In this document: positions 1-64,000 of the stretch, one piece after another
Position numbering within the stretch: position 1 is the first letter of the stretch
How the letters are laid out: every line of letters starts with the position of its first letter
Origin: Haliclystus octoradiatus
Lineage: Eukaryota > Cnidaria > Staurozoa > Stauromedusae > Haliclystidae
Direction of reading: 5' to 3'
DNA: 64,000 nt
Assembly: GCA_916610825.1 (NCBI GenBank)
Contig: OU744450.1
Span: forward strand, 11,401,380-11,465,379
Notes under the pieces: model-generated
What the model was told of the DNA's origin: nothing
What the model saw: the letters and a program-made list of their open reading frames with translations, nothing else
The model's database searches: none
Translations under genes and position numbers: made by a program

Positions 1-126
1 ATAAAGAGTTCGTCCAAGTGATGCATGTTCCATTAGTGAAATATACATCCTATGCAATCTTTCCTTGGATTGCACCCCAAGGGAGGTAACTTCCATACCT
101 TTGCCTTGTGAACCGGGAAGCTCAAT
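1..126. repeat. 126-bp direct repeat, copy 1
   Basis: This stretch matches 2776-2901 over its full length without gaps. I count about seven differences by eye, roughly 94% identity. It holds a small hairpin whose arms are CCTTGG and CCAAGG. It has no coding potential and no tRNA promoter boxes. The window starts inside or at the edge of the repeat, so the true left boundary is unknown. Confidence 0.85.
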
Positions 127-350
127 TATTGGAGGGTATCTTTCTCAAACTTCTGAAGTAAAAAATTTAGGGTGTGTTTCACCAGGATATATATTTGAGG
201 TATACATTTTAACCTTTAGAGTGCAAACTCAGTATTTTCTTTTTCATTTAATATTTAATTTGTTGCAGATTTTCATTTCTTTTTTCTTTATGTTAATGTA
301 TCCTTTTAAAATATATTATGGTATCTTATTCATGATAAGAAAATGTTAAA

Positions 351-1743
351 TAAATCGACTTTAATCATATATTTAGACCTTTGGTTCCAAAAATTGTCAT
401 TACTGTATATATGGAACATAATTGGCACATTCGACGTTAAGAATTGCAATATAAAAAAGCTCCAATCTACATTTTTTATCATATTTGGATATACATATAA
501 TTAGATGTTCTGTTAGTTATTTCAAAGAAGATAGATGAATAAAATATGAATAAAGAAAACAAAGTATGAAGTTAAAAGTGGTTTTTCATCTCAAGGACAC
601 ATGTCACACAATGGAAGTATAGAGTGAAGAGGGGTTTTGATTTGTTCAAGAAAATTTACTCCGTGTATAGTTTCCGAAAGTTGCCCTGTATAAATTTACA
701 TCGATGAACAAATTCTCTAAGCTTCTGTTAAATGTAAATAAATATAGCTTATTTCGTAATACCCGCACAGTGCATAATAAGTAATCAGTAAAAATTATGA
801 GGCTTTCAGGTTTTGTTAGATAATGTTAGATTTCTTCTTCATTTATTCATTCGAGTACCCCATAGTTCAATCGTCACATCGTCATTTTAATCTGTTATTC
901 AGGATATCTGTTAAATTAACTAAAAATATGTTCACTGGAACATATATAAATTATGCTATCCAACATAAATAGGATTGATAATACCGTGGAAAGACACATA
1001 ATGATAACACTTGGTCATTTCATTTGATTTAGTAATTCAAACGCATATAGTCAATTTACATAACACATTTAAAAGAAGTCAGCAATACTGATGAGATTTC
1101 TTTTTGAGAATGGCATCATTCTGAGGCTTGCACACTTGCCAACGAGGCCATATTGATCTTTGCAAGTTGAATTGTTCTCTGTTAAAGAAATGCACATCAA
1201 AAATATGGTAAAACAATTCTTGTAAAATCTCTTTGGTAACGGTTTACCTTTTTTTTAAAAAATATAAATCCTTGCATATTGGAGAGGGCAATCGAGAATG
1301 TAGTCAATGCATCGATTGAAGAAAGATGCCCTGCATTTATCTTGAAAAGCTAACATGTGCAAATAATCTAGGCCAGTAAATGTTCTTTATTTAATTTTAT
1401 TATGCTCTTTGTTTCTCTGATTGATTTATTTTGCAACAATGGAGGAACGATATAGTTGAAAACCGATATATGTTGATAAGGAAAAGCTGTTACTTCGGCC
1501 ATTATCCCAAGCATTTTACCGGGCAATAACGGCCATTCCCAGTAGCATTATATCAGGCTATGTTCCATCAAATTGAATGAAGCTTATAGTTTGACATTCT
1601 ATATAGTCTAGTTATTTAGTAACTCAAAGCATATAGTTCTTAAACTGAACTAATTAATCGTTTGAATTGGAAATTAGTTATTGTCCTGTTAAAAAAAATG
1701 AAAACGTAAGTGATCAATTTTATATCTATGCCAGCATTCTGGC
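351..1743. other. non-coding stretch, nothing recognised
   Basis: AT-rich sequence with stop codons in all frames. I see no recognisable protein motif, RNA gene or long repeat. If the neighbouring minus-strand gene uses the possible donor at 1826, further exons could lie here, but I could not identify any. Confidence 0.5.
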
Positions 1744-2238
1744 TTAAGACGGAGACAGCGTCTTGTTCCCTACAGGCATTATACTACAACTGTTATTGCA
1801 AGCTATATTGAGGAATGCTAACCCACCTGGAACTTTCAGATGTTTTTCAATATTTTCCATTAATTTGAATGTTGTATTGGTAATTTTCATAATTGATTCA
1901 ATCTCCAACTGTTTGGTCATGATTTCCTCTGGGGTTTCAATCGGATGAAAAGAACGTTGCCCTTGCTCTTCTGCAGCTGTTGACATAATCATTGAAATTT
2001 CTTCATCGCACAAATCATCGTCATCATACTCCTGAGCTTCTTGGTTTTGTTCAAGTTGGATTTTGGATGCATGAGCTTTGAAGGCATTATGTCGACTAAT
2101 AACATCGTCATTAATTTTTCTTAATCTTTCTCCGTCGGCAACTTCTTCCTCAACTTCCCGTAACAAAATGCTTATGTCAAACACACCATCGGCATTGAAG
2201 AATCTTTGACACGGATCGTAATTATGAACATTCGCCAT
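1744..2238 (-). CDS. unrecognised acidic, coiled-coil-prone protein (single exon or first exon)
   Basis: An open frame of 164 codons starts at an ATG at 2238 and stops at 1744. The protein is rich in Glu, Asp, Lys and Gln, with long helical stretches such as LLREVEEEVADGERLRKIND and an acidic patch (YDDDDLCDEE). It has no signal peptide or membrane segment. I do not recognise the family. A good donor-like site, CCAG|GTGGGT, lies at 1827/1826. Beyond it the sequence looks less protein-like (Asn, Cys and Ser rich), so the real product may be spliced there to exons further left. A CRE palindrome and a TTCGCGAA site lie 80-110 bp upstream. That supports a real promoter and a transcribed host gene rather than a chance frame. 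It lies between two copies of a direct repeat. Confidence 0.6.
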   Translation of the reverse strand: MANVHNYDPCQRFFNADGVFDISILLREVEEEVADGERLRKINDDVISRHNAFKAHASKIQLEQNQEAQEYDDDDLCDEEISMIMSTAAEEQGQRSFHPIETPEEIMTKQLEIESIMKITNTTFKLMENIEKHLKVPGGLAFLNIACNNSCSIMPVGNKTLSPS

Positions 2239-2320
2239 TGAAATAGCAAATTGACTAAATCAAAGCCTGTTAACTATATCAATCCGAACGTGAAGACGAT
2301 AAAGCTAAAAAGCGAAATTC

Positions 2321-2347
2321 TTTCGCGAATAAACGATTGTGACGTCA
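2321..2347 (-). promoter_or_regulatory. candidate promoter elements (CRE and E2F-like site) for the gene at 1744-2238
   Basis: A perfect CRE palindrome, TGACGTCA, lies at 2340-2347. A palindromic TTCGCGAA lies at 2321-2328. Both are about 80-110 bp upstream of the minus-strand ATG at 2238. These motifs are typical of housekeeping or cell-cycle promoters. The assignment is inferred from position only. Confidence 0.45.
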
Positions 2348-2775
2348 CATTATGTTGAATCACTCTTGGATACGGAATGAATCACGTGATCAAAAACATA
2401 GAGATTTCAAATGCTCAGATGCTGGAATAAATCTTTATAATTTTTTTATAACTGAAGCCGAATTAAGTATTATCCACATCGCAGATCATGATTGAACATT
2501 ATTTTTGGAAAGATCGGTCCTGTTATAGGCCGATTGCAATAGCAACATCGCAGGCAGAAACCGATTGAAACAAGTGATATCCAAGCTCGAACTAGATATC
2601 TGAGTTAGCTCTCCAACCCATTGGCACCTCAAGAGCTGAAAATTAAGGTAATCCTATGGTCCTACAAGCTTTTAGCCCATTGGCTAAAGGCAAGGGTTTT
2701 GTACGGGATCAATCTGGTGAACAACAAACTACGTCGACAGAATATAAGATAGGTTATAATTTACAAAATATTGTG

Positions 2776-2901
2776 ATAAAGAGTTCGTCCAAGTGAAGCA
2801 TGTCCCATTAGTGAAATCTAAATCCTATGCAATCTTTCCTTGGATTGCACCCCAAGGGAGGTAACATTCATACCTTTGCCTTGTGAACGGGGAAGCTCAA
2901 T
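2776..2901. repeat. 126-bp direct repeat, copy 2
   Basis: Second copy of the repeat at 1-126, same orientation and length. The two copies bracket about 2.65 kb that includes the 1744-2238 reading frame. Mechanism unknown: they could be two interspersed repeats, or the ends of a larger element or duplication. Confidence 0.85.
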
Positions 2902-3256
2902 GATTATTTTATTTTCTCCATACCGTCATGATCTCCCGAAACTATATACAATTAGATAAACTTATGTAGTTACGCCGTTATACCGATTAAAATATGGAGC
3001 ATATGAAATATACATGCTCTGATTGTCATAACCTAACGTCAAAATAGTCAATGCCGATAATCGGCAGTAAATATGTTTATCAGTGGAGAGATGATGTGCT
3101 TGTATTAAAGGAACTACTGCATCAATCGTATATTATTTAGCAGATTGTATTGATGTTATTTACGCTTGAATACATGCCATCATTAAAACGTGATCTATAC
3201 GTGAAATTGCTTTTGCAAGAAGAACGTTAATAGGTGGACAGGATTTTGCAAATATA

Positions 3257-3484
3257 ATGGTTATAGAAATGGTCACTTTATTATGCAAATTCTTAATCCT
3301 ATTTCTATTTTATCAGCTATTTGCCTCGTGTCTCAACAGACAAGTTTTATTAAAAGAGAAAGTTGTGAATTACTTGAACGACCATATCCAGCAGTTACAC
3401 TCAAGTATATCTGATTCGATGTTTCATTGTTATCACCGCTGTCTTCTTGATACAAATTGTTATCTTGGTATAGAAAAAACAAGG
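3257..3484 (+). CDS. gene A, first coding exon: signal peptide and Cys-containing N-terminal region
   Basis: An ATG at 3257 opens 76 codons that end at a strong donor, AGG|GTAAGT, in phase 0. Residues 1 to about 25 form a hydrophobic signal peptide (LILFLFYQLFASC). The rest has Cys residues spaced as in MFHCYHRCLLDTNCY, a pattern like the start of PAN/apple-type modules. Gene B on the opposite strand has the same layout: signal peptide, then HRCNLMGRC spacing, with a phase-0 donor. I therefore link this exon to the terminal exon at 6929-7359. The middle exon or exons are not certain. A 19-nt candidate lies near 5319-5337 between TTTAG and GTGAGA and would give the required phase change. Confidence 0.6.
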
Positions 3485-5474
3485 GTAAGTACAGATACGA
3501 TATACTTAAAGTGATAGACAGTTATATATATGCACAAGAAATCAGATATTCTGTTTTCTAGAAAAATGAAAAGTAATTGGCGTTTCAAACCAAATCACAA
3601 AAACAGGAGTCCAGTTGCATGTTTAGCCATTACTATGCTCTCAATCTCTAACCAATGAAATTCAAAAATGAAATAGGTAACTTGGCTGGAAATTAAACTT
3701 ACAATGCATGTATTGCAGAAACTGTTCTATTCGATAAAGCTGAAGCAACATTTATTTGATGGAGTGCCAATATAAGCAGCTCCCTCTACTCATCTCCGAA
3801 AAACAAAGCCTATTAATAGTACTCCTGTTTTGTGCTGGTCCCTTATACGCTTGTCCTATTAAAATTAAAGTCTACAAAATTAAAGACTTATTGCCATAGA
3901 TAAGCTCATATATCGACGTATATATTGATGCAAATTTTAGCTCCCTGAAAATTACGTGCACTGATAAAATATTTGACTTTCAAATCTTCAAAATAGATTT
4001 TGAAATATTTTTTTAAGGAAATGTTTGCCTTCTTTCTTAGCACTGATGCAATGCAGTTTTAAAGATTTAAATGAAAACAAACATAGATGGAGCAATATAA
4101 ATAATTTATTACAATCAAACAAATTTGAGTAGCGCTATTCGCGGTCTTTATTGCCGAATGATTAAGCCGATGATTTGCGGGTAAACGTCATACAATATTA
4201 AGAGTTGAAACCATGATAATTTATCTAAATAAAGCGCAATTTCCAAATATATAGCTATTTATATATACACGGCGCTAAGAAAATGGTACATAAGGATTGA
4301 GATGGGTGCATAATAAGCGCCGGTGCATTTAAATTCTGAATAAAGATTTGAATCTTACAAAATTATTGCATATTTTCAAGTAAAAGATTAAAAAAGTTAT
4401 TCAACTTGAAATTTCACTTGATGAAAAAGCTCACAGTAGATGTTTTGTAAATATCCAAAGGTATCCAAAATCAATGTTGAAAACCTGTTGTAACATAATT
4501 TACACGTTTGTATTTCAAGATGACATACATCAGAAAGGTCTCTGATGAGTTCCTTGGTAGGAACGAAACACGTGTCAGACCAGCCTCATCAATTGACATA
4601 CTATAATCTTGGCAAAATTGCCTGTGACTAGTTCTGGTGCACATTTTTATAACTTTTGGTATGGAATAGGCCCTAGAATTTAACTTGGGTTATACTTTAC
4701 GAATATAATAGACGATCGCCGGAGAGAGCCTATGAAGAATTGTTAAGGCTGTTAACATCTCATACTACGCATGCGTGTCCTGCACGTGTTAGTTCAAACC
4801 CCGGGGGGGGGGGGAACTCAAGTTCTTCAAGGACGAGGGGGTGCCACTTTAGAAAAAGGTGAAGTACCCAAAAAAAGTTACAGCAGGTTGATTGATTTCA
4901 AGTAAATACATAGAAATGATACAAAAAAATTCAAAAATTCTTGAAAAAGTAAAAACAATTGGATACCCAAAAGCTCGAAATGATTTTTCCCAGCTGGAAT
5001 ATGGACCCGAAAAAAGAGGCACGTCCCCGTATAGCCATCATATTGGAGTTACCCCCGGATAGTTCAAAATGAAGTAAATGGAATGCTGTCATGGATGTGA
5101 ATTTTTCATAGGTTTATGTATCAATTTTTAAGGTTACTTCGAATGTAATTAAAGTGCCACTTCCACCCTTTAGAAAAAGCGCTTATCCCTAGCACGATGC
5201 TACACGTTAATCATATTTCATTCGTCGTTTCATCTGTTCCGTTCTATATTCTATGGAGTGTTTTTTTACATTTTTCGACTATAATTGATTCCATTTATCC
5301 TTTTTATCAACTTTAGGGAAACATACAACCCCCAGGTGAGACATTGTTTGCATTCTATATATAGATATTATTATGTGCATTGCGCAAGGTCCGTACGGAC
5401 TTTTTCATAACAAGCGAGGCTCCTTTATGTAATAAGCAACAAGATTTCAACATTTGTAAGCACTTGATATCAAA
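3485..5474 (+). other. gene A intron, no genes recognised
   Basis: Non-coding, AT-rich. The only striking local feature is an uninterrupted run of about 13 G at 4803-4815. A very small internal exon of gene A may lie near 5319-5337. Confidence 0.4.
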
Positions 5475-5491
5475 CTAGCCTCATTCCATCA

Positions 5492-5528
5492 AGGCCCTCA
5501 TTTCCTCCCGGCGCTCCAATGAGGGCCT
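5492..5528. repeat. 11-bp inverted repeat (hairpin)
   Basis: AGGCCCTCATT at 5492-5502 pairs with AATGAGGGCCT at 5518-5528 across a GC-rich 15-nt loop. The hairpin sits immediately before the LINE fragment. Confidence 0.6.
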
Positions 5529-5529
5529 A

Positions 5530-5974
5530 ATAAATGTGAGTTACAGCCAGGTGTTCTATTGCTTTGTACGACCCATTTTGGAATATGCAAGCCAAATATG
5601 GAATCCATATAAAGTCCAAGATATCAAACTTTTGGAATCAATTCAGAGACAATTTACAAAGCGATTGTTCATAAATAAGTAATTTTCTTATGCCAATCGT
5701 ATTTCCATGTCAAATATTAAAACGTTAGAGTTTCGTCGACTCCATACAGACTTTATTTATTATTTTAAAATTGACGGTAAATGGCTATGTAGATCTCGAT
5801 AAAATTTTAAATTTCAATTTTACTCCACATGGTAGAATTGAGGTACCCCATTGCAATTCTGAAAGGTACCGCCATTCGTTTGCTTTGAGGGCCATCAAAG
5901 CATATAACCTGCTGCAACTTAACACAAGCCAATCGAAGAGCATAATGGTATTCAAAAGAGCAATCGAAAATTAG
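5530..5974 (+). pseudogene. LINE (Jockey/CR1-type) ORF2 C-terminal fragment
   Basis: Plus-strand translation gives RPILEYASQIWNPYK followed by LESIQRQFTKRLF. This is the conserved region downstream of the reverse transcriptase in Jockey/CR1-like non-LTR retrotransposons. A premature stop near 5680 and a frame change separate it from the C-terminal part at 5771-5974, which ends at TAG. There is no RT core, so it is a dead 5'-truncated copy. Confidence 0.7.
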
Positions 5975-6367
5975 TCACTCGATAGAATTTTGTATTTTTG
6001 CATGTCATTTATGTAATTTATTTACTGTATTCCTTTTTAACTTGTAAAACGCATTCCCTATGTTGTTTAGTTGAATTATATACCACATTACATTACAACT
6101 CCGGGGTCATCTTATCATAATAATAATTCCCATTTATTTGATCAATTTTCTTACACGCGAAGAACATCGAACGCGGCTTTTGATTGGATATATCGCTTTC
6201 TACACGTGTGAGAAAGTGATCACGTCACTGATTGGCCAAGATAAAAAACCAGCGAAAAATAATGTGGCAAGAAAACGATGCAAAATCCCACTGAGTTTAC
6301 CGTTTATATTTCGTTTGAATAGAAACAATTAATTCAATATCTTTATACAAAAAGTTTATTGGAAATT

Positions 6368-6600
6368 TAAAATGATTAACTTATACTTTATGCGATAAAG
6401 TTTATGGTCCAAAAATATGATAAGGGATCTTCAAAGCAAAAAATATTCGGATGTCGATTGGTCAGATCCATAGACTTACATAGACTGGCAATTTATACAG
6501 AAAAGTTAAAATGATCGACTTTATACGTACGGCACAAAAGGTCCGATAAAGAATCTTGAAAAAATATTCGATGCCAGTGGGTCACATCTGTCAGATCTAG
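6368..6600. repeat. degenerate ~130-bp tandem duplication
   Basis: Two adjacent diverged units share AAAATGAT-AACTT/GACTTTATA, GGTCC-GATAA, AAAAATATTCG-GATG and GTCA-ATC blocks. One unit starts near 6368 and the other near 6505. Confidence 0.5.
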
Positions 6601-6928
6601 CCTCGTTGCATCTCCGACCTTATTAAGAGCCGGGATGGAATGAGGCTAGATTAGAACCATTATATATCGTTTTCTATATTATAGTCTCTACTCTATTCAA
6701 TAGTTCGCTCTCTCGCGGAGCTGTATATTAAATATAAGAGGATGTATTTCCTCATTAAACTCTTACGGAGCTCCTTCATGTACTGCTGTAAAAATGAATA
6801 TGTTTTAGACAAATGTCATTTGTCTCCAGCGTAAAATACACCCTCTTCCTTTGTTCCAGCTCCAGTCTAACCTATTCACATAGATGTTTATTGAATATGT
6901 TAATAAGGGATTATTCTCTTTTGAACAG

Positions 6929-7359
6929 GGTATGAATTGGCATCTGGGCCACAACCAATATGCTATAGTGGTAGGAATGATGGTCCAGGGTCATTTTTAT
7001 TTGATTTACCAACAAGTGGATACCGCATTAGAATCCAACATAATTCAGGGGCAATTGGATGCGCCTTATGGGGGCCACGATGGCCATTGGGTTGTGAATA
7101 TAGTGGGTCATACCACGCGGTTATGATCACTGAGTCATTTAGAACTCAAATCATCGTACGTAATTCAGATTTTACACAGAGGAATGGACATGGGTATGAC
7201 ACTACTGTTATCGCAACAGATGAATATTTCAAGTTTTATAAAGGTCAGTCATACAGTGTTTGGTACGAAGAAGACTACGCCAACGATGGAAATGAATGGG
7301 ACAATGCAGGATGGGTCTGTGTCAAAGTATTCGCAGTCAAACACCATGACAGCGAATGA
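6929..7359 (+). CDS. gene A, terminal exon: conserved C-terminal domain of a secreted invertebrate protein
   Basis: The exon opens after the acceptor TTTTGAACAG at 6928 in phase 1 and stops at 7357-7359. It encodes about 142 residues. Conserved blocks are PGSFLFDLPTSGYRIRI near the start and YSVWYEEDYANDGNEWDNAG followed by WVCVKVFA at the end. The WYxEDxxDxxExDNxGxVCVxVYA pattern recurs, from memory, in many uncharacterised secreted proteins of cnidarians, molluscs and other invertebrates. It is found with lectin-like or PAN modules. Gene B ends in a diverged copy of the same domain. Carbohydrate or extracellular-matrix binding is only a guess. Confidence 0.65.
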
Positions 7360-9065
7360 TACAAAAATATAACTCTGTATACCACCATCTATTTATCATT
7401 TATTACTTCTGTGTATTTTCTGTGTGTGATATATTGTGCTATTGCATGAGTGATATTTATTATAGTTGTATATAATTAGCTACAATGCTTGCTTTTTATT
7501 TTACATGGATTGTACTGTATATGTCGGCGTAATACCGATACTACGGAGCATATTGTCTGTATTCTCAAATCTTTTACGTAGAATTGAACGTTTCTCAACT
7601 TCTAATATCTAATATCTAATATCCTATGCAAAATTATATCAAAATTATAGTTTGCTACTTCAGCAATTCTAATCGAGTTTTGAATGAAATTCTCACAATA
7701 TTTCATTGGAAAGAAATCATTTCATAGACGTGTATTTCATAGACATAACTGATATCGAAAAGCCGAAATTTTTTCTTGTGAGGATATATAAATATATCTA
7801 ACGTAATATTTTAATGAAATTATGAAGTTGTAGTTGTTAGCTGAGAGTAGGATTAATACAGAGCATACTCAGATAAAGCACTTAGAGCATAACAGCTATT
7901 TCTAAAGTGTTTTAGTGTGGTTTTCCGCCACTCATAAAAGCCGTCTTCCATAATCCCATATCTCCACCATGCATATATTTATAATTACGGACGGACGCCT
8001 TTCCATTGAATTACAACCTCCAATGGCTTGTTCTAGAAATAGGATGATTACTGACTGGATTATACAAGGGAAATGTATATCAATCTAATGCAACATAATC
8101 GGGATGTCAAAATATTAAAACTTAGCAGGAAACATGCATATATGATTCGATCACCGTTTTCTAGAACCGAACTCTATTTTGCTGGAAAAAGTTATTCCCC
8201 ATTGTTGACACCCATAAAATACCACAAGCTCCAATTCAAATGTTAGATCTAGCTTTTCAAACATTTCAAATGCTGATATACTCCGGTGGTAAACATAAAC
8301 TTCCTAAGCAGACCGAAAAGTTATTGCCATCTATAATTATAGTTTAGTTCTGCACTTACTAACATGGATTGTACAGATTCCAATGATGACGTAGCGAAGG
8401 ATTAACTAAAGTTTTACTACAGTCTGACAAACCAACCAGTTTTATATTGCAAGTAAAAGCATGATTCTTGTGTAATAATGAGGCCATCTCTAATAGCGAT
8501 GTGACAACTCAAATAATAACAAATCTTCACAGATGCTTCTCTTGAACTCGAAACACATCTTTTGCATAGTTTTCAATCTTTCGTACCCGTCTTTAATATA
8601 TCTTGGATCATGATTTGTACTACGATTATACCTCGGTTAAATTGTTTTTGAATGATTCTGTCAGTGTCTCCTTCTTTATTTGTAGACAAAAATGATTGTA
8701 AATGTATGACTTATGTGATCAAAAACCTGTTCTTATATTGGTCTATAGTAGTGAAATCCATTGTTACCAATTAAAAGTGACCTCACGATCGAGCAACGAG
8801 TATAACATATTCCATTTTATGTGTTTCTCTCTCTATGAAAATTGAAAACCTAGAAGGAATGTTACTAGAAGATCAAATGGATCGTTAATAATATTGACAT
8901 GAGCAGTTGTGTTTCTCCAAAAAAACTCACAGTCATACATCAGTCTTCTATCCATACCGTTAGTGAACTATAACTACGCACTCGATAGTCTATCAATAAC
9001 TGCAATAATTTCATGAAAATTGAATTATTATTAAACAAGGTTTTGTTGGCTGGACGTTATTCATT
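7360..9065. other. convergent intergenic spacer between genes A and B
   Basis: Contains the 3' ends of two tail-to-tail genes. I see no coding sequence, RNA gene or repeat of note in these 1.7 kb. Confidence 0.5.
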
Positions 9066-9499
9066 TTACACACATGGTGAACGAAGAATATGTTGTATAC
9101 TCATAGCGTAGATGTTAACACATGATTTACCTCTGTTATCTTTCTCCTTGTTATCATAGAAGTCTTCTTTGAACCAGATTTGATAAGATGCACCGTCAAA
9201 GAATCTATGCGTCTTCTTTGTTGTGATTGCATATCCTTGTGGAGAATTCTTATTAATATCATATCCGTTAACGCGGATATGTGGTGGTGAGCTTTTTTGG
9301 AAATTGAAAGTAATGATAACATCGGTATTTTCGTCGGGGCCAAACGGACCAAGTATGCCTTTAGGATAATGTGATACGCCACCTGACACACTGGCAAGTC
9401 TCAACTTGTATAATCCAGTTGGAAGTTGAAATATGAAACCACCAGGTTTATTACCTTTGCCTTCGAAACATGTTCCCTTATGATAAGCTTTAACATAGT
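9066..9499 (-). CDS. gene B, terminal exon: paralogous C-terminal domain
   Basis: The exon opens after the acceptor TTTATTATGCAG, with first base at 9499 in phase 1, and stops TAA at 9066-9068. It mirrors gene A: PGGFIFQLPTGLYKLRL aligns with PGSFLFDLPTSGYRIRI, and YQIWFKEDFYDNKEKDNRGK followed by SCVNIYAM aligns with gene A's WYEED block. Identity is low but the order and spacing of motifs agree, so these are paralogues in inverted, tail-to-tail arrangement. The last residues (HILRSPCV) have no counterpart in gene A. Confidence 0.65.
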
Positions 9500-9585
9500 C
9501 TGCATAATAAACATATATAAATGAAAACGTATGACACATGTCCTAATACTAAATTTTAAACGAATTTGTCGATATTGATCATCAC

Positions 9586-9663
9586 CAATAATATAAGTCA
9601 ACAAAGTATGCAATCCGTGGACATTCAAAACACTACATCCACTACTGCGTCCATCTCTTGAAG
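9586..9663 (-). CDS. gene B, candidate internal exon (78 nt)
   Basis: A frame bounded by TGACAG (acceptor) and ATTG|GTGATG (donor) has the phase 1 to phase 1 needed between its neighbours. It encodes ASRDGRSSGCSVLNVHG, which faintly resembles the start of fibrinogen-like modules. The acceptor has a poor pyrimidine tract, so inclusion is uncertain. Skipping it also keeps the frame. Confidence 0.35.
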
Positions 9664-9830
9664 CTGTCATATATTATTACAAAAATAGAGTTCATCCTTC
9701 GTGGGACAATTTATCTAGTGAAGCCGTGGAGAGTGAATATATCGCTTCCTTCAAAAACGATGCATATGCTAAATATTGTGTTATACGTAAGTGAATGTTT
9801 GCTGCAATAGCTGTACTGGATTCCACTTAC

Positions 9831-9861
9831 CGCTTGACTTGCAGTCATCATTTAACAACAA
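9831..9861 (-). CDS. gene B, 31-nt microexon
   Basis: TTTTATTTCAG precedes and GCG|GTAAGT follows this 31-nt segment, which reads LLLNDDCKSS plus one base. It converts phase 0 from the first exon to phase 1 required by the later exons. Splice sites are strong on both sides. Confidence 0.5.
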
Positions 9862-10077
9862 CTGAAATAAAAATTGGATATGATATAAGGTATGTTTTAT
9901 TTTGGGGGATAGAGACTGTTGCGAGTGTTTTAGTTACGAATAACTGCACTATAGTTGGCTGAGTGTATAATCATGGCATAATGAACAAGAAATACTCGGC
10001 GGCCTCGTGGATTATACAAGTGCGCAAGCAACAAGTGTAAGTATTCGTAAATCATACCCAAACTTAATTACTATTGT

Positions 10078-10121
10078 CGCTCGTGTTTTGGTTACGAATA
10101 ACCCTAATTAAAACACGAGCG
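10078..10121. repeat. 12-bp inverted repeat around a smaller palindrome
   Basis: CGCTCGTGTTTT at 10078-10089 pairs with AAAACACGAGCG at 10110-10121. The spacer contains the palindrome GTTACGAATAAC. A partial copy of the left arm plus that palindrome occurs at about 9928-9955. Confidence 0.6.
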
Positions 10122-10617
10122 GCAAACCTCTAGCCCGTTCAATATGAAGACTGAGTGAATTTTAATTATATGTTTGAATCGGGCCATGTTTTAAACGCGA
10201 GCTGACTTGACATTGAATTACATGTAACATTGTTATCAAAATAAAGATAAAATATTACATGTACAATTCAGACAGTTATAGTCATTTTCTTTGATCCTTT
10301 TGTCTAATGCACGTTCAATCGTTATCTAATCGTATTAGACAACTGCAATAGACAACGTCGTCGTTTTTGAATTCATAATTGAATCACGTGTTTGATTTTA
10401 GCCAATGGGTGACTCGAATTTTGTCCATTGAACGAAGTTATTAATTCAGCAATATATATATATCACCCTTACTTCTTCCCGTTAATACGATGGCACAGCA
10501 ATATCTTTAGTAATGAATCGTTATTCAAATGCACCTTGAGCTAATGATTTTTGATGAAAAATGACGCCAATTTTCAGTTGGGTTCTTCTTTTAGTTAGAG
10601 CTTTTAGTTAGAGTTTT

Positions 10618-10976
10618 AGTGAGGATTAGCTCAGATGGCAGAGCAACCGAACTTCAGACCGGATCATATCTGATCGACTGTGATTCAAATCCCCCTAAGG
10701 TCAACTCAGCCTTGACTTTATCTAAAACATCAACTGAGTACCATCTATCTGAGGATGGCGGAAGGAATGGTCCAGAGGGAATTGCATTGTGAGTAGCTGC
10801 AGCGCATCGTTGCGCATTGACAACCGATACCAGTCTGCCATGATCGCGGCTGAGATCAGTAAAGAGTGTTTAAAATCATTGCTCTTAGCAAAAAAGCCAC
10901 TCCTCTAGAAATAGAGGAGTGGTACGCTCTAGAAATAGAGGAGTGGTACGGGTGCCTTCGGTAGGGCGACACCGTC
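10618..10976 (+). mobile_element. tRNA-derived SINE, copy 1
   Basis: The head (10622-10700) is tRNA-like, with A-box TTAGCTCAGATGGCAGAG and B-box-like GTGATTCAAATCC. A ~270-bp body and a 3' hairpin follow: CCACTCCTCTA, loop GAAA, TAGAGGAGTGG. In this copy the right arm and loop are tandemly duplicated. The tail is GGTGCCTTCGGTAGGGCGAC then ACCGTCTACATTA. TTTTAGT occurs on both sides, a possible short target duplication. Related copies: 13651-14020 (minus) and 22560-22855 (plus). Confidence 0.8.
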
Positions 10977-11311
10977 TACATTATTTTATTTTAGTTAGTC
11001 TTCAATTTGATGATTGATTTAATAATACATATCAAAGCATGGATTTTTGTTATTAACAATATTTCAGAGTCATCAGACCTCATCCTTAAGTCTCAAAGTT
11101 AATGAAAAAATAAAGGTATATTCATACCACTTGAAAATTACTCATGCATTGATTAAAAATTAAAGAAAATCATGGAATAGTGATATCAACAATGACCCCA
11201 AAACGCTGTCAATGAAAAACCTCTTTTTCGTCTATAATATAATATACATACTGTCCATGTCCTACCAGTCTGACTGATTGAGTGGTCATTGAATATATAT
11301 ACTGTGCTTAC

Positions 11312-11644
11312 CAAAATACTATTTAGTTGTTGAGATGGCAATCTAGGATGCATATTTCGTCTATCACATGTACCAAAATGACACATCGAGCCACTCATTG
11401 ATATGAAATGACATCTTCCCATTAAATTACAACGATGCAAACAATTGATGCCACTCACTCCTTGAACATTTTCATCGTAAAGATTGCATGCAGCTGTAGT
11501 GCTTACTCCAAATTCTAGGCCAGACTCTGATGTAGTTATAAAAATATTTTTACATTGACCATTCCAAACGAATGTACTAATATATAAGCATGAAATAACA
11601 TTTAATTGAACCAATAATGATGACTTCATTCTTATAAGTCTCAT
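11312..11644 (-). CDS. gene B, first coding exon: signal peptide and Cys-rich N-terminal region
   Basis: An ATG at 11644 (MRLIRMKSSLLVQ) opens 111 codons ending at TTTTG|GTAAGC in phase 0. Residues 8 to about 27 form a signal peptide (LVQLNVISCLYISTFVW). The mature part has six or more Cys, including INCLHRCNLMGRC and GSMCHFGTC. This spacing suggests a PAN/apple-like disulfide module. The frame stays open past the donor by chance. I chose ATG 11644 because the upstream in-frame start would be a TTG. Confidence 0.6.
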
Positions 11645-13155
11645 ATTAAGTTTGATCAAGACAAGTGATGCATTAGTTTCAAACTGTTTCTATAAATATC
11701 AATGAAAGGTTCGATGAATTGAATTGTAAGAAAATTATTTCCAGGGGGTAATAGTTTCACAATATATCACACACTTCTATTTATTTATTTATTTTGATAT
11801 GATTTTGAAATTTATACTAAAATAATAATGAGAAAGACACTCCCACATAATATTAACATGACATAAACAAAAACAAGCAATGACTATTATGATTGTTAGA
11901 ATTGTATAAAAATTATCAAAGGATCATACTTGTATTTACATCAATCAGTCAAGAATTTAAGCAGCTAGAGCATTTAATTGTCTTCCCATTGCACCCATAG
12001 CTTTATATCGAATAAATTTATATGCAGCCTTCGTATATATGTACCGTACACGATGAAGGGGGTGTCTCACGGTATGTATATTGAATTGCATAAATGAAAA
12101 AGCCAGAAATTGCTACTTGGAAACTAATAAAGTATACCAAGACAGTTATGTATTCTTACAATTCAAATAATTGCCTGAAACCTTTGCACCCCCGGGATGA
12201 ATTTAAATCGTATTTTCAATTAAAAACTGTTGTTCCCATTATACAGTAGAAGGATTTAAAAATTAAAATTGTTCTGAAAGAACTGCGATGATTCTCATGA
12301 TTGGGTTTGTCTATATTCATTAAAATTCATGAACTAGAAAATGAAATAACAAGGCTTTTCTATTGTTGTTTGCAATACATTTTATTATATTTAATTACCT
12401 TTACAGACAATTGTAGTTTAATTAAATATTGAAATTACGAATATGATTACATGTGATGAAACCAATCTGTGGTTTAATTTCGATTTAAAAGTCAAATTAT
12501 TTAGATAAACTTTCAATCTTATTCAAAGGATGGAGCTTATGAAGCTAGGAACATTCATTTCACTACTTTATATATTATATTTAGCAACAGCTGTACAGGA
12601 AATATGAATTTCGTAGTACCAAATAAGGAGAGACAGTCTATCCTACCAGTCTACCCAAGCTTGTAGAACAATGACTGTCTGACCGTATCGAAGATCATGC
12701 ATATATAGATTAAATGGTGAAAGTCTCAGCATGTTATGAGTCGGGGCAGGTCGCTACGGTTGACGACATTTATAGTCTATCGGAGAAAATAATTTAGCTC
12801 AAAAGTTGTAGTTCTTCACAATAACGAAGCCTGCAATATCCGTATCCCTAGAATCTCTTCCTTATCAATTTCATATTTCTCCATTTTAACACAGGTCCCC
12901 AGGGAAAAACTAAGGATAATTCTATTGAATTTACTTTTTTATCCCACCTTAGAACAATGAATCTCCCAGGCTCAGAAGAGGCGTATTCATATTCTTTCAA
13001 TCTATGTGTAAGGGTTTGGGGGTGATAACACTACTGATAAAGAACCGGATAGTAAACAATACCAATATTTTCGTGTAATAATATATTCTCATTTCAATTA
13101 AAAAATAGTAGTTTCCATTACCAGATAAATCTTTGAAACATATAGTACAATAACC
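11645..13155. other. intergenic region including the SFSWAP 3' UTR
   Basis: No coding sequence recognised. The SFSWAP transcript must end in here. The first clear AATAAA on the minus strand that I see is near 12381, which would give a 3' UTR of about 0.8 kb. Confidence 0.4.
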
Positions 13156-13209
13156 TTATTCGCTATGCGTACTGTCATCATCATCTTCACTGATGTCGAA
13201 GACTCGATC
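13156..13209 (-). CDS. SFSWAP: SFSWAP exon 12 (terminal coding exon)
   Basis: Follows acceptor TTCTAG at 13210-13211 in phase 0 and encodes DRVFDISEDDDDSTHSE then TAA. The acidic tail ends the protein without Arg-Ser repeats. Phase agrees with exon 11. Because it is short, it rests on splice signals, frame and position. Confidence 0.7.
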   Translation of the reverse strand, partial: DRVFDISEDDDDSTHSE

Positions 13210-16200
13210 CTAGAACATAGATTGTAAATTCAACGTGATAATGAGGCACAGAAAAGAAAACAGATTCTGTTTGTGCTGGTTCATAAAATTTTGAAGTGTC
13301 AACAAAATCTTAAATAAACAGCCCGTGCTAATCTATAATCTCGAAATAGATATATAGACAAACTTGTTAGCATTTAGGCATTACTTTTCTTTAGTCAGAA
13401 CTTAAAGATCTCAGAATTTGCTTTAACACGCAATATCCTGAAAGGTATAAATCCCTCCAAGGTAAATAGTCATAATTAATACTACTAATAATAACATATA
13501 ATGAAGCATAATTTCAAAGTGATATATAGAAATCCCAATGCTTAAGCTGCTCTTGGTATTCGCACGACAAACAAGGATATCGTGTGGGTAAAGAGCTATC
13601 AAATTCAAAAGTAAACATAACATAACAAACGTAACATAAATAAAAAGTAATGTAGACGGTGTCATCCTACCGAAGACACCCGTACCAGTGTACCACTCCT
13701 CTATTTCTAGAGGAGTGGCTCTTTTCGCTAAGAGCAATGATTTTAAACGCTCTTTACTCATCTCAGCCGCGACACTGCATATCAATTTCAACAGATTCAT
13801 GGCAGACGGGTCTCGATTGTCAATGCGCAACGATACGCCGCAGCTACTCACAATGAAATTACCTCTGGATCATTCCATCCGCAATCCTCAGATGGTACTC
13901 ATTTGATGTTTCAGTTTAAGTCAAGACTGAGTTGACCTTAGGGGGTTTTGAATCAAAGTCGATCAGATATGATCCGGTCTAAAGTTCGGTTGCTGGCTCT
14001 GCCATATGAGCTAATCCTCCCAAAAATGAGGAATTTTGACTACAGTGGAAACCGCATAAGTGCAATCCCCGCTTATGTGCAACCTGGCTTTAAAACTCTA
14101 TTGACTATTTTGTAGTCATGTCTTTGTTAAACAATTTCGGATAAGTGAAAATTCGGATAACTGCAATGAAAATCGTTGAGACTTTTGACTTGCGCTTGAG
14201 GGGATTACACTGTAGCTGTCTAATCTGCCCATCAAATTATTCAATGAATCTACATAATTTGCATTTAATTGTTATACCTCAGTGTGTCTAGATTTGATTG
14301 GTGGAGATGAAGGTTCGTCATCATCAGCTGTACGCTGAGCAACATTCCTGAAATGAAATATTGCAAATCCACATTTGATAGCATCAACATTACTTTCGCA
14401 CAAGAATCGCATGTTTCGCTACATACAAAGTTACTGTTTCCATTACAATAATCAACCATTTTATGCCTTTTTGTTACAATAAAGAAAAAATGCATTGAAG
14501 CCGGAATTGAGAATTCATGCTTTTAAAAAAAGTATAGGTGAAATATTTGATACATCACATTAAATCAAATGTTGGGTAAACATAGAAAATGACTGTGATC
14601 GTTGAACTCAAACTGTTCATAAGACTCTGTCATTCAAAAGAATCTATACAACTCAAAAATAAATAATAATGAATGTCCTTGCACAGAAATCATGTTTTAT
14701 CTACATAATGCCTTCCGTCCAGGATAATGACAATATGCGAATAATTTACCAAAGATAATTTTGAGTGCTAATTCAGTTGGACAGTTAGCGGCGTGTTAAT
14801 GTACATTCACTACTATAAAGGATGGAAAAATAATGTGTCCGCATACTGTACTTTCAATAAGGATTATTGTCGTATTAACATTCCCTTAAAGTCCTTTTTA
14901 GACCACTTCTCCCTACTGACATCAAAACCATAAAAAAATCGAGAAATTTCATTACGTTTTCATGGCATTTTCACATTTTAATATCGTGAATATAGATGTT
15001 TTCATGTTTTTCAAACTTTTTCGTGTTAAATTTCGTGTTTTTAATGTTTCGTAAAAAATTCGCGGTTTTCATCTTTTTGCATTTTCATGGTGTTTTCACA
15101 ACACTTTCATGGCATTTTCATGGTTTTGGTGTTGGTAGTGTCTGTGTATGCCTCAAAATAATTTTGTGTCAAGAGAAATCACAGAAAGAACAACGCATAC
15201 ATAGAATAATCAAGTCCAAAAAAGTTTCATACTTGACTTCTGTAAAATGCCGTTTGACAGTAACTTGAGAACTCCCAGAAGACTGGTCTTTTTCTCTTTC
15301 GCTCCTGTGTTAATAAAACATTCTAATTGTATTATTCCAATCGATGTAGGTTAGACGGAAACCAAAAGAAGGCAATGATGAAATATCCAAATGCTAGAGG
15401 TCGTATATATATATATATATATTAGATATTTAGAAATCTCTCTCGTCACTCATCTTAGATGTTTTTCAGGAGATGATTTTAGATGGTAGGCTATCTGAAT
15501 ACCTTTGCGAGATAACCATGTATCAATGAATGCAAGATATTAAAATAACATCTATAGCAAGTTACAATGAGTTAGGATGCTGTATGCTGTACCTATTGCA
15601 AGATACGTTTTACAGAATTCTAAGATTTATATCCAAGTTAGCTGTTAGGTGTTCCTCTCATTGACTAGGAATTTTGTACAATTGAGGGATTGAAACAAAT
15701 GATGAACATAATTGAAGTAAATTGCAAGACGGTTCTTGAGTAAATTGGAAACACCGTAATTATGATCAAAGTTGAATCAAACTATAGAAACGGGGATTGG
15801 ATGTACCAAGAAGAAGAATCAAAAACAAAAATAGCAACCCAGTGATGTAGCATACAAAATTCAGAAGAAAATTGATATTTGTTTTATTTAGACCTCAACA
15901 AGAAATTCAGAAGAAAAGTTGAGAACCTTGTGGATTTTAGATTGGGAAGGTTAAAACTTTTGTTAGACACTGTCAAGTACCAACCAGTTTCATCCGAAAG
16001 CAGTTTAGGAGCTCGTGAACAGTTCATGAACAGTTCATGAACAGTTTATGAACGTTAAATGGCATCAAACTTTCATGTTCTGTTAGTGAAATTTTCATGA
16101 ACTGTTCATGAACTCCTGAACTGCTATTCGCAGCAGTTGTCCATCAATTATACATTATTTATTACACTATAGTTGTATTATTTATCATACATACGTGACA

Positions 16201-19200
16201 TCAGCTGCTACTTGCGGCCCCGATTGTGGCTCGTCTTTATTCTGTTTTAACATGCCGATAAATGCTGCTGCTCTTCGACGCCTTTCTTGCTGAATCTCTA
16301 GTCGTTCTTTCGCCAAACGTGCTTGCTCTGCAACTAAGATATTGAAAGAAAAAGAGCAATTACTAGGCTAGTGATTCAGTTATTTGAACACTCACAACCG
16401 TTTTTCATGATAAAAATATGAATGAGTTCATGAACGTTTTCCAAATATGTATTCATGAACTTTCCATTAAGTGTTCATGGACACTTGGGCAATTTCACGT
16501 TTATGAGCTGTTCATGAACCCAGAAAAGAATGTTTATGTTTACTGGTTAACTTTTCCACAAGGATAAGTAATATTATATAATTTAATTTGAATTTCCTCT
16601 AATCCATTCAGTAGACACATTTACAGTGAACATTTATGAAAATTGAGAATTAGTTCTGATTGCTGGCATTTGATTCTTTTTCAGGTAAGAAATCAAACAG
16701 TCAGCACTGACAATATAAATGAAATCAAGCACCAAACTGTTGATATGAGCTCAGTTTTCAGGTCTTTTCAACAAAATATTGAACAATTGAAAATAGATCA
16801 ATCAGGTTCAAAGTTACTTAGTCTTGATTGATTATTTATGATTTGCATGTAGTCTTTTTATGGAAATTATTATCTTTACTTGCGCTTCTCTGACCAAATG
16901 AGAAGTCATTGAAGTTTCTGAGGAAAATTTGGAATATTGATAAACATCTTACACTTTTGTCGTAGTTCCTCTTCTTCTAGCTTTTGTGCCTGCAATACAG
17001 CTAAACGACTTTCTCTAGCTTCATCAGTTTCTATGGGTATTTTCTCAGCTTCCACATTGGGTTGTATAGCTTTGGCTACAATCTGTGGTCGATATCCCTC
17101 TCCATCTATAGACATTGAAGCCATTGTTTCATCTTGATTATCATCATCATGGTCTTCTTCCTCTGGAAAGGCTTCTTTGGCTTTGACTTGTTCAACAGGT
17201 AGTGTTGAACTGTCGTTCGTTTTTTTCTTGAATGCAAAACGAACTGGTTTAGCAGTGGAATCAAGGACTTCGGCTACAAGAAAAACAGAAAATGCAGCTA
17301 TCACAAATCTATCATCAACAAAGTTACGTAACAACTGGAGAGTATTACGCATTGTAAAACTCTAGAGATTTACGAAAGTTGTTCTAATGATTTGATTGGC
17401 TAACTGCCGTGTTTGGATCATGCAAGCCAAAACAACTTAGACATCATGAGAAATTTTTTTTTAACAATTTCTAAATAATTGCAAATTAAAAATTGCATTA
17501 CTAACATCGTTGATGATATATATTTCAGATTGCAGTATTATAATTCAAGGGATTCTTCTTCCTTGTGTCATTTGTTTGGTTATAGTGGCTATTCCGAGAC
17601 AAAAATGCCCTACAAAACCGGCAAAAACCTGTGACACAGCAGCAATGAGAAACGGGACAGATCAAAATCATAGTGTTTGAAAGAATCGAAAGTGTTTCAC
17701 AAGTAGAACTCTGGATCTGTGATTCGAAGAAAGGCAAAATATGACAAAGACGTGAAGATTTATAGGAGAACATTGATCTAATCAGTCAAATCTTTTATGT
17801 TAAATTCGTTTAACAATAGTAAAAATATGTTTTATTTCACAAAAACAATCGAAGCTAAAAACACTCGCCCCTCAGGCTCTTGTTTTTCTGATGCTTTTTC
17901 GTGTTTGCCAACATCCCGCGTGTTGGCAACAGAGAACCCAAACACAGCTGTCGTGCAGTAACCTTTAATTACTATGAGATAATAGGTAATATTCTAGGTG
18001 TTTAGATGGAGTCACTATAGATCAATGTGAAATCCTACTAATAGCACATGTCACAATAAGAGCGCCAATGCAGAGATATATTTTATGTGAATTAGACTGC
18101 TTGATAGGAACTGTGAAAAAGTAATCATATGCTCACAGGTAAATGTTGTGTTCCAAATTATGAAACGTAATTTTGTACAGTACATCACAATTATCACAAG
18201 TAATTGAAGCAATTAGCAAAATACAGAAAGAACACCACACAGTGCAACAAAAGGAACACATAACACCCGGCTCTGAAGATGCTGATGTTTGAATGTTACC
18301 TTCTGGTCGTGGTCCTACTTCACGTGCTCGAGTACTTCGTTCTTTATTCTTGACTGTTGATGTTCTATCAGTAACAAGACTTCTGGCTCTTGCTTCAAGT
18401 AAAATAGTCTTCTTTTGCATGTAATATGTATGATAAGTATTCAAAGGTTGCAAAAATTCAAAGCGAGGGTCATTCTTTTGTCTAATACCATCCTCGAATG
18501 CATCACCATTCTTTACAGAGTATTCTGCTAATTTATCAATAACAACTTTGAGTTTTGGAGGTGGTTCAATGATGGTTGTTCCTGGCGGGGGTGGTGGAGG
18601 AGCAAGAAGACTGGGGAGTTGTTGCTGGAATTGACTTAGTTGTTCATAGGTCATTGATGATAAAATATCTGATAGCTTTGGAAGTTGTGCAGCTTTGAGA
18701 AACGACAGTGTCTCATCTATAAGCAAAGATCAAAATGGAAAATAAAGTAACAATTGTTGTTAGGCAGGACAGATTGTATCTTTCAACATCATCTAGTAGT
18801 ACCTATTACTCCTCAGAAAAACAAATTTTTCATTATATGAGATTGTCCAATGTTATCCTGAAAAGTGTTTGATGGAAACGCCTTTTTGAAAAAGCTAAAC
18901 ATATTAATTCTGGATTATACAGACATAGCATCTGTTAACACGGGTAGTGCGTAGTGAGTCACAAGAAAAGTGTTAAAAATCATCAGCTACCACGTCTAGG
19001 ATTTATTTTGCTTTTCGCATGACTTAGACCACGTTGAGTGTTAATAGAATTCTATATAGCCCATTTACATGGTCCATATCTCATAATTCGAAGATTACAT
19101 TAGCGTGTCTCTCTTAGTTACCAGACGGATCAGGTTATCAAAGTAGAGGAATAAAGAACTTACCTGTTCGCAGAAAGCTATGACATAGCTGGAATATGTA

Positions 19201-22200
19201 ACAGTCTAGAGATATTTATATTAATCATTTTACTTTTTTTCTGATTCGAGAAATGCATAAGTCACTATAAGATATGAAACATTTGGTTTTCTCAGATTTA
19301 GACGAGTTTGCAAGTGCACAAAAACCCTAGCAGATGTTATTGCGAAAGCATTCCATCATATTTTATATGTATACATGTTAAATGTGTATTATGTAAAAAT
19401 TCCATTCATATTCTACTATAGCAATTCGAATTATGATTCCATGCTAAGAGATTCTCGATCAATCAAGAGCTTGCTTTATTTGTGCATATAGGGTAAGACA
19501 GTGTTTGTGTGCAGAATCATCAGTTTCAGTTCAAACAACACATTAGCATTGTTTTACCTTTCACATTATCTGATACAATCTACTTGAATAAACGATTGAG
19601 AAAAAGAGGTTATATCATAGGTAAACAATTTCCACTTACCATCATCGTCGATTCCAGGTGGGAGAGGTGGCGGTGGTAGTGATGATGAAGAATGAACTTT
19701 TTGGCCAATCGAATTCAAATATGAATATGCTAATGAAGAGATGTAATCTTTACATTTCTCAGGATCATACCCTGAAAAGGAGAAACAAAGAGTCCAATAT
19801 TATATTGTCGGTTGATGGTCTCATCTCATATGCTATGTACAGTACATCATAGATCATGACGAAGCACTAGTCATATTATTCGAGGCAGCCTCTATTATTA
19901 GGTACAAGCACTTTCTGATGAACTGTCCATAATAAGGATGACAGAAACGAACATTTCCTATGAGTAACCTGTGTGCATGATCGGCTGCTTCATGCAAACA
20001 AACTGATAAACTGTTTCATTCCTAAGTAATGATGATGCAATGTGATTATAAAAAAGCTGTGTTGAGGTCTTCATTGTGTTGTGTTTAGGGTCTGACAAAA
20101 GGTCCAGCCTTATGGAATCTTAGAGGCATTTTAACATTTTCTTCTGAATTTTTTTGTTGATGTTTGACCAATAAATCATAAAAATATCAATTTTCTTCTT
20201 AATTTGTTCTAACCTCTGGAAACTAGGATTACTACTTCTGTCAGATCCTGATTGTGTTTGAATGATATATATATATATATGGTTCACATTGGAAAATGAT
20301 GATGTACAACTGAGCTAAGGTAATCTATAACTAAACTGCAGCCCAATTCATGCAAGAGTTGTCTAAAAATACAATTCCGCGTGACCATCAATCAAATATC
20401 AGTGAAGACGTGGAAAATTGGTAACATTTTTTGATATTTATTGTTTACATGGCATTCTAGGGTGAAATATCTCTAAAATAATCATCAATTGAATCACATA
20501 AGCGTCTAGCCTTCTTCGTGTTGGTTGCATAAGGTTGAATATTAGTTTAAATGTATGTGTGAGTCATACAATAGGGGATCCTTTCTATGTGTTAAAAATA
20601 ACCCCACTAAGAAATGGACTCAGAGACATCATAGATCATGACAAAGCACCCTAATCATATTACTTCAATGCAGCCTCTATTATTAGGTAGAAACAATTTC
20701 TGATGAAGCTTGATGATAGATAAAATAAAATTATAAATGGCGATAACGAATGATTGCGTAAGTGACGCTATGGAGGATGACACCTACCAAGAGATTCGTA
20801 ATATTCATTCAGATATTCGTTGACATCATGTTCTGTTCTACTAGCATCTCTAGACACAGAATAACTCCTTGGTGAGCTTTCACGCTCAGCAGTACCAGGA
20901 TTAGATTCAGAAAGATTATCTTGATGAGAAGGTGAACCAGGGATAGATGATGCTTTGCCATGAAGATGTGATCGTGAGGCATATTTACGTGCCATGTATT
21001 GCTTAACAAAATCACCAGGGCTGAACGGAATCACAGGTAAAGAATGACGGACATCTGGAGGTGGGTCAGCATCGTTTGTAGATGAGGCAGATGTTGCAGT
21101 TGGTCTATGGCTAGTCTGGAGTAGAGGATGAAGCTCGTATTCACCGTCAGAATCATCATCCGTATCACTTGAGGATTGTTCTTTGTCTTTCTTTTCTGTT
21201 GAATGCAGCATTATAGAAGTAATTGATGTATTAAAGGTAACAACATTTCAAAAAATATTTTGAAATAATCAACAAGTCCCAGATTCTTTTCATTTATTAA
21301 CTGAGTTTTAACAACAACAAAAAAGCCTGGCACTTGTTCCGCTGAATATTTCAAACTATTTTGTTGACTCTAATTAGTTCAGAATATCGTGGTGAACAGT
21401 TTTAAACTATTTCCAATAACTAGCTGATAGTCAAAATGTCCATATGATTGGTTGGTTACTTTCTATGGGACTATACTACACACTGATTTTAGATTTGCCA
21501 ACAACATTTCCACACACCTCCACCACCTTTTTATTTCTAGTCATGCTTTACGCCAACTGTCTATACTGGCAAAATTTTCCAGACTACACTAAAGTTGCTA
21601 AAGTTTCCATACAGTATTAAACCATTTCAAGGGTATATGAAAATGTTGAATATTTTAAATACTTTGAATGACTCAATCACAAATGAGTTGCTTGGATTGC
21701 CGAAACCAAGAAACAAATGCATAAGTTGGAAGAAATTGTATTTATCCCCTTTGCACTGTAGCTTACATATCAGCTGAAAACTGAAGCCAAATAGAGCTTA
21801 GAAACGCAAGGAATAAAAAGTTGCCAATGTCTAAAGGGGGAAAAATGACCGATGGGCTCTACGAGCTTAGAGATATGTGCGTGTTTGTCGTTTGAATTGT
21901 TTCTAAGCCTAAAACCATGACAAAACTTGGAATTTGAAGCCATGCCAAAGCCATGACTGACATTGATCGGGGAATTTACGCTAAGCTTAATTCAAATTGA
22001 GCTCGTAGGGAACAGACATCAATGTTGCTCATTTAACGTGTCCTCAAAAACAGAGTGGGTTATAATTATACACCAATATTACCGTCTGACGATCGCTTAA
22101 AGAGTGAAACTCTGAGTTTCGAAACAGACTTTGCCTCGTAATTCTTGTCTCTGATCTACCCCTATATATATATAGAATTCGCAACAGCAGACCTGAAGGT

Positions 22201-25200
22201 GTCTGGCTTACACAGGTGTCCGGATGAGCAGGTTCGACTGTATATAATAGACTGTTATACATTTTACTGGAGAAGTTAAATAAAAGTTATGAAACATAAC
22301 TTGCAGCTGTGTTTTTAACTTTCCTTCAAGCAATGTAAGAAATTGACTTTGTTCATCAGTTTTCAGATATTTATTTACTGTATAAAATTTTCAACAGAGA
22401 GAATGCCCAGAATAAATGATGATGATAAAAAATGCGTGTGCAGTGTGGTATGTACTTTATCCGCTAATACTGTACAGGGCCCCCCATATTTATTCGTGAC
22501 GCGGTATTGGCCTATATTTTGAGCGTGAATTTGTGAAAAGGCAATTTTCGACCGTGGTTCAAATCCCACTAAGGTCAACTCAGCCTTGACTTTATCTGAA
22601 ACATCAAATGAGTACCATCTGAGGATGGCCGATGGAATGGTCCAGAGGGAATTGCATTGTGAGTAGCTGCGGCGCATTGTTGCGCATTGACAATCAAGAC
22701 CTATCTGCCATGAAATCTGTTGAAATTAATCTGCAGTGTTGTGGCTGAGATCAACAAAGAGCGTTTAAAATCATTGCTCTCAGCGAAAAAAGCCACTCAT
22801 CTAGAAATAGAGGAGTGGTACGGGTGCCTTCGGTAGGGCAACACCGTCTACATTACATTTTTTACTTAAGCTCGAAAATGTTTCAAATCCGAATGGCCTA
22901 AATTAAATCCTCATCAAGGGTTGTTGGCTGAATACGTGAGAATTGAAATTTTTACTGCTTTATGCGTGAAATTGTGAAAATTAAGTGCGTCTCTGCATTA
23001 TTGCCAGGGTATACAGGGGGTAAAAATTATTTATTTTACAGGATAGATATTTGAAGAACGATTTCACTTAACTAAATTATTAATTATGTTATTCAGCTAT
23101 TTATGCAATTCAGAGAAAAACAGCAATTATATTGCTATTCATAAACCAACATAAATATTTTAAGGATATGTTAAATATTTCAGCAATTCATCAGATCTTA
23201 TATATGACCGTGAGCGGTATTAGTATAATGAGCGTAGTCATATTTAATTTGTTTAAAAGTGGCCTATAAATGACCGCATGGCCATGGCCTTATTATGCCT
23301 CGGAAAAGAAATTCAAATCTTAGTCAAACTTCTTCATATCAGACCAATAAAAATTTGACATGTGTGGTTCACAATCCTGGTGTTGCTAAATCTAAGCTTA
23401 TGGAACACTTTAAAGCCATTTTTAGATGGAAATTTTGGAAAAAAGTACTTTTATGTTATCTATGTTATCTTCTTAATTTTGTTATCTTACGAAGAATAAT
23501 ATAATCTCTATATGAATACATCAGTTTTTGTTCAAACACTGATCATTTCATGGTTCATGTTAACATGCAAATTAATTGTCAATCTACTATATCAATCACA
23601 ATTCGAAGTACAAGTGCATTATTTTTTATTGTACGCTATAAATTATACCTATTATAAATGTAATAAATGATATTGTCATTTACTGGCAATTTTGTAAACA
23701 AATGAGAAATAGCAAGATGGTATGTGATGTTAAATGTTAAATCTCACCTTCTTCCGTTTCAATCTTATCTCCACTTGGTATATATTTTCCAGATTTGATT
23801 TGTTCAAGAACAACTTTATAATATGGATTGAGCCAATTACCAAAATTTAAAAATTCAAATTGAGGATTTCCAGCTTGTTTTGCTTTTAAAACAATTTCCA
23901 TTTGGATGCCATGTTTACTAATGAATGTTGCAGTTTTTTCAATGATTGCATGAAGTTTCATTCCTTCAGGCTAAACAAATAAACAATGTGAAAATGTTAG
24001 CATATATAGAGTTAAGAGAGAAATCAACTTAACTTAAATATCAGTCAAACATAATGATTTCATACTTGGACACATATAGTTACATGATTCAACAGCCTGC
24101 AGTTACCAAGACACTCTAATAAATCATTTCTTTAGTCCGAATTACACTGTTCGGAAATGGCAGAAATCAATGTGCTAATATTAAGCCTTAAGTGCCAATA
24201 AGCATGGTAGTCAAATCTTTTGTAGCCATTTTGAAATTTTTTATCTTCAATATTTTTGGTATGAAAATGATGCAGAATTCTTTGGAATGATCATATAAGT
24301 CAATCCGGAAAGAAAAAATATTAAGAATGTGACACCGGAACTAGTGCCAGGCTCTTATCGTTCAAATAAAATGGGTCTTCTTAAAAAGGTCGGGTGTAAA
24401 ATTGCTTTGCATAAATCTGAGTTATTTTTGCTGATAATTGTACCTTGATATATTTGCTTGGATTCTACCGTGTGCTTTTTTTGATTGGTGAAGAAACAAA
24501 AAAGTTGTGATGTTTTGAAGTTTCAAAAAGCAGTCACGCTCCAGCTGTTTTAGAAAGTTTCTAAACATCTGATTGAATAACTTTTTTGTATCGTCTTAAA
24601 TCAAAAAAAGCACACGGTAGAATCCAAGCAAATATGTCAAGGTACAATTATCAGCAAAAATAATTAAGATTTATGCAAAGCAATTTTACACCCGACCTTT
24701 TTAAGAAGACCCATTTTATTTGAACGAAAAGAGCCTGGCACTAGTTCCGGTGCCACATTTTTAATATTTTTTCCTTCCGGATTGACTTATATGATCATAC
24801 CAAAGAATTCTGCATCATTTTCATACCAAAAATATTGAAGATAAAAAATTTCAAAATGGCTACAAAAGATTTGACTACCATGCTGTGCCAATACAGGTGC
24901 AAGGTTAAGCTAAAGGAGTCTGATTCTACTGACGGTACAATTCAAATTATAAATCAACATCTTAATAGAAAATACCTACCATTAGCTCACACTTCCTATA
25001 TTACACTGGGTATCTATTAGTAAAATGAGCCACATATTCAGATTATAAATTGTAGATTGTAAAATAAATATTTTTGAGACATAACAATATTTTCACGAAG
25101 GGTTAAGTGACAATTGAATATGGAAATTCTAATGACATTAATAGTTTATCTATCGTTAATTAAATTAACAATAATGGTGCATCTTTACGGTGAAAACTGT

Positions 25201-28200
25201 AAAGTGTAAAGTTTTGAATCTCTATACTGGCAATAAAGGCTACATCAATACCTTTGTCATTACAACATGCACATATTGATCAAAATACAGCTGGCGTGTG
25301 GTGTGTTTGGGCCAAGAAAATTTACATGCATTGCAAGGAGGGGAGGGGGTTGTGGTCAAATCACAATATATGTAATTTTGGTTGGTGTTGGTGTCAGACA
25401 GGGCATTCAGCCACACACACATTTGAAAATATGAGGCACAATAGCATGAATGAGAGTAGTTGAAAAGAAAAAGTAGTGCTGGAAAGTGTTACGGTAGGTG
25501 GCTATTCCTTGTCTTAGAGATGATGAGTTCTCTCGTGCTTGCTAAGACTATATGTTTATCCCCAATGATTCATTTAAAAACAGATTTACTTTTAGGATTA
25601 TTGATTACGATGATTGTGTTCAATGTGGCTGTTTGGATATTTCAGAGAGTGGCTATTTACCCAATATTACTAATATAGGAAGTGTGAGCTGTTTTAATTA
25701 CATTTCAAAAGCAATCATATCCAAAAGTATTCTGAGCAGAGCGTCCATTTTAATCTTGAATAGGGAGAAAAAGACTGAGCAATTATATAAAATGCAAACA
25801 GTTATACAACAAATATAGACATACAAAATAAAAACATCAAAAATCACTCCCTGTGAAAATAGATCATAAGATCATGAACATTGCCCAATTGTTCATGAAA
25901 AATTTGGCCATTTCACATTCATGAACCGGTTCATAAACTATTCATGAACGGACAAGGAAATGATCATGAACTGTTCATGCACTCATGATTTGTTTTCACA
26001 GGAGCACTATATTTTATCTTGATTCAATCAAACTTGATTTACTACCTCCCCCCTACCTATAGGTGTAGATAAAATGTGGCGCATTAAAGCCAGATAGAAT
26101 AATAGAGTTTGTATGATTAGCTCAAATGTACGATGTAACGCAAACGCCCAGGACTTACATTGTACTTATCCAATTATCATCAAATGCACTTGCTCAATAT
26201 TTTTGATAAAGCTAAACTAGAAAGTACCTTTAGGGTATCAAAACTAGGAGGTTTGCATATAAACAAGGATTTCAACTATTACTTATTTCACAATGTGTTG
26301 GTTTTACACAGGCTACACTGCACTTAAAACATGCCATTTTCTGCAAGTACAGTGGTATTTTTGCAGTTCCGATGAACAAATTATTTTTATTTGCTGGCAA
26401 ATCAGTACATTGGTAACAGTTACAAGGGTCTGACAGAAAGTTTAGCCTCTTGGAATCGTTTTCGTTGGAAACATTTCAACATTTTCTTCTGAATTTCTCT
26501 GTTGAAATTTGACCTATAAGTCATAAAAGCATAATTTTTCTTCAGAACTTGCGCTAGCTTTCTGCAATCTAGAAATGCAGGATTTCCATTTTTGTCGGAT
26601 CTTGACAGGTCAAACCCCATTGTGTAATTACTCTTAATATCATGATCTGTTTGATATCGCTAATTTTTCAGATCCTGTTCTTTGTCAACCTCAACTATTT
26701 CATTTGGGTTACCATCGCTTATTACTACAATTTGTGACTGCACCAGGACAGTGATACTAACAAGGTTACATTGTATGATAGTGTCACCTTATTATAATCA
26801 ATGCCCTGATGCAGCTAACATTACCCATGTAAAAAAGTTCATGACCCAGTTCACATATCGGTTCATGAACTGTCCGTGATAACTCATGATCTGTTCATGA
26901 ACCCACAAAAGCAATGTTCATGAACTGTTCATGAAGTTTATGAACTGTTGTGATGCCATGATGAAGCCCCAGCGGCGTCATCCACAGTATCGCTCCAGAT
27001 TATTGCATATAAAGCAAGGTGTTGACCAACTTATTCATAAATGTTTACAAGATTTACGGTCAGCGTACTCACCAATTCAACCTTCTAAGAAACTGGTTAT
27101 GCCAATTTTCAAATAAAATACTCCTGCTTGGATGAAGTGACATAATTAAGTAACTATAGCTACAATCATTTGCAAAATAAAAAATAAAAAAACTTACCAC
27201 TTCAACTCCATTTGGGACTGTTAGACCTTGCGGTACTTTATATTTGAGAGTTGTTAATAGTTCTGCAGCTTTTGCTTTTGCAGCAATTTGGGATTGTCGA
27301 ACTAAAAACAAAACAAAGTAAAATTATGACATAATCAATATGTTCTATAAATTTATACAAATAATTGCGTATTTCTTCTTTTCAATGTCTATTTCTATTT
27401 TATTTATTCTTTAATGAAACAATTACTACTCAATCTATCACTCAGATAATTTGAAACCTAATCATTTTAAAAGCTAAAAAATATTTAAGTATTAATATGT
27501 CTATAGCTTAGCTAGGCCCAAAATAAACAAGCATCTGTGCTTATTGGGTCGACTAAAGTCATGTAATTACTTGTAACATTTATTTGATTGGAATACATAT
27601 TCATATTGTTGGATGAAGTCATCAATTTAAATATCTATTTAACAATACGATCACTACATATTTTAAAAATTACTTGGTATACAAAGAAGGTCCAAGAAAA
27701 AGAGATAGACCTAGAAAAGTTGATCATCCTCTGCTAGTAAATGAACTGGCCGCCTCTGACACAATTTAAAGAATTTTATGAAATGCTATTGGCGCTGTAA
27801 TCAAGCAGTGTGGCTCTAGATTAGCCCATTATGGGTAATTTTTTCACTATCATAGATGTTTTTGAAACTAAGAAATTAACTCACAGTCATTAAATGATAA
27901 TAATTTGTTTAGTCTCACATGATGTTTCTTCGTTTATAAAAAATATCCAAGTTGAGAAAACAATTAAAATGTTAGCAGATAATTATTTGAAAGATAAGTG
28001 GTTTAATGAAACTGATAAGTTATCAATGACAGAAGAAGAATTGCCGGAAGTATTATTTTTGGATATAAAAACCAGTTATTCCAGTTCAATGGTGTGCTTT
28101 ATGAACAGTATGATGGGGTTGCAATGGGTTCCCCTTTGGGGTCACTACATGGCCAACACATAATCATGTGTTAACGGTATTTAGAAAATGACCTAGATGA

Positions 28201-31200
28201 TAAAAATCTTTTACTGAGGTATTATTGGAGGTATTTAGATGGCACTATTGCTATAATGCCAAATGAAAAAGGCTACTCAGATATTAAATAGCATTTCAAA
28301 TCTAAATTTCACAATGGAAATAGAGGAAAGAGAAAAACTAACATTTGTTGGAATGCAGCTACATAACAATGATAATCATATTAAAACGTCTGTTTATCAC
28401 AAACAAACTGATATTGGTTTACTCATTCAAACCATTTACGAAATGTAGCCAATCAATTCTGTGTGTTAAGGCACTGTGAACTCAATTTAATGAGTTTCCA
28501 TCTCAAGTATGGAGGCCGAAGAACCTGGTGAAGGATATTGTGATGAAATATTCAATTATGTTGAGGTGTTGGATGCAACATGGATAAAACTCTAAACTCA
28601 AGCAAAAACTAAAAGTTGTAACAGCTACAGTCGTTCAACATTAATTGGTCTGAGAATGGCATTGAAAGACATTTAAACAATTCGTCTTTTAAGAGAGGAT
28701 TTCATCTATCCTCTGACCCTCTGAAAGTAATAAACAATCTTTTAAAACATAAGATGAAACGTAAAGAAAATGTAAACATGGAGCCAAAACAAAAGGCTAA
28801 AATTGAGAACGCCAGGTGTGTTTTCATTTAACCCAGTATTCCTCCAAAATAATGTGTGGTTCAATACCCTTTTTTGGTGTGTGCCATGTAGAGGCCAATG
28901 CTATATGACAAAAAGCAGTTTCATATTTGATGTTGACGATGATGGTCGGCAATATATCACAATGAGTTACGCTGAGCTCACCAAAAGCCACCAAGAAGAT
29001 TTTCAAGATGTCCAATTGTTTAAGAGTATGGGTAGATCATACTGCAATGATAGTCCAAATGATGGTTATGCTGTGTTGCAATTGTATCTGTCATAACTAA
29101 ATCCAGAATGTGATTGTCTGTTTCAATACCCCAAACGTAATTAGGTATCAGAATCTACAATAAGTTACGAAAATAGACCAGTTGGTATAAAAACGTTAGG
29201 AGAAATGATGAAGATCTCCAGCAAGGAAGCACAGTAATCCAAAATCTACATTAGCCATTGTGTTAGAGTGACATCTATAACTTTTTAGTCAGACACAGGT
29301 CTAAGCAGTCGTCACATTATTACTAATTCAGGACAATAGTGAGTAGTGAGCAGTCCATTAAAAATTACAACGACAGAGCATCATCAGAACAATTGAAATC
29401 TTGTAGTGATGTTGTCAGTGATGCTCTTCATGAACTACCAAGCACTTCGTCTGCTTCATTGAGTTGAGCTGATTCCACAAGAGATACAAAGAATATTTAA
29501 ATACAAAAGAAGTTATGATTTTAGGGAGCCTTGCGGAAAACTACAAACTGGTCTTTGAAGATTAAATGCAATTGCTACCAATAGGAATCAGCCACATTGT
29601 ACTCTTCATCCTCTGGTCATACATGTTAGCAAAAAGACGGTAAACTAATAAGACATTATCTTTGCTTTATCACTGATAACCTGCATCACGACACAGCCTT
29701 TGTTCACAAGATAATGAGAAAAGCAAATACTGCAATAATTCAATTTCAAAAGACATTGAAACTTGTACATTTGATGGTGATGCGTTTTATATATGACTGT
29801 AGTTTCAATAATTTAGGTCTACATTGCTTGACAAACAACAACATTTTTAAGATGTAAGATATCATTTTGAGTTAGTATATTGAATTCATATGTTTTTTTA
29901 TTTTGCTAATTTCTCAACCAAAATTGTAAATATTTATGGTGGTTTTGAATTTGAATATTTCTGTTTTTCTTGTCGGTTTTTACAATTTGTTTCTGGGCCA
30001 GCTCTGACAGCAGTGCAAGGCTATGAAGCTCCTGGTCCAGGTAAACTGCAACAATAATTAGATTGTTTAGATGAAAGATATGGGCAGGAATTTTCCATTG
30101 TTCAGCAATGTACATGCAGCACGCATGTCTAAAATCCGTAACAGATTGCAAACAAGTAAAATCAGGAAACACCATCCTGTTTTGTGAATTTGTTAGTAAA
30201 GTCAGGGCAGCAAGAAATACTTTGAATTTCAATTATAATTGCTTGAGTGAAATATCTAATGATGGCATTTTCAAAATAGTTTCAAAAACACCAGAGAACA
30301 TAATCAACAAATGGTTGAATGAAGTTGGCAAGCAAGGGAAGCCAAACAGAACCAACAATTGATCATTTAATCAAAATTCTTGATCGCCAAGCCAACACAC
30401 ATAAAATGATCCAATATTTGACAGATTGAAAAACCAAACTTCACAAACATATAACTGTGTGATTTATGTTTAGATATATTGCGTGTTGTCCCTTCCTGTG
30501 ATCATAGCCATGATGTAATTTATGATGTAATGTAAACTTGTAAAGTCTGCCAGCTGACTGCGGGATCGCAGGTCAGCGGTGATTGTTATTATATAAAACT
30601 GAGTTTGAAGTCATGTTCAGGGACTCGCGTTTAGAGTTCGTTGAGGGACCAGTTAACATGACAATTATTTGAATCAATTACTGTGTCGTTTATGTCTCCC
30701 TCACATCAACCATAGTCTTACAACAACAAAAGCCACAAACCATGGAATAGCAACATTGGCACTAATTCGTATCCAATTCGAAGAGATGGAATTTCAAAAG
30801 CGCTTCGAATTTGTAAAATCAAAAGCATTGTGTTTCAGGAGGCTAAATTTTAATTTAGACTATCCAAACCGCACTGTCGCACGTTAGTAGTAAGGTCAAA
30901 GAGCTTACTAGTCAAAGAGTTGGTTCAAGGTCAGCAGTGAGAAATTATGTGTATGAGTTACAGAGCAGATGGATTTGATGACCTTATATTAGCAAGGTGA
31001 CTATTGAGGTACCTTGTGCAAGGTATCAGTGACCTTCTTGTTCGAATTCGCTAGCTTGCTGCATTGATTATTAAGCCAACACTTTATTTGAAAAGAAAAA
31101 GGCGTTGATTACACTAAAAGACCATAAAGTTAATTCCAAGAATAACCCAACATGCAGATTGATAAACCCAGTAAAAAGGGAATTTGGAAAGATAAAAAAA

Positions 31201-34200
31201 TTTACACTTGAGAAAATCAATAACCACATTAGACAGAAAACCTCTTTTAACCAATGGAGAAATACATCCTCAGTCATTGAAAGGTTTACTACTATACCAA
31301 ATAAACAAAAGCACGCATTCATAACCTTCAATATTGAAAATTTCTACCCGTCAATCACGAAAGACCTTCTGTCCAAATCCATTAGCATTGCAAAAGAATT
31401 TATAAAAATTCCGCAGCAGGATATCGACACAATAATGCACTTGCGAAGATCCTTATTGTTTGACAGCAGTGATACAATGTCCCCTGCGAAAAAAATCCAT
31501 GAGTTCATGAACAGTTCATGAACAGTTCATGTACAGTTCATGAACAATTCATGAATTTCATGAACAGTTCATGAAAATTTTTTGTTGGTTCATAAACAGT
31601 TCATGAACAGTTCATGAACAATCACAAAGAGTTCATGAACACTTCATGAACCGGGGATGGGTCAAAAAAGACAACAACTTCTTGCTTTTCGATGTCACAA
31701 TGGGAAGCTACGACAGAGTGGAAGTCTGTGAATTAAGGTAGTAGGATTGATTAGTAGGAGTAAATTTTAAGAAAGCATGACATCAATCAAGTAGGTCTTT
31801 TTTAGAAACGATGGAATTACACTCCTTAATAACGCAAACAGAAAGACCGAAGAAGCTAATAACAAAGGTATTTAAATACAATGACCTTGCAATTTGTATC
31901 GTATAGAGCCTCAAAATCTCCAATTTTCTAGATGTTACGTTAACTGATTGATATCTGAAATCACGAACAATACAATAGCTTTGAATTTCAGCGAGTAAAT
32001 ACAGTATCAGTATAACACTGCCTTCATTTAACACCTGCTATATATGTTCATCAGGTCCATTTTGGAAATTATCCAATTGTTATCATTTAACATTATCAAG
32101 TTTATCATATAAAATACAAAATTCAATAAATAACAAATTAGCCATTTCTTCTAAGGTTTCTCATATGAAGAGGATGTATGTAGTGGTTTAATATTTTACT
32201 TTTATATACGTGATAGAGTCAGGCAACTTACGAGGTATGATTAATATATATTTAATATATACGAAATTGAGGCTACGCTACTACAGATACCCAAATATTT
32301 GATGTTGCTACTTAATTTCATGTGCAGACACAGGCAGCAACCCAAGTGTAGGCCTTTCAGTAGAAGCCCAAAGAAATGCGTTGTTGATGCAATTGAGGTG
32401 AGATACAAGTAACTGCTCTCCAAAGTTATTATCGAGCCAGTCAGAAAACAACACAACTTTGCTACCTGAATATGTGCTTGTTCTATTGACAATTGATACA
32501 AATCAGTAAAATGGCCATACAATGTTTATCCATATCTTCGGACAATAAAGGGTTATCTAGCCATGGAAAATGTTCAAATGATAGTTAATCATAATTTAAT
32601 AAAGTGGAAATTTGATAGGTAACACTTTTTTGAAAGACTACGATTAATCATTCCATTGTATTTCAGAGAGCTGAACCCTACTCAATTAGAGCTTGGAAGC
32701 AGCAACAACAACTGCATATGCCTGGAGGAAAGAGCTAACATAGCTGTAGAGTCCTGTGGCCATGTTTTACTTTGCAGTATTTGTGCTGAGGGATTTTTAA
32801 CTCATGTACAAATTCTGCAATGTCCTTATTGTAGAACAACAATATGTTTCATTATTAATCATTTCTAGGAATGGGAATATGTATTTATGTGTAATACTCG
32901 TAGCAATAGATTATAAAAAGTTGTCTGAGATAATTTAACAGTTATAATATTTTTGATGTTATAATATAAAGTTAAGATTTTATGACGTAGCCTAACTGTT
33001 TTGAGAATTTCATTGTGCAGCACATGTGTCGTTATTGTCTTACAATCCTTGCATTGGTATTACTTGATCTTATTTAAGTTGATCTTGATCTCTAAGTTAA
33101 TTATGCATACAGTACAATTATCCACATATACAATATATTAGGGTGCTCAGATTGTGTACTCAGATACAAACACAGAGGTGTGAACCTGGTGTGAATGAGA
33201 CATGAAATAGGCTTGAAAAATCACAATATTCGACAGTTTACACATTTACATATTTTTGAAGGTGTGAATACATTTTTGTCATGGCATATAGGGTAAGGGG
33301 GCCAACATGTCCGTCTCAAAAACGAGTGTTTGTCTTTGTTATCTGTATATATTTGACTTCTATGGCCATCAAAATAAATTAATTTAAAAGATTATCATAT
33401 ATTTGAAATGTTAATTACAGATGCCATATTATAAATTTAAAATAAAATAAATATTAAAGCTTTTCCTTTGTCATCTATGACTCTATATATTGAATTTCAC
33501 TTTTCATAACTGATAACATTTATAGCTATTCAACATAGAATTAAGTTTTACATTATATTCTGTTTTATCTAACATTGAGCACTTTCATAAATTTGAGTTT
33601 ACATTCCGTTGCACAACATTCCGTGCACAACAATTTATTCATGTCATTCTTCATTCCTTCTCTTTTGTTTTCCTTGTTTTCTTTGTATAACAGTAAATAT
33701 TGTTTCATATTTGTTTTGTTTTGTGTTGTATCCATAATTATTACCGCTGTAGACCATCTCTTCCGTTTAGTGTTTAGTGCGTTCTAGTCGCATAATTTCA
33801 ATAGATTATGTAAATTACTTTATAACTATAAATGCAATATAAAGCCCGTTCTCTCTCTCTCTTTTACTTGCCTGACAATGATTTATGAACAAATTGAAAC
33901 CGTTGCAGATTATCATGTGATTTATTTGTTGCTACTCAGCATAATGAGGTCGAAATTAAAGGGTCTAACTGCATCGAAATTTCACCCTCCCACATTATCC
34001 GGTAATTTTGCATAACTTTTTGCGCTGTTTCAAATGATATGGATATTATCAACATTAGATTTTGATAAACCTTTCAAACTTACTGATAAATTTTTCACAA
34101 GGTTTGCAGACTCATTTTTGACAATGATTTCTAAGCGCGGTCAAAGTGTTATCATGGCGGATGAGGGAGATATCTCAAATTCAGGATTGAATGCTGTGCG

Positions 34201-37200
34201 AACCCAAACAATGTCAGCTGCACAAATACTTCCTATTCCCTGGGAATATCAATGCAACAATTCTGAAAGGAATGCTGAAAGGAATGCTGAAACTCGCAAA
34301 AAATAGAAAAAGTTTGTTCAATTACATCGAGATCAATTGGAACCAACAAATACTTTACATTTATGCTCAGCGCACTTTCTGTCGATTTGCTGCACCAGAA
34401 GGCAAGATATCAACATTTTTAGTGATACAGAAGGAATTTCTATGGCAAAATATTTGGCCAGAACAGCAATGCCAACTGTAGACAAACCGTTATTTGACTT
34501 TGATGCTGCTACTCACAAAAATTGACACGAAGGTTAAATTTGAGAAGGCGTATTTCAGAGCAGAAAAATATTACCGGTAACCGTCTGACAAAAAAGATAT
34601 TACAGCATCATATACTTTCAGTCTATTGCAATGAATTACTGTCATTTGCAAGGACAAAATCCACCAAAGTCATCCTTACTACAAGCAATTTCATCTCTAA
34701 AACGTAATAAGAAGATCATCGAAACGAAGCCAGATAAGGGAAACGGTATTGTAATTCTTAACAAAGATTATTATGATAAATTAAATTATAGGATAAATTT
34801 AAATTTGTAGACCCAAATAAAAATCGTAGAGGGAGACTTGCAAAACATCCCAATCCGCTCTATTATATAGAGAGAATGGTTAGTAAGTGTATAGTAAAGG
34901 AATTTTACCAGAAACTTTAACAACAAAAGACTAGCACATTTATATGGCCTACAGAAAATCCAGTATTATCTGCAGTAAGATCATACAACTTTTTTCTAAC
35001 AAAATGGCTGGATGAAAAACTAAAACCTTTTGCTACTAATAATTTCACTGTATCAGACCTTATGGCTTCTTTCGATGTGAGCGTTTACCAATGCCCCATT
35101 ACTGGAAAGATTTGAAATTCCACTTACAGACGCTACTTCTAACAATTGGTTTAACCAAAAGTATTCCTTAAATGTAAATGCCTGGTGATCTAAGTAATTT
35201 ATTGTTGATCAGTACTAAGGCTCAATTTGCTTATTTCTGGACAAGCTTGTTATCGTAATTGTTTTAATGCGAGAATTATCAAAGAGATGAAACACGTCTG
35301 TTTACTAGCTGTGTTTATTTTGAACTCCTAACATTTACAAACGTCATAGTGTTGGCTAACACTTGACAGGATTGATTATAACATGATAGTGTGATTCGAT
35401 AAGTACCTGCACGGTATCATGACATCTCCCTTTTTTCATGGGTAGACAAAACAATAAAACTATTTTAATAACTTTTTTAACAATAATCAATTCTGTATAA
35501 TTTAATATCAAATAATCCAAATACGCTGATATAACATTAATAAAACTTCTGTAACAATAAGAATGAATATAATGTTTTAACTTTAAGAATGTCAGTAAAA
35601 CTTATTAGTTATTAATTATGACCACATTTTTTTAAGCGGTACAATAAGTCAACCACTTCGTGTTGTTTTTTCGTTGTTATCATTTGTGCGTTCGTTAACA
35701 TCTATATCTTTTCCTACAGTAGGTGGTAATGGTTCATCATCAATTTGATAATCATCATAATTGTCATCATCATCATCAGCGGTTGGAATTAATAATAGGT
35801 GACGACGATTTCGCACTAATCCTGAACCCTTGGTAGTTTTTACAACATATCTCCTTATACTGGGCTCTGCTTTTATGATCTGCCATCACGATATTGTAAT
35901 GACACTGCAAGTATGTATTAGATTGCGACGAAGTCGAAATATTTGCATGTGAAATTTATAATAATTTACCAATCAGTCAGCCAAGACTTAATAGTATTCA
36001 TCACGCTGCAAAAAGTGATGTCATATTACAACAAGTGAAGTCTAATGTGTTGAACGGCTGGCCAAAATCAAGTCAGCTCATAACAGAAGTAAAACGCTTT
36101 AAAGAAGCAAAGAACAATTTAAGTGTTATACATATCGGCTTTTAATAGATCCGATATCGGTGATAATTTTGTCGCAAGATCAGGTATAAATTTACCTAAA
36201 TAATTTACCATACCAATAATGGTTCTCAATTCAGCTATATTAGTGGGTGCACATAAATTTTTTATTGATTTTATGCGTTCTGGATTTGCTTTAATTCCAT
36301 CTTTCGAAATAATGTGGCCAAAATACTTTACTTCATTACATGAGAATTGACATTATTCTCGGTTTAGTTTTAAATCTGACTCTTTTATCCTCTTTAATAC
36401 CTTCTGTAATCGTTCATCGTGTTCTGCCTTCGTTTCCCCATAAACAAGGATGTCGTCCATATCACTGCACAGCCAGATAAATCTTCAAGTAAAATAATAA
36501 GTTGAAATATTTAGGGTGCCGACGTTATTCCCATTGGAATCCTTTCAAAACAATATCTGCCAAACGGCGTATTTAAGGTTGTTAATTTACAGCTCAATTC
36601 CAATGGAATTTGATAATATCCCCCAGCTGCGTCTAAAGCAGAAAACCAGGTAGATCCTATTAAATCAGGTGCAATGCCCTCAAGATTTGGTAACATAAAA
36701 TTTTCTCTTTTAATTGATGCATTCAACTTCTTAAAATCTACACAGATTCGTATGGCCCTGTTTTTCTTGACTACGGGTACCATTGGTGCACCCCAGTCTG
36801 TTGGCTCTGTTACTTGTCTAATAATGTCATGCTTCTGCATACGCTGTAACTCTGTCTTAACTTTATCTCTTATCGGAAATGGTACACGACGCGGAGTTGA
36901 CAGACAATACTGTTCAGCTGGTGACTGTATTGTGATTTTAACTGGTGTAGTTTTCATCTGTCCGTGTGTATCAAACACAGAGGCGAATTCATCTTGTACC
37001 TCGCTAACTCTAGCTATGAGACCAAGTCCCAAGCAAATTTTTCGGCTTAAGAAATTCCCTTTTGCATGCTTTGCTACAAATATAACAACATCGGAAGATT
37101 TTTGATTATATGAAACCTCAGTATTAAATTTCCCAATGCATTTCATTTCCCCTCCAGGTGATATTAACTTTTGCCGTACATCTAATAATCTTGGTAATGG

Positions 37201-40200
37201 TGACAAACTCTTAAAAACATTTTCAGAGATGACAGTAACATCCGCACCAGTGTCGATTTTAAATGTGACCTCTGTATTTACAATCTTGATGGAAACTAAC
37301 CACAGATCATTATCTTTATCGTTATGAATGTTGTCCAGATTAAAATCCCCGTCATCTGCCTCGTCAGTGCTATCAGTATATGCGTCTTGTTCTATCGCCT
37401 GGACTGATTTTGAGAGGTAAAATTTACTGTGATGACCATTTTTATGGCATTTGTGGCATTCTTTGCCATAAGCAGGACATTTGTTTTTCATGTGTCTTGT
37501 GCCACAGCGGCCACAATTATTCACGTTGCTTCCCTTCTGTTCTGATTTGTCCCTAGCTCGACTTTTATATTGTTGGTACTTTCTCTTAGAAATGGCTTCA
37601 ACGTCTACATTGGTAGTGTTGTCTTGTTTCTTCATTTGTGATTTCACCATTTCTGTTTGGCGAGCAATGTCAATCGCTTTCTCTAGGGTGAGGTCAGTCG
37701 TTAGCTGTAGTTTTGTCTCACCTGGCGGTCTTTTAGTCCGATTACTAGGCGATCACGTATCTGCTCGTTTATGTTGATATAGTGGCAATGCTGTGACAAC
37801 AGCCTTAATTGTCTGATATACTCTTCAACGGTTTTCCCTTGTGATTGTGTCTTCTCTTGGAATACCGCCCTTTTGTGGATAATAGTCCTCTTAGGAATAA
37901 AGTAGTTGGTGAATTGGTTTGTCAAACCTTCGTAATATTCATCAGGATTTTTCTCCTTATCCACCGCACTTTTTCCACTTGTTGAGGGTAAAGTTTGGTC
38001 CCACGTGAAAGTTTTCATTATTCTGGCTCCCTCTTTACTGCCCATGCAGTATAATAGAGCATCCCTTTGACCTTCGCCATCTTCTTTATTCAACTTCGTT
38101 GCTCGTCTGAACCTGTTGAATTTGTCAAGCCAGTCTTCCCACTCTTCTGGTCGGAAGCTAAACTTATTGGGTTGATTGTATCTTGCCATAGTATTATTAT
38201 AATTATTGACAGAAAATCTAAACCACATCTGACACCATGTTTTAAAGCGAAAATTATCAAAGAGATGAAACACGTCTGTTTACTAACTGTGTTTATTTTG
38301 AACTCCTAACATTTACAAACGTCATAGTGTGGGCTAACACTTGACAGGATTAATTATGACATGATAGTGTGATTCGATAGGTACCTGCACGATATCATGA
38401 CAGTAATGGGTTATGGGATACATGTGACGAGCGGTTTTACACTTTAATACAATCTTCACTAAGTTTTCTGTTATGGTTGCTTAGTGAAGATTTAATCATG
38501 AAAGAGTTTCTACAAAATATATGTATGACATCAGTTGTTAGTAAATTTCAATATGCTCAAAGACAAAGAGAGAAGGATATAAGTTTTATATAGAAGGATA
38601 TATTCCTTTCGCGGACCTACTCTTCTCCGAAACAGGAACTGAATGTTTCATAAATGGCATTTGAGAAATTCACCAAAGGGAATTGTCAATATCTTGCTGG
38701 GGTAGATGACCAATGTTCCTATGTTATTGGTCTTATTTACCGAGCTAGAACATATTCAACGCTGCAACATGAAAGAGCTACCTTCAGACAACTCTTGTAC
38801 TTCAAGACCAATGCAATGGCTCGAGCCCTGGACAAGAAGTGTAAAGCCTATGAAGCTGAGTGATATGGAGTTCTCAAAATAAAAAAAGACAATACTTTGT
38901 TATCAGTAGTCAAATTAGCCTTTTACAAGGCTTCTCCTGAAGACGTCAACGATACTGTTATTCTCTAAGGACTAAACATTGGACTTGAGGCTATTCCGGA
39001 TAGTATTCCAAGTTGCACAATGGTAACTTTAACGAACAGACAGATGGAGTAGCTATGTTGATGATACCTTGGCAATTGTGGATAACGAAATACAGCACAT
39101 CTGCCAATACACTTTATGATTGAATTAGAAGACAAAAACAACTACAGTTTCTTGGAATCACACTAACCAGTATCACCACAGAAATATTCATTTCATGATT
39201 CAGCAATGACTTTCTTTCCTTTTGTGTAGGTGTCAATTATGTTTCAACAAGCCATCAACGCTTTAACGTTTATGGCACATGCCAATAAAAAACTCTGCAA
39301 AAGACGTAGAGAACCAATGAAGCCAGGCGTGGAAACAGAATTCCAACATTTATGTTCAGCAGATGTCAAATCAACTACCAAACTGTTTGGTGATGACTTG
39401 GCTAAACAGGTTAAAAATTTGACGGAACTTAAAATAAAGTTAGTAAAAAGGTTAAAAGTAATGTGTAAACCAGAAGGACGGGACAGCTACCGCCTTGTAG
39501 CCGCATCATTCACGCCTACCATCGGGGCACAAGAAAGGGAATAGTTATCCAAAAAAGACATGGATTCCAAGGTACATACTGCAGGACGTTTAAAATATTA
39601 CTCATCTGAATGGGACACTATAACATCGGATATTTTCATTCTAAATAGCATATTGAATTTATTGATGAACACTCACACCAAACGGAAGTGCAGAACATCT
39701 GCTTGTTTTTAATTGCTGAACACACTGCTATCAACACAGAAGTGTCTAGATTGCTTGATAAGGGGGTGATAACTCCAGCCACCACCACCACAACAACAAC
39801 AGCAACAACAACCAGCAGCAGCAGTAGCGGGACCATCACAAACCATCCACCAGCATCTACAATTAACCAAACCCTGTACAATTGAAACTATCTATAATCT
39901 TCAACCAGTACTACAAAATATGTTCCAGCTCATCATCGTACTTCTGAATGTGATATCTTAGGTAGATTTACCAGAGGTATTCTCTTTCAAAACCACAGAG
40001 CTGAGAGTTCCAAGAATGGACCAGGAGGACTTCAAGGCAATCAAACATACACTAACAAAAACAATCGATTACACACTCCAACTAAATTATTAACATCACC
40101 ACAACATAATAGCTTGAATTGTATCTATAATAACCTATTGAAATGCTTTATCATTACATCACCAAGCCAAACCTACAAACTGTCTGAATATCTCATGGCT

Positions 40201-43200
40201 GCCTCTATTCTAAAACCTAACCTTATCAATCTTACTGAAACAATTTTCAATCTCAAAGTCTCACTTCAACTTACTTCAGTTGTCCTTCTTGACCTACAAT
40301 TGTCCCACTAGTCTATCATAAACAAAAACGGACAATTAATTACACCTATCGCTCATCTTGCAATACATTAGAAAATTCATTAAAACAACTAGATTCTCTC
40401 ACTGAAACCTGGCTTTCTGAAAGCCACAAACACAAACAAAATGATAAAAATCACCACATTTTACAAGAAATTCTTAGGCTAAAAACACAACACAAACTTA
40501 TTTCAAACCTGCCGACAAAGGGGCATTGGTTGTGATGCAACGTGAAAAGTACATAGAAAAGATCTATGCACATCTACATGATAACACAACCTATCACCCT
40601 CTCGGTTCTGCGGACCCAATTGAACGTTTTAAGAACTCGATAAAAACTTTTTAAAACAACTACACAAACAAAATTTTATTGACACAACCACACAGGAGTC
40701 ATTAAATCCACCAGATTAACCTAGAATATAAATACTCTACCACAGTAATAACATAATTACGATTTCTGATATTTGATGGCTATTCTGATTAATGACCACT
40801 GAGCACCTGCTACTAGCACACTATGCTCCTCCTATCGATGAAGCAAAGTTCCAGCTACATTCATTTTTACTGATCTACTTATATATAAAACTTCAATTTT
40901 ATAAAAACACACACTGCATTTAATTGCCATCTACGGCCGACACACATACACATTTGCATTGACTGAGGCTTTCCGTAGGGGTGGTACCTTACCACTTTGT
41001 CTCTTTTGACAGGGGCTCTCCCCCTGTGTGACTAAAGGGGTCCACTAATCCCTTATTGTTTGATATAACCAGTCATATCAACAAAACAGTCAGCATTGAT
41101 AATGAATACATTTCTCGTGTTTCTGTCCGGTCAAAAAAAATGGCAACAAGGCAACTAAAAATTAATATTGAATTTGAAAACTCAATGAAAGTGTAGAATA
41201 TCATAATTTTAAGATGGATATTTTACATTCCGCGGTATGCTTGATGAAACAAAATTGTTTTATGGCGCCAGTGTATTAACAGGATCCATATTATGATCAA
41301 TACCAATTCATTCTTCTCACCAACAATATTTGAAATTTAGTTGGGATAAAAACTTAATCCATATACATGATTACTTTTGGCTTATCAAGCAGTCCTTCTT
41401 TGTATTCTACCTTTAGAAATCATGGACATTTAAATGTAGGTTATATTGAATATTGATGATTCATACTTACAAAGTCAGGCACCAAGCAAGAATGTTGTTT
41501 AACAAAATGGATCTCATATAAGAACGTCCTTGATTTTAATCCCCAAGAAGATTGGGCAAAAAGTGTTTTAAATTTATGTTGAGATGAAAGTTTAACTGAG
41601 CAAGCTTTGGGTGTAGGTTGGAAGGTGTTATCCGATGAGCTTTGCTTTATTGTAAAATCTTAGACAAGCCAAAAACAAAGCGTAGTGTTTTAGCCACGGT
41701 CAGTCCACATTTAACAATGCTTTAACCATACTTTCAACAATGTAATTGTTCAAAATTGTCAGCAGATAGCTGTTACCCAAAACAACCAAGAAACAATTGT
41801 CTATGCTTGACTCCACACTACCTTTTGTTGAAAATTTGAACAAAATTTACACAATAATTTTCCTGTTTCTTAGTTGTGTGAATAACATTTCTACAAAAAC
41901 ACTGATCAAAATTATTTGTGCTTGAAAAGTTAAAAATCTTTCCCGTAAAAAAATAAATTTATGTAAATGCTTATGGTACCGTGTCTCAATTTTTCCAAAA
42001 TTAAACCTTGTTGCCTAGAAAAGCTTAAAAGTAAAAAAAACTTCAGAAAACTCCATTGACTTGTTCATCCTACAACAAAATGGCCGCCGTGGAGACATCT
42101 GCCACCAAAGAAAAGTCATGTGGTTAGCGCTTTAGTACTTTGTGACGTAGTCACTTAATTAAAGTAATTATAAAGTGCCCACATACATGCTGGGTTTATT
42201 GTGTAATGTAAACAGTCTTAATATCTTGTAACTATATTGTAAAGTATGCTGAAATATAATCACTTCTATTCAGACAAAATGCAAGCGTGTTCTCTGTTTA
42301 GAACGACACAACAAATTGGCGTCCCCGGGTGGGCCTGAACCACCAACCTTTCGATTAACAGTCGAATGAAAATCTATCTGATCCAGAACGCACAGAAGCT
42401 TGGTTTACAGCATTTTCAGCCAAAGCTAGAACGAAGTCACTTAAAGATGACCCTACCAATCAACACTACCCTATTACGGATCTATTTCTATCACTATGTG
42501 GCGAAGAGGCCCTTATCAAATTAACAAGACTGGTTAGACCATTAAAATTGGCTAATATGCCTTATGTAGCTATTGAAAAGAAAGCAATGGAATTGGTAGA
42601 GCCCAAACAAAGCCTTATCATTGCCGAACGAACGAATTTTCTGGCGATAAAAAAAAGGCCGGACGAATCAGCGGACGAACTCCATATTCGCATCAATCAT
42701 GCCGCGGATAAATGTGACTTTGACAAATTTAAAACTGAACAAGATCCAAATAAAGAAATGAAAAAGATGGTCTTCATAAACTCATTTGACGACAGTAAGC
42801 TTCGTAAAGACCTGATAGATTATATTCGTCTAACTCCAATTGCAACATACGAAGATCTTCGTGAACGTGTACGGCAATATAGCCAAACAACAGCCTTTGT
42901 AAATCGAAATATCACAATACAACCAACACAACCTACCGAAATACCTCTCACTCAATATGCCGTACACAGCACAAAGTCTGTCCAAGAAACGCAACGTGAA
43001 TGTGGTAATTGTGGCTCACGTCATCCACCAAGACGATGCCCAGCATACGGAAAAAATTGTTCAGCATGTGGAATCAGAGGACATTTTAGTGCCGTTTGTC
43101 GTTCCGCTGGTAAGTCACAAAATCGTAATAACTCAATATCCAATTATTCAAATCGCACTAATTCAAATTCAAAACAAAACAATCACACCAATTATGCTAT

Positions 43201-46200
43201 TGAATCTTCTCTCGAGCCGACAATAACATCGAATACAATGGAATCTAATAGTTATTATTTATTGAATATTGATGAAAATAAACCAGAAGATATAAATAGT
43301 ATGACCGAAATCATGGAAGATGTAAAATTGAATAATATTACTGTTCCTATGCAACATGACACGGGTGCATCATGTACCATTATATCATCAGCCATATGGC
43401 AAAAACTTGGGAATCCTGATCTTTCTGCATCAACCAGAAAGCTACACTCGTACGACGACCGTGGACTTTCATTGATAGGCGAACTGAACGCAACTGTTCA
43501 GCGCAATAATCAAACTAATTATATTACAATGCCTATTCAAGTTGTACAATCCGCACGCCCTTATGGCTTGCTAGGTAGAGATATTTTAAATACAAATAAT
43601 GTTAATTATTCTTGTAGCAATTCTTCTGCAGATTTTCTACCTGTCATCAAGGATGTCGTGGCTACCATGAAACTAAAACCAAACGCATCCCCAAAATTTT
43701 GTCATGCTCGCCCTGTGCCTTTACCATTACAAGATGCTGCTACCGCTGAACTAGAGCGCTTACAGTCCATGGGTGTCATCGAACCCATTGAGTCAGGTGG
43801 GACCGAAAACTCTTCCCCTATTGTTTGGGTCAAAAAACCCTCTGGAGGCTTACGAATGTGCGTTGATTTTAGCGTACACGTAAACGATAAAATTTTGAGC
43901 GATGCTTATCCGATTCCCAACTTAGAGGGGATTTTCAGCAAAATACACGGTGCAAAATTCTTTGCTAAAATTGATCTAAAATCGGCCTATTGGCAAATTG
44001 CTATTGATAAGGCTGCGCAAGATATCTCTGTGATTAACACGCACAAGGGTCTGTTTCGAATCACGCGACTACAAATGGGAATGAAAAACAGCGCTGCGAT
44101 TTTTCAAAATGTCATTGAAACAGTTCTCAGCGGTCTGAAGGGAATCATTCCTTACCAAGATGACGTGCTAATTTTCGGAAACACCCGCGATTCTTTGCAA
44201 AAACGTGTCAATGCTGTGATGGAGCGTTTCAACCAGCGACGTCTATCTGTTAACAAAGAAAAATGCGTGCAAGACGTGACAGAGATTTCGTTCTTAGGTT
44301 TTCGCATCTCGGCTGACGGTATCGGACCTGACCCCCGTCTTGTTGAAAAAGTTTTGTCTCTTGCACCTCCCGAAAACAAAAAGGAGGTAGCATCTTTTGT
44401 AGGGTTAGTCAATTTTTTTGGCAGACTGGTACCTAATTTTGCAGACAAAATTGCTCCTTTAAATGATCTTAGAAAACAAGACATAGATTTTGTTTGGACG
44501 AACGCTGCTCAATTAGCTTTCGACAACCTGAAAAAGGAGTTGGCCTCCACCCCTCTTGTGCAACCTTATTCTTTAAATAAAGCAGTCACCCTGACAACCG
44601 ATGCATCTGGGACTGCTGTTGCCGGTATTTTAACACAAGACGGGCATCCTATTATTTACGTTTCTAAAACATTAAGTCCCGCAGAACGAAAATATTCTGC
44701 CACTGAACGCGAAGGACTAGCTGTCGTATGGTGTGTGGAACGTCTACGTCAATTTTTATTGGGTCGCAAATTTACAATCGTCTCCGACCATCAAGCCCTT
44801 TCTTACATTTTTGATACTAATAAATCAGTCCCTAAAACTGCATCCGCACGGATTTGTAGATGGGCAATCAAATTGATGGCCTTCGATTTTGAACTAAAAT
44901 ATGAGCCTGGTGCAAACATCACCCATGCTGATGCTTTATCTCGTCTGACACACAGTACCATTACGCGGGAAGACGTAGTTGCTAGTGTCTCTATTGCTAC
45001 TGACTCAGCATTTTTTGCACCAATTATTCCAAGTCAAATAATTGAGGCTTCCACCTCCAACGATCGTCTTGCACAAAGCATCATCAAACGCATTATTTCT
45101 GGTTCTTGGTCCGGACTTTCAGAGGCAGAAAAGGCCTTTGCACGTGTCAAAGATGAACTTACTGTTCACAATAACATGATCTATTTTAAATCAGCCCCTT
45201 TTATTCCAATTGATTTGAGGTCTTCAGTACTAAAAAAGGCTCACAACACACATGCCGGCATTCATGCTACCCGACGGCTTTTACTTCAGGGTGCTTGGTG
45301 GCCAGGTATTTTCAAAGACGTTGAATCTTTCATTACAAATTGTTCTACGTGTTGCGCGTTACGCCCTCGGTTTTCAAAAACAGTCCATACATGGCCTCAA
45401 GCAGCACCTTGGGAGCGTGTACACATGGATTTTGCGCATATTTCGGATATCGGGCCTATTTTGATCGTTGCAGATGCTGGCAGTGGCTGGATTGAGGCTA
45501 CCAGATGCCCCAATCTAGCCACACACACTGTTGTCCGCATTTTAGCTGACATATTTTCTCGTTTTGGTATCCCATATAGTTTTGTTTCGGATAATGCAAA
45601 AGAGTTCATAAATGAAGAGATTGTACAGTGGCTTGCACGTTCAGGCTGCAAGAAAATTGAATCCCCTATTTATTTTCCACGTGCCAATGGTCTTGCAGAG
45701 CGCGCTGTTCAGACGGTAAAACGCGGAATGAAGGCGTGGCATAAGGGCTTGCGTGTATCGTTTGATATGTTCCTTTATCGTATTTTAACTGTTCATCATG
45801 CCACATCCTTGACCAGGGGGAAATCTCCAGCAGAAATACTGTTAGGTAGAAATATAAGAGTCCCGTTTATAGCTGAATTTGCAACGGGAGATGTAGTAAT
45901 GTACCAGCCATCTATAGCACACACGCCTAAGGAAGTCGAGTATATCCTTCCAAAAGGAAGCAATACAGCATGGCTATCAGACAATGGAAATACTGTTCTT
46001 GCCTCTAGAAACCAATTCGGACCATCTGGTTCGTCATCAAACAATGAGTCTACTGAATCCAGAACAATAGTTAGTGAGTCCACGGATTCACTATCCCAGT
46101 TACGACGTTCTTCTAGAATTACTGCACGCCCGGATCGTTTAGGATTTGAATAAATTTATTTTATAAAATCATAATTCTCGCTTATAGCAAATACTGCACA

Positions 46201-49200
46201 TTTATTTAATCTATTATTATCTCTTAAAATGTAACCATATATAATTAAACTTTAATGAACATAATTTGATAACTACATTCTCTCTAAGAAGGGGGATATG
46301 TGACGTAGTCACTTAATTAAAGTAATTATAAAGTGCCCACATACATGCTGGGTTTATTGTGTAATGTAAACAGTCTTAATATCTTGTAACTATATTGTAA
46401 AGTATGCTGAAATATAATCACTTCTATTCAGACAAAATGCAAGCGTGTTCTCTGTTTAGAACGACACAACATACTTATACCTCTATGGGAAGAATGGCAG
46501 AATGGACTGGCTGAAATTGAAAATATTTCAGTTTCTCACTGCTACAAGTCCAATATAGCAGTTGATAGTATTTGCAACATCCAACTTCATATTTTTATGA
46601 TACTTCTAAAACTTCTTTTGGTGTTGTTGCTTACTTACCTTATGAAAGTTTTAATCAAATTTATTGCAATTTTTTTCTCTTTGCGAACACCAAGAAAGAA
46701 CTAAATACATACAATTCTATGTCAAGGGATTACAGTTTTCTGGATACCAACAAAAAGAAAGAGTATTAATCTACAAACATGCAAAAAAAAATACGAACAG
46801 ATCGTAAAGAATGATTTATCTAGGAAGTGTCCCATGCATAGAGGGAAGTTTTGGGACAGAAAAGAAAGGGAACAAAAACGAAAAGAAAAGAAAAGCTAAA
46901 AACATGGTTTGTGAAAGGTGGTTATGAAATGTTATTGTTTGTAGACACTACACCTGGGAACAAACTTGCAAATGGGTGTAGAAATGTATATAAGCAAGCA
47001 GAATTAAAAATTGAATAAGTCGAAAGAGCACGTAACCTGTTAAAAGATCACCAAACAAAATCCGACCTTCTTAAACTCATTTCATGCATAGTTTATAGAG
47101 ACACCTGGTTAGGAAAGCTGCCAGCTATAACAATAAGGCTATTGTCTGATGTTGTAAATGTATCACGTGACGAGGAACCTTCGTCAAATTTTCACTTCTT
47201 CTTCGTTGCAATTTCAAAATGGCTGTGTGTTTCAACGCTGAAGACAGTTCCAATTGTGACGAATACTTATCTAATTCAGACTCTTTAAATATTTCTGAAT
47301 TTGTTTTGGATAATGAAGACTTCTCATTTGATGTTAGTTTTATTTCTGATGAAGAGGTAAATGAATTAATCGGTCAAGCAAATGCCAATGCAACGAATGT
47401 GGTAAAGATTTTAAATCTAGTACTGGTTTAAAAATTCACGCGTCCAGGATGCACAAGACTGACTCCCAATAAGCTTTAAATACGCAATGTGTGTCAAAAG
47501 ATGATATCGATAACATTATTTCCAGCATAAAAAGAAAGATAAACGACGAAGGAATATTTCCAAATTCAATTTTAGAACAACTGCCATCTTCTGTTCCTGC
47601 TGATCTGACAGTAGCACTTTGCAAACTTTTACAGACATATTCTGTTAATGGAAAACTAGATTCCTGGTATAAAAATTTTGGTAAAATTCTTAGCAAATCT
47701 GCCACATATTTATCCTGACACGAAAGTAGAGATTGTCAATCTTCTGCTTACTAGACTGGCACCAGAACTGATCTCGTTTGTCAAAAATACATCGAAGGTG
47801 GTTGATAACAAAGTTGTTAAAAATATCAAAGAAGAGGAACAGGGTCCAATGTCATATATTTTGGGATCTGCTCTTTGCAAGATATATAAGAAGACAGTTT
47901 TTGGCAAGGCAGGTGCACATCAGTGGCAGAGTCAAATCGCTAGCCTGTTTTTGAATACTTTAAGAGCACCCATGGATGATAACACTTATCTTCAATCGTT
48001 AGACCGTGGTGGCTTGTGGAATCCAGCTCCAAAATTATTAGCAATCATTGAAAACGTAGAAATATATTTTCGTGCAGAGGTAAGCAGAAGAGAGAATCTA
48101 AAACGTATTCCTATCGACAATCTTTTGCACCATTGCTTGCAACAAGATGAAATTATTTCTGTTTGGAAATCATTGTTAAATGATCATGAAGGCGTAGAGG
48201 TAGATAAGGAATGTGGGAAGGTATGCATCGAAAATATTATCAAACTTTACCTTCGAATTCGTAGCTTCTCTCATGTAAAAGATTTATTCAAAAGCTTTCA
48301 AGTTCAACAACATTTGAGTAAACGTCAAAATGCCCTTAGGAAATCACTTGCAAAGGATGATTAAATTATATTAAGATTATCAAAAAAATTATACATTTTC
48401 TGTTCAAGCTCTAACAAAAGTTATCACATTATCATATCCCTTATTTGTATCTACGCCTTGTCACTGTGTGTTCATTTAACTTATAATGCTAATGAGTTCC
48501 AAACAGAAATAATTCCATCTTGTTGCAAGAAATGGTATCAAAAGATCATCAATTAGGAATATGTTTTATTTTCTCTCCTTTGTTTAGCATGTGCTACCGT
48601 GGTGTAATGCAGGGCTTCGGACCTTTGCCTATGGGGTATTGGGTTCAATACCTGTCAGGAGCACTATCGGTTAGCCTCAGAAAGGCCTTTGGCCATAATA
48701 CGCACACACGCTTCAAAAACTAACAGATCCTAACCAACCATCCCGATGAAAAAAACTGCTAGCTTACATGGCTTGTGGATAAATGATAAATAAAAAAAAG
48801 CATTCAACTTTGTACCTGTAACATTATTCAAAATAGTAAACCCTTACCTCTAAACGCACTTTGTGATAACATATTATGCAATATTAAATAGTTGACTTTG
48901 ACCGCCATTGAGCCAGGACAAATATAATTGAATGTATTGTACGATAACGTATTATGCAATATTGACCGTATGTAAAGGTCACCCGTCTATACTAAACATA
49001 ACATAAGTTTTCTATATGGTTATGGGATATTTATAAACCCTCTCTATGTAGGCCACCTGTCTATACAGACCAATTTAGCAATTTGTGTTGAAAGAGAAAG
49101 TTATAAAGAGCACTTGAGCCATCTGGACTGTGTGGAGATGTTAAATTTAAGACTGTAGATGATAGACTGATAGAGTATTTAACGTAAAAATCTCTTTATT

Positions 49201-52200
49201 ATGTACATATAAAACAAAACGTAATAGTCAAAAAGGTATTAAACTAAATATTTCTAATAGAAATAAAATGTTCAATTACTTAATAAAACTTTATGGACAA
49301 GGTCAATTTTTTTTTTGCTACAGGAGCATCAGATACTTCACTCCATTTCGATACATGTTTTCCTCGCGCATTACCTAGGGGTGTAATTGTCCTCTGCATA
49401 TTAATTGTTTGATCATTATAGCCAAACTGTTGCGCAGAGGGATTATCTGACCTTCTGCCATGGCTTCGCTGATATCCAAAATATTCCTCTAAAACGTCCT
49501 GCATTAATTTCTCTGTCAAAACATACTCAAAGCCATAATTTAGCAAATATTTGATGATCTCTATAGTCGAGTTGACAGTAATTTGGTAGCCTTCGAATGT
49601 CTGCCTTGAAATAAACATACCTGCCATCTGATCTTTGTTGAACTTTCCCTCTCGTTCACTAATGCATTTTTTCCACTCTATAAAATAGTTTAAAAATGTT
49701 TCTTTCATCCATACTAGTCGCTCGTCTGTAGGTGATTTAAAAGGTGCCATGTTAGGCTTTTTCCTTCTAGTGTGCTCATTTGTCGAGCGAACATTACACA
49801 TATCAAAAAAATCATTAACTAAAGTACAAAGGTTAGCTGTTTGATCTGCCTCACCATTGTCAAAATAATGTTTAAGGCCAATGACATACTCTTACTAAGA
49901 ACTTGTGTTGCATATGAAACCCTCATTTTCCCATATGAGGTGAGGTGAATGTGGTCAGGCATAATTTTATAAAGTCGATGGAGACTGTTTTGATTGTCTA
50001 ATGTATATGATTTTGCAATATGGCTCCATATAATATTTTTACCATCATTCCACATCAGACGGGTGCTTTTCTCTGAGTAACCAGAGGAAAGCATGCAATT
50101 ACGCGTTGTTTCAATAAGATGTGGCACGTCAGAAAGGAAGTACAATTTCCGATCCGTAGCTGCTAGGTTAATTGAATAATAAATAACATCATCTTTTCCA
50201 AATTGATTATTTGAATTGCATTCTTTCAGGAATTTATGCATTTTGAAAAAAGTTCTGTTCTGAGATGCTCCATCGCAGAAAGCAAAAATAACTTTCAGAT
50301 CTAGAGATAATTCTAATGTAAATACGACTTGCCAAAACACTGGCCAAAGCTGGAACGAGGTTACTCCAGAGGAAACAGTTAAATGGTAGCTTATCACAGC
50401 CTTCAACTTTGTACATAAACCTCTGACCATAAACACTAGAGCATGAGTGGCTAGATCATTGAAGTTTTCAAATGAGGCGAAATCAAGGGTGGGATCTCCC
50501 AGGTCTACATATCCGATTATTTCGCCAGAGTGCTTGTCAAATACAAGACCACTGCTTATTTTCATTTCGTGAAACAAGATACCAACACATTTCTGAGTAA
50601 CTGAGTATTTATCAGTTAATGATTTCAGTCTTTCAACATTACCTTTCACAATTCCTGGACGACCTTTGAAAGTATGCCTATAATTTCGCAAGCATCTCTG
50701 ACTTGGTAGAAATAACACCTCTGACAGTTCGTCATACGCTGATGAACTTTTGGCTTGTAAGGACAAGCAGAATCTAATAAATTGCGGATGGTATCGTCTA
50801 CCCTTGTTCGACTTAGAGCTTAGTAATTGCTGCTGTTCCCACAAAAGTTTCATGTGGGGAGACATATTCAGGTCAGTGTTCCCAATAATTGTTGTTAAAT
50901 CGCTTTGAAGCTCCTGATTGATTAACATTCCATGTTTCTCAATCTCAGTTCTGAGCTTCTCGAGTTCAGTTTTCATTAAAGCACACTCCAGTCTACCCGC
51001 TTTGATGGTTGCCACTAATTTATCTTTGCTACATACAGACAGTGGTGCTTTATTTTTTGCTGGGGTGGGTGTGGTACATGCCCCTTTGCTAGTCATGGTA
51101 ACAAAGTTAGTTATCACAATATTACATTGAAAACACTTTTTGTCTTCATTATTTGGCAACAAAATTTGGCAATTTAAACTTCTGTTGACATTCAAAGATT
51201 GAAAAGGAACATTATTATCATATTGAATTGGATTTACAGGTACACAATGTATTATTGTACCAGGGATTGTCACACTATTGTCAAATACTATACCATCACA
51301 AATAGCACATGTGCTCAGGTAGGTTAGGATGCGTTTAACAGGAGATTGATTGATATCTATTTTATCAATTATTGGGATAAGCCATCCGTAGTAAAATACT
51401 TTAGTAGAAAGATCATTGTAAATAAATATGTTGAATTTTGGTGAGACTTTTTTTGTGTCATGATGAACCAGATTAACATACGTATCGTAAATAATAGAAA
51501 CAAAACATTCAAGGTCCATATTTCGAATACTTTTTATTAAGGTTTGAAATGAATGATACTGAGTAGGTGGTGGTAATGGTACCCTCTCTAATACTCTCCT
51601 TGCAACTGTTGTTTCATTATTACCAGTATCATGTGGCCTGTCGTGTGATTTTGATGGCAAATTTCTACATGGAACGCTACCGGTCCTAAGAGTTTTTCTT
51701 GAAGTGAATTGATCGACATCATTAGGATCGAAATGTATTTCACATAAATGAAACGAATTTTCGTCAAACTGACGTTGTAAATCATGATCCACAACACGTG
51801 TTCTTTTGACAACATCAATCCACGCTTCTCTGGCAGTTTCTTAAGCTCAGCAGTGAATTCGCTATCCCTTTTCCTAATGACTGGAATTTGAAATATAGAA
51901 ATTTTCTTATCATTAACAGAATCTTTAACACCAGTATGATTATAGCAACCATAAAAACCACAATTATCTCCTGGCATTATTATAGAAATACAAAAGTTAA
52001 GTTACTGAATTTGCTCATGACTACTCTGCGATTACGAAGGGATAAGAATTTTCCCGCGCATTTCCATGAAGGTTCGTCATCACGTGATCATAAACCTCCT
52101 ACACAATAACACCTAATCGAGGAAACAATAGCTTTCCTAACCAGGTGTCTCTATAAACTATGTTTCATGTGACAGTAAGCAATGCTGCTTATGCAGAAAG

Positions 52201-55200
52201 ACTTATTTAAAAATAGAATGCAAAACAAGAGACGTTGTATACAAGATAAGTTGTAGCCAGGATGTTGTTGTTGAATTTGGCGTATGCATGTTTTGGCAAT
52301 TTGTTCTTGTGCTCATTTAGTAGGTACTGACTTGATGGTATTCGAAGGAACATCTTCCCATGTAGCTACGAAATTGCATTTTGTTGAGAGGATCTGCAAT
52401 ACTTCATTTTTTTCCGGTTGGCTCAATTCCTCTCTCAGCAGTGAGTTTAATTTCTGGAGGTTTTGATCGCCAGTGCTTCTTACCTATTATTAGATGCAAA
52501 GAAATGGTCGCTATTTTCATATGGATGTAGTGCTGTCGACAGGATAGAATTGTTATTTTTTATTGTTGATAATGTTTCAATTTTACATTGTTATTGTTGT
52601 TGTGTTATAATATCTTTTGTTTAAAAATTACTGTATAATGAAGCAGGCGTTATGCAAGTGATTATTTGTTTGATATAAAAATTACTTGATGTGTCAAAGC
52701 AAATATGTTGAAATACATGAAAATATGCATTCCTGTCCAAAGTAGATGTCCAGATACTGGCGGTAGCTGGTGCTGATCTCCAGTAGCAATGATGTAGATG
52801 CCACCAAAAGGGTTGCTGTTGTTGCGCACATTTTGTAGTATGAGGTTGATTGTTGTCATCAATTCACAGGAAAGAAGACCAATTTCCTCAAAAAATAAAA
52901 CGTCTAATTTTTGTAAAGCATACATTTGAGCAGGTTTGTTCATCAGTCTGTTAATTGCCAATTTTGCCAGTTTTGTTGCAGTTTGGCAATTTGAATCTAA
53001 AACAGGGATCGAAAAGAGTAGATGTACATGTTCTCCTCCAAGCTGCCGTGCTCTGGCTGCCGTTGTTGATGCCAGCTGAATTGTCAGGCCTTTGGAAAGG
53101 CAAAAAGTCATCAAAGTTTTGAGAAGTCTTGTTTTTCCTGCACCAGTTGGTCCAACAATGACTTGTGATTTAACAAACCGCATGTGTTGCTGAATTGTTA
53201 AATGGGCATCTAACAAACTGATTGACCTGTAGAGCAAGGTAATGCAAAGTATGTGTTTGAAGTTTAAGGAAAGAAATGATTGAGTAATTAAATGTAACCC
53301 AGGAGTGGGTGAGTTTTCACAAAACGAGATTCCTTTGCATTCGAACAACATTTATTTTTGGAGTGACTTGAAAACTACTCTTGCATACATTTTGAATGAC
53401 AAAAGGAGATTTAAACCATGTGTTGCAAATAAAGTAGCAGAGATCAGGGAGCTCACAAAAACTGATCAGTGGAAATTTGTGCAACAAAATGAGAATCCTG
53501 CCGATGTTGCTTCCAGAGGGTTAATTTCAACACAATTTTTGGACTGTTCAAATAGACCAAAGATCGTCAATTTCTTTGAGGGAATGAAATCTGCTGGCCA
53601 TCCTTGCAAACTGAAAATGTGCCCAAAGAAGAGTAAGAAGACAGGAAATCTGAAGTTGTTGCTGCTCTGACCAAGTCCAATTCGTTTTTAGATTTCCTTT
53701 TAGAATGTTGTTCTTCTTTTTACAAAATGACAAGAACCGTTGCACACATTACAATTTGCATCACCTCGCAGAGGAGAACTTACTCTTTCTTTGTTAGAAA
53801 AGGCGGAACTTGTTATTATATGCAGGCTCAGGCATTTAAAAATCAAGTTGAAAGTCTTCTTCGCAAAGTTTTCTCAATGATAAATGGATTTAATTCATCC
53901 TGTCTAAAAAAATTGTATCACATTGAATATGGATAACACTTTGAATAGAGAAGTCAGAAGTGTGAAGACAACACTGTGATGTATTTCAAGTAAGTCTGTC
54001 CTGTTTGTGACCGACTGTCAAGAAAGTCTTGTTTAATTATTGAATTCTACTACCACATGATCAATCACCCGCTAAAATTCACTTCTTTGAATCATGAATT
54101 GAGATTTTCATTTTAGAACGTTCTATTCGACGGTGCAGATAGCTGGACAATCACACAAAAAGATCTACAGTCAGCTCAACATTTAAATACATAGATAACA
54201 TTCAACCAGGGTCAGATAAATATAAAATGTTTCCCTTCCAGGGTTCTGCTTACAAATTTTTTTGTCTTGATTACATTATGCAAACAGTTTTACAGTTTTT
54301 ATTTAGAGGTTATTGTTCATTTATTGTCATAAAATGTTATAAAAATTGCACCTAATTATATAGATCTTCCACGGAAAAGAAAGGAAAATCTTTCTTCAGG
54401 TTTTAAAAACTTGAATATAGCTATTTTTCTGAATTTGTAATAGCCTTTTAGATAGTTAGGTATGTATGTATGTAATTAAATCAACTATTTATCATTATTC
54501 CTATTACCTACCTGCATCGGCTGCATCATTGATTTGATCCTTATATTCTTCTTCTTCAGGGTCGTACAACGCCTGGCTGTCATAACTATAACCAACTGTA
54601 TCGTAGTTTGATGATGTAAGACTTGATAGTTTGATAAATCGTTGTTGCTGCTCAGCTGCAGAAAATAACAACAAATCTCACAATCAATTATCAGTTTATT
54701 TTCTTCTTTTTTTATTATATATTGCTGTTTGTTTATTATGCAAAATCAGACAAATCATCAAAAACTGTTATTATAAATGCATGTCTCTTAACAGCATTAT
54801 TAGTCTATATTTAAACTTAAAAACATAAATTATCTTCTTGAATAAAGTTTGAGGCAGTTCAAAGCAGATGTGGTACATTTTGTATTTATCTAGTATATAT
54901 TTCAACAGGCAAAACAAAATGCTTTTAGCAGATAGATTGGGATTCTTCGAAAATCTTTGGGTAGGTAATTTCAAAAAAATATCAAATTCTAAAGATTTCA
55001 TTCCTCCTCTAAGGATTTAATGAAAACAACATTGTAGAGACGACAATAAAATAGGGAGGACGAGAAAAATAAAGTTTAAAATGGCATCTCAATGCTGAGA
55101 GCTGAATAGAAGTCTTGAAGTCTTATAGTTATTTTTACATTCAACTAGATCATAAAGACTGCTAAAAAAATCAATGTATTATCCTTGATATTTCCTTGGA

Positions 55201-58200
55201 ATTTTCTTGTGTGATCATATGTTAATTTATGAAAATAGCCAAACATTCAATGAAAGTGAGCAAAATTAAAAGAGCTATTGATCAACTGCCGTGCTTCAAC
55301 TGAAATAAATACGCTAACCTTGTGACTATAAACCATTTGAAATTTATTTTATAATGCTTAATTAGCAAATAGGCCCGTTAGCCTGGAAAAACTATTGCCA
55401 TTGGGGGCATGCAGGCTAATTAAAATTCTTAGGCGTACTCCATATGTAGCAATATCTGTAAAAATGAATACCATACATATAACGTATAATGAAGCCCTCA
55501 CCATCCATTTGAGTCTGTTGAGTTGATTTCTCGGCAGCATGTAAATCAGCATATCGTTCAAAATCATATTGTCTTTCAAGTTCTGTTTCCGTGTCATTAG
55601 CCTTATTTGCACCATTTTCATCGACGACATGATTTGAAGAAAATTCTTCAACGTTATACAAATGACCTCGACAATCATATCTACAAAATTAAGTTAATTT
55701 CAAATTATATTGTAGCGTTACTTCGGCGTTACGGTACATCGTTGGCATTAGATACATTCTTACAGAGACACAAAGGTCTTATGTGGAAATAGTATATGAG
55801 ATGATGAATGTGAAATTGCCCAAACATTAGGGGGTGGATAGTTAATCGGTTAGCTGGTTAACCGTTTGATAAGACAAATAACCGGTTTATTTTAATGCTT
55901 TAGCAAATAAATGTCCGATCTATTATCTGCTTCAGTTGATTTTTTCAATATTTTCAATTTTAATGAGTACCAAAATAATAAAACACATTAATTTTCAACG
56001 AAAAAAGTAGATAGTTTAATTATATTTTTATTATTGCTCTTCTTCAGGGGAAAAAAATGTAATTTGCTTCTTTTTGAATATCCAAATACTTCATAACTTA
56101 ATGCTGACAATAGGATAATATAGCATTGACATAACATGAATAAGATATTTTATAGGCTAATAATGATGCTATTTTGCCTAGCTGTCATTAGAAATCCATT
56201 CAAAAACAAATGAGATGATATTTTTCAATATTTTTCTAAATTGTGTGAATATAAAACAATAAAGCTATTGTTCTTTCAGTTATGTATTTATGTTAACTTT
56301 TTGTTAAAGTCGTTTGTTAAAGTTAAAGTCCCCCACCTTATCAGCCTTACCAAATATTCTTGAGCTGTTCATGAACCCAGATAATGTTCATGAAGTGTTC
56401 ATTAAGTTAATCCTTTTTACAGGGGAAAGGATGGTCAAAAAGATTACCAAGGGTGTTAAACATTGGATTTATTTTGTTCTGATATGCTCATATAATGCGT
56501 ATTTACTTTGCACTTTTGTGCTACTTCGGAATCAGCTGTGGAGTACCATAACATAGAGTCTTGACTAAAATCGAGGCTCAAAAACTTAAACAATAGACTA
56601 AATTTCTTCTGAAGTTCACCTTCTTGCTAATTTTTTATGATTCAGATTATCATATTTCATAAGTTATGTTACACTGCAAACACTTTTCAAAAAGTGTTTT
56701 CACAGTTATAGGCCTACGATTGCATTCAATTAGAACTAGATGATTTTGCACCGGCCACCCGCAATCTAGGTTGTTAATTACTGTCTCCATAATTGATTTT
56801 AAATTCAACAATTCTTCCTCCCGTGTTATGCCATTTTGTATTCGAACTACCTTCGATGCTGAGACGTCATTATCTCGTTCGAATTAATCATTAATGATCC
56901 CAAATGATTTTGATTATGTTATTTCATGTTGCCTGTTAGGAACTGGTAAAAACTAGATCAAAATTGCGTCACAAACTTTTGTAAAAATATAGGTTTTTCA
57001 AGTCTGTGTCTCCTGTGTTGTTCAAATTTTATCGCTTATTTATGCCTGATTTGTTTGCCCGCAAAGCATTATGCAATCACGATATCGCCCAATGTTTTCT
57101 GAAGAAAAAATATCTGCATTTTTTTAGCATCATTGAATAGACCCATGATTTCTTGCAAAACCATGTCTCAAGAATTAATGATTTTGCAGTGATAATTTTG
57201 GAGTTATTTAGCTTGTTAGCTACCTTTACTTGACTAATTTGGAAAAATGTTAAGATTTTCAGTCTGAGTCTACTGTGTGGTGACAACGGATGGTTGGGAT
57301 TCATGGGAAGTTAGCTGACAAGTAACTACGACAAGAGGTAAGACAAGAGGTGATATTTCCCTGGTCTGCAAAGCATGGCAGCTGCGCCCCTGAGATGAAA
57401 ACTTGTCTCAAGATTGCCGCCCCCAAGGCTGCAATTTTCATTGAAAATTGGTTGCTAAAAATGAATTCTATGTCATTCTTTCTGAAATGATGGATTTTGG
57501 CAACCATGAAGTAAACCCTTATCAGTTGCCGCCCCTGCCCCTAACTTTTGTCTAAGCTGCACCCCCAGTGATCTTGTGGAAAATAACATTAGTTTCAGAC
57601 TGGATATTTCCGGGGTGAAATTACGTTTTCCGACGCGGGCCCATGCCAAAGATTTCTATCCACGATAGGCTAGGCTATACGGTTCATATTTCGGTCATTA
57701 CGACAATTCTTGACAATTATTTTGTAGGATAAGACTTTTGTTGAGTCGAGTACATTGATTTTGCATGGCCTGGAAGGAAATTGGAAGCAGAGCGCTCTAT
57801 TCTTCTGATCTCATCGGGAGTCTCCCTATTTCGAGACTATTCTCCGCTCTCCTGATTTCGGCAAAATCCTCCTGCTTATTCAATATTATGCTCAGTAACA
57901 TAAGATTTCCGGCTCTGAAATGACGAAAAACAGCTAAAAATAAACATTGCAATGATTGTACCTTCGTAAAATCGTGAGTAAAAACGTGCTTAAAAAAGTC
58001 TTCAAGCATAAAAGAGGAAAAATAGAAGGATAATTTGGCTTTAATTCCACAGACACAAATGAGTAGTACATACGAGGATTATCTCATTTAGTATGGCAAA
58101 TCATGAGTAAATCTAAACTGTTCAACGAGGAGAGATGCTAGGAGTCCTGGATAACAAGCTTTTGTGGCTGCCGCGGTGAAAAGCTCAAAATTGAGCAGCG

Positions 58201-60827
58201 TTCACATTGTCATAAGCGATTCTGCATTCAACAGGCTTCCCGCCAGAGATCTCCGGCGGCTCGTACTTCAGTGCCAACACCAAATTGGCGTGTAATTCCT
58301 TCCACTCTCAGCAGAGCTTTGGCGGTGGATTTTTGTATCATATTTTGATAAAAAAACTACCGGTATGCATTCTAAAATGTTATCATATAATTTTGGTCGG
58401 AAAATTAGGGTTATAAAATATTGGCGGAAAATATCCGACGGAGAAAATTTCCAGAATGCAGACTGGATTTCATGATAACAGATTGTATGCAGAATGCCTA
58501 ACTGCATTTTTTGTTGTGCGCGGGAATAGATTCCCCGTGCATTTATCTTGAATTGGTACAAAACTTTCTTTAAAATAGGCTACAAAATATCATCCGCGCA
58601 TCCGCGAAGCAATGCGGTCAGGGCAGAATGTCTATTTTCAAATTTCCTTTGTCAAAACATACTCTAAAGCTATCAGGAAAGGCGTTCAGGCAAATTATAA
58701 ATAAAAAAAACAGACCCCCTAGGAGGAGGCACCTCTTCGGGGTGCCTTCCAAGAAATCTCTTTATATTTGTCAATGTGACAATGCTATCATCATCATCAT
58801 TTATTCAGTGTCCTACGTAAGCTTAAAACAAGCTTATTTACAGGGGAGCTGATACATAACAGTTATAGTTATAGTTGAGTGTAGTTATAAAGTAAAATAT
58901 TAAAGGTAAAGTAGTAAAAGGATTTAAAAGGATTTAGATAACACAACTAGAAAGTTTACAAGCAGAAAATTATTTACATGCAAAGTACACCTTTTGTAAT
59001 TAAATGGCATCTGAATTTCCAAGTAAATAAGCCATACACTTCTGCTTGAACATTGCGAGGCAACTGCTGTCCTTTATGGAAATCGGTAGGTTGCTCCAAT
59101 GACGAACACCTGAGTGACATGGAAGGAACGTGGATGATTGCGTTCAACAAAGAAATATTTTCTTGAAAAAGACCTTGTTCGAGTTTATGAGGATGGACAG
59201 AAATGCTCACATGTCAATGCTGGTGCATCACCTCTTTATTTTGATCAATATCAGTTGATGTTATTTTATTCTATCTCTGATGTTGAGCCAACGCAGTCTT
59301 TCAAGCATGTCAGATATAGGCTATGACTTCCGTAATCACATTGTAGGACCAATCTCATTCTACGATTTTGCAGTCTTTGAATACGATTAAGAATAGTTTG
59401 ATTACAGGAACCCCAAACGGACGAACAATAATAAAGGTGAGGCAAAATTAAATAGAATTTGAATAGAATTTTCCGGCTATGAAAAGGTACAATGTTTTGG
59501 ACATACTTTAAAATTCCGAGTCCTTTGTTAATTTTACTAATGAGATTGTCTACGTGCTCGTCAAACTTTAGATTATTGTAAATTTTAACCCCCAGGTATT
59601 TCAAACATCTAACGTCACTTATAGACTTATTATCAATTTTAACGTTTAGATTTTGATTTATGCAATCTAGTTACATTTATTTCCAATCAACATGGAATGG
59701 GTTTTACTTAAATTTAGACTAAGTTTATTGGCACAGAGTCAGGTATAGGCCTACACAGTTTTTAAGTCTGAATTTAAATTTTGTTGGATATTGGAAATGT
59801 CCTTAGCGGAAGTAAAAATAATTGTGTCATCAGCATAAACATTTATGCTGCAGTGCTAGAGAATGTTTGGCAAATCGTTCATATATAAAATGAATAACAA
59901 TGGACCAAGGATGGATCCTTGTGGTACACCAGAGTCGACTTGTCTTTTGGACGAGAGCACCTGATCTAACGCAACAGCTTGGATTCTATTGCTAACATTA
60001 AGATTTAAACCAACAATGGGGAGCATTTACAACACCACATAACACCATAGCAATTTAATTTGTCTAAAAGTATTTGGTGATCAACTGTATCAAAGGCCTT
60101 TTTCAGGTCTAGGCTTACATATCCAATCAATTTCTTTTGATGTATTTCTTTAAAACAAAACTCTGTAAAATTCAATAGGCCTACACTAGTGGTGGTGGAA
60201 TGGGATTGACGGAAGGCGAATTGATACTTGGTGAGTAAATTATTGGATTCTAAGTATTCTGCAAGTTGGCGATGCACAATCTTTTCAAGAATTTTGGATA
60301 GAATTAGTAAAACTGAAATTGGCCTATAATTATTTAAATCAGTACTGGAACCACTTGTGTACAAAGGTGTTACCCTAGCCAGTTTAAAAGATTCTGGGAA
60401 CTTGCCAGACTGTAATGACTTATTCAAAATTATAGTAAGGATGGAAGAAATGCTCGGAGCACACAGTTTTAAGATTTTGGCATCAAGATTGTCAAGCCCT
60501 GTGGCCTTCGTTGATGGCATATTGACAAGTAAATCATGCACTTCTTCTGTTTAACAAGGTTGAGGGCTCTGTTGGAAGTTGGAACTTTGAATGACTTGAT
60601 TAAATTGAATTAAATATTAGCTTAGTATATTCTTACCTGTCAATCATCAGACCTTCATCACCCATCCAGGGTATCAAATGTTTTTCGTTTTCAATATGTA
60701 TGGCATTCAAATCATCTTTGAAGATCTTACAATGATATCCGAAAACCAACAAATTTGCATTGTTGATTTGCAAATTTTTGCTGTCACAGTCAGTTTGATA
60801 AATTTCAGCTGAACGTAGAATTGACAT
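13156..60827 (-). CDS. SFSWAP: SFSWAP, splicing factor suppressor of white-apricot homolog (whole gene, 12 coding exons)
   Basis: SFSWAP is a nuclear regulator of alternative splicing. The Drosophila homologue represses splicing of its own first introns. Here 12 exons (191, 179, 144, 104, 223, 408, 132, 417, 321, 139, 70 and 54 nt) total 2382 nt, or 793 residues. Every junction has GT/AG sites and compatible phase. Domain order is DRY_EERY region at about 25-120, SURP1 at about 209-265, a Ser/Pro/acidic linker, a Pro-rich stretch near 503, SURP2 at about 512-560, and a helical charged tail at about 675-745. Two SURP modules plus this N-terminus distinguish it from CLASRP. The expected C-terminal RS domain is absent from the exons found, and the protein is shorter than the ~950-residue human form. 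Introns 1 and 3 are inflated by transposons. Confidence 0.92.
13651..14020 (-). mobile_element. tRNA-derived SINE, copy 2 (SFSWAP intron 11)
   Basis: Minus-strand copy of the SINE at 10618. It has a tRNA-like head at the right end, the body, the CCACTCCTCTA/TAGAGGAGTGG hairpin (13693-13720 region) and the ACCGTCTACA tail at the left end. It retains about 30 bp in the body that copy 1 lacks. Confidence 0.8.
14278..14347 (-). CDS. SFSWAP: SFSWAP exon 11
   Basis: Acceptor TTTCATTTCAG, donor GAG|GTATAA. It completes a codon split after two bases in exon 10, then encodes NVAQRTADDDEPSSPPIKSR and HTE. It is the only part of the tail with Ser-Pro/Arg character. Confidence 0.75.
14950..15135. repeat. 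degenerate TTTTCATGG-type low-complexity repeat
   Basis: Many imperfect copies of TTTTCATGG, TTTTCGTG and similar lie in SFSWAP intron 10. They look like a decayed minisatellite. Confidence 0.5.
16009..16130. repeat. GTTCATGAAC palindrome cluster 1 (intron 10)
   Basis: Contains consecutive 11-bp units (GTTCATGAACA), then a diverged spacer, then TTTTCATGAACTGTTCATGAAC. The core GTTCATGAAC is its own reverse complement. Confidence 0.85.
16195..16333 (-). CDS. SFSWAP: SFSWAP exon 10
   Basis: Acceptor ATATCTTAG, donor GTCAC|GTATGT. Encodes a basic/acidic helix: AEQARLAKERLEIQQERRRR then AAAFIGMLKQNKDE. This is the conserved charged segment C-terminal to SURP2 in SFSWAP proteins. Confidence 0.9.
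16425..16525. repeat. GTTCATGAAC palindrome cluster 2 (intron 9)
   Basis: Spaced copies of TTCATGAAC with the linkers TTGGGCAATTTCACG and CTGTTCATGAACCCAGAAAAG. Both linkers recur in other clusters. Confidence 0.8.
16953..17273 (-). CDS. SFSWAP: SFSWAP exon 9
   Basis: Acceptor CTTGTAG, donor AAAAGT|GTAAGA. Encodes AEVLDSTAKPVRFAFKKK, an acidic run (FPEEEDHDDDNQDE), then IPIETDEARESRLAVLQAQK and LEEEELRQK. The KPVRFAFK motif and the charged helix are typical of the region after SURP2. Confidence 0.92.
18300..18716 (-). CDS. SFSWAP: SFSWAP exon 8 (SURP2)
   Basis: Acceptor TTGCTTATAG, donor GAAG|GTAACA. Begins DETLSFLKAAQLPKLSDIL, passes a Pro-rich run (APPPPPPG), then SURP2 with IDKLAEYSVKNGDAFE and DPRFEFLQPLNTYHTYY. 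SURP modules are RNA-processing domains that bind partners such as SF1. This one carries the FEFLQP-YHxYY signature. Confidence 0.95.
19640..19771 (-). CDS. SFSWAP: SFSWAP exon 7
   Basis: Acceptor CCTTTTCAG, donor GATG|GTAAGT. Encodes GYDPEKCKDYISSLAYSYLN, a Ser run, and LPPPPLPPGIDDD. Phase 1 in and out. Confidence 0.88.
20090..20250 (-). pseudogene. degenerate protein-coding repeat, copy 1 (intron 6)
   Basis: On the minus strand, broken frames give NPSFQRLEQIKKK, IFMIYWSN and NKKIQKKMLKC. These align with copy 2 at 26428-26600. The family is not recognised. Confidence 0.5.
20788..21195 (-). CDS. SFSWAP: SFSWAP exon 6
   Basis: Acceptor CATTCAACAG, donor CTTG|GTAGGT. It is the variable linker between the SURP domains, with EQSSSDTDDDSDGEYELHP, PPPDVRHSLPVIPFSPGDF and Ser-rich stretches, ending VNEYLNEYYESLG. 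It has the longest low-complexity, probably phosphorylated region in the protein. Confidence 0.88.
22560..22855 (+). mobile_element. tRNA-derived SINE, copy 3, lacking most of the tRNA head (intron 5)
   Basis: Matches the SINE from its B box (GTGGTTCAAATCC) through the body, terminal hairpin and ACCGTCTACATTACA end. The hairpin left arm has one change (ACTCATCTA). Sequence left of 22560 is not the usual head. Confidence 0.75.
23748..23970 (-). CDS. SFSWAP: SFSWAP exon 5 (SURP1)
   Basis: Acceptor TTTGTTTAG, donor GAAG|GTGAGA. Encodes SURP1: KLHAIIEKTATFISKHGIQM, then NPQFEFLNFGNWLNPYY. Both the helix-1 IIEKTA block and the FEFLxxxxxLNPYY signature are intact. Confidence 0.95.
24201..24884. 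mobile_element. 684-bp foldback MITE (Mutator-like by TSD length)
   Basis: Left arm 24201-24486 and right arm 24599-24884 are inverted copies of 286 bp, about 96-97% identical by eye, around a 112-bp centre. The 9-bp sequence GTGCCAATA directly flanks both ends (24192-24200 and 24885-24893). It has no transposase frame. Long terminal inverted repeats with a 9-bp target duplication fit a non-autonomous Mutator-like element. It lies in SFSWAP intron 4. Confidence 0.92.
25871..25990. repeat. GTTCATGAAC palindrome cluster 3 (intron 4)
   Basis: Several TTCATGAAC units with the linker GGCCATTTCACATTCATGAA, related to the linker in cluster 2. Confidence 0.8.
26428..26600 (-). pseudogene. degenerate protein-coding repeat, copy 2 (intron 4)
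   Basis: Minus-strand frame reads FDLSRSDKNGNPAFLDCRK, QVLKKNYAFMTYR and NREIQKKMLKCFQRK. It is open across 66 codons but has no flanking gene structure. Its similarity to 20090-20250 shows an old coding sequence that was duplicated, or two relics of one mobile element. Confidence 0.5.
26835..26948. repeat. GTTCATGAAC palindrome cluster 4 (intron 4)
   Basis: Contains CTGTTCATGAACCCACAAAA, GCAATGTTCATGAACTG and TTCATGAAGTTTATGAAC. It shares linkers with clusters 2 and 6. Confidence 0.8.
27198..27301 (-). CDS. SFSWAP: SFSWAP exon 4
   Basis: Acceptor TTTTTAG, donor GAAGTG|GTAAGT. Encodes VRQSQIAAKAKAAELLTTLK then YKVPQGLTVPNGVEV. It links the N-terminal region to SURP1. It resolves the phase mismatch between exons 3 and 5, which confirms it. 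Confidence 0.88.
27894..28500 (+). pseudogene. Penelope-like element reverse transcriptase fragment
   Basis: Broken plus-strand frames give FNGVLYEQYDGVAMGSPLGS, WRYLDGTIAIMPNEKG in place of the usual YVDD block, then LNFTMEIEEREKLTFVGMQL and TSVYHKQTDIGLL. This order is that of Penelope-like RTs. Several frameshifts and stops, and the catalytic Asp pair replaced by LDG, make it dead. Confidence 0.75.
28770..29490 (+). pseudogene. Crypton-type tyrosine recombinase relic (KIAA1958-like)
   Basis: The frame at 28803-29096 reads TPGVFSFNPVFLQNNVWFN, DVDDDGRQYITMSYAELTKS, then SPNDGYAVLQLYLS. A stop follows at 29094-29096, and further on come RPVGIKTLGEMMK and KIYISHCVRVTSIT. These are conserved blocks of Crypton-derived recombinases such as KIAA1958. 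Several breaks follow, so it is not functional. Confidence 0.65.
29990..30440 (+). pseudogene. BEL/Pao-like Gag fragment
   Basis: Broken frames give LDERYGQEFSIVQ, then FVSKVRAARNTLNFNYNCL, IVSKTPENIINKWLNEVGK and TIDHLIKILDRQANTH. The order and spacing resemble BEL/Pao Gag (DUF1759-type) proteins. Identification is by pattern only. Confidence 0.5.
31090..31735 (+). pseudogene. reverse transcriptase-like ORF interrupted by a palindromic array
   Basis: The open frame 31105-31521 reads TLKDHKVNSKNNPTCRLINP, HAFITFNIENFYPSITKDLL and LRRSLLFDSSDTMSPAKKI. It then runs into the GTTCATGAAC array. After the array, WVKKDNNFLLFDVTMGSYDR continues the same protein family. It belongs to a multicopy RT family of invertebrate genomes whose name I cannot assign with certainty (possibly Penelope-related). 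Confidence 0.6.
31500..31655. repeat. GTTCATGAAC palindrome cluster 5, inserted in an RT frame (intron 3)
   Basis: This is the longest cluster, with about a dozen 9-10 bp cores at roughly 11-bp spacing (GTTCATGAACA units) plus diverged units. It separates two halves of a recognisable RT protein, so it arrived after the RT element. Confidence 0.88.
32667..32868 (+). pseudogene. RING-like zinc-finger exon
   Basis: After acceptor TTGTATTTCAG the frame reads CICLEERANIAVESCGHVLL, CSICAEGF, CPYCRTTI and stops at TAG. This is a C3HC4 RING pattern of the IAP/MEX-3 type. The first zinc-binding Cys appears shifted by one residue (CIC instead of CxxC). I found no upstream exon. It may be the last exon of a captured gene or a relic. 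Confidence 0.5.
34154..34510 (+). pseudogene. THAP-domain fragment
   Basis: KKFVQLHRDQLEPTNTLHLC followed by SAHF and MAKYLARTAMPTVD matches the second half of THAP C2CH domains found in mobile elements. It starts near ATCATGGCGG (ATG 34154), but the first Cys pair and the AxWxxF part are not clear. A short tandem repeat (GAAAGGAATGCT) near 34270 disrupts the frame. Confidence 0.5.
34630..35250 (+). pseudogene. Penelope-like RT fragment, N-terminal half
   Basis: Reads SLKRNKKIIETKPDKGNGIV, ILNKDYYDKL, then FIWPTENPVLSAVRSYNFFL and LMASFDV across stops. The KPDKGNGxVILN block is a Penelope-like hallmark. Gypsy copy 2 begins just downstream. Confidence 0.65.
35260..35424 (-). repeat. gypsy copy 2, 3' LTR
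   Basis: 165 bp, TG...CA ends on the minus strand (TGTCATGATACC ... TTAAAACA), preceded by a purine-rich tract. About 5% divergent from its partner. Confidence 0.9.
35640..35870 (-). pseudogene. gypsy copy 2, C-terminal tail of Pol
   Basis: Minus-strand frame reads RRYVVKTTKGSGLVRNRRHL then an acidic stretch (DDDDDNYDDYQIDDEPLPP) and TTRSG before TGA. The xxYVVxT-G-xxRNRRHL block is the post-integrase tail of gypsy polyproteins. Its link to the integrase core is deleted. Confidence 0.7.
35936..36132 (+). pseudogene. gypsy copy 2, inverted Pol segment
   Basis: Read on the plus strand, opposite to the rest of the element, this segment encodes ACEIYNNLPISQPRLN, HAAKSDVILQQVKSNVLNGW and FKEAKNNLSV without stops. 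This is the linker between RNase H and integrase of gypsy Pol. The junction near 36130 abuts minus-strand RT sequence, so an inversion plus deletions occurred inside the element. Confidence 0.75.
36133..37650 (-). pseudogene. gypsy copy 2, nucleocapsid-protease-RT part of Pol
   Basis: The open part (36511-37650) contains zinc knuckles (CGRCGTRHMKNKC, then CHKCHKNGHHSKFYL, which lacks the final Cys), protease FKIDTGADVTVIS, and RT up to FGRYCFERIPMGITSAP. A stop follows. Beyond it MDDILVYGETK, KYFGHIISKDGIKANPE and IIGMVNYLGKFIPDLATKL continue the RT with another stop after LKLNRE. A frameshift also separates it from Gag. Confidence 0.85.
37701..38189 (-). pseudogene. gypsy copy 2, Gag
   Basis: ATG at 38189 (MARYNQPNKFSFRPEEWEDW). 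Conserved Gag blocks are WLDKFNRFRRATKL, FVP-like FIPKRTIIHKRAVFQEK and VEEYIRQLRLLSQHC, ending at IGLKDRQVRQN. A one-base loss in an A-run near 37710 shifts the frame and ends the protein early. Confidence 0.8.
38238..38402 (-). repeat. gypsy copy 2, 5' LTR
   Basis: 165 bp, same length as the 3' LTR. On the minus strand it is followed directly by TGGTGTCAGATGTGG, a tRNA primer-binding-site-like sequence. Confidence 0.9.
39030..39220 (+). pseudogene. Penelope-like RT fragment with YVDD motif
   Basis: Reads SYVDDTLAIVDNEIQHICQY, then after a frame change FMIELEDKNNYSFLGITLT. The YVDDT catalytic motif and the spacing to the following FLxxxL block are Penelope-like. It is isolated from any N-terminal part. 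Confidence 0.6.
39230..39800 (+). pseudogene. DIRS-like retroelement fragment (Gag end and RT start)
   Basis: FQQAINALTFMAHANKKLCK, VETEFQHLCSADVKSTTKLF and GDDLAKQVKNL resemble the C-terminus of Gag-like proteins of DIRS elements. AGRLKYYSSEWDTITSDIFI and VSRLLDKGVITPA resemble the start of their RT. Frameshifts and stops intervene. Confidence 0.5.
39775..39835. repeat. CCA/CAA/CAG trinucleotide microsatellite
   Basis: Runs of CCACCA, ACAACA, GCAACAACAA and CAGCAG directly follow the DIRS-like VITPA sequence. Confidence 0.8.
40500..40730 (+). pseudogene. Penelope-like RT fragment
   Basis: Open stretch FKPADKGALVVMQREKYIEK, YAHLHDNTTYHPLGSADPIE. The KPADKGxxxVVMxRExY block is the N-terminal Penelope-like motif. 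It is the third separate relic of this class in the intron. Confidence 0.65.
42080..42127 (+). other. 15-codon ORF after an ATGGCCGCC start context
   Basis: AAAATGGCCGCCGTGG opens MAAVETSATKEKSCG then TAG, ending 13 bp left of gypsy copy 1. It resembles a first exon with a YY1-like motif, but no partner exon was found. Confidence 0.2.
42141..42313 (+). repeat. gypsy copy 1, 5' LTR
   Basis: 173 bp with ends TGTGACGTAG and GACACAACA. It contains a CRE-like TGACGTAGTCA near its start, which may act in transcription. Confidence 0.95.
42359..46153 (+). CDS. gypsy copy 1 Gag-Pol polyprotein
   Basis: The frame is open from 42359 to the TAA at 46151-46153, and the first in-frame ATG is at 42557. 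Gag-like sequence (RTEAWFTAFSAKART) already precedes that ATG, so the true start is unclear. Counting residues from 42548: zinc knuckles about 152-185 (CGNC, CSACGIRGHFSAVC), protease DTGA at 271-274, RT with YQDD at 536-539, RNase H Asp near 685 (TTDASG), integrase zinc region about 898-935 (HNTHAGIH, CSTC), then catalytic D near 961, D near 1015 (SDNAKEF) and E near 1050. There is no chromodomain or envelope. The frame has no stop or shift, so the element may be competent. Confidence 0.95.
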   Translation, partial: QSNENLSDPERTEAWFTAFSAKARTKSLKDDPTNQHYPITDLFLSLCGEEALIKLTRLVRPLKLANMPYVAIEKKAMELVEPKQSLIIAERTNFLAIKKRPDESADELHIRINHAADKCDFDKFKTEQDPNKEMKKMVFINSFDDSKLRKDLIDYIRLTPIATYEDLRERVRQYSQTTAFVNRNITIQPTQPTEIPLTQYAVHSTKSVQETQRECGNCGSRHPPRRCPAYGKNCSACGIRGHFSAVCRSAGKSQNRNNSISNYSNRTNSNSKQNNHTNYAIESSLEPTITSNTMESNSYYLLNIDENKPEDINSMTEIMEDVKLNNITVPMQHDTGASCTIISSAIWQKLGNPDLSASTRKLHSYDDRGLSLIGELNATVQRNNQTNYITMPIQVVQSARPYGLLGRDILNTNNVNYSCSNSSADFLPVIKDVVATMKLKPNASPKFCHARPVPLPLQDAATAELERLQSMGVIEPIESGGTENSSPIVWVKKPSGGLRMCVDFSVHVNDKILSDAYPIPNLEGIFSKIHGAKFFAKIDLKSAYWQIAIDKAAQDISVINTHKGLFRITRLQMGMKNSAAIFQNVIETVLSGLKGIIPYQDDVLIFGNTRDSLQKRVNAVMERFNQRRLSVNKEKCVQDVTEISFLGFRISADGIGPDPRLVEKVLSLAPPENKKEVASFVGLVNFFGRLVPNFADKIAPLNDLRKQDIDFVWTNAAQLAFDNLKKELASTPLVQPYSLNKAVTLTTDASGTAVAGILTQDGHPIIYVSKTLSPAERKYSATEREGLAVVWCVERLRQFLLGRKFTIVSDHQALSYIFDTNKSVPKTASARICRWAIKLMAFDFELKYEPGANITHADALSRLTHSTITREDVVASVSIATDSAFFAPIIPSQIIEASTSNDRLAQSIIKRIISGSWSGLSEAEKAFARVKDELTVHNNMIYFKSAPFIPIDLRSSVLKKAHNTHAGIHATRRLLLQGAWWPGIFKDVESFITNCSTCCALRPRFSKTVHTWPQAAPWERVHMDFAHISDIGPILIVADAGSGWIEATRCPNLATHTVVRILADIFSRFGIPYSFVSDNAKEFINEEIVQWLARSGCKKIESPIYFPRANGLAERAVQTVKRGMKAWHKGLRVSFDMFLYRILTVHHATSLTRGKSPAEILLGRNIRVPFIAEFATGDVVMYQPSIAHTPKEVEYILPKGSNTAWLSDNGNTVLASRNQFGPSGSSSNNESTESRTIVSESTDSLSQLRRSSRITARPDRLGFE
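46299..46471 (+). repeat. gypsy copy 1, 3' LTR
   Basis: 173 bp, identical by eye to the 5' LTR, followed by the TACTT target duplication. Confidence 0.95.
46472..46700 (+). pseudogene. BEL/Pao Pol fragment (protease A17/RNase H region)
   Basis: Reads LIPLWEEWQNGLAEIENISV, then NIQLHIFYDTSKTSFGVVAY and NQIYCNFFLFANT. This is the conserved segment after the BEL/Pao RT, where D(A/T)SK is the RNase H start. It begins at the gypsy target site and soon decays. A later part of the same domain is at 53330-53530. Confidence 0.75.
46915..47086 (+). pseudogene. mobile-element ORF relic, left half, split by the P-like element
   Basis: Reads LFVDTTPGNKLANGCRNVYK, VERARNLLKDHQTKSDLLKL and runs to the P-like insertion site. 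The right half resumes at 52163 in the same frame. I recall similar sequences in multicopy invertebrate ORFs that end in a GIY-YIG-type domain. The assignment is tentative. Confidence 0.45.
47087..47119. repeat. P-like element, left terminal inverted repeat
   Basis: Perfect inverted match to 52130-52162. Starts with CA, as Drosophila P ends do. Confidence 0.93.
47163..47184. promoter_or_regulatory. P-like element, left subterminal inverted repeat with CACGTG box
   Basis: TCACGTGA at 47163-47170 is followed by GGAACCTTCGTC. The mirrored block with TCACGTGA at 52080-52087 lies at the same distance from the right end, within 1 bp. It may be a transposase site or a shared promoter element. ATGs of both genes lie just inside. 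Confidence 0.7.
47219..48364 (+). pseudogene. P-like element second gene: C2H2 zinc finger plus helical domain, broken
   Basis: ATG at 47219 opens an acidic N-terminus (MAVCFNAEDSSNCDEYLSNS). After a frameshift near 47385 comes a C2H2 finger, CNECGKDFKSSTGLKIH then ASRMH. An in-frame TAA follows at 47470-47472, then KDDIDNIISSIKRKINDEG. After a second frameshift near 47700 comes the helical domain (TKVEIVNLLLTRLAPELISF, CKIYKKTVFGKAGAHQW, LYLRIRSFSHVKDLF) ending LSKRQNALRKSLAKDD. I recall the RxRSFSxxKD and xALRK tail from uncharacterised proteins repeated in cnidarian and other invertebrate genomes. Function unknown; DNA binding is inferred from the finger. Confidence 0.7.
48590..48805 (+). 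mobile_element. tRNA-derived SINE inside the P-like element
   Basis: GCTACCGTGGTGTAATGCAG and GGTATTGGGTTCAATACC sit at A-box and B-box spacing. An A-rich end (AAATAAAAAAAAG) follows. It lies in the spacer between the two convergent genes. Confidence 0.5.
49280..51977 (-). pseudogene. P-like element transposase (THAP9/P-element type), frameshifted
   Basis: ATG at 51977 starts the THAP finger (MPGDNCGFYGCYNHTG ... HLCEIHFDPNDV), split by a frameshift near 51820. A coiled-coil region (LECALMKTELEKLRTEIEKH) follows. Then comes the RNase H-like core: KSSSAYDELSEVLFLPSQRC, VGILFHEMKISSGLVFDKHS, IIGYVDLGD and VIFAFCDGASQNR. After a second frameshift near 49870, the C-terminal part (FISRQTFEGYQITVNSTIE, MQDVLEEYFGYQRSHGRRSD) ends at 49280. 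These blocks follow the P-element order. HEMK where family members usually have D-E suggests that the first catalytic Asp is changed. Confidence 0.88.
52080..52087. promoter_or_regulatory. P-like element, right subterminal CACGTG box
   Basis: TCACGTGA, with GACGAACCTTC adjoining on the minus strand, mirrors 47163-47184. It lies about 100 bp upstream of the transposase ATG. Confidence 0.65.
52130..52162. repeat. P-like element, right terminal inverted repeat
   Basis: Perfect inverted copy of 47087-47119, followed directly by TTTCATG. Confidence 0.93.
52163..52265 (+). pseudogene. mobile-element ORF relic, right half
   Basis: Continues the frame of 46915-47086 across the target site: DSKQCCLCRKTYLKIECKTR then DVVYKISCSQDV. 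The Cys pattern and DVVYxIxC fit the region before a GIY-YIG module. Confidence 0.5.
52250..53229 (-). pseudogene. PIF1-like helicase fragment
   Basis: Minus-strand frame from an acceptor-like CTCTACAG near 53229. Walker A VGPTGAGKTRLLKTL, Walker B-like LDVLFFEEIGLLS, and motif III GIYIIATGDQHQLPPVSG. A degraded C-terminal part (LSTKCNFVATWEDVPSNTIK) lies at 52250-52440 beyond stops. Such helicases come from Helitron-like or other large DNA transposons. A cellular PIF1 is unlikely because the fragment is broken and embedded in other relics. Confidence 0.65.
53320..53640 (+). pseudogene. BEL/Pao Pol fragment (end of RNase H region)
   Basis: Reads IYFWSDLKTTLAYILNDKRR, FKPCVANKVAEIRELTKTDQ, WKFVQQNENPADVASRGL. 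This is the conserved segment preceding the integrase in BEL/Pao. It probably belonged to the same insertion as 46472-46700, now separated by later DNA. Confidence 0.8.
54512..54655 (-). CDS. SFSWAP: SFSWAP exon 3
   Basis: Acceptor TTTCTGCAG, donor GCAG|GTAGGT. Encodes AEQQQRFIKLSSLTSSNYDT, VGYSYDSQALYDPEEEEYKD and QINDAADA, the acidic end of the SWAP N-terminal region. Phase 1 on both sides. Confidence 0.93.
55502..55680 (-). CDS. SFSWAP: SFSWAP exon 2
   Basis: Acceptor AATTTTGTAG, donor GATG|GTGAGG. Encodes YDCRGHLYNVEEFSSN and ETELERQYDFERYADLHAAE. The DRYDxRGHL block spans the exon 1/2 junction and ERxYDxERYxDL is the DRY_EERY signature. Confidence 0.95.
56363..56408. repeat. GTTCATGAAC palindrome cluster 6 (intron 1)
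   Basis: CTGTTCATGAACCCAGATAA then TGTTCATGAAGTGTTCATTA. It shares the GAACCCAnA linker with clusters 2 and 4. Confidence 0.75.
58690..58755. repeat. GC-rich hairpin near the LINE 3' end
   Basis: AGGCACC and GGTGCCT pair around TCTTCGG in an otherwise AT-rich intron, within a longer imperfect inverted repeat (AGGAGGCACC/GGTGCCTTCC). Confidence 0.5.
58770..60560 (-). mobile_element. 5'-truncated LINE (CR1/Jockey type) in SFSWAP intron 1
   Basis: Minus-strand RT blocks: TGLDNLDAKILKLCAPSISS, LYTSGSSTDLNNYRPISVLL, LIGYVSLDLKKAFDTVDHQI (60005-60541). After frameshifts come VYADDTIIFTSAKD (near 59830) and CLKYLGVKIYNNLKFDEHVD (59266-59604), then a C-terminal VRHWSNLPISIKDSS block near 59080. The 3' end has AATAAATGATGATGATGATA near 58785-58805. 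The 5' half is missing and stops or shifts are present, so it is dead. Its edge lies only about 80 bp from the exon 1 donor. Confidence 0.85.
60637..60827 (-). CDS. SFSWAP: SFSWAP exon 1 (start of coding sequence)
   Basis: ATG at 60827, donor GACAG|GTAAGA. Encodes MSILRSAEIYQTDCDSKN, then ANLLVFGYHCKIFKDD and HLIPWMGDEGLMIDR. The LLVFGYxCKxFxDD and LIPWMGD blocks are diagnostic for SFSWAP rather than CLASRP. I chose this ATG because no in-frame ATG lies upstream before non-coding sequence and 25 residues before the conserved block is a normal distance. An untranslated upstream exon cannot be excluded. Confidence 0.93.
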
Positions 60828-60843
60828 GACGTGACGGTTTCAT
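60805..60843 (-). promoter_or_regulatory. short upstream ORF overlapping the SFSWAP start
   Basis: ATG at 60843 opens 12 codons in another frame and stops (TGA) at 60805-60807, past the SFSWAP ATG. If transcribed, it would reduce initiation at the main start. Confidence 0.5.
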
Positions 60844-61260
60844 CAATTGACTCCTGAAGTATAATCTCTACAACGGAACTGATGACAGAATGGTTTATCT
60901 GTCTTCAGTTTTCTTCTTCGTCTTGAGGTTCACTGAATTTACGGTAAACAGAATATTCAACAGGCTGCATGGAGTCATGCGCAGTAGCACCCTGTCCCGT
61001 CTGATATTTTGGCCACATCTGAATTAAATCTGAATCTCGCACGATTGACTGTACTTAGGCAAGAGCCTCTATCCCGTGTTCCGCTCCATGAAACTGAGAG
61101 TCGCTGCACTCTGCGCTGTATGAAATGGAGTTCTGACGTAATGCACACAGGCTAACGGCGTTTGACTAGACTGTACTTCGGTTTGATTTGTATTTCAAAC
61201 TCAACTTGACTTTGAGATTTCTGATGGCGGCCAGAAAATGGCGGTCTTGTCCGAATGTAA
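60844..61260 (-). promoter_or_regulatory. SFSWAP: probable SFSWAP 5' UTR and promoter region
   Basis: Richer in CG dinucleotides than its surroundings. Contains a CRE-like TGACGTAA near 61134 and two ATGGCGG motifs (61224 and 61238, plus strand), the core of YY1 sites. There is no clear TATA box. The location follows from exon 1; start sites are not determined. Confidence 0.4.
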
Positions 61261-64000
61261 TGAGATTGAAGTTTCAAAATAACAGCTTTCGACAATAGTC
61301 ATCGTCATATAATATAATTTGTGTGGATACAAAGTTTTTATCCTGGTCATCGTAAAATTCCAGTACAGTTGATGTAACATTTATCAATTATTTGCACGTC
61401 TACGTTGTTACTTATCAACGAACAGTCTAACAGAGACAGAGTACACGGTGTAGGTGTATTTTTAAATAGCTAATATTGAATATTGGACAGGGTAAGGGAA
61501 GATATTTGAAAAATTAACATGAAATATGGTGTAATCTAACTCAGCTTTGAATAGTAAGATTTGATGATATCAATATAACATCAAAACATGAATAAATTGT
61601 ACACATAGAATAGGCTAGTCTATATTTTCTAAAGTCATTGCTCGTAGACTAGCCTACCTTCAAATCATAGTCTATAACCTACATTAATCAGAAAAGTAAG
61701 GGAAGGAGCTCACTCAATCAAGTAAGGGCCAAGGTACTAACTGATGATAGATAGGCTTAGTGATCCACTGTCTTTGATCTGATATAGTATTTATTAAATT
61801 ACAAAAAAGCTAACATTAATGAGCGACTATTATGGAAGAGCTTTTGATCTCCACTACACACAGTATCTCAATTCAGTTGAAAACTAATAGTTATTGTTTT
61901 TAAAAACAACTTATCTGAAATAGTAAACAAACTTATCTATTTGTATTGTAGACTTTGCAACACTGAGCCAGAGTAAATGTTTGTAATATTGTTTAAAATC
62001 ATAGAAATGTAGGCTACTTGCAGAACAAAATCCTCTGATAAAGTGTTCCACCGTGGATATAGCACAGCTAATAAAAGGATTCTTAACCACTTGCAGAAAC
62101 AGGACAATTGTGGCATTTGGGACGATTACTTTGTCATAATCCTTTACACCTGGCCTATAATAATTATTAATTAATATGTATCAACATGTGTGTATATGCA
62201 TCAATATGAGATACTTACACAACAAATAACTAATGGACAATCTACAAGATTATAGGCTAAGCTAATTTTTGATTTATAAAGGGTAGGCCCCTACAAAGTT
62301 GAAAGAGACAGCATTCTGAGGTGATCGGTCAAGATAATTAAAATTTAAGCAACATCGGTAATCTTCATCAGGATGTCTCGTGATATTAAACTACCTCCTA
62401 GAAAATTATGTTAGACATACGGAAGGCTGAGAGCTCGACTGTACGCGGACATATGTTTTGTAGATTAAGCCTAGTAATCAGCAAAGAGAAATGTTAACTT
62501 TTCAATAGCAAATATGCCCCTAACATGCCTTGGCAGAAATCATGAAACAATAGAGGGATGGTTTATATTTCGTGTAGGGCCTACTTCTGTGTGTGTACTC
62601 TTTTACTAAAAATATCATCATACATTTATGAAAATTGATGTTCTTCAAGCAAATATCAAAATAATGAGTTGAAGTTTAGAAATAGGCTAGATACAGTTGA
62701 AATCTGTGTATAGCAGCCAGCTATGAGAGGTAAATAAATTGATCAATGTAGACTGGTAGCTCAATAGTAGAGTGCATGTAGCCCCTGTGGGAGACCGGGG
62801 TTTGATTCCTCATCGCCTCACAAAATGTATTTTTTTTTCTATACGTACCAGTAACTTTCATGTAATAGAGCTCATTGTAATTTCAATTAGTTGATTATAA
62901 ATTTGACTGCTGTTCAGACATTCATTCCCATGCAAACAAGCTTGAAGCTTATGTGGTTAAATTTAAATTGTAAACTGCGAAGTGAAACAAAATTATCCCA
63001 TCACACCATTATATGCAGGTGGCCTTTATATGCAGGGTTGATTAGATAGAAAATACTATTTCAGGCGTACCAAGAGTGACCACTGTAGACGGTTGGCTGC
63101 TGCATAGAGGTGACCACTATGAATTCTGGCAAAGGAGCATGTGGCCATTGTTTTCAAAATAATTTTAATAAGACTAGGCGTTTGGCGTGGTCCTGGAATA
63201 CTGTAGCAGAAAAAGCTACATGGGTGCAACCCTGGGCAGCACAATGCTGTACCAAAACCTTTGAAGCCATTGTTACTCGAGTCTTGTTGCTAATCTGTCT
63301 CCCCTACTACCTTCTTTTAAGTCACTTCAGAATCAATCAAATGCATTTCTAATTTTGTACCGATTTTGTCTGAAATTCTCCTCTTACACCCCCTCTGAGT
63401 TTTGAATCTCGCTCTTGTCACGTGGGTATTTTCAGTGTGCGTTGTTCAAGGTAGTCAAATTAGCCCTATTCACAAATATATTCATAAACAGGATAACAAT
63501 AATTATGGAGCAATTTCTCTTTGCCTGTATTGTCGAAATTAATTGAATTCATTTAACAACTATCAATTTACCAATCATGAATTAGAAAACGTTCCTGCAC
63601 AACAGTAGTAAGTTTCATTTGATGTTTACATCTAGAAACAAGGAAGATTTTGTTTGATGCCTTTGTATTCCATCCGTTCGAAACTGTGCTGACGTCTGGG
63701 AGAACCAACAGAATGCAAAAACACCTTGATTGCCTACATAATCTACTGAACAAGGATACATGGCATTGGTGTCATTATATTATCGATGATTAGAGATAAA
63801 GTATACGCTAAGTAAAGCTCCTGCTCAAGAATGTTTAAAGAACGTGCCTATTTAACTTGCGCTAGTGCAAGTTTTCCCGTCTGTTTTGATCCTCTCACAA
63901 GGCCCATGGCTGCCACCTAGTCTGCTGGTCTTTGGTTAATCCGTAAAAGTATACGCAAAATGCAGGCTGTGATAACAGTTCTTGAACTTTAAATGGACCA
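61261..64000. other. region upstream of SFSWAP, no protein gene recognised
   Basis: AT-rich, with scattered short frames only. Holds a 12-bp inverted repeat (61611-61622 with 61645-61656) and one tRNA-like sequence. Confidence 0.5.
62745..62822 (+). repeat. tRNA-like sequence (SINE head or tRNA pseudogene)
   Basis: TGGTAGCTCAATAGTAGAGT matches an A box and GGGGTTTGATTCC a B box at tRNA spacing. The acceptor arms do not pair well, so a functional tRNA is unlikely. A T-rich run follows the end. Confidence 0.55.

Follow-up and report, generated by a model that had tools for sequence, protein, structure and literature searches.

The window analysed here is a 64,000-nt stretch of the Haliclystus octoradiatus genome (assembly GCA_916610825.1, contig OU744450.1, positions 11,401,380–11,465,379, forward strand). 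Within it lies a P-type element of 5,076 bp (47087–52162) that holds a transposase gene and a second, convergent gene, hereafter the partner gene (Table 1). The perfect 33-bp terminal inverted repeats (TIRs) and the direct TTTCATG heptamer on both flanks, reported in a first-pass annotation of the sequence, were borne out. Both genes have decayed, and this copy is a relic.

Table 1. Features of the P-type element and its flanks, in window positions.
Feature	Position	Strand	Basis
Left target-site duplication TTTCATG	47080..47086	.	Sequence
Left 33-bp TIR	47087..47119	+	Perfect against right TIR
Partner, first piece with acidic N-terminus; frame lost thereafter	47219..47431	+	Comparison with C8 copy L010
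Partner, C2H2 finger CNECGKDFKSSTGLKIHASRMH; another frame, stop next	47389..47454	+	Translation; same finger in L010
Partner, helical piece, finger-to-CTD interval	47491..47718	+	ORF list, comparison
Partner, C-terminal open piece, 228 aa, CTD homology	47678..48364	+	CTD profile match ~47972–48292, E 1.1e-5
Space separating the two convergent genes	48365..49279	.	ORF list
Transposase, C-terminal ORF: C-part of RNase H with QDVLEEYFG, then 69 residues to stop; no CTD	49280..49801	-	Pfam, copy comparison
Transposase, main ORF: second part of THAP region, HTH (weak), N-part of RNase H, GTP-binding insertion	49819..51792	-	ORF list, Pfam
Transposase, first ORF: start of THAP domain, frame-broken	51588..51977	-	THAP matched in relatives, not in this ORF
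Right 33-bp TIR	52130..52162	-	Perfect against left TIR
Right target-site duplication TTTCATG	52163..52169	.	Sequence

The minus-strand gene, previously read as a THAP transposase, does encode a P-type transposase, spread over three open reading frames (ORFs), but a frame change breaks its THAP domain, which therefore gave no match in the window ORF. Pfam models matched the N-part of RNase H (TNP-like_RNaseH_N, 1.6e-21) and the GTP-binding insertion (GBD, 6.3e-10), with RNaseH_C just under its cut-off (7.5e-5). As in the P superfamily, RNase H with the GTP-binding insertion also occurs in related subfamilies B, C and D, each with an N-terminal THAP domain (3e-10, 5e-6 and 1.3e-7, respectively). 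The P-type HTH model (PF12017) reached 19.5 bits in the window against a cut-off of 23 and had no match in D; a one-gene copy scored 85.2 bits. The first catalytic motif is FHEMK in the window versus FDEMK in B and C. Transposase genes in this genome contain introns; in one copy (L041), for example, the THAP exon is separate.

On the plus strand, the proposed separate gene of about 350 codons (47219–48364) holds as a second coding region facing the transposase, but here stops break it up into three ORF pieces that use two frames. The C2H2 finger and the large helical domain are both present, with the same finger in L010; in the window copy the finger lies in another frame from the first piece and is followed by a stop. 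An intact relative has 378 codons, and the open frame spans 344–411 aa in intact copies. Among 17 loci scanned, 8 had the complete finger pattern (C-x2-C-x12-H-x4-H); the final His is missing in L043, and the other eight, many of them broken or partly fetched, gave no match. Finger spacing is conserved across several subfamilies, and the subfamily C finger scored 22.3 bits with PF00096 (cut-off, 25.2).

Co-occurrence of the two genes in the host genome

Of the 65 loci that carry the partner gene in the host genome, 38 lie no more than 5 kb from a P transposase. Every one of these 38 pairs is convergent, where chance would give about 0.2, and a convergent partner accompanies 38 of the 52 transposase loci, unlike the single-gene arrangement of classical P elements. 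No partner gene was found near any of 16 one-gene loci. Direct checks brought in three further transposase loci (L084, L086 and L087) and a further partner locus (L122). The proximity and TIR check proposed in the first-pass annotation, run here in the host genome, thus recovered 38 pairs, with TIRs around the pair wherever both ends were read, but also 27 of 65 partner loci without a transposase within 5 kb, most of them fragments, and one subfamily A copy (C5:17.74 Mb) that has an inverted end and neither partner nor transposase C-terminus. Intact partner ORFs are all paired with a transposase; three E-group partner copies have none in 3.2–3.4 kb of downstream sequence.

All 14 two-gene insertions with both ends read lie inside TIRs flanked by 7-bp target-site duplications (TSDs), as opposed to the 8 bp of the classical one-gene P element; one-gene copies in the same genome have an 8-bp TSD in two cases. 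TIRs are close to the 30 bp typical of the P superfamily: 33 bp and perfect in subfamily A, 32 bp in C, with a few differences in B. Two further subfamily A copies share the TIRs of the window copy, each with a 7-bp duplication of its own (GTTGTAC and CTCATAT). Divergence of the two genes is correlated (r = 0.91, nine loci). These comparisons, drawn throughout from one genome, strongly support a P-type family that carries two genes together inside its TIRs, as the first-pass annotation had suggested, rather than a chance insertion.

From substitution rates, purifying selection appears clearly in one resolvable pair only. Between L020 and L049, dN was 0.21 and dS about 1.0. The contrast was weaker in A_win–A_C8 (dN and dS 0.010/0.030), C6_10.3–C1_20 (0.018/0.040), D–C6_13 (0.058/0.087 and 0.089/0.177) and L020–L022 (0.082/0.098); between A and B, dN was 0.41 and dS was saturated.

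Identity of the partner's helical domain

Profile comparison identifies the helical domain of the partner as the P-transposase C-terminal domain (CTD). Searching 684 ORFs with a CTD profile built from 114 one-gene animal transposases gave 22 hits, all in partner ORFs and none in a transposase ORF, with subfamily B alone under the threshold. Alignment of the partner domain with the CTD by hhalign gave 97.5% (controls, ≤0.25%), and the CTD motifs YIxGYV, RGGLW, ExxF, Y-x-VR and LRK occur in order up to the basic tail. Conversely, the transposases of all four subfamilies examined (A, B, C and D) lack a CTD: the partner profile found none in transposase ORFs, and only 63–70 residues follow the catalytic Glu in this lineage, compared with 264 in the genome's one-gene copies. 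This identity, the missing transposase CTD, replaces the less specific guess of an accessory, regulatory or self-limiting factor.

The Pfam CTD model (PF12596) scored nowhere above its cut-off in the host genome. A profile search of the PDB with A1 reached the solved Drosophila CTD (6p5a_B) at E 0.013, too weak alone and superseded by the CTD comparison; 6p5a_B was not among the best 60 of 126 matches listed for A2, nor among the 2 for A3. Foldseek against the PDB with the partner gave nothing at E ≤ 0.001, and 6p5a_B was not among the best 50 matches listed. A single-sequence structure prediction of the partner (pLDDT 41) was set aside. The partner protein had no match at E ≤ 0.001 among 5.8 billion proteins, so the multicopy uncharacterised invertebrate proteins mentioned in the first-pass annotation were not recovered; a one-gene transposase used as a control query gave 697 matches in the same database, in which many animal P transposases are present. 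Given that the search requires shared 5-residue words and a length of 0.55–1.75 times the query, distant partners elsewhere are still possible. Contig scans found no relatives in viral_contigs or genome_contigs, which are viral and prokaryotic collections and hence carry little weight.

A transposase probably divided between two genes

As read from the DNA, the two genes travel together inside TIRs and diverge together, the partner contains the CTD and the catalytic protein lacks it. Given that the last transposase domain lies in a separate gene facing the opposite way, the enzyme probably functions as a pair of proteins rather than a single one. Very likely, this is a lineage of the P superfamily whose transposase is encoded in two parts by convergent genes. 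The catalytic subunit, with its THAP finger, HTH region and RNase H with the GTP-binding insertion, would come from one gene. The other would encode a separate subunit in which an acidic N-terminus and a single C2H2 finger precede the helical CTD, a domain that ordinary P/THAP9 transposases carry as the tail of their one polypeptide. The two proteins would most likely meet at the transposon ends, where the CTD subunit would occupy the site that the tethered CTD has in the Drosophila P enzyme, with RNase H on one side and another subunit's GTP-binding domain on the other, a position in which it would touch both transposon and target DNA. We infer this assembly in trans, a requirement for both proteins and a role of the finger, which would help to deliver the CTD subunit to DNA. 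With moderate confidence, we favour an obligate two-subunit enzyme in which the strand-transfer (C-terminal) domain would be supplied in trans from the C2H2-fused convergent gene, transposition would depend on both proteins and the freed subunit would accompany a shift in strand-transfer spacing from 8 to 7 bp. The transposase tree is unrooted and gives no direction between split and fused forms.

The partner could instead have a regulatory role, as a free CTD that restrains transposition by competing for a site on the transpososome or the TIRs, alongside a catalytic protein that is active CTD-free. A free enzyme domain could be such a competitor, the 66-kDa truncated protein of Drosophila P is a repressor, and the three E-group partner copies have no transposase downstream. 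In the covered part of one account, Drosophila P yields this truncated protein beside its transposase (PMC7776569). We nevertheless consider a regulator unlikely: with the CTD missing from the transposases of all four subfamilies, nothing is left for a detached CTD to compete with, and the partner co-diverges with the transposase and is always paired with it when intact. Still less probable is a captured CTD fold, reused in a C2H2 DNA-binding or targeting protein that has lost the original CTD contacts. The acidic N-terminus, the finger with its preserved spacing, about 140 profile positions ahead of the CTD match that have no counterpart in one-gene proteins and a TSD length unlike that of one-gene copies would fit such a protein, but the ordered motifs through to the basic tail speak for the original contacts.

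Landing of an unrelated gene or another transposon in one P copy, which the decayed window copy by itself could not exclude, is refuted by the convergent order of all pairs across divergent subfamilies, the exact TIR borders with separate TSDs in 14 copies and co-divergence, and has a negligible probability. Equally improbable is an annotation artefact in which splicing joins RNase H to the CTD and the plus-strand reading is spurious. Transposase genes do contain introns, but ordinary splicing is ruled against because the genes lie on opposite strands; the partner also has its own finger and a long open frame in intact copies, and faces the transposase in every pair.

Relation to known elements

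P elements, a founding eukaryotic cut-and-paste transposon, are structurally solved and have been described as carrying a single gene for one multidomain transposase. A lineage with this enzyme spread over two genes would offer a direct test of which steps need the CTD and whether it can act in trans, and one-gene and two-gene copies in one genome form a natural comparison for what sets target-duplication length. Here a eukaryotic transposase would have become multi-subunit by moving its own domain to a second gene, with no foreign protein recruited. The partner gene would escape annotation aimed at one transposase ORF, given that the Pfam CTD model finds nothing above its cut-off in this genome. 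We found no two-gene split P transposase in the literature searched.

RAG2L, the second protein of RAG-like transposons, is a separate Kelch/PHD protein and not a transposase domain. According to the covered parts of the sources, these RAG1L–RAG2L elements of animal genomes likewise have a convergent gene pair bounded by TIRs (PMC7204232) but belong to another transposase family, and KolobokP and KolobokD are animal DNA transposons that encode a further protein in addition to their DDD/E transposase, although their partners are nucleases rather than a domain split off the transposase, and the superfamily differs (PMC9587614). Drosophila P and animal THAP9-type elements share THAP, RNase H with the GTP-binding insertion, a related CTD, TIRs of about 30 bp and cut-and-paste anatomy (PMC7776569), whereas here the CTD is encoded apart, in the convergent gene that also carries a C2H2 finger. 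The TSD is 8 bp in Drosophila P and Pdre2 (PMC7776569, PMC10983969) and in Anopheles P, versus 7 bp in the two-gene copies. A 7-bp TSD is not an exclusive mark of the split lineage, and was rejected as its hallmark, because Galileo of Drosophila, also of the P superfamily, has one; the covered part of that account mentions no second gene, and Galileo differs in its consensus TSD (GTAGTAC) and very long TIRs (PMC2775673).

Pairing and joint movement of the two genes

The P-type element in the window (subfamily A of the two-gene lineage) carries its transposase in three ORFs on the minus strand and, facing it on the plus strand, the partner gene in three ORF pieces. Its first catalytic motif reads FHEMK, versus FDEMK in subfamilies B and C. 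This copy is a relic, and we therefore examined the pairing across its own genome (262 Mb, 33 contigs), the one genome searched. Partner searches and one DNA match gave 65 partner loci after merging, and a search with a single transposase query gave 52 transposase loci. A transposase lay within 5 kb of 38 of the 65 partner loci, convergent in all 38 pairs, where about 0.18 such pairings are expected by chance. The pairing is real, and the suggestion of the first-pass annotation that this is a two-gene P-type family is strongly supported in this genome. Every full-length open partner ORF (seven in B, six in C and two in D) was paired. Identity matrices of partner and transposase were correlated (r = 0.95; 13 loci, 71 pairs; 0 of 5,000 permutations as high) and remained so when each close group was reduced to a single locus (r = 0.91 for 36 pairs among 9 loci; 1 of 5,000 permutations as high); the sequences of the two genes thus indicate a common history.

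The two-gene element moves as a unit. The pair lies between terminal inverted repeats (TIRs), and target-site duplications (TSDs) of 7 bp were present at all 14 insertions read at both ends (three A, six B and five C; another three loci of B and one of C, not so read, stand outside this count). Partners of B and C are 53% and 26% identical to that of A, and their TIRs are similar in pattern. Over the DNA compared, B copies are 98.5–99.6% and C copies 99.1–99.9% identical to their own reference, with similarity beginning at most about 13 bp from the TIR, except in a single C copy, where it begins within the element.

P copies without a partner would count for the reading, raised in the same annotation, that the partner is a chance insertion, a reading refuted by the constant convergent order, the separate TSDs of 14 copies and the co-divergence. 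The partner is present at 38 of the 52 transposase loci, but such copies do occur: L091, of subfamily A, has lost its partner, and L085, with a complete transposase C terminus, has none in the 1.4 kb examined. These two are among ten inspected of the 14 loci unpaired in the 5-kb count. At the others, a profile detected a partner at L084 (a tail piece), L086 and L087, one transposase (C6:13.04 Mb) has a partner at a distance of 6.1 kb, and L042 has partner pieces belonging only to another, nested P copy; L083, L089 and L092, like L091, break off short of the transposase end. Four of the 27 partner loci lacking a transposase within 5 kb were examined over 3.2–3.4 kb downstream, where L122 has a convergent transposase and L119–L121 showed none. 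The group in which no transposase was detected over this span (L020, L022, L049 and L119–L121) could represent mobile copies that have been orphaned, or a partner retained for some other function; within it, the L020–L049 pair has a dN of 0.21 and a dS of about 1.0.

The partner's helical domain and the transposase C terminus

The catalytic protein of the two-gene lineage is without the C-terminal domain (CTD) of P transposase, with 69 (A), 63 (B), 70 (C) and 68 (D) residues after the catalytic-Glu motif versus 264 in two intact one-gene copies. In the partner, Pfam named nothing beyond a weak C2H2 finger. One partner profile faintly matched the C-terminal chain of Drosophila P transposase in the PDB (E = 0.013); for two other partner alignments this chain was not among the PDB matches listed. 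The Pfam model Tnp_P_element_C, run against the genome, picked out three places, all short of its cut-off; the best lay in a partner gene and the second in a decayed one-gene P transposase, and we therefore examined the one-gene P family of the same genome.

A profile of five partner sequences matched intact 816-residue one-gene transposases (E = 1.5e-10) over C-terminal residues 645–793, running in order through YIGGYV, DRGGLW, ExxF and Y-KVR. An independent CTD profile, built on 114 one-gene transposases out of 120 among the protein-search matches listed, gave 22 domain matches among 684 ORFs, all in partner ORFs (19 distinct places) and including the window partner (E = 1.1e-5); intact subfamily-B partners fell below threshold. 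The upstream-part profile gave 44 matches, 43 labelled transposase, one unlabelled and none labelled partner. With hhalign, partner against CTD reached 97.5% over 171 columns; the control pairings, of the partner with each of the three upstream thirds and of the transposase with the CTD, did not exceed 0.25%. By sequence, the partner's helical domain is the P-transposase CTD that the catalytic protein is missing.

Of seven tested loci matched by a one-gene query, six (L070, L074, L077, L078, L080 and L081; E = 1e-12 to 0.013) had CTD similarity downstream of RNase H and on its strand, and L079 had none; no partner gene occurred within 10 kb of the 16 loci so matched. One-gene loci formed one group (support 0.999) in an unrooted tree that covered 14 two-gene loci and 5 one-gene loci, after removal of three one-gene rows with too few columns. 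A P transposase divided over two genes appears undescribed in the literature searched: titles and abstract starts yielded no description of a two-gene or split P transposase, most subscription journals and Repbase lying outside the search.

Target duplications and a proposed complex

Versus the 7-bp TSDs of the two-gene lineage, two one-gene copies in the same genome have 8-bp TSDs and a third has, by eye, 8 bp with one mismatch; a further two, each missing an end in the examined piece, stand outside the comparison. This difference agrees with a changed target grip, but Galileo, another element of the P superfamily, likewise has a 7-bp TSD (PMC2775673). According to PMC7776569, the Drosophila P CTD is wholly helical, is held on a flexible disordered linker, sits between RNase H and another subunit's GTP-binding domain, and contacts transposon and target DNA, with a basic helix aimed at the target. 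A domain on so loose a linker is a plausible candidate for detachment, and on this ground we propose that a catalytic subunit and a C2H2-CTD subunit would form a complex. The finger may bring the latter to the TIR or subterminal DNA.

Further features of the window and of single loci

Features of the window (window coordinates) and of single loci (contigs of the host genome, G000)
Feature	Position	Strand	Description
P-type element	47087-52162		5,076 bp; perfect 33-bp inverted ends; direct 7-bp flanks TTTCATG
Partner coding segment	48081-48174	+	about 95 bp; inverted repeat just downstream at 48491-48586, 84%
Hairpin	48081-48586		single long hairpin on folding; z -12.5, 0/100 shuffles as good
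Long open frame	42548-46153	+	1,201 aa; by eye like Ty3/gypsy gag-pol polyprotein
Pieces of second element	36511-38273	-	by eye also Ty3/gypsy gag-pol-like
ORF adjoining P element	52662-53351	-	229 aa; by eye like mobile-element ATP-dependent helicase
L042	C8:18526900-18532600		794-aa open transposase frame, two-gene lineage; adjoining its 3' end, seemingly nested, partner and transposase-end pieces of a different, B-like P copy
L066 partner	C6:17.53 Mb		seeming short first exon, acidic N-terminus, GTGAGT donor (by eye)
L020, L022, L049, L119-L121	C10:7720566, C6:22688383, C4:18879274		partners without detectable transposase in 3.2-3.4 kb downstream

The introns of the partner seem not to be alike in all subfamilies: at L066 there seems, by eye, to be a short first exon, and in B the gene is a single long frame. 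The partner-derived inverted repeat is confined to subfamily A, where the C8 copy also has it, and was absent from tested B, C, D and F loci. Transcription through the hairpin could yield double-stranded RNA against the partner gene.
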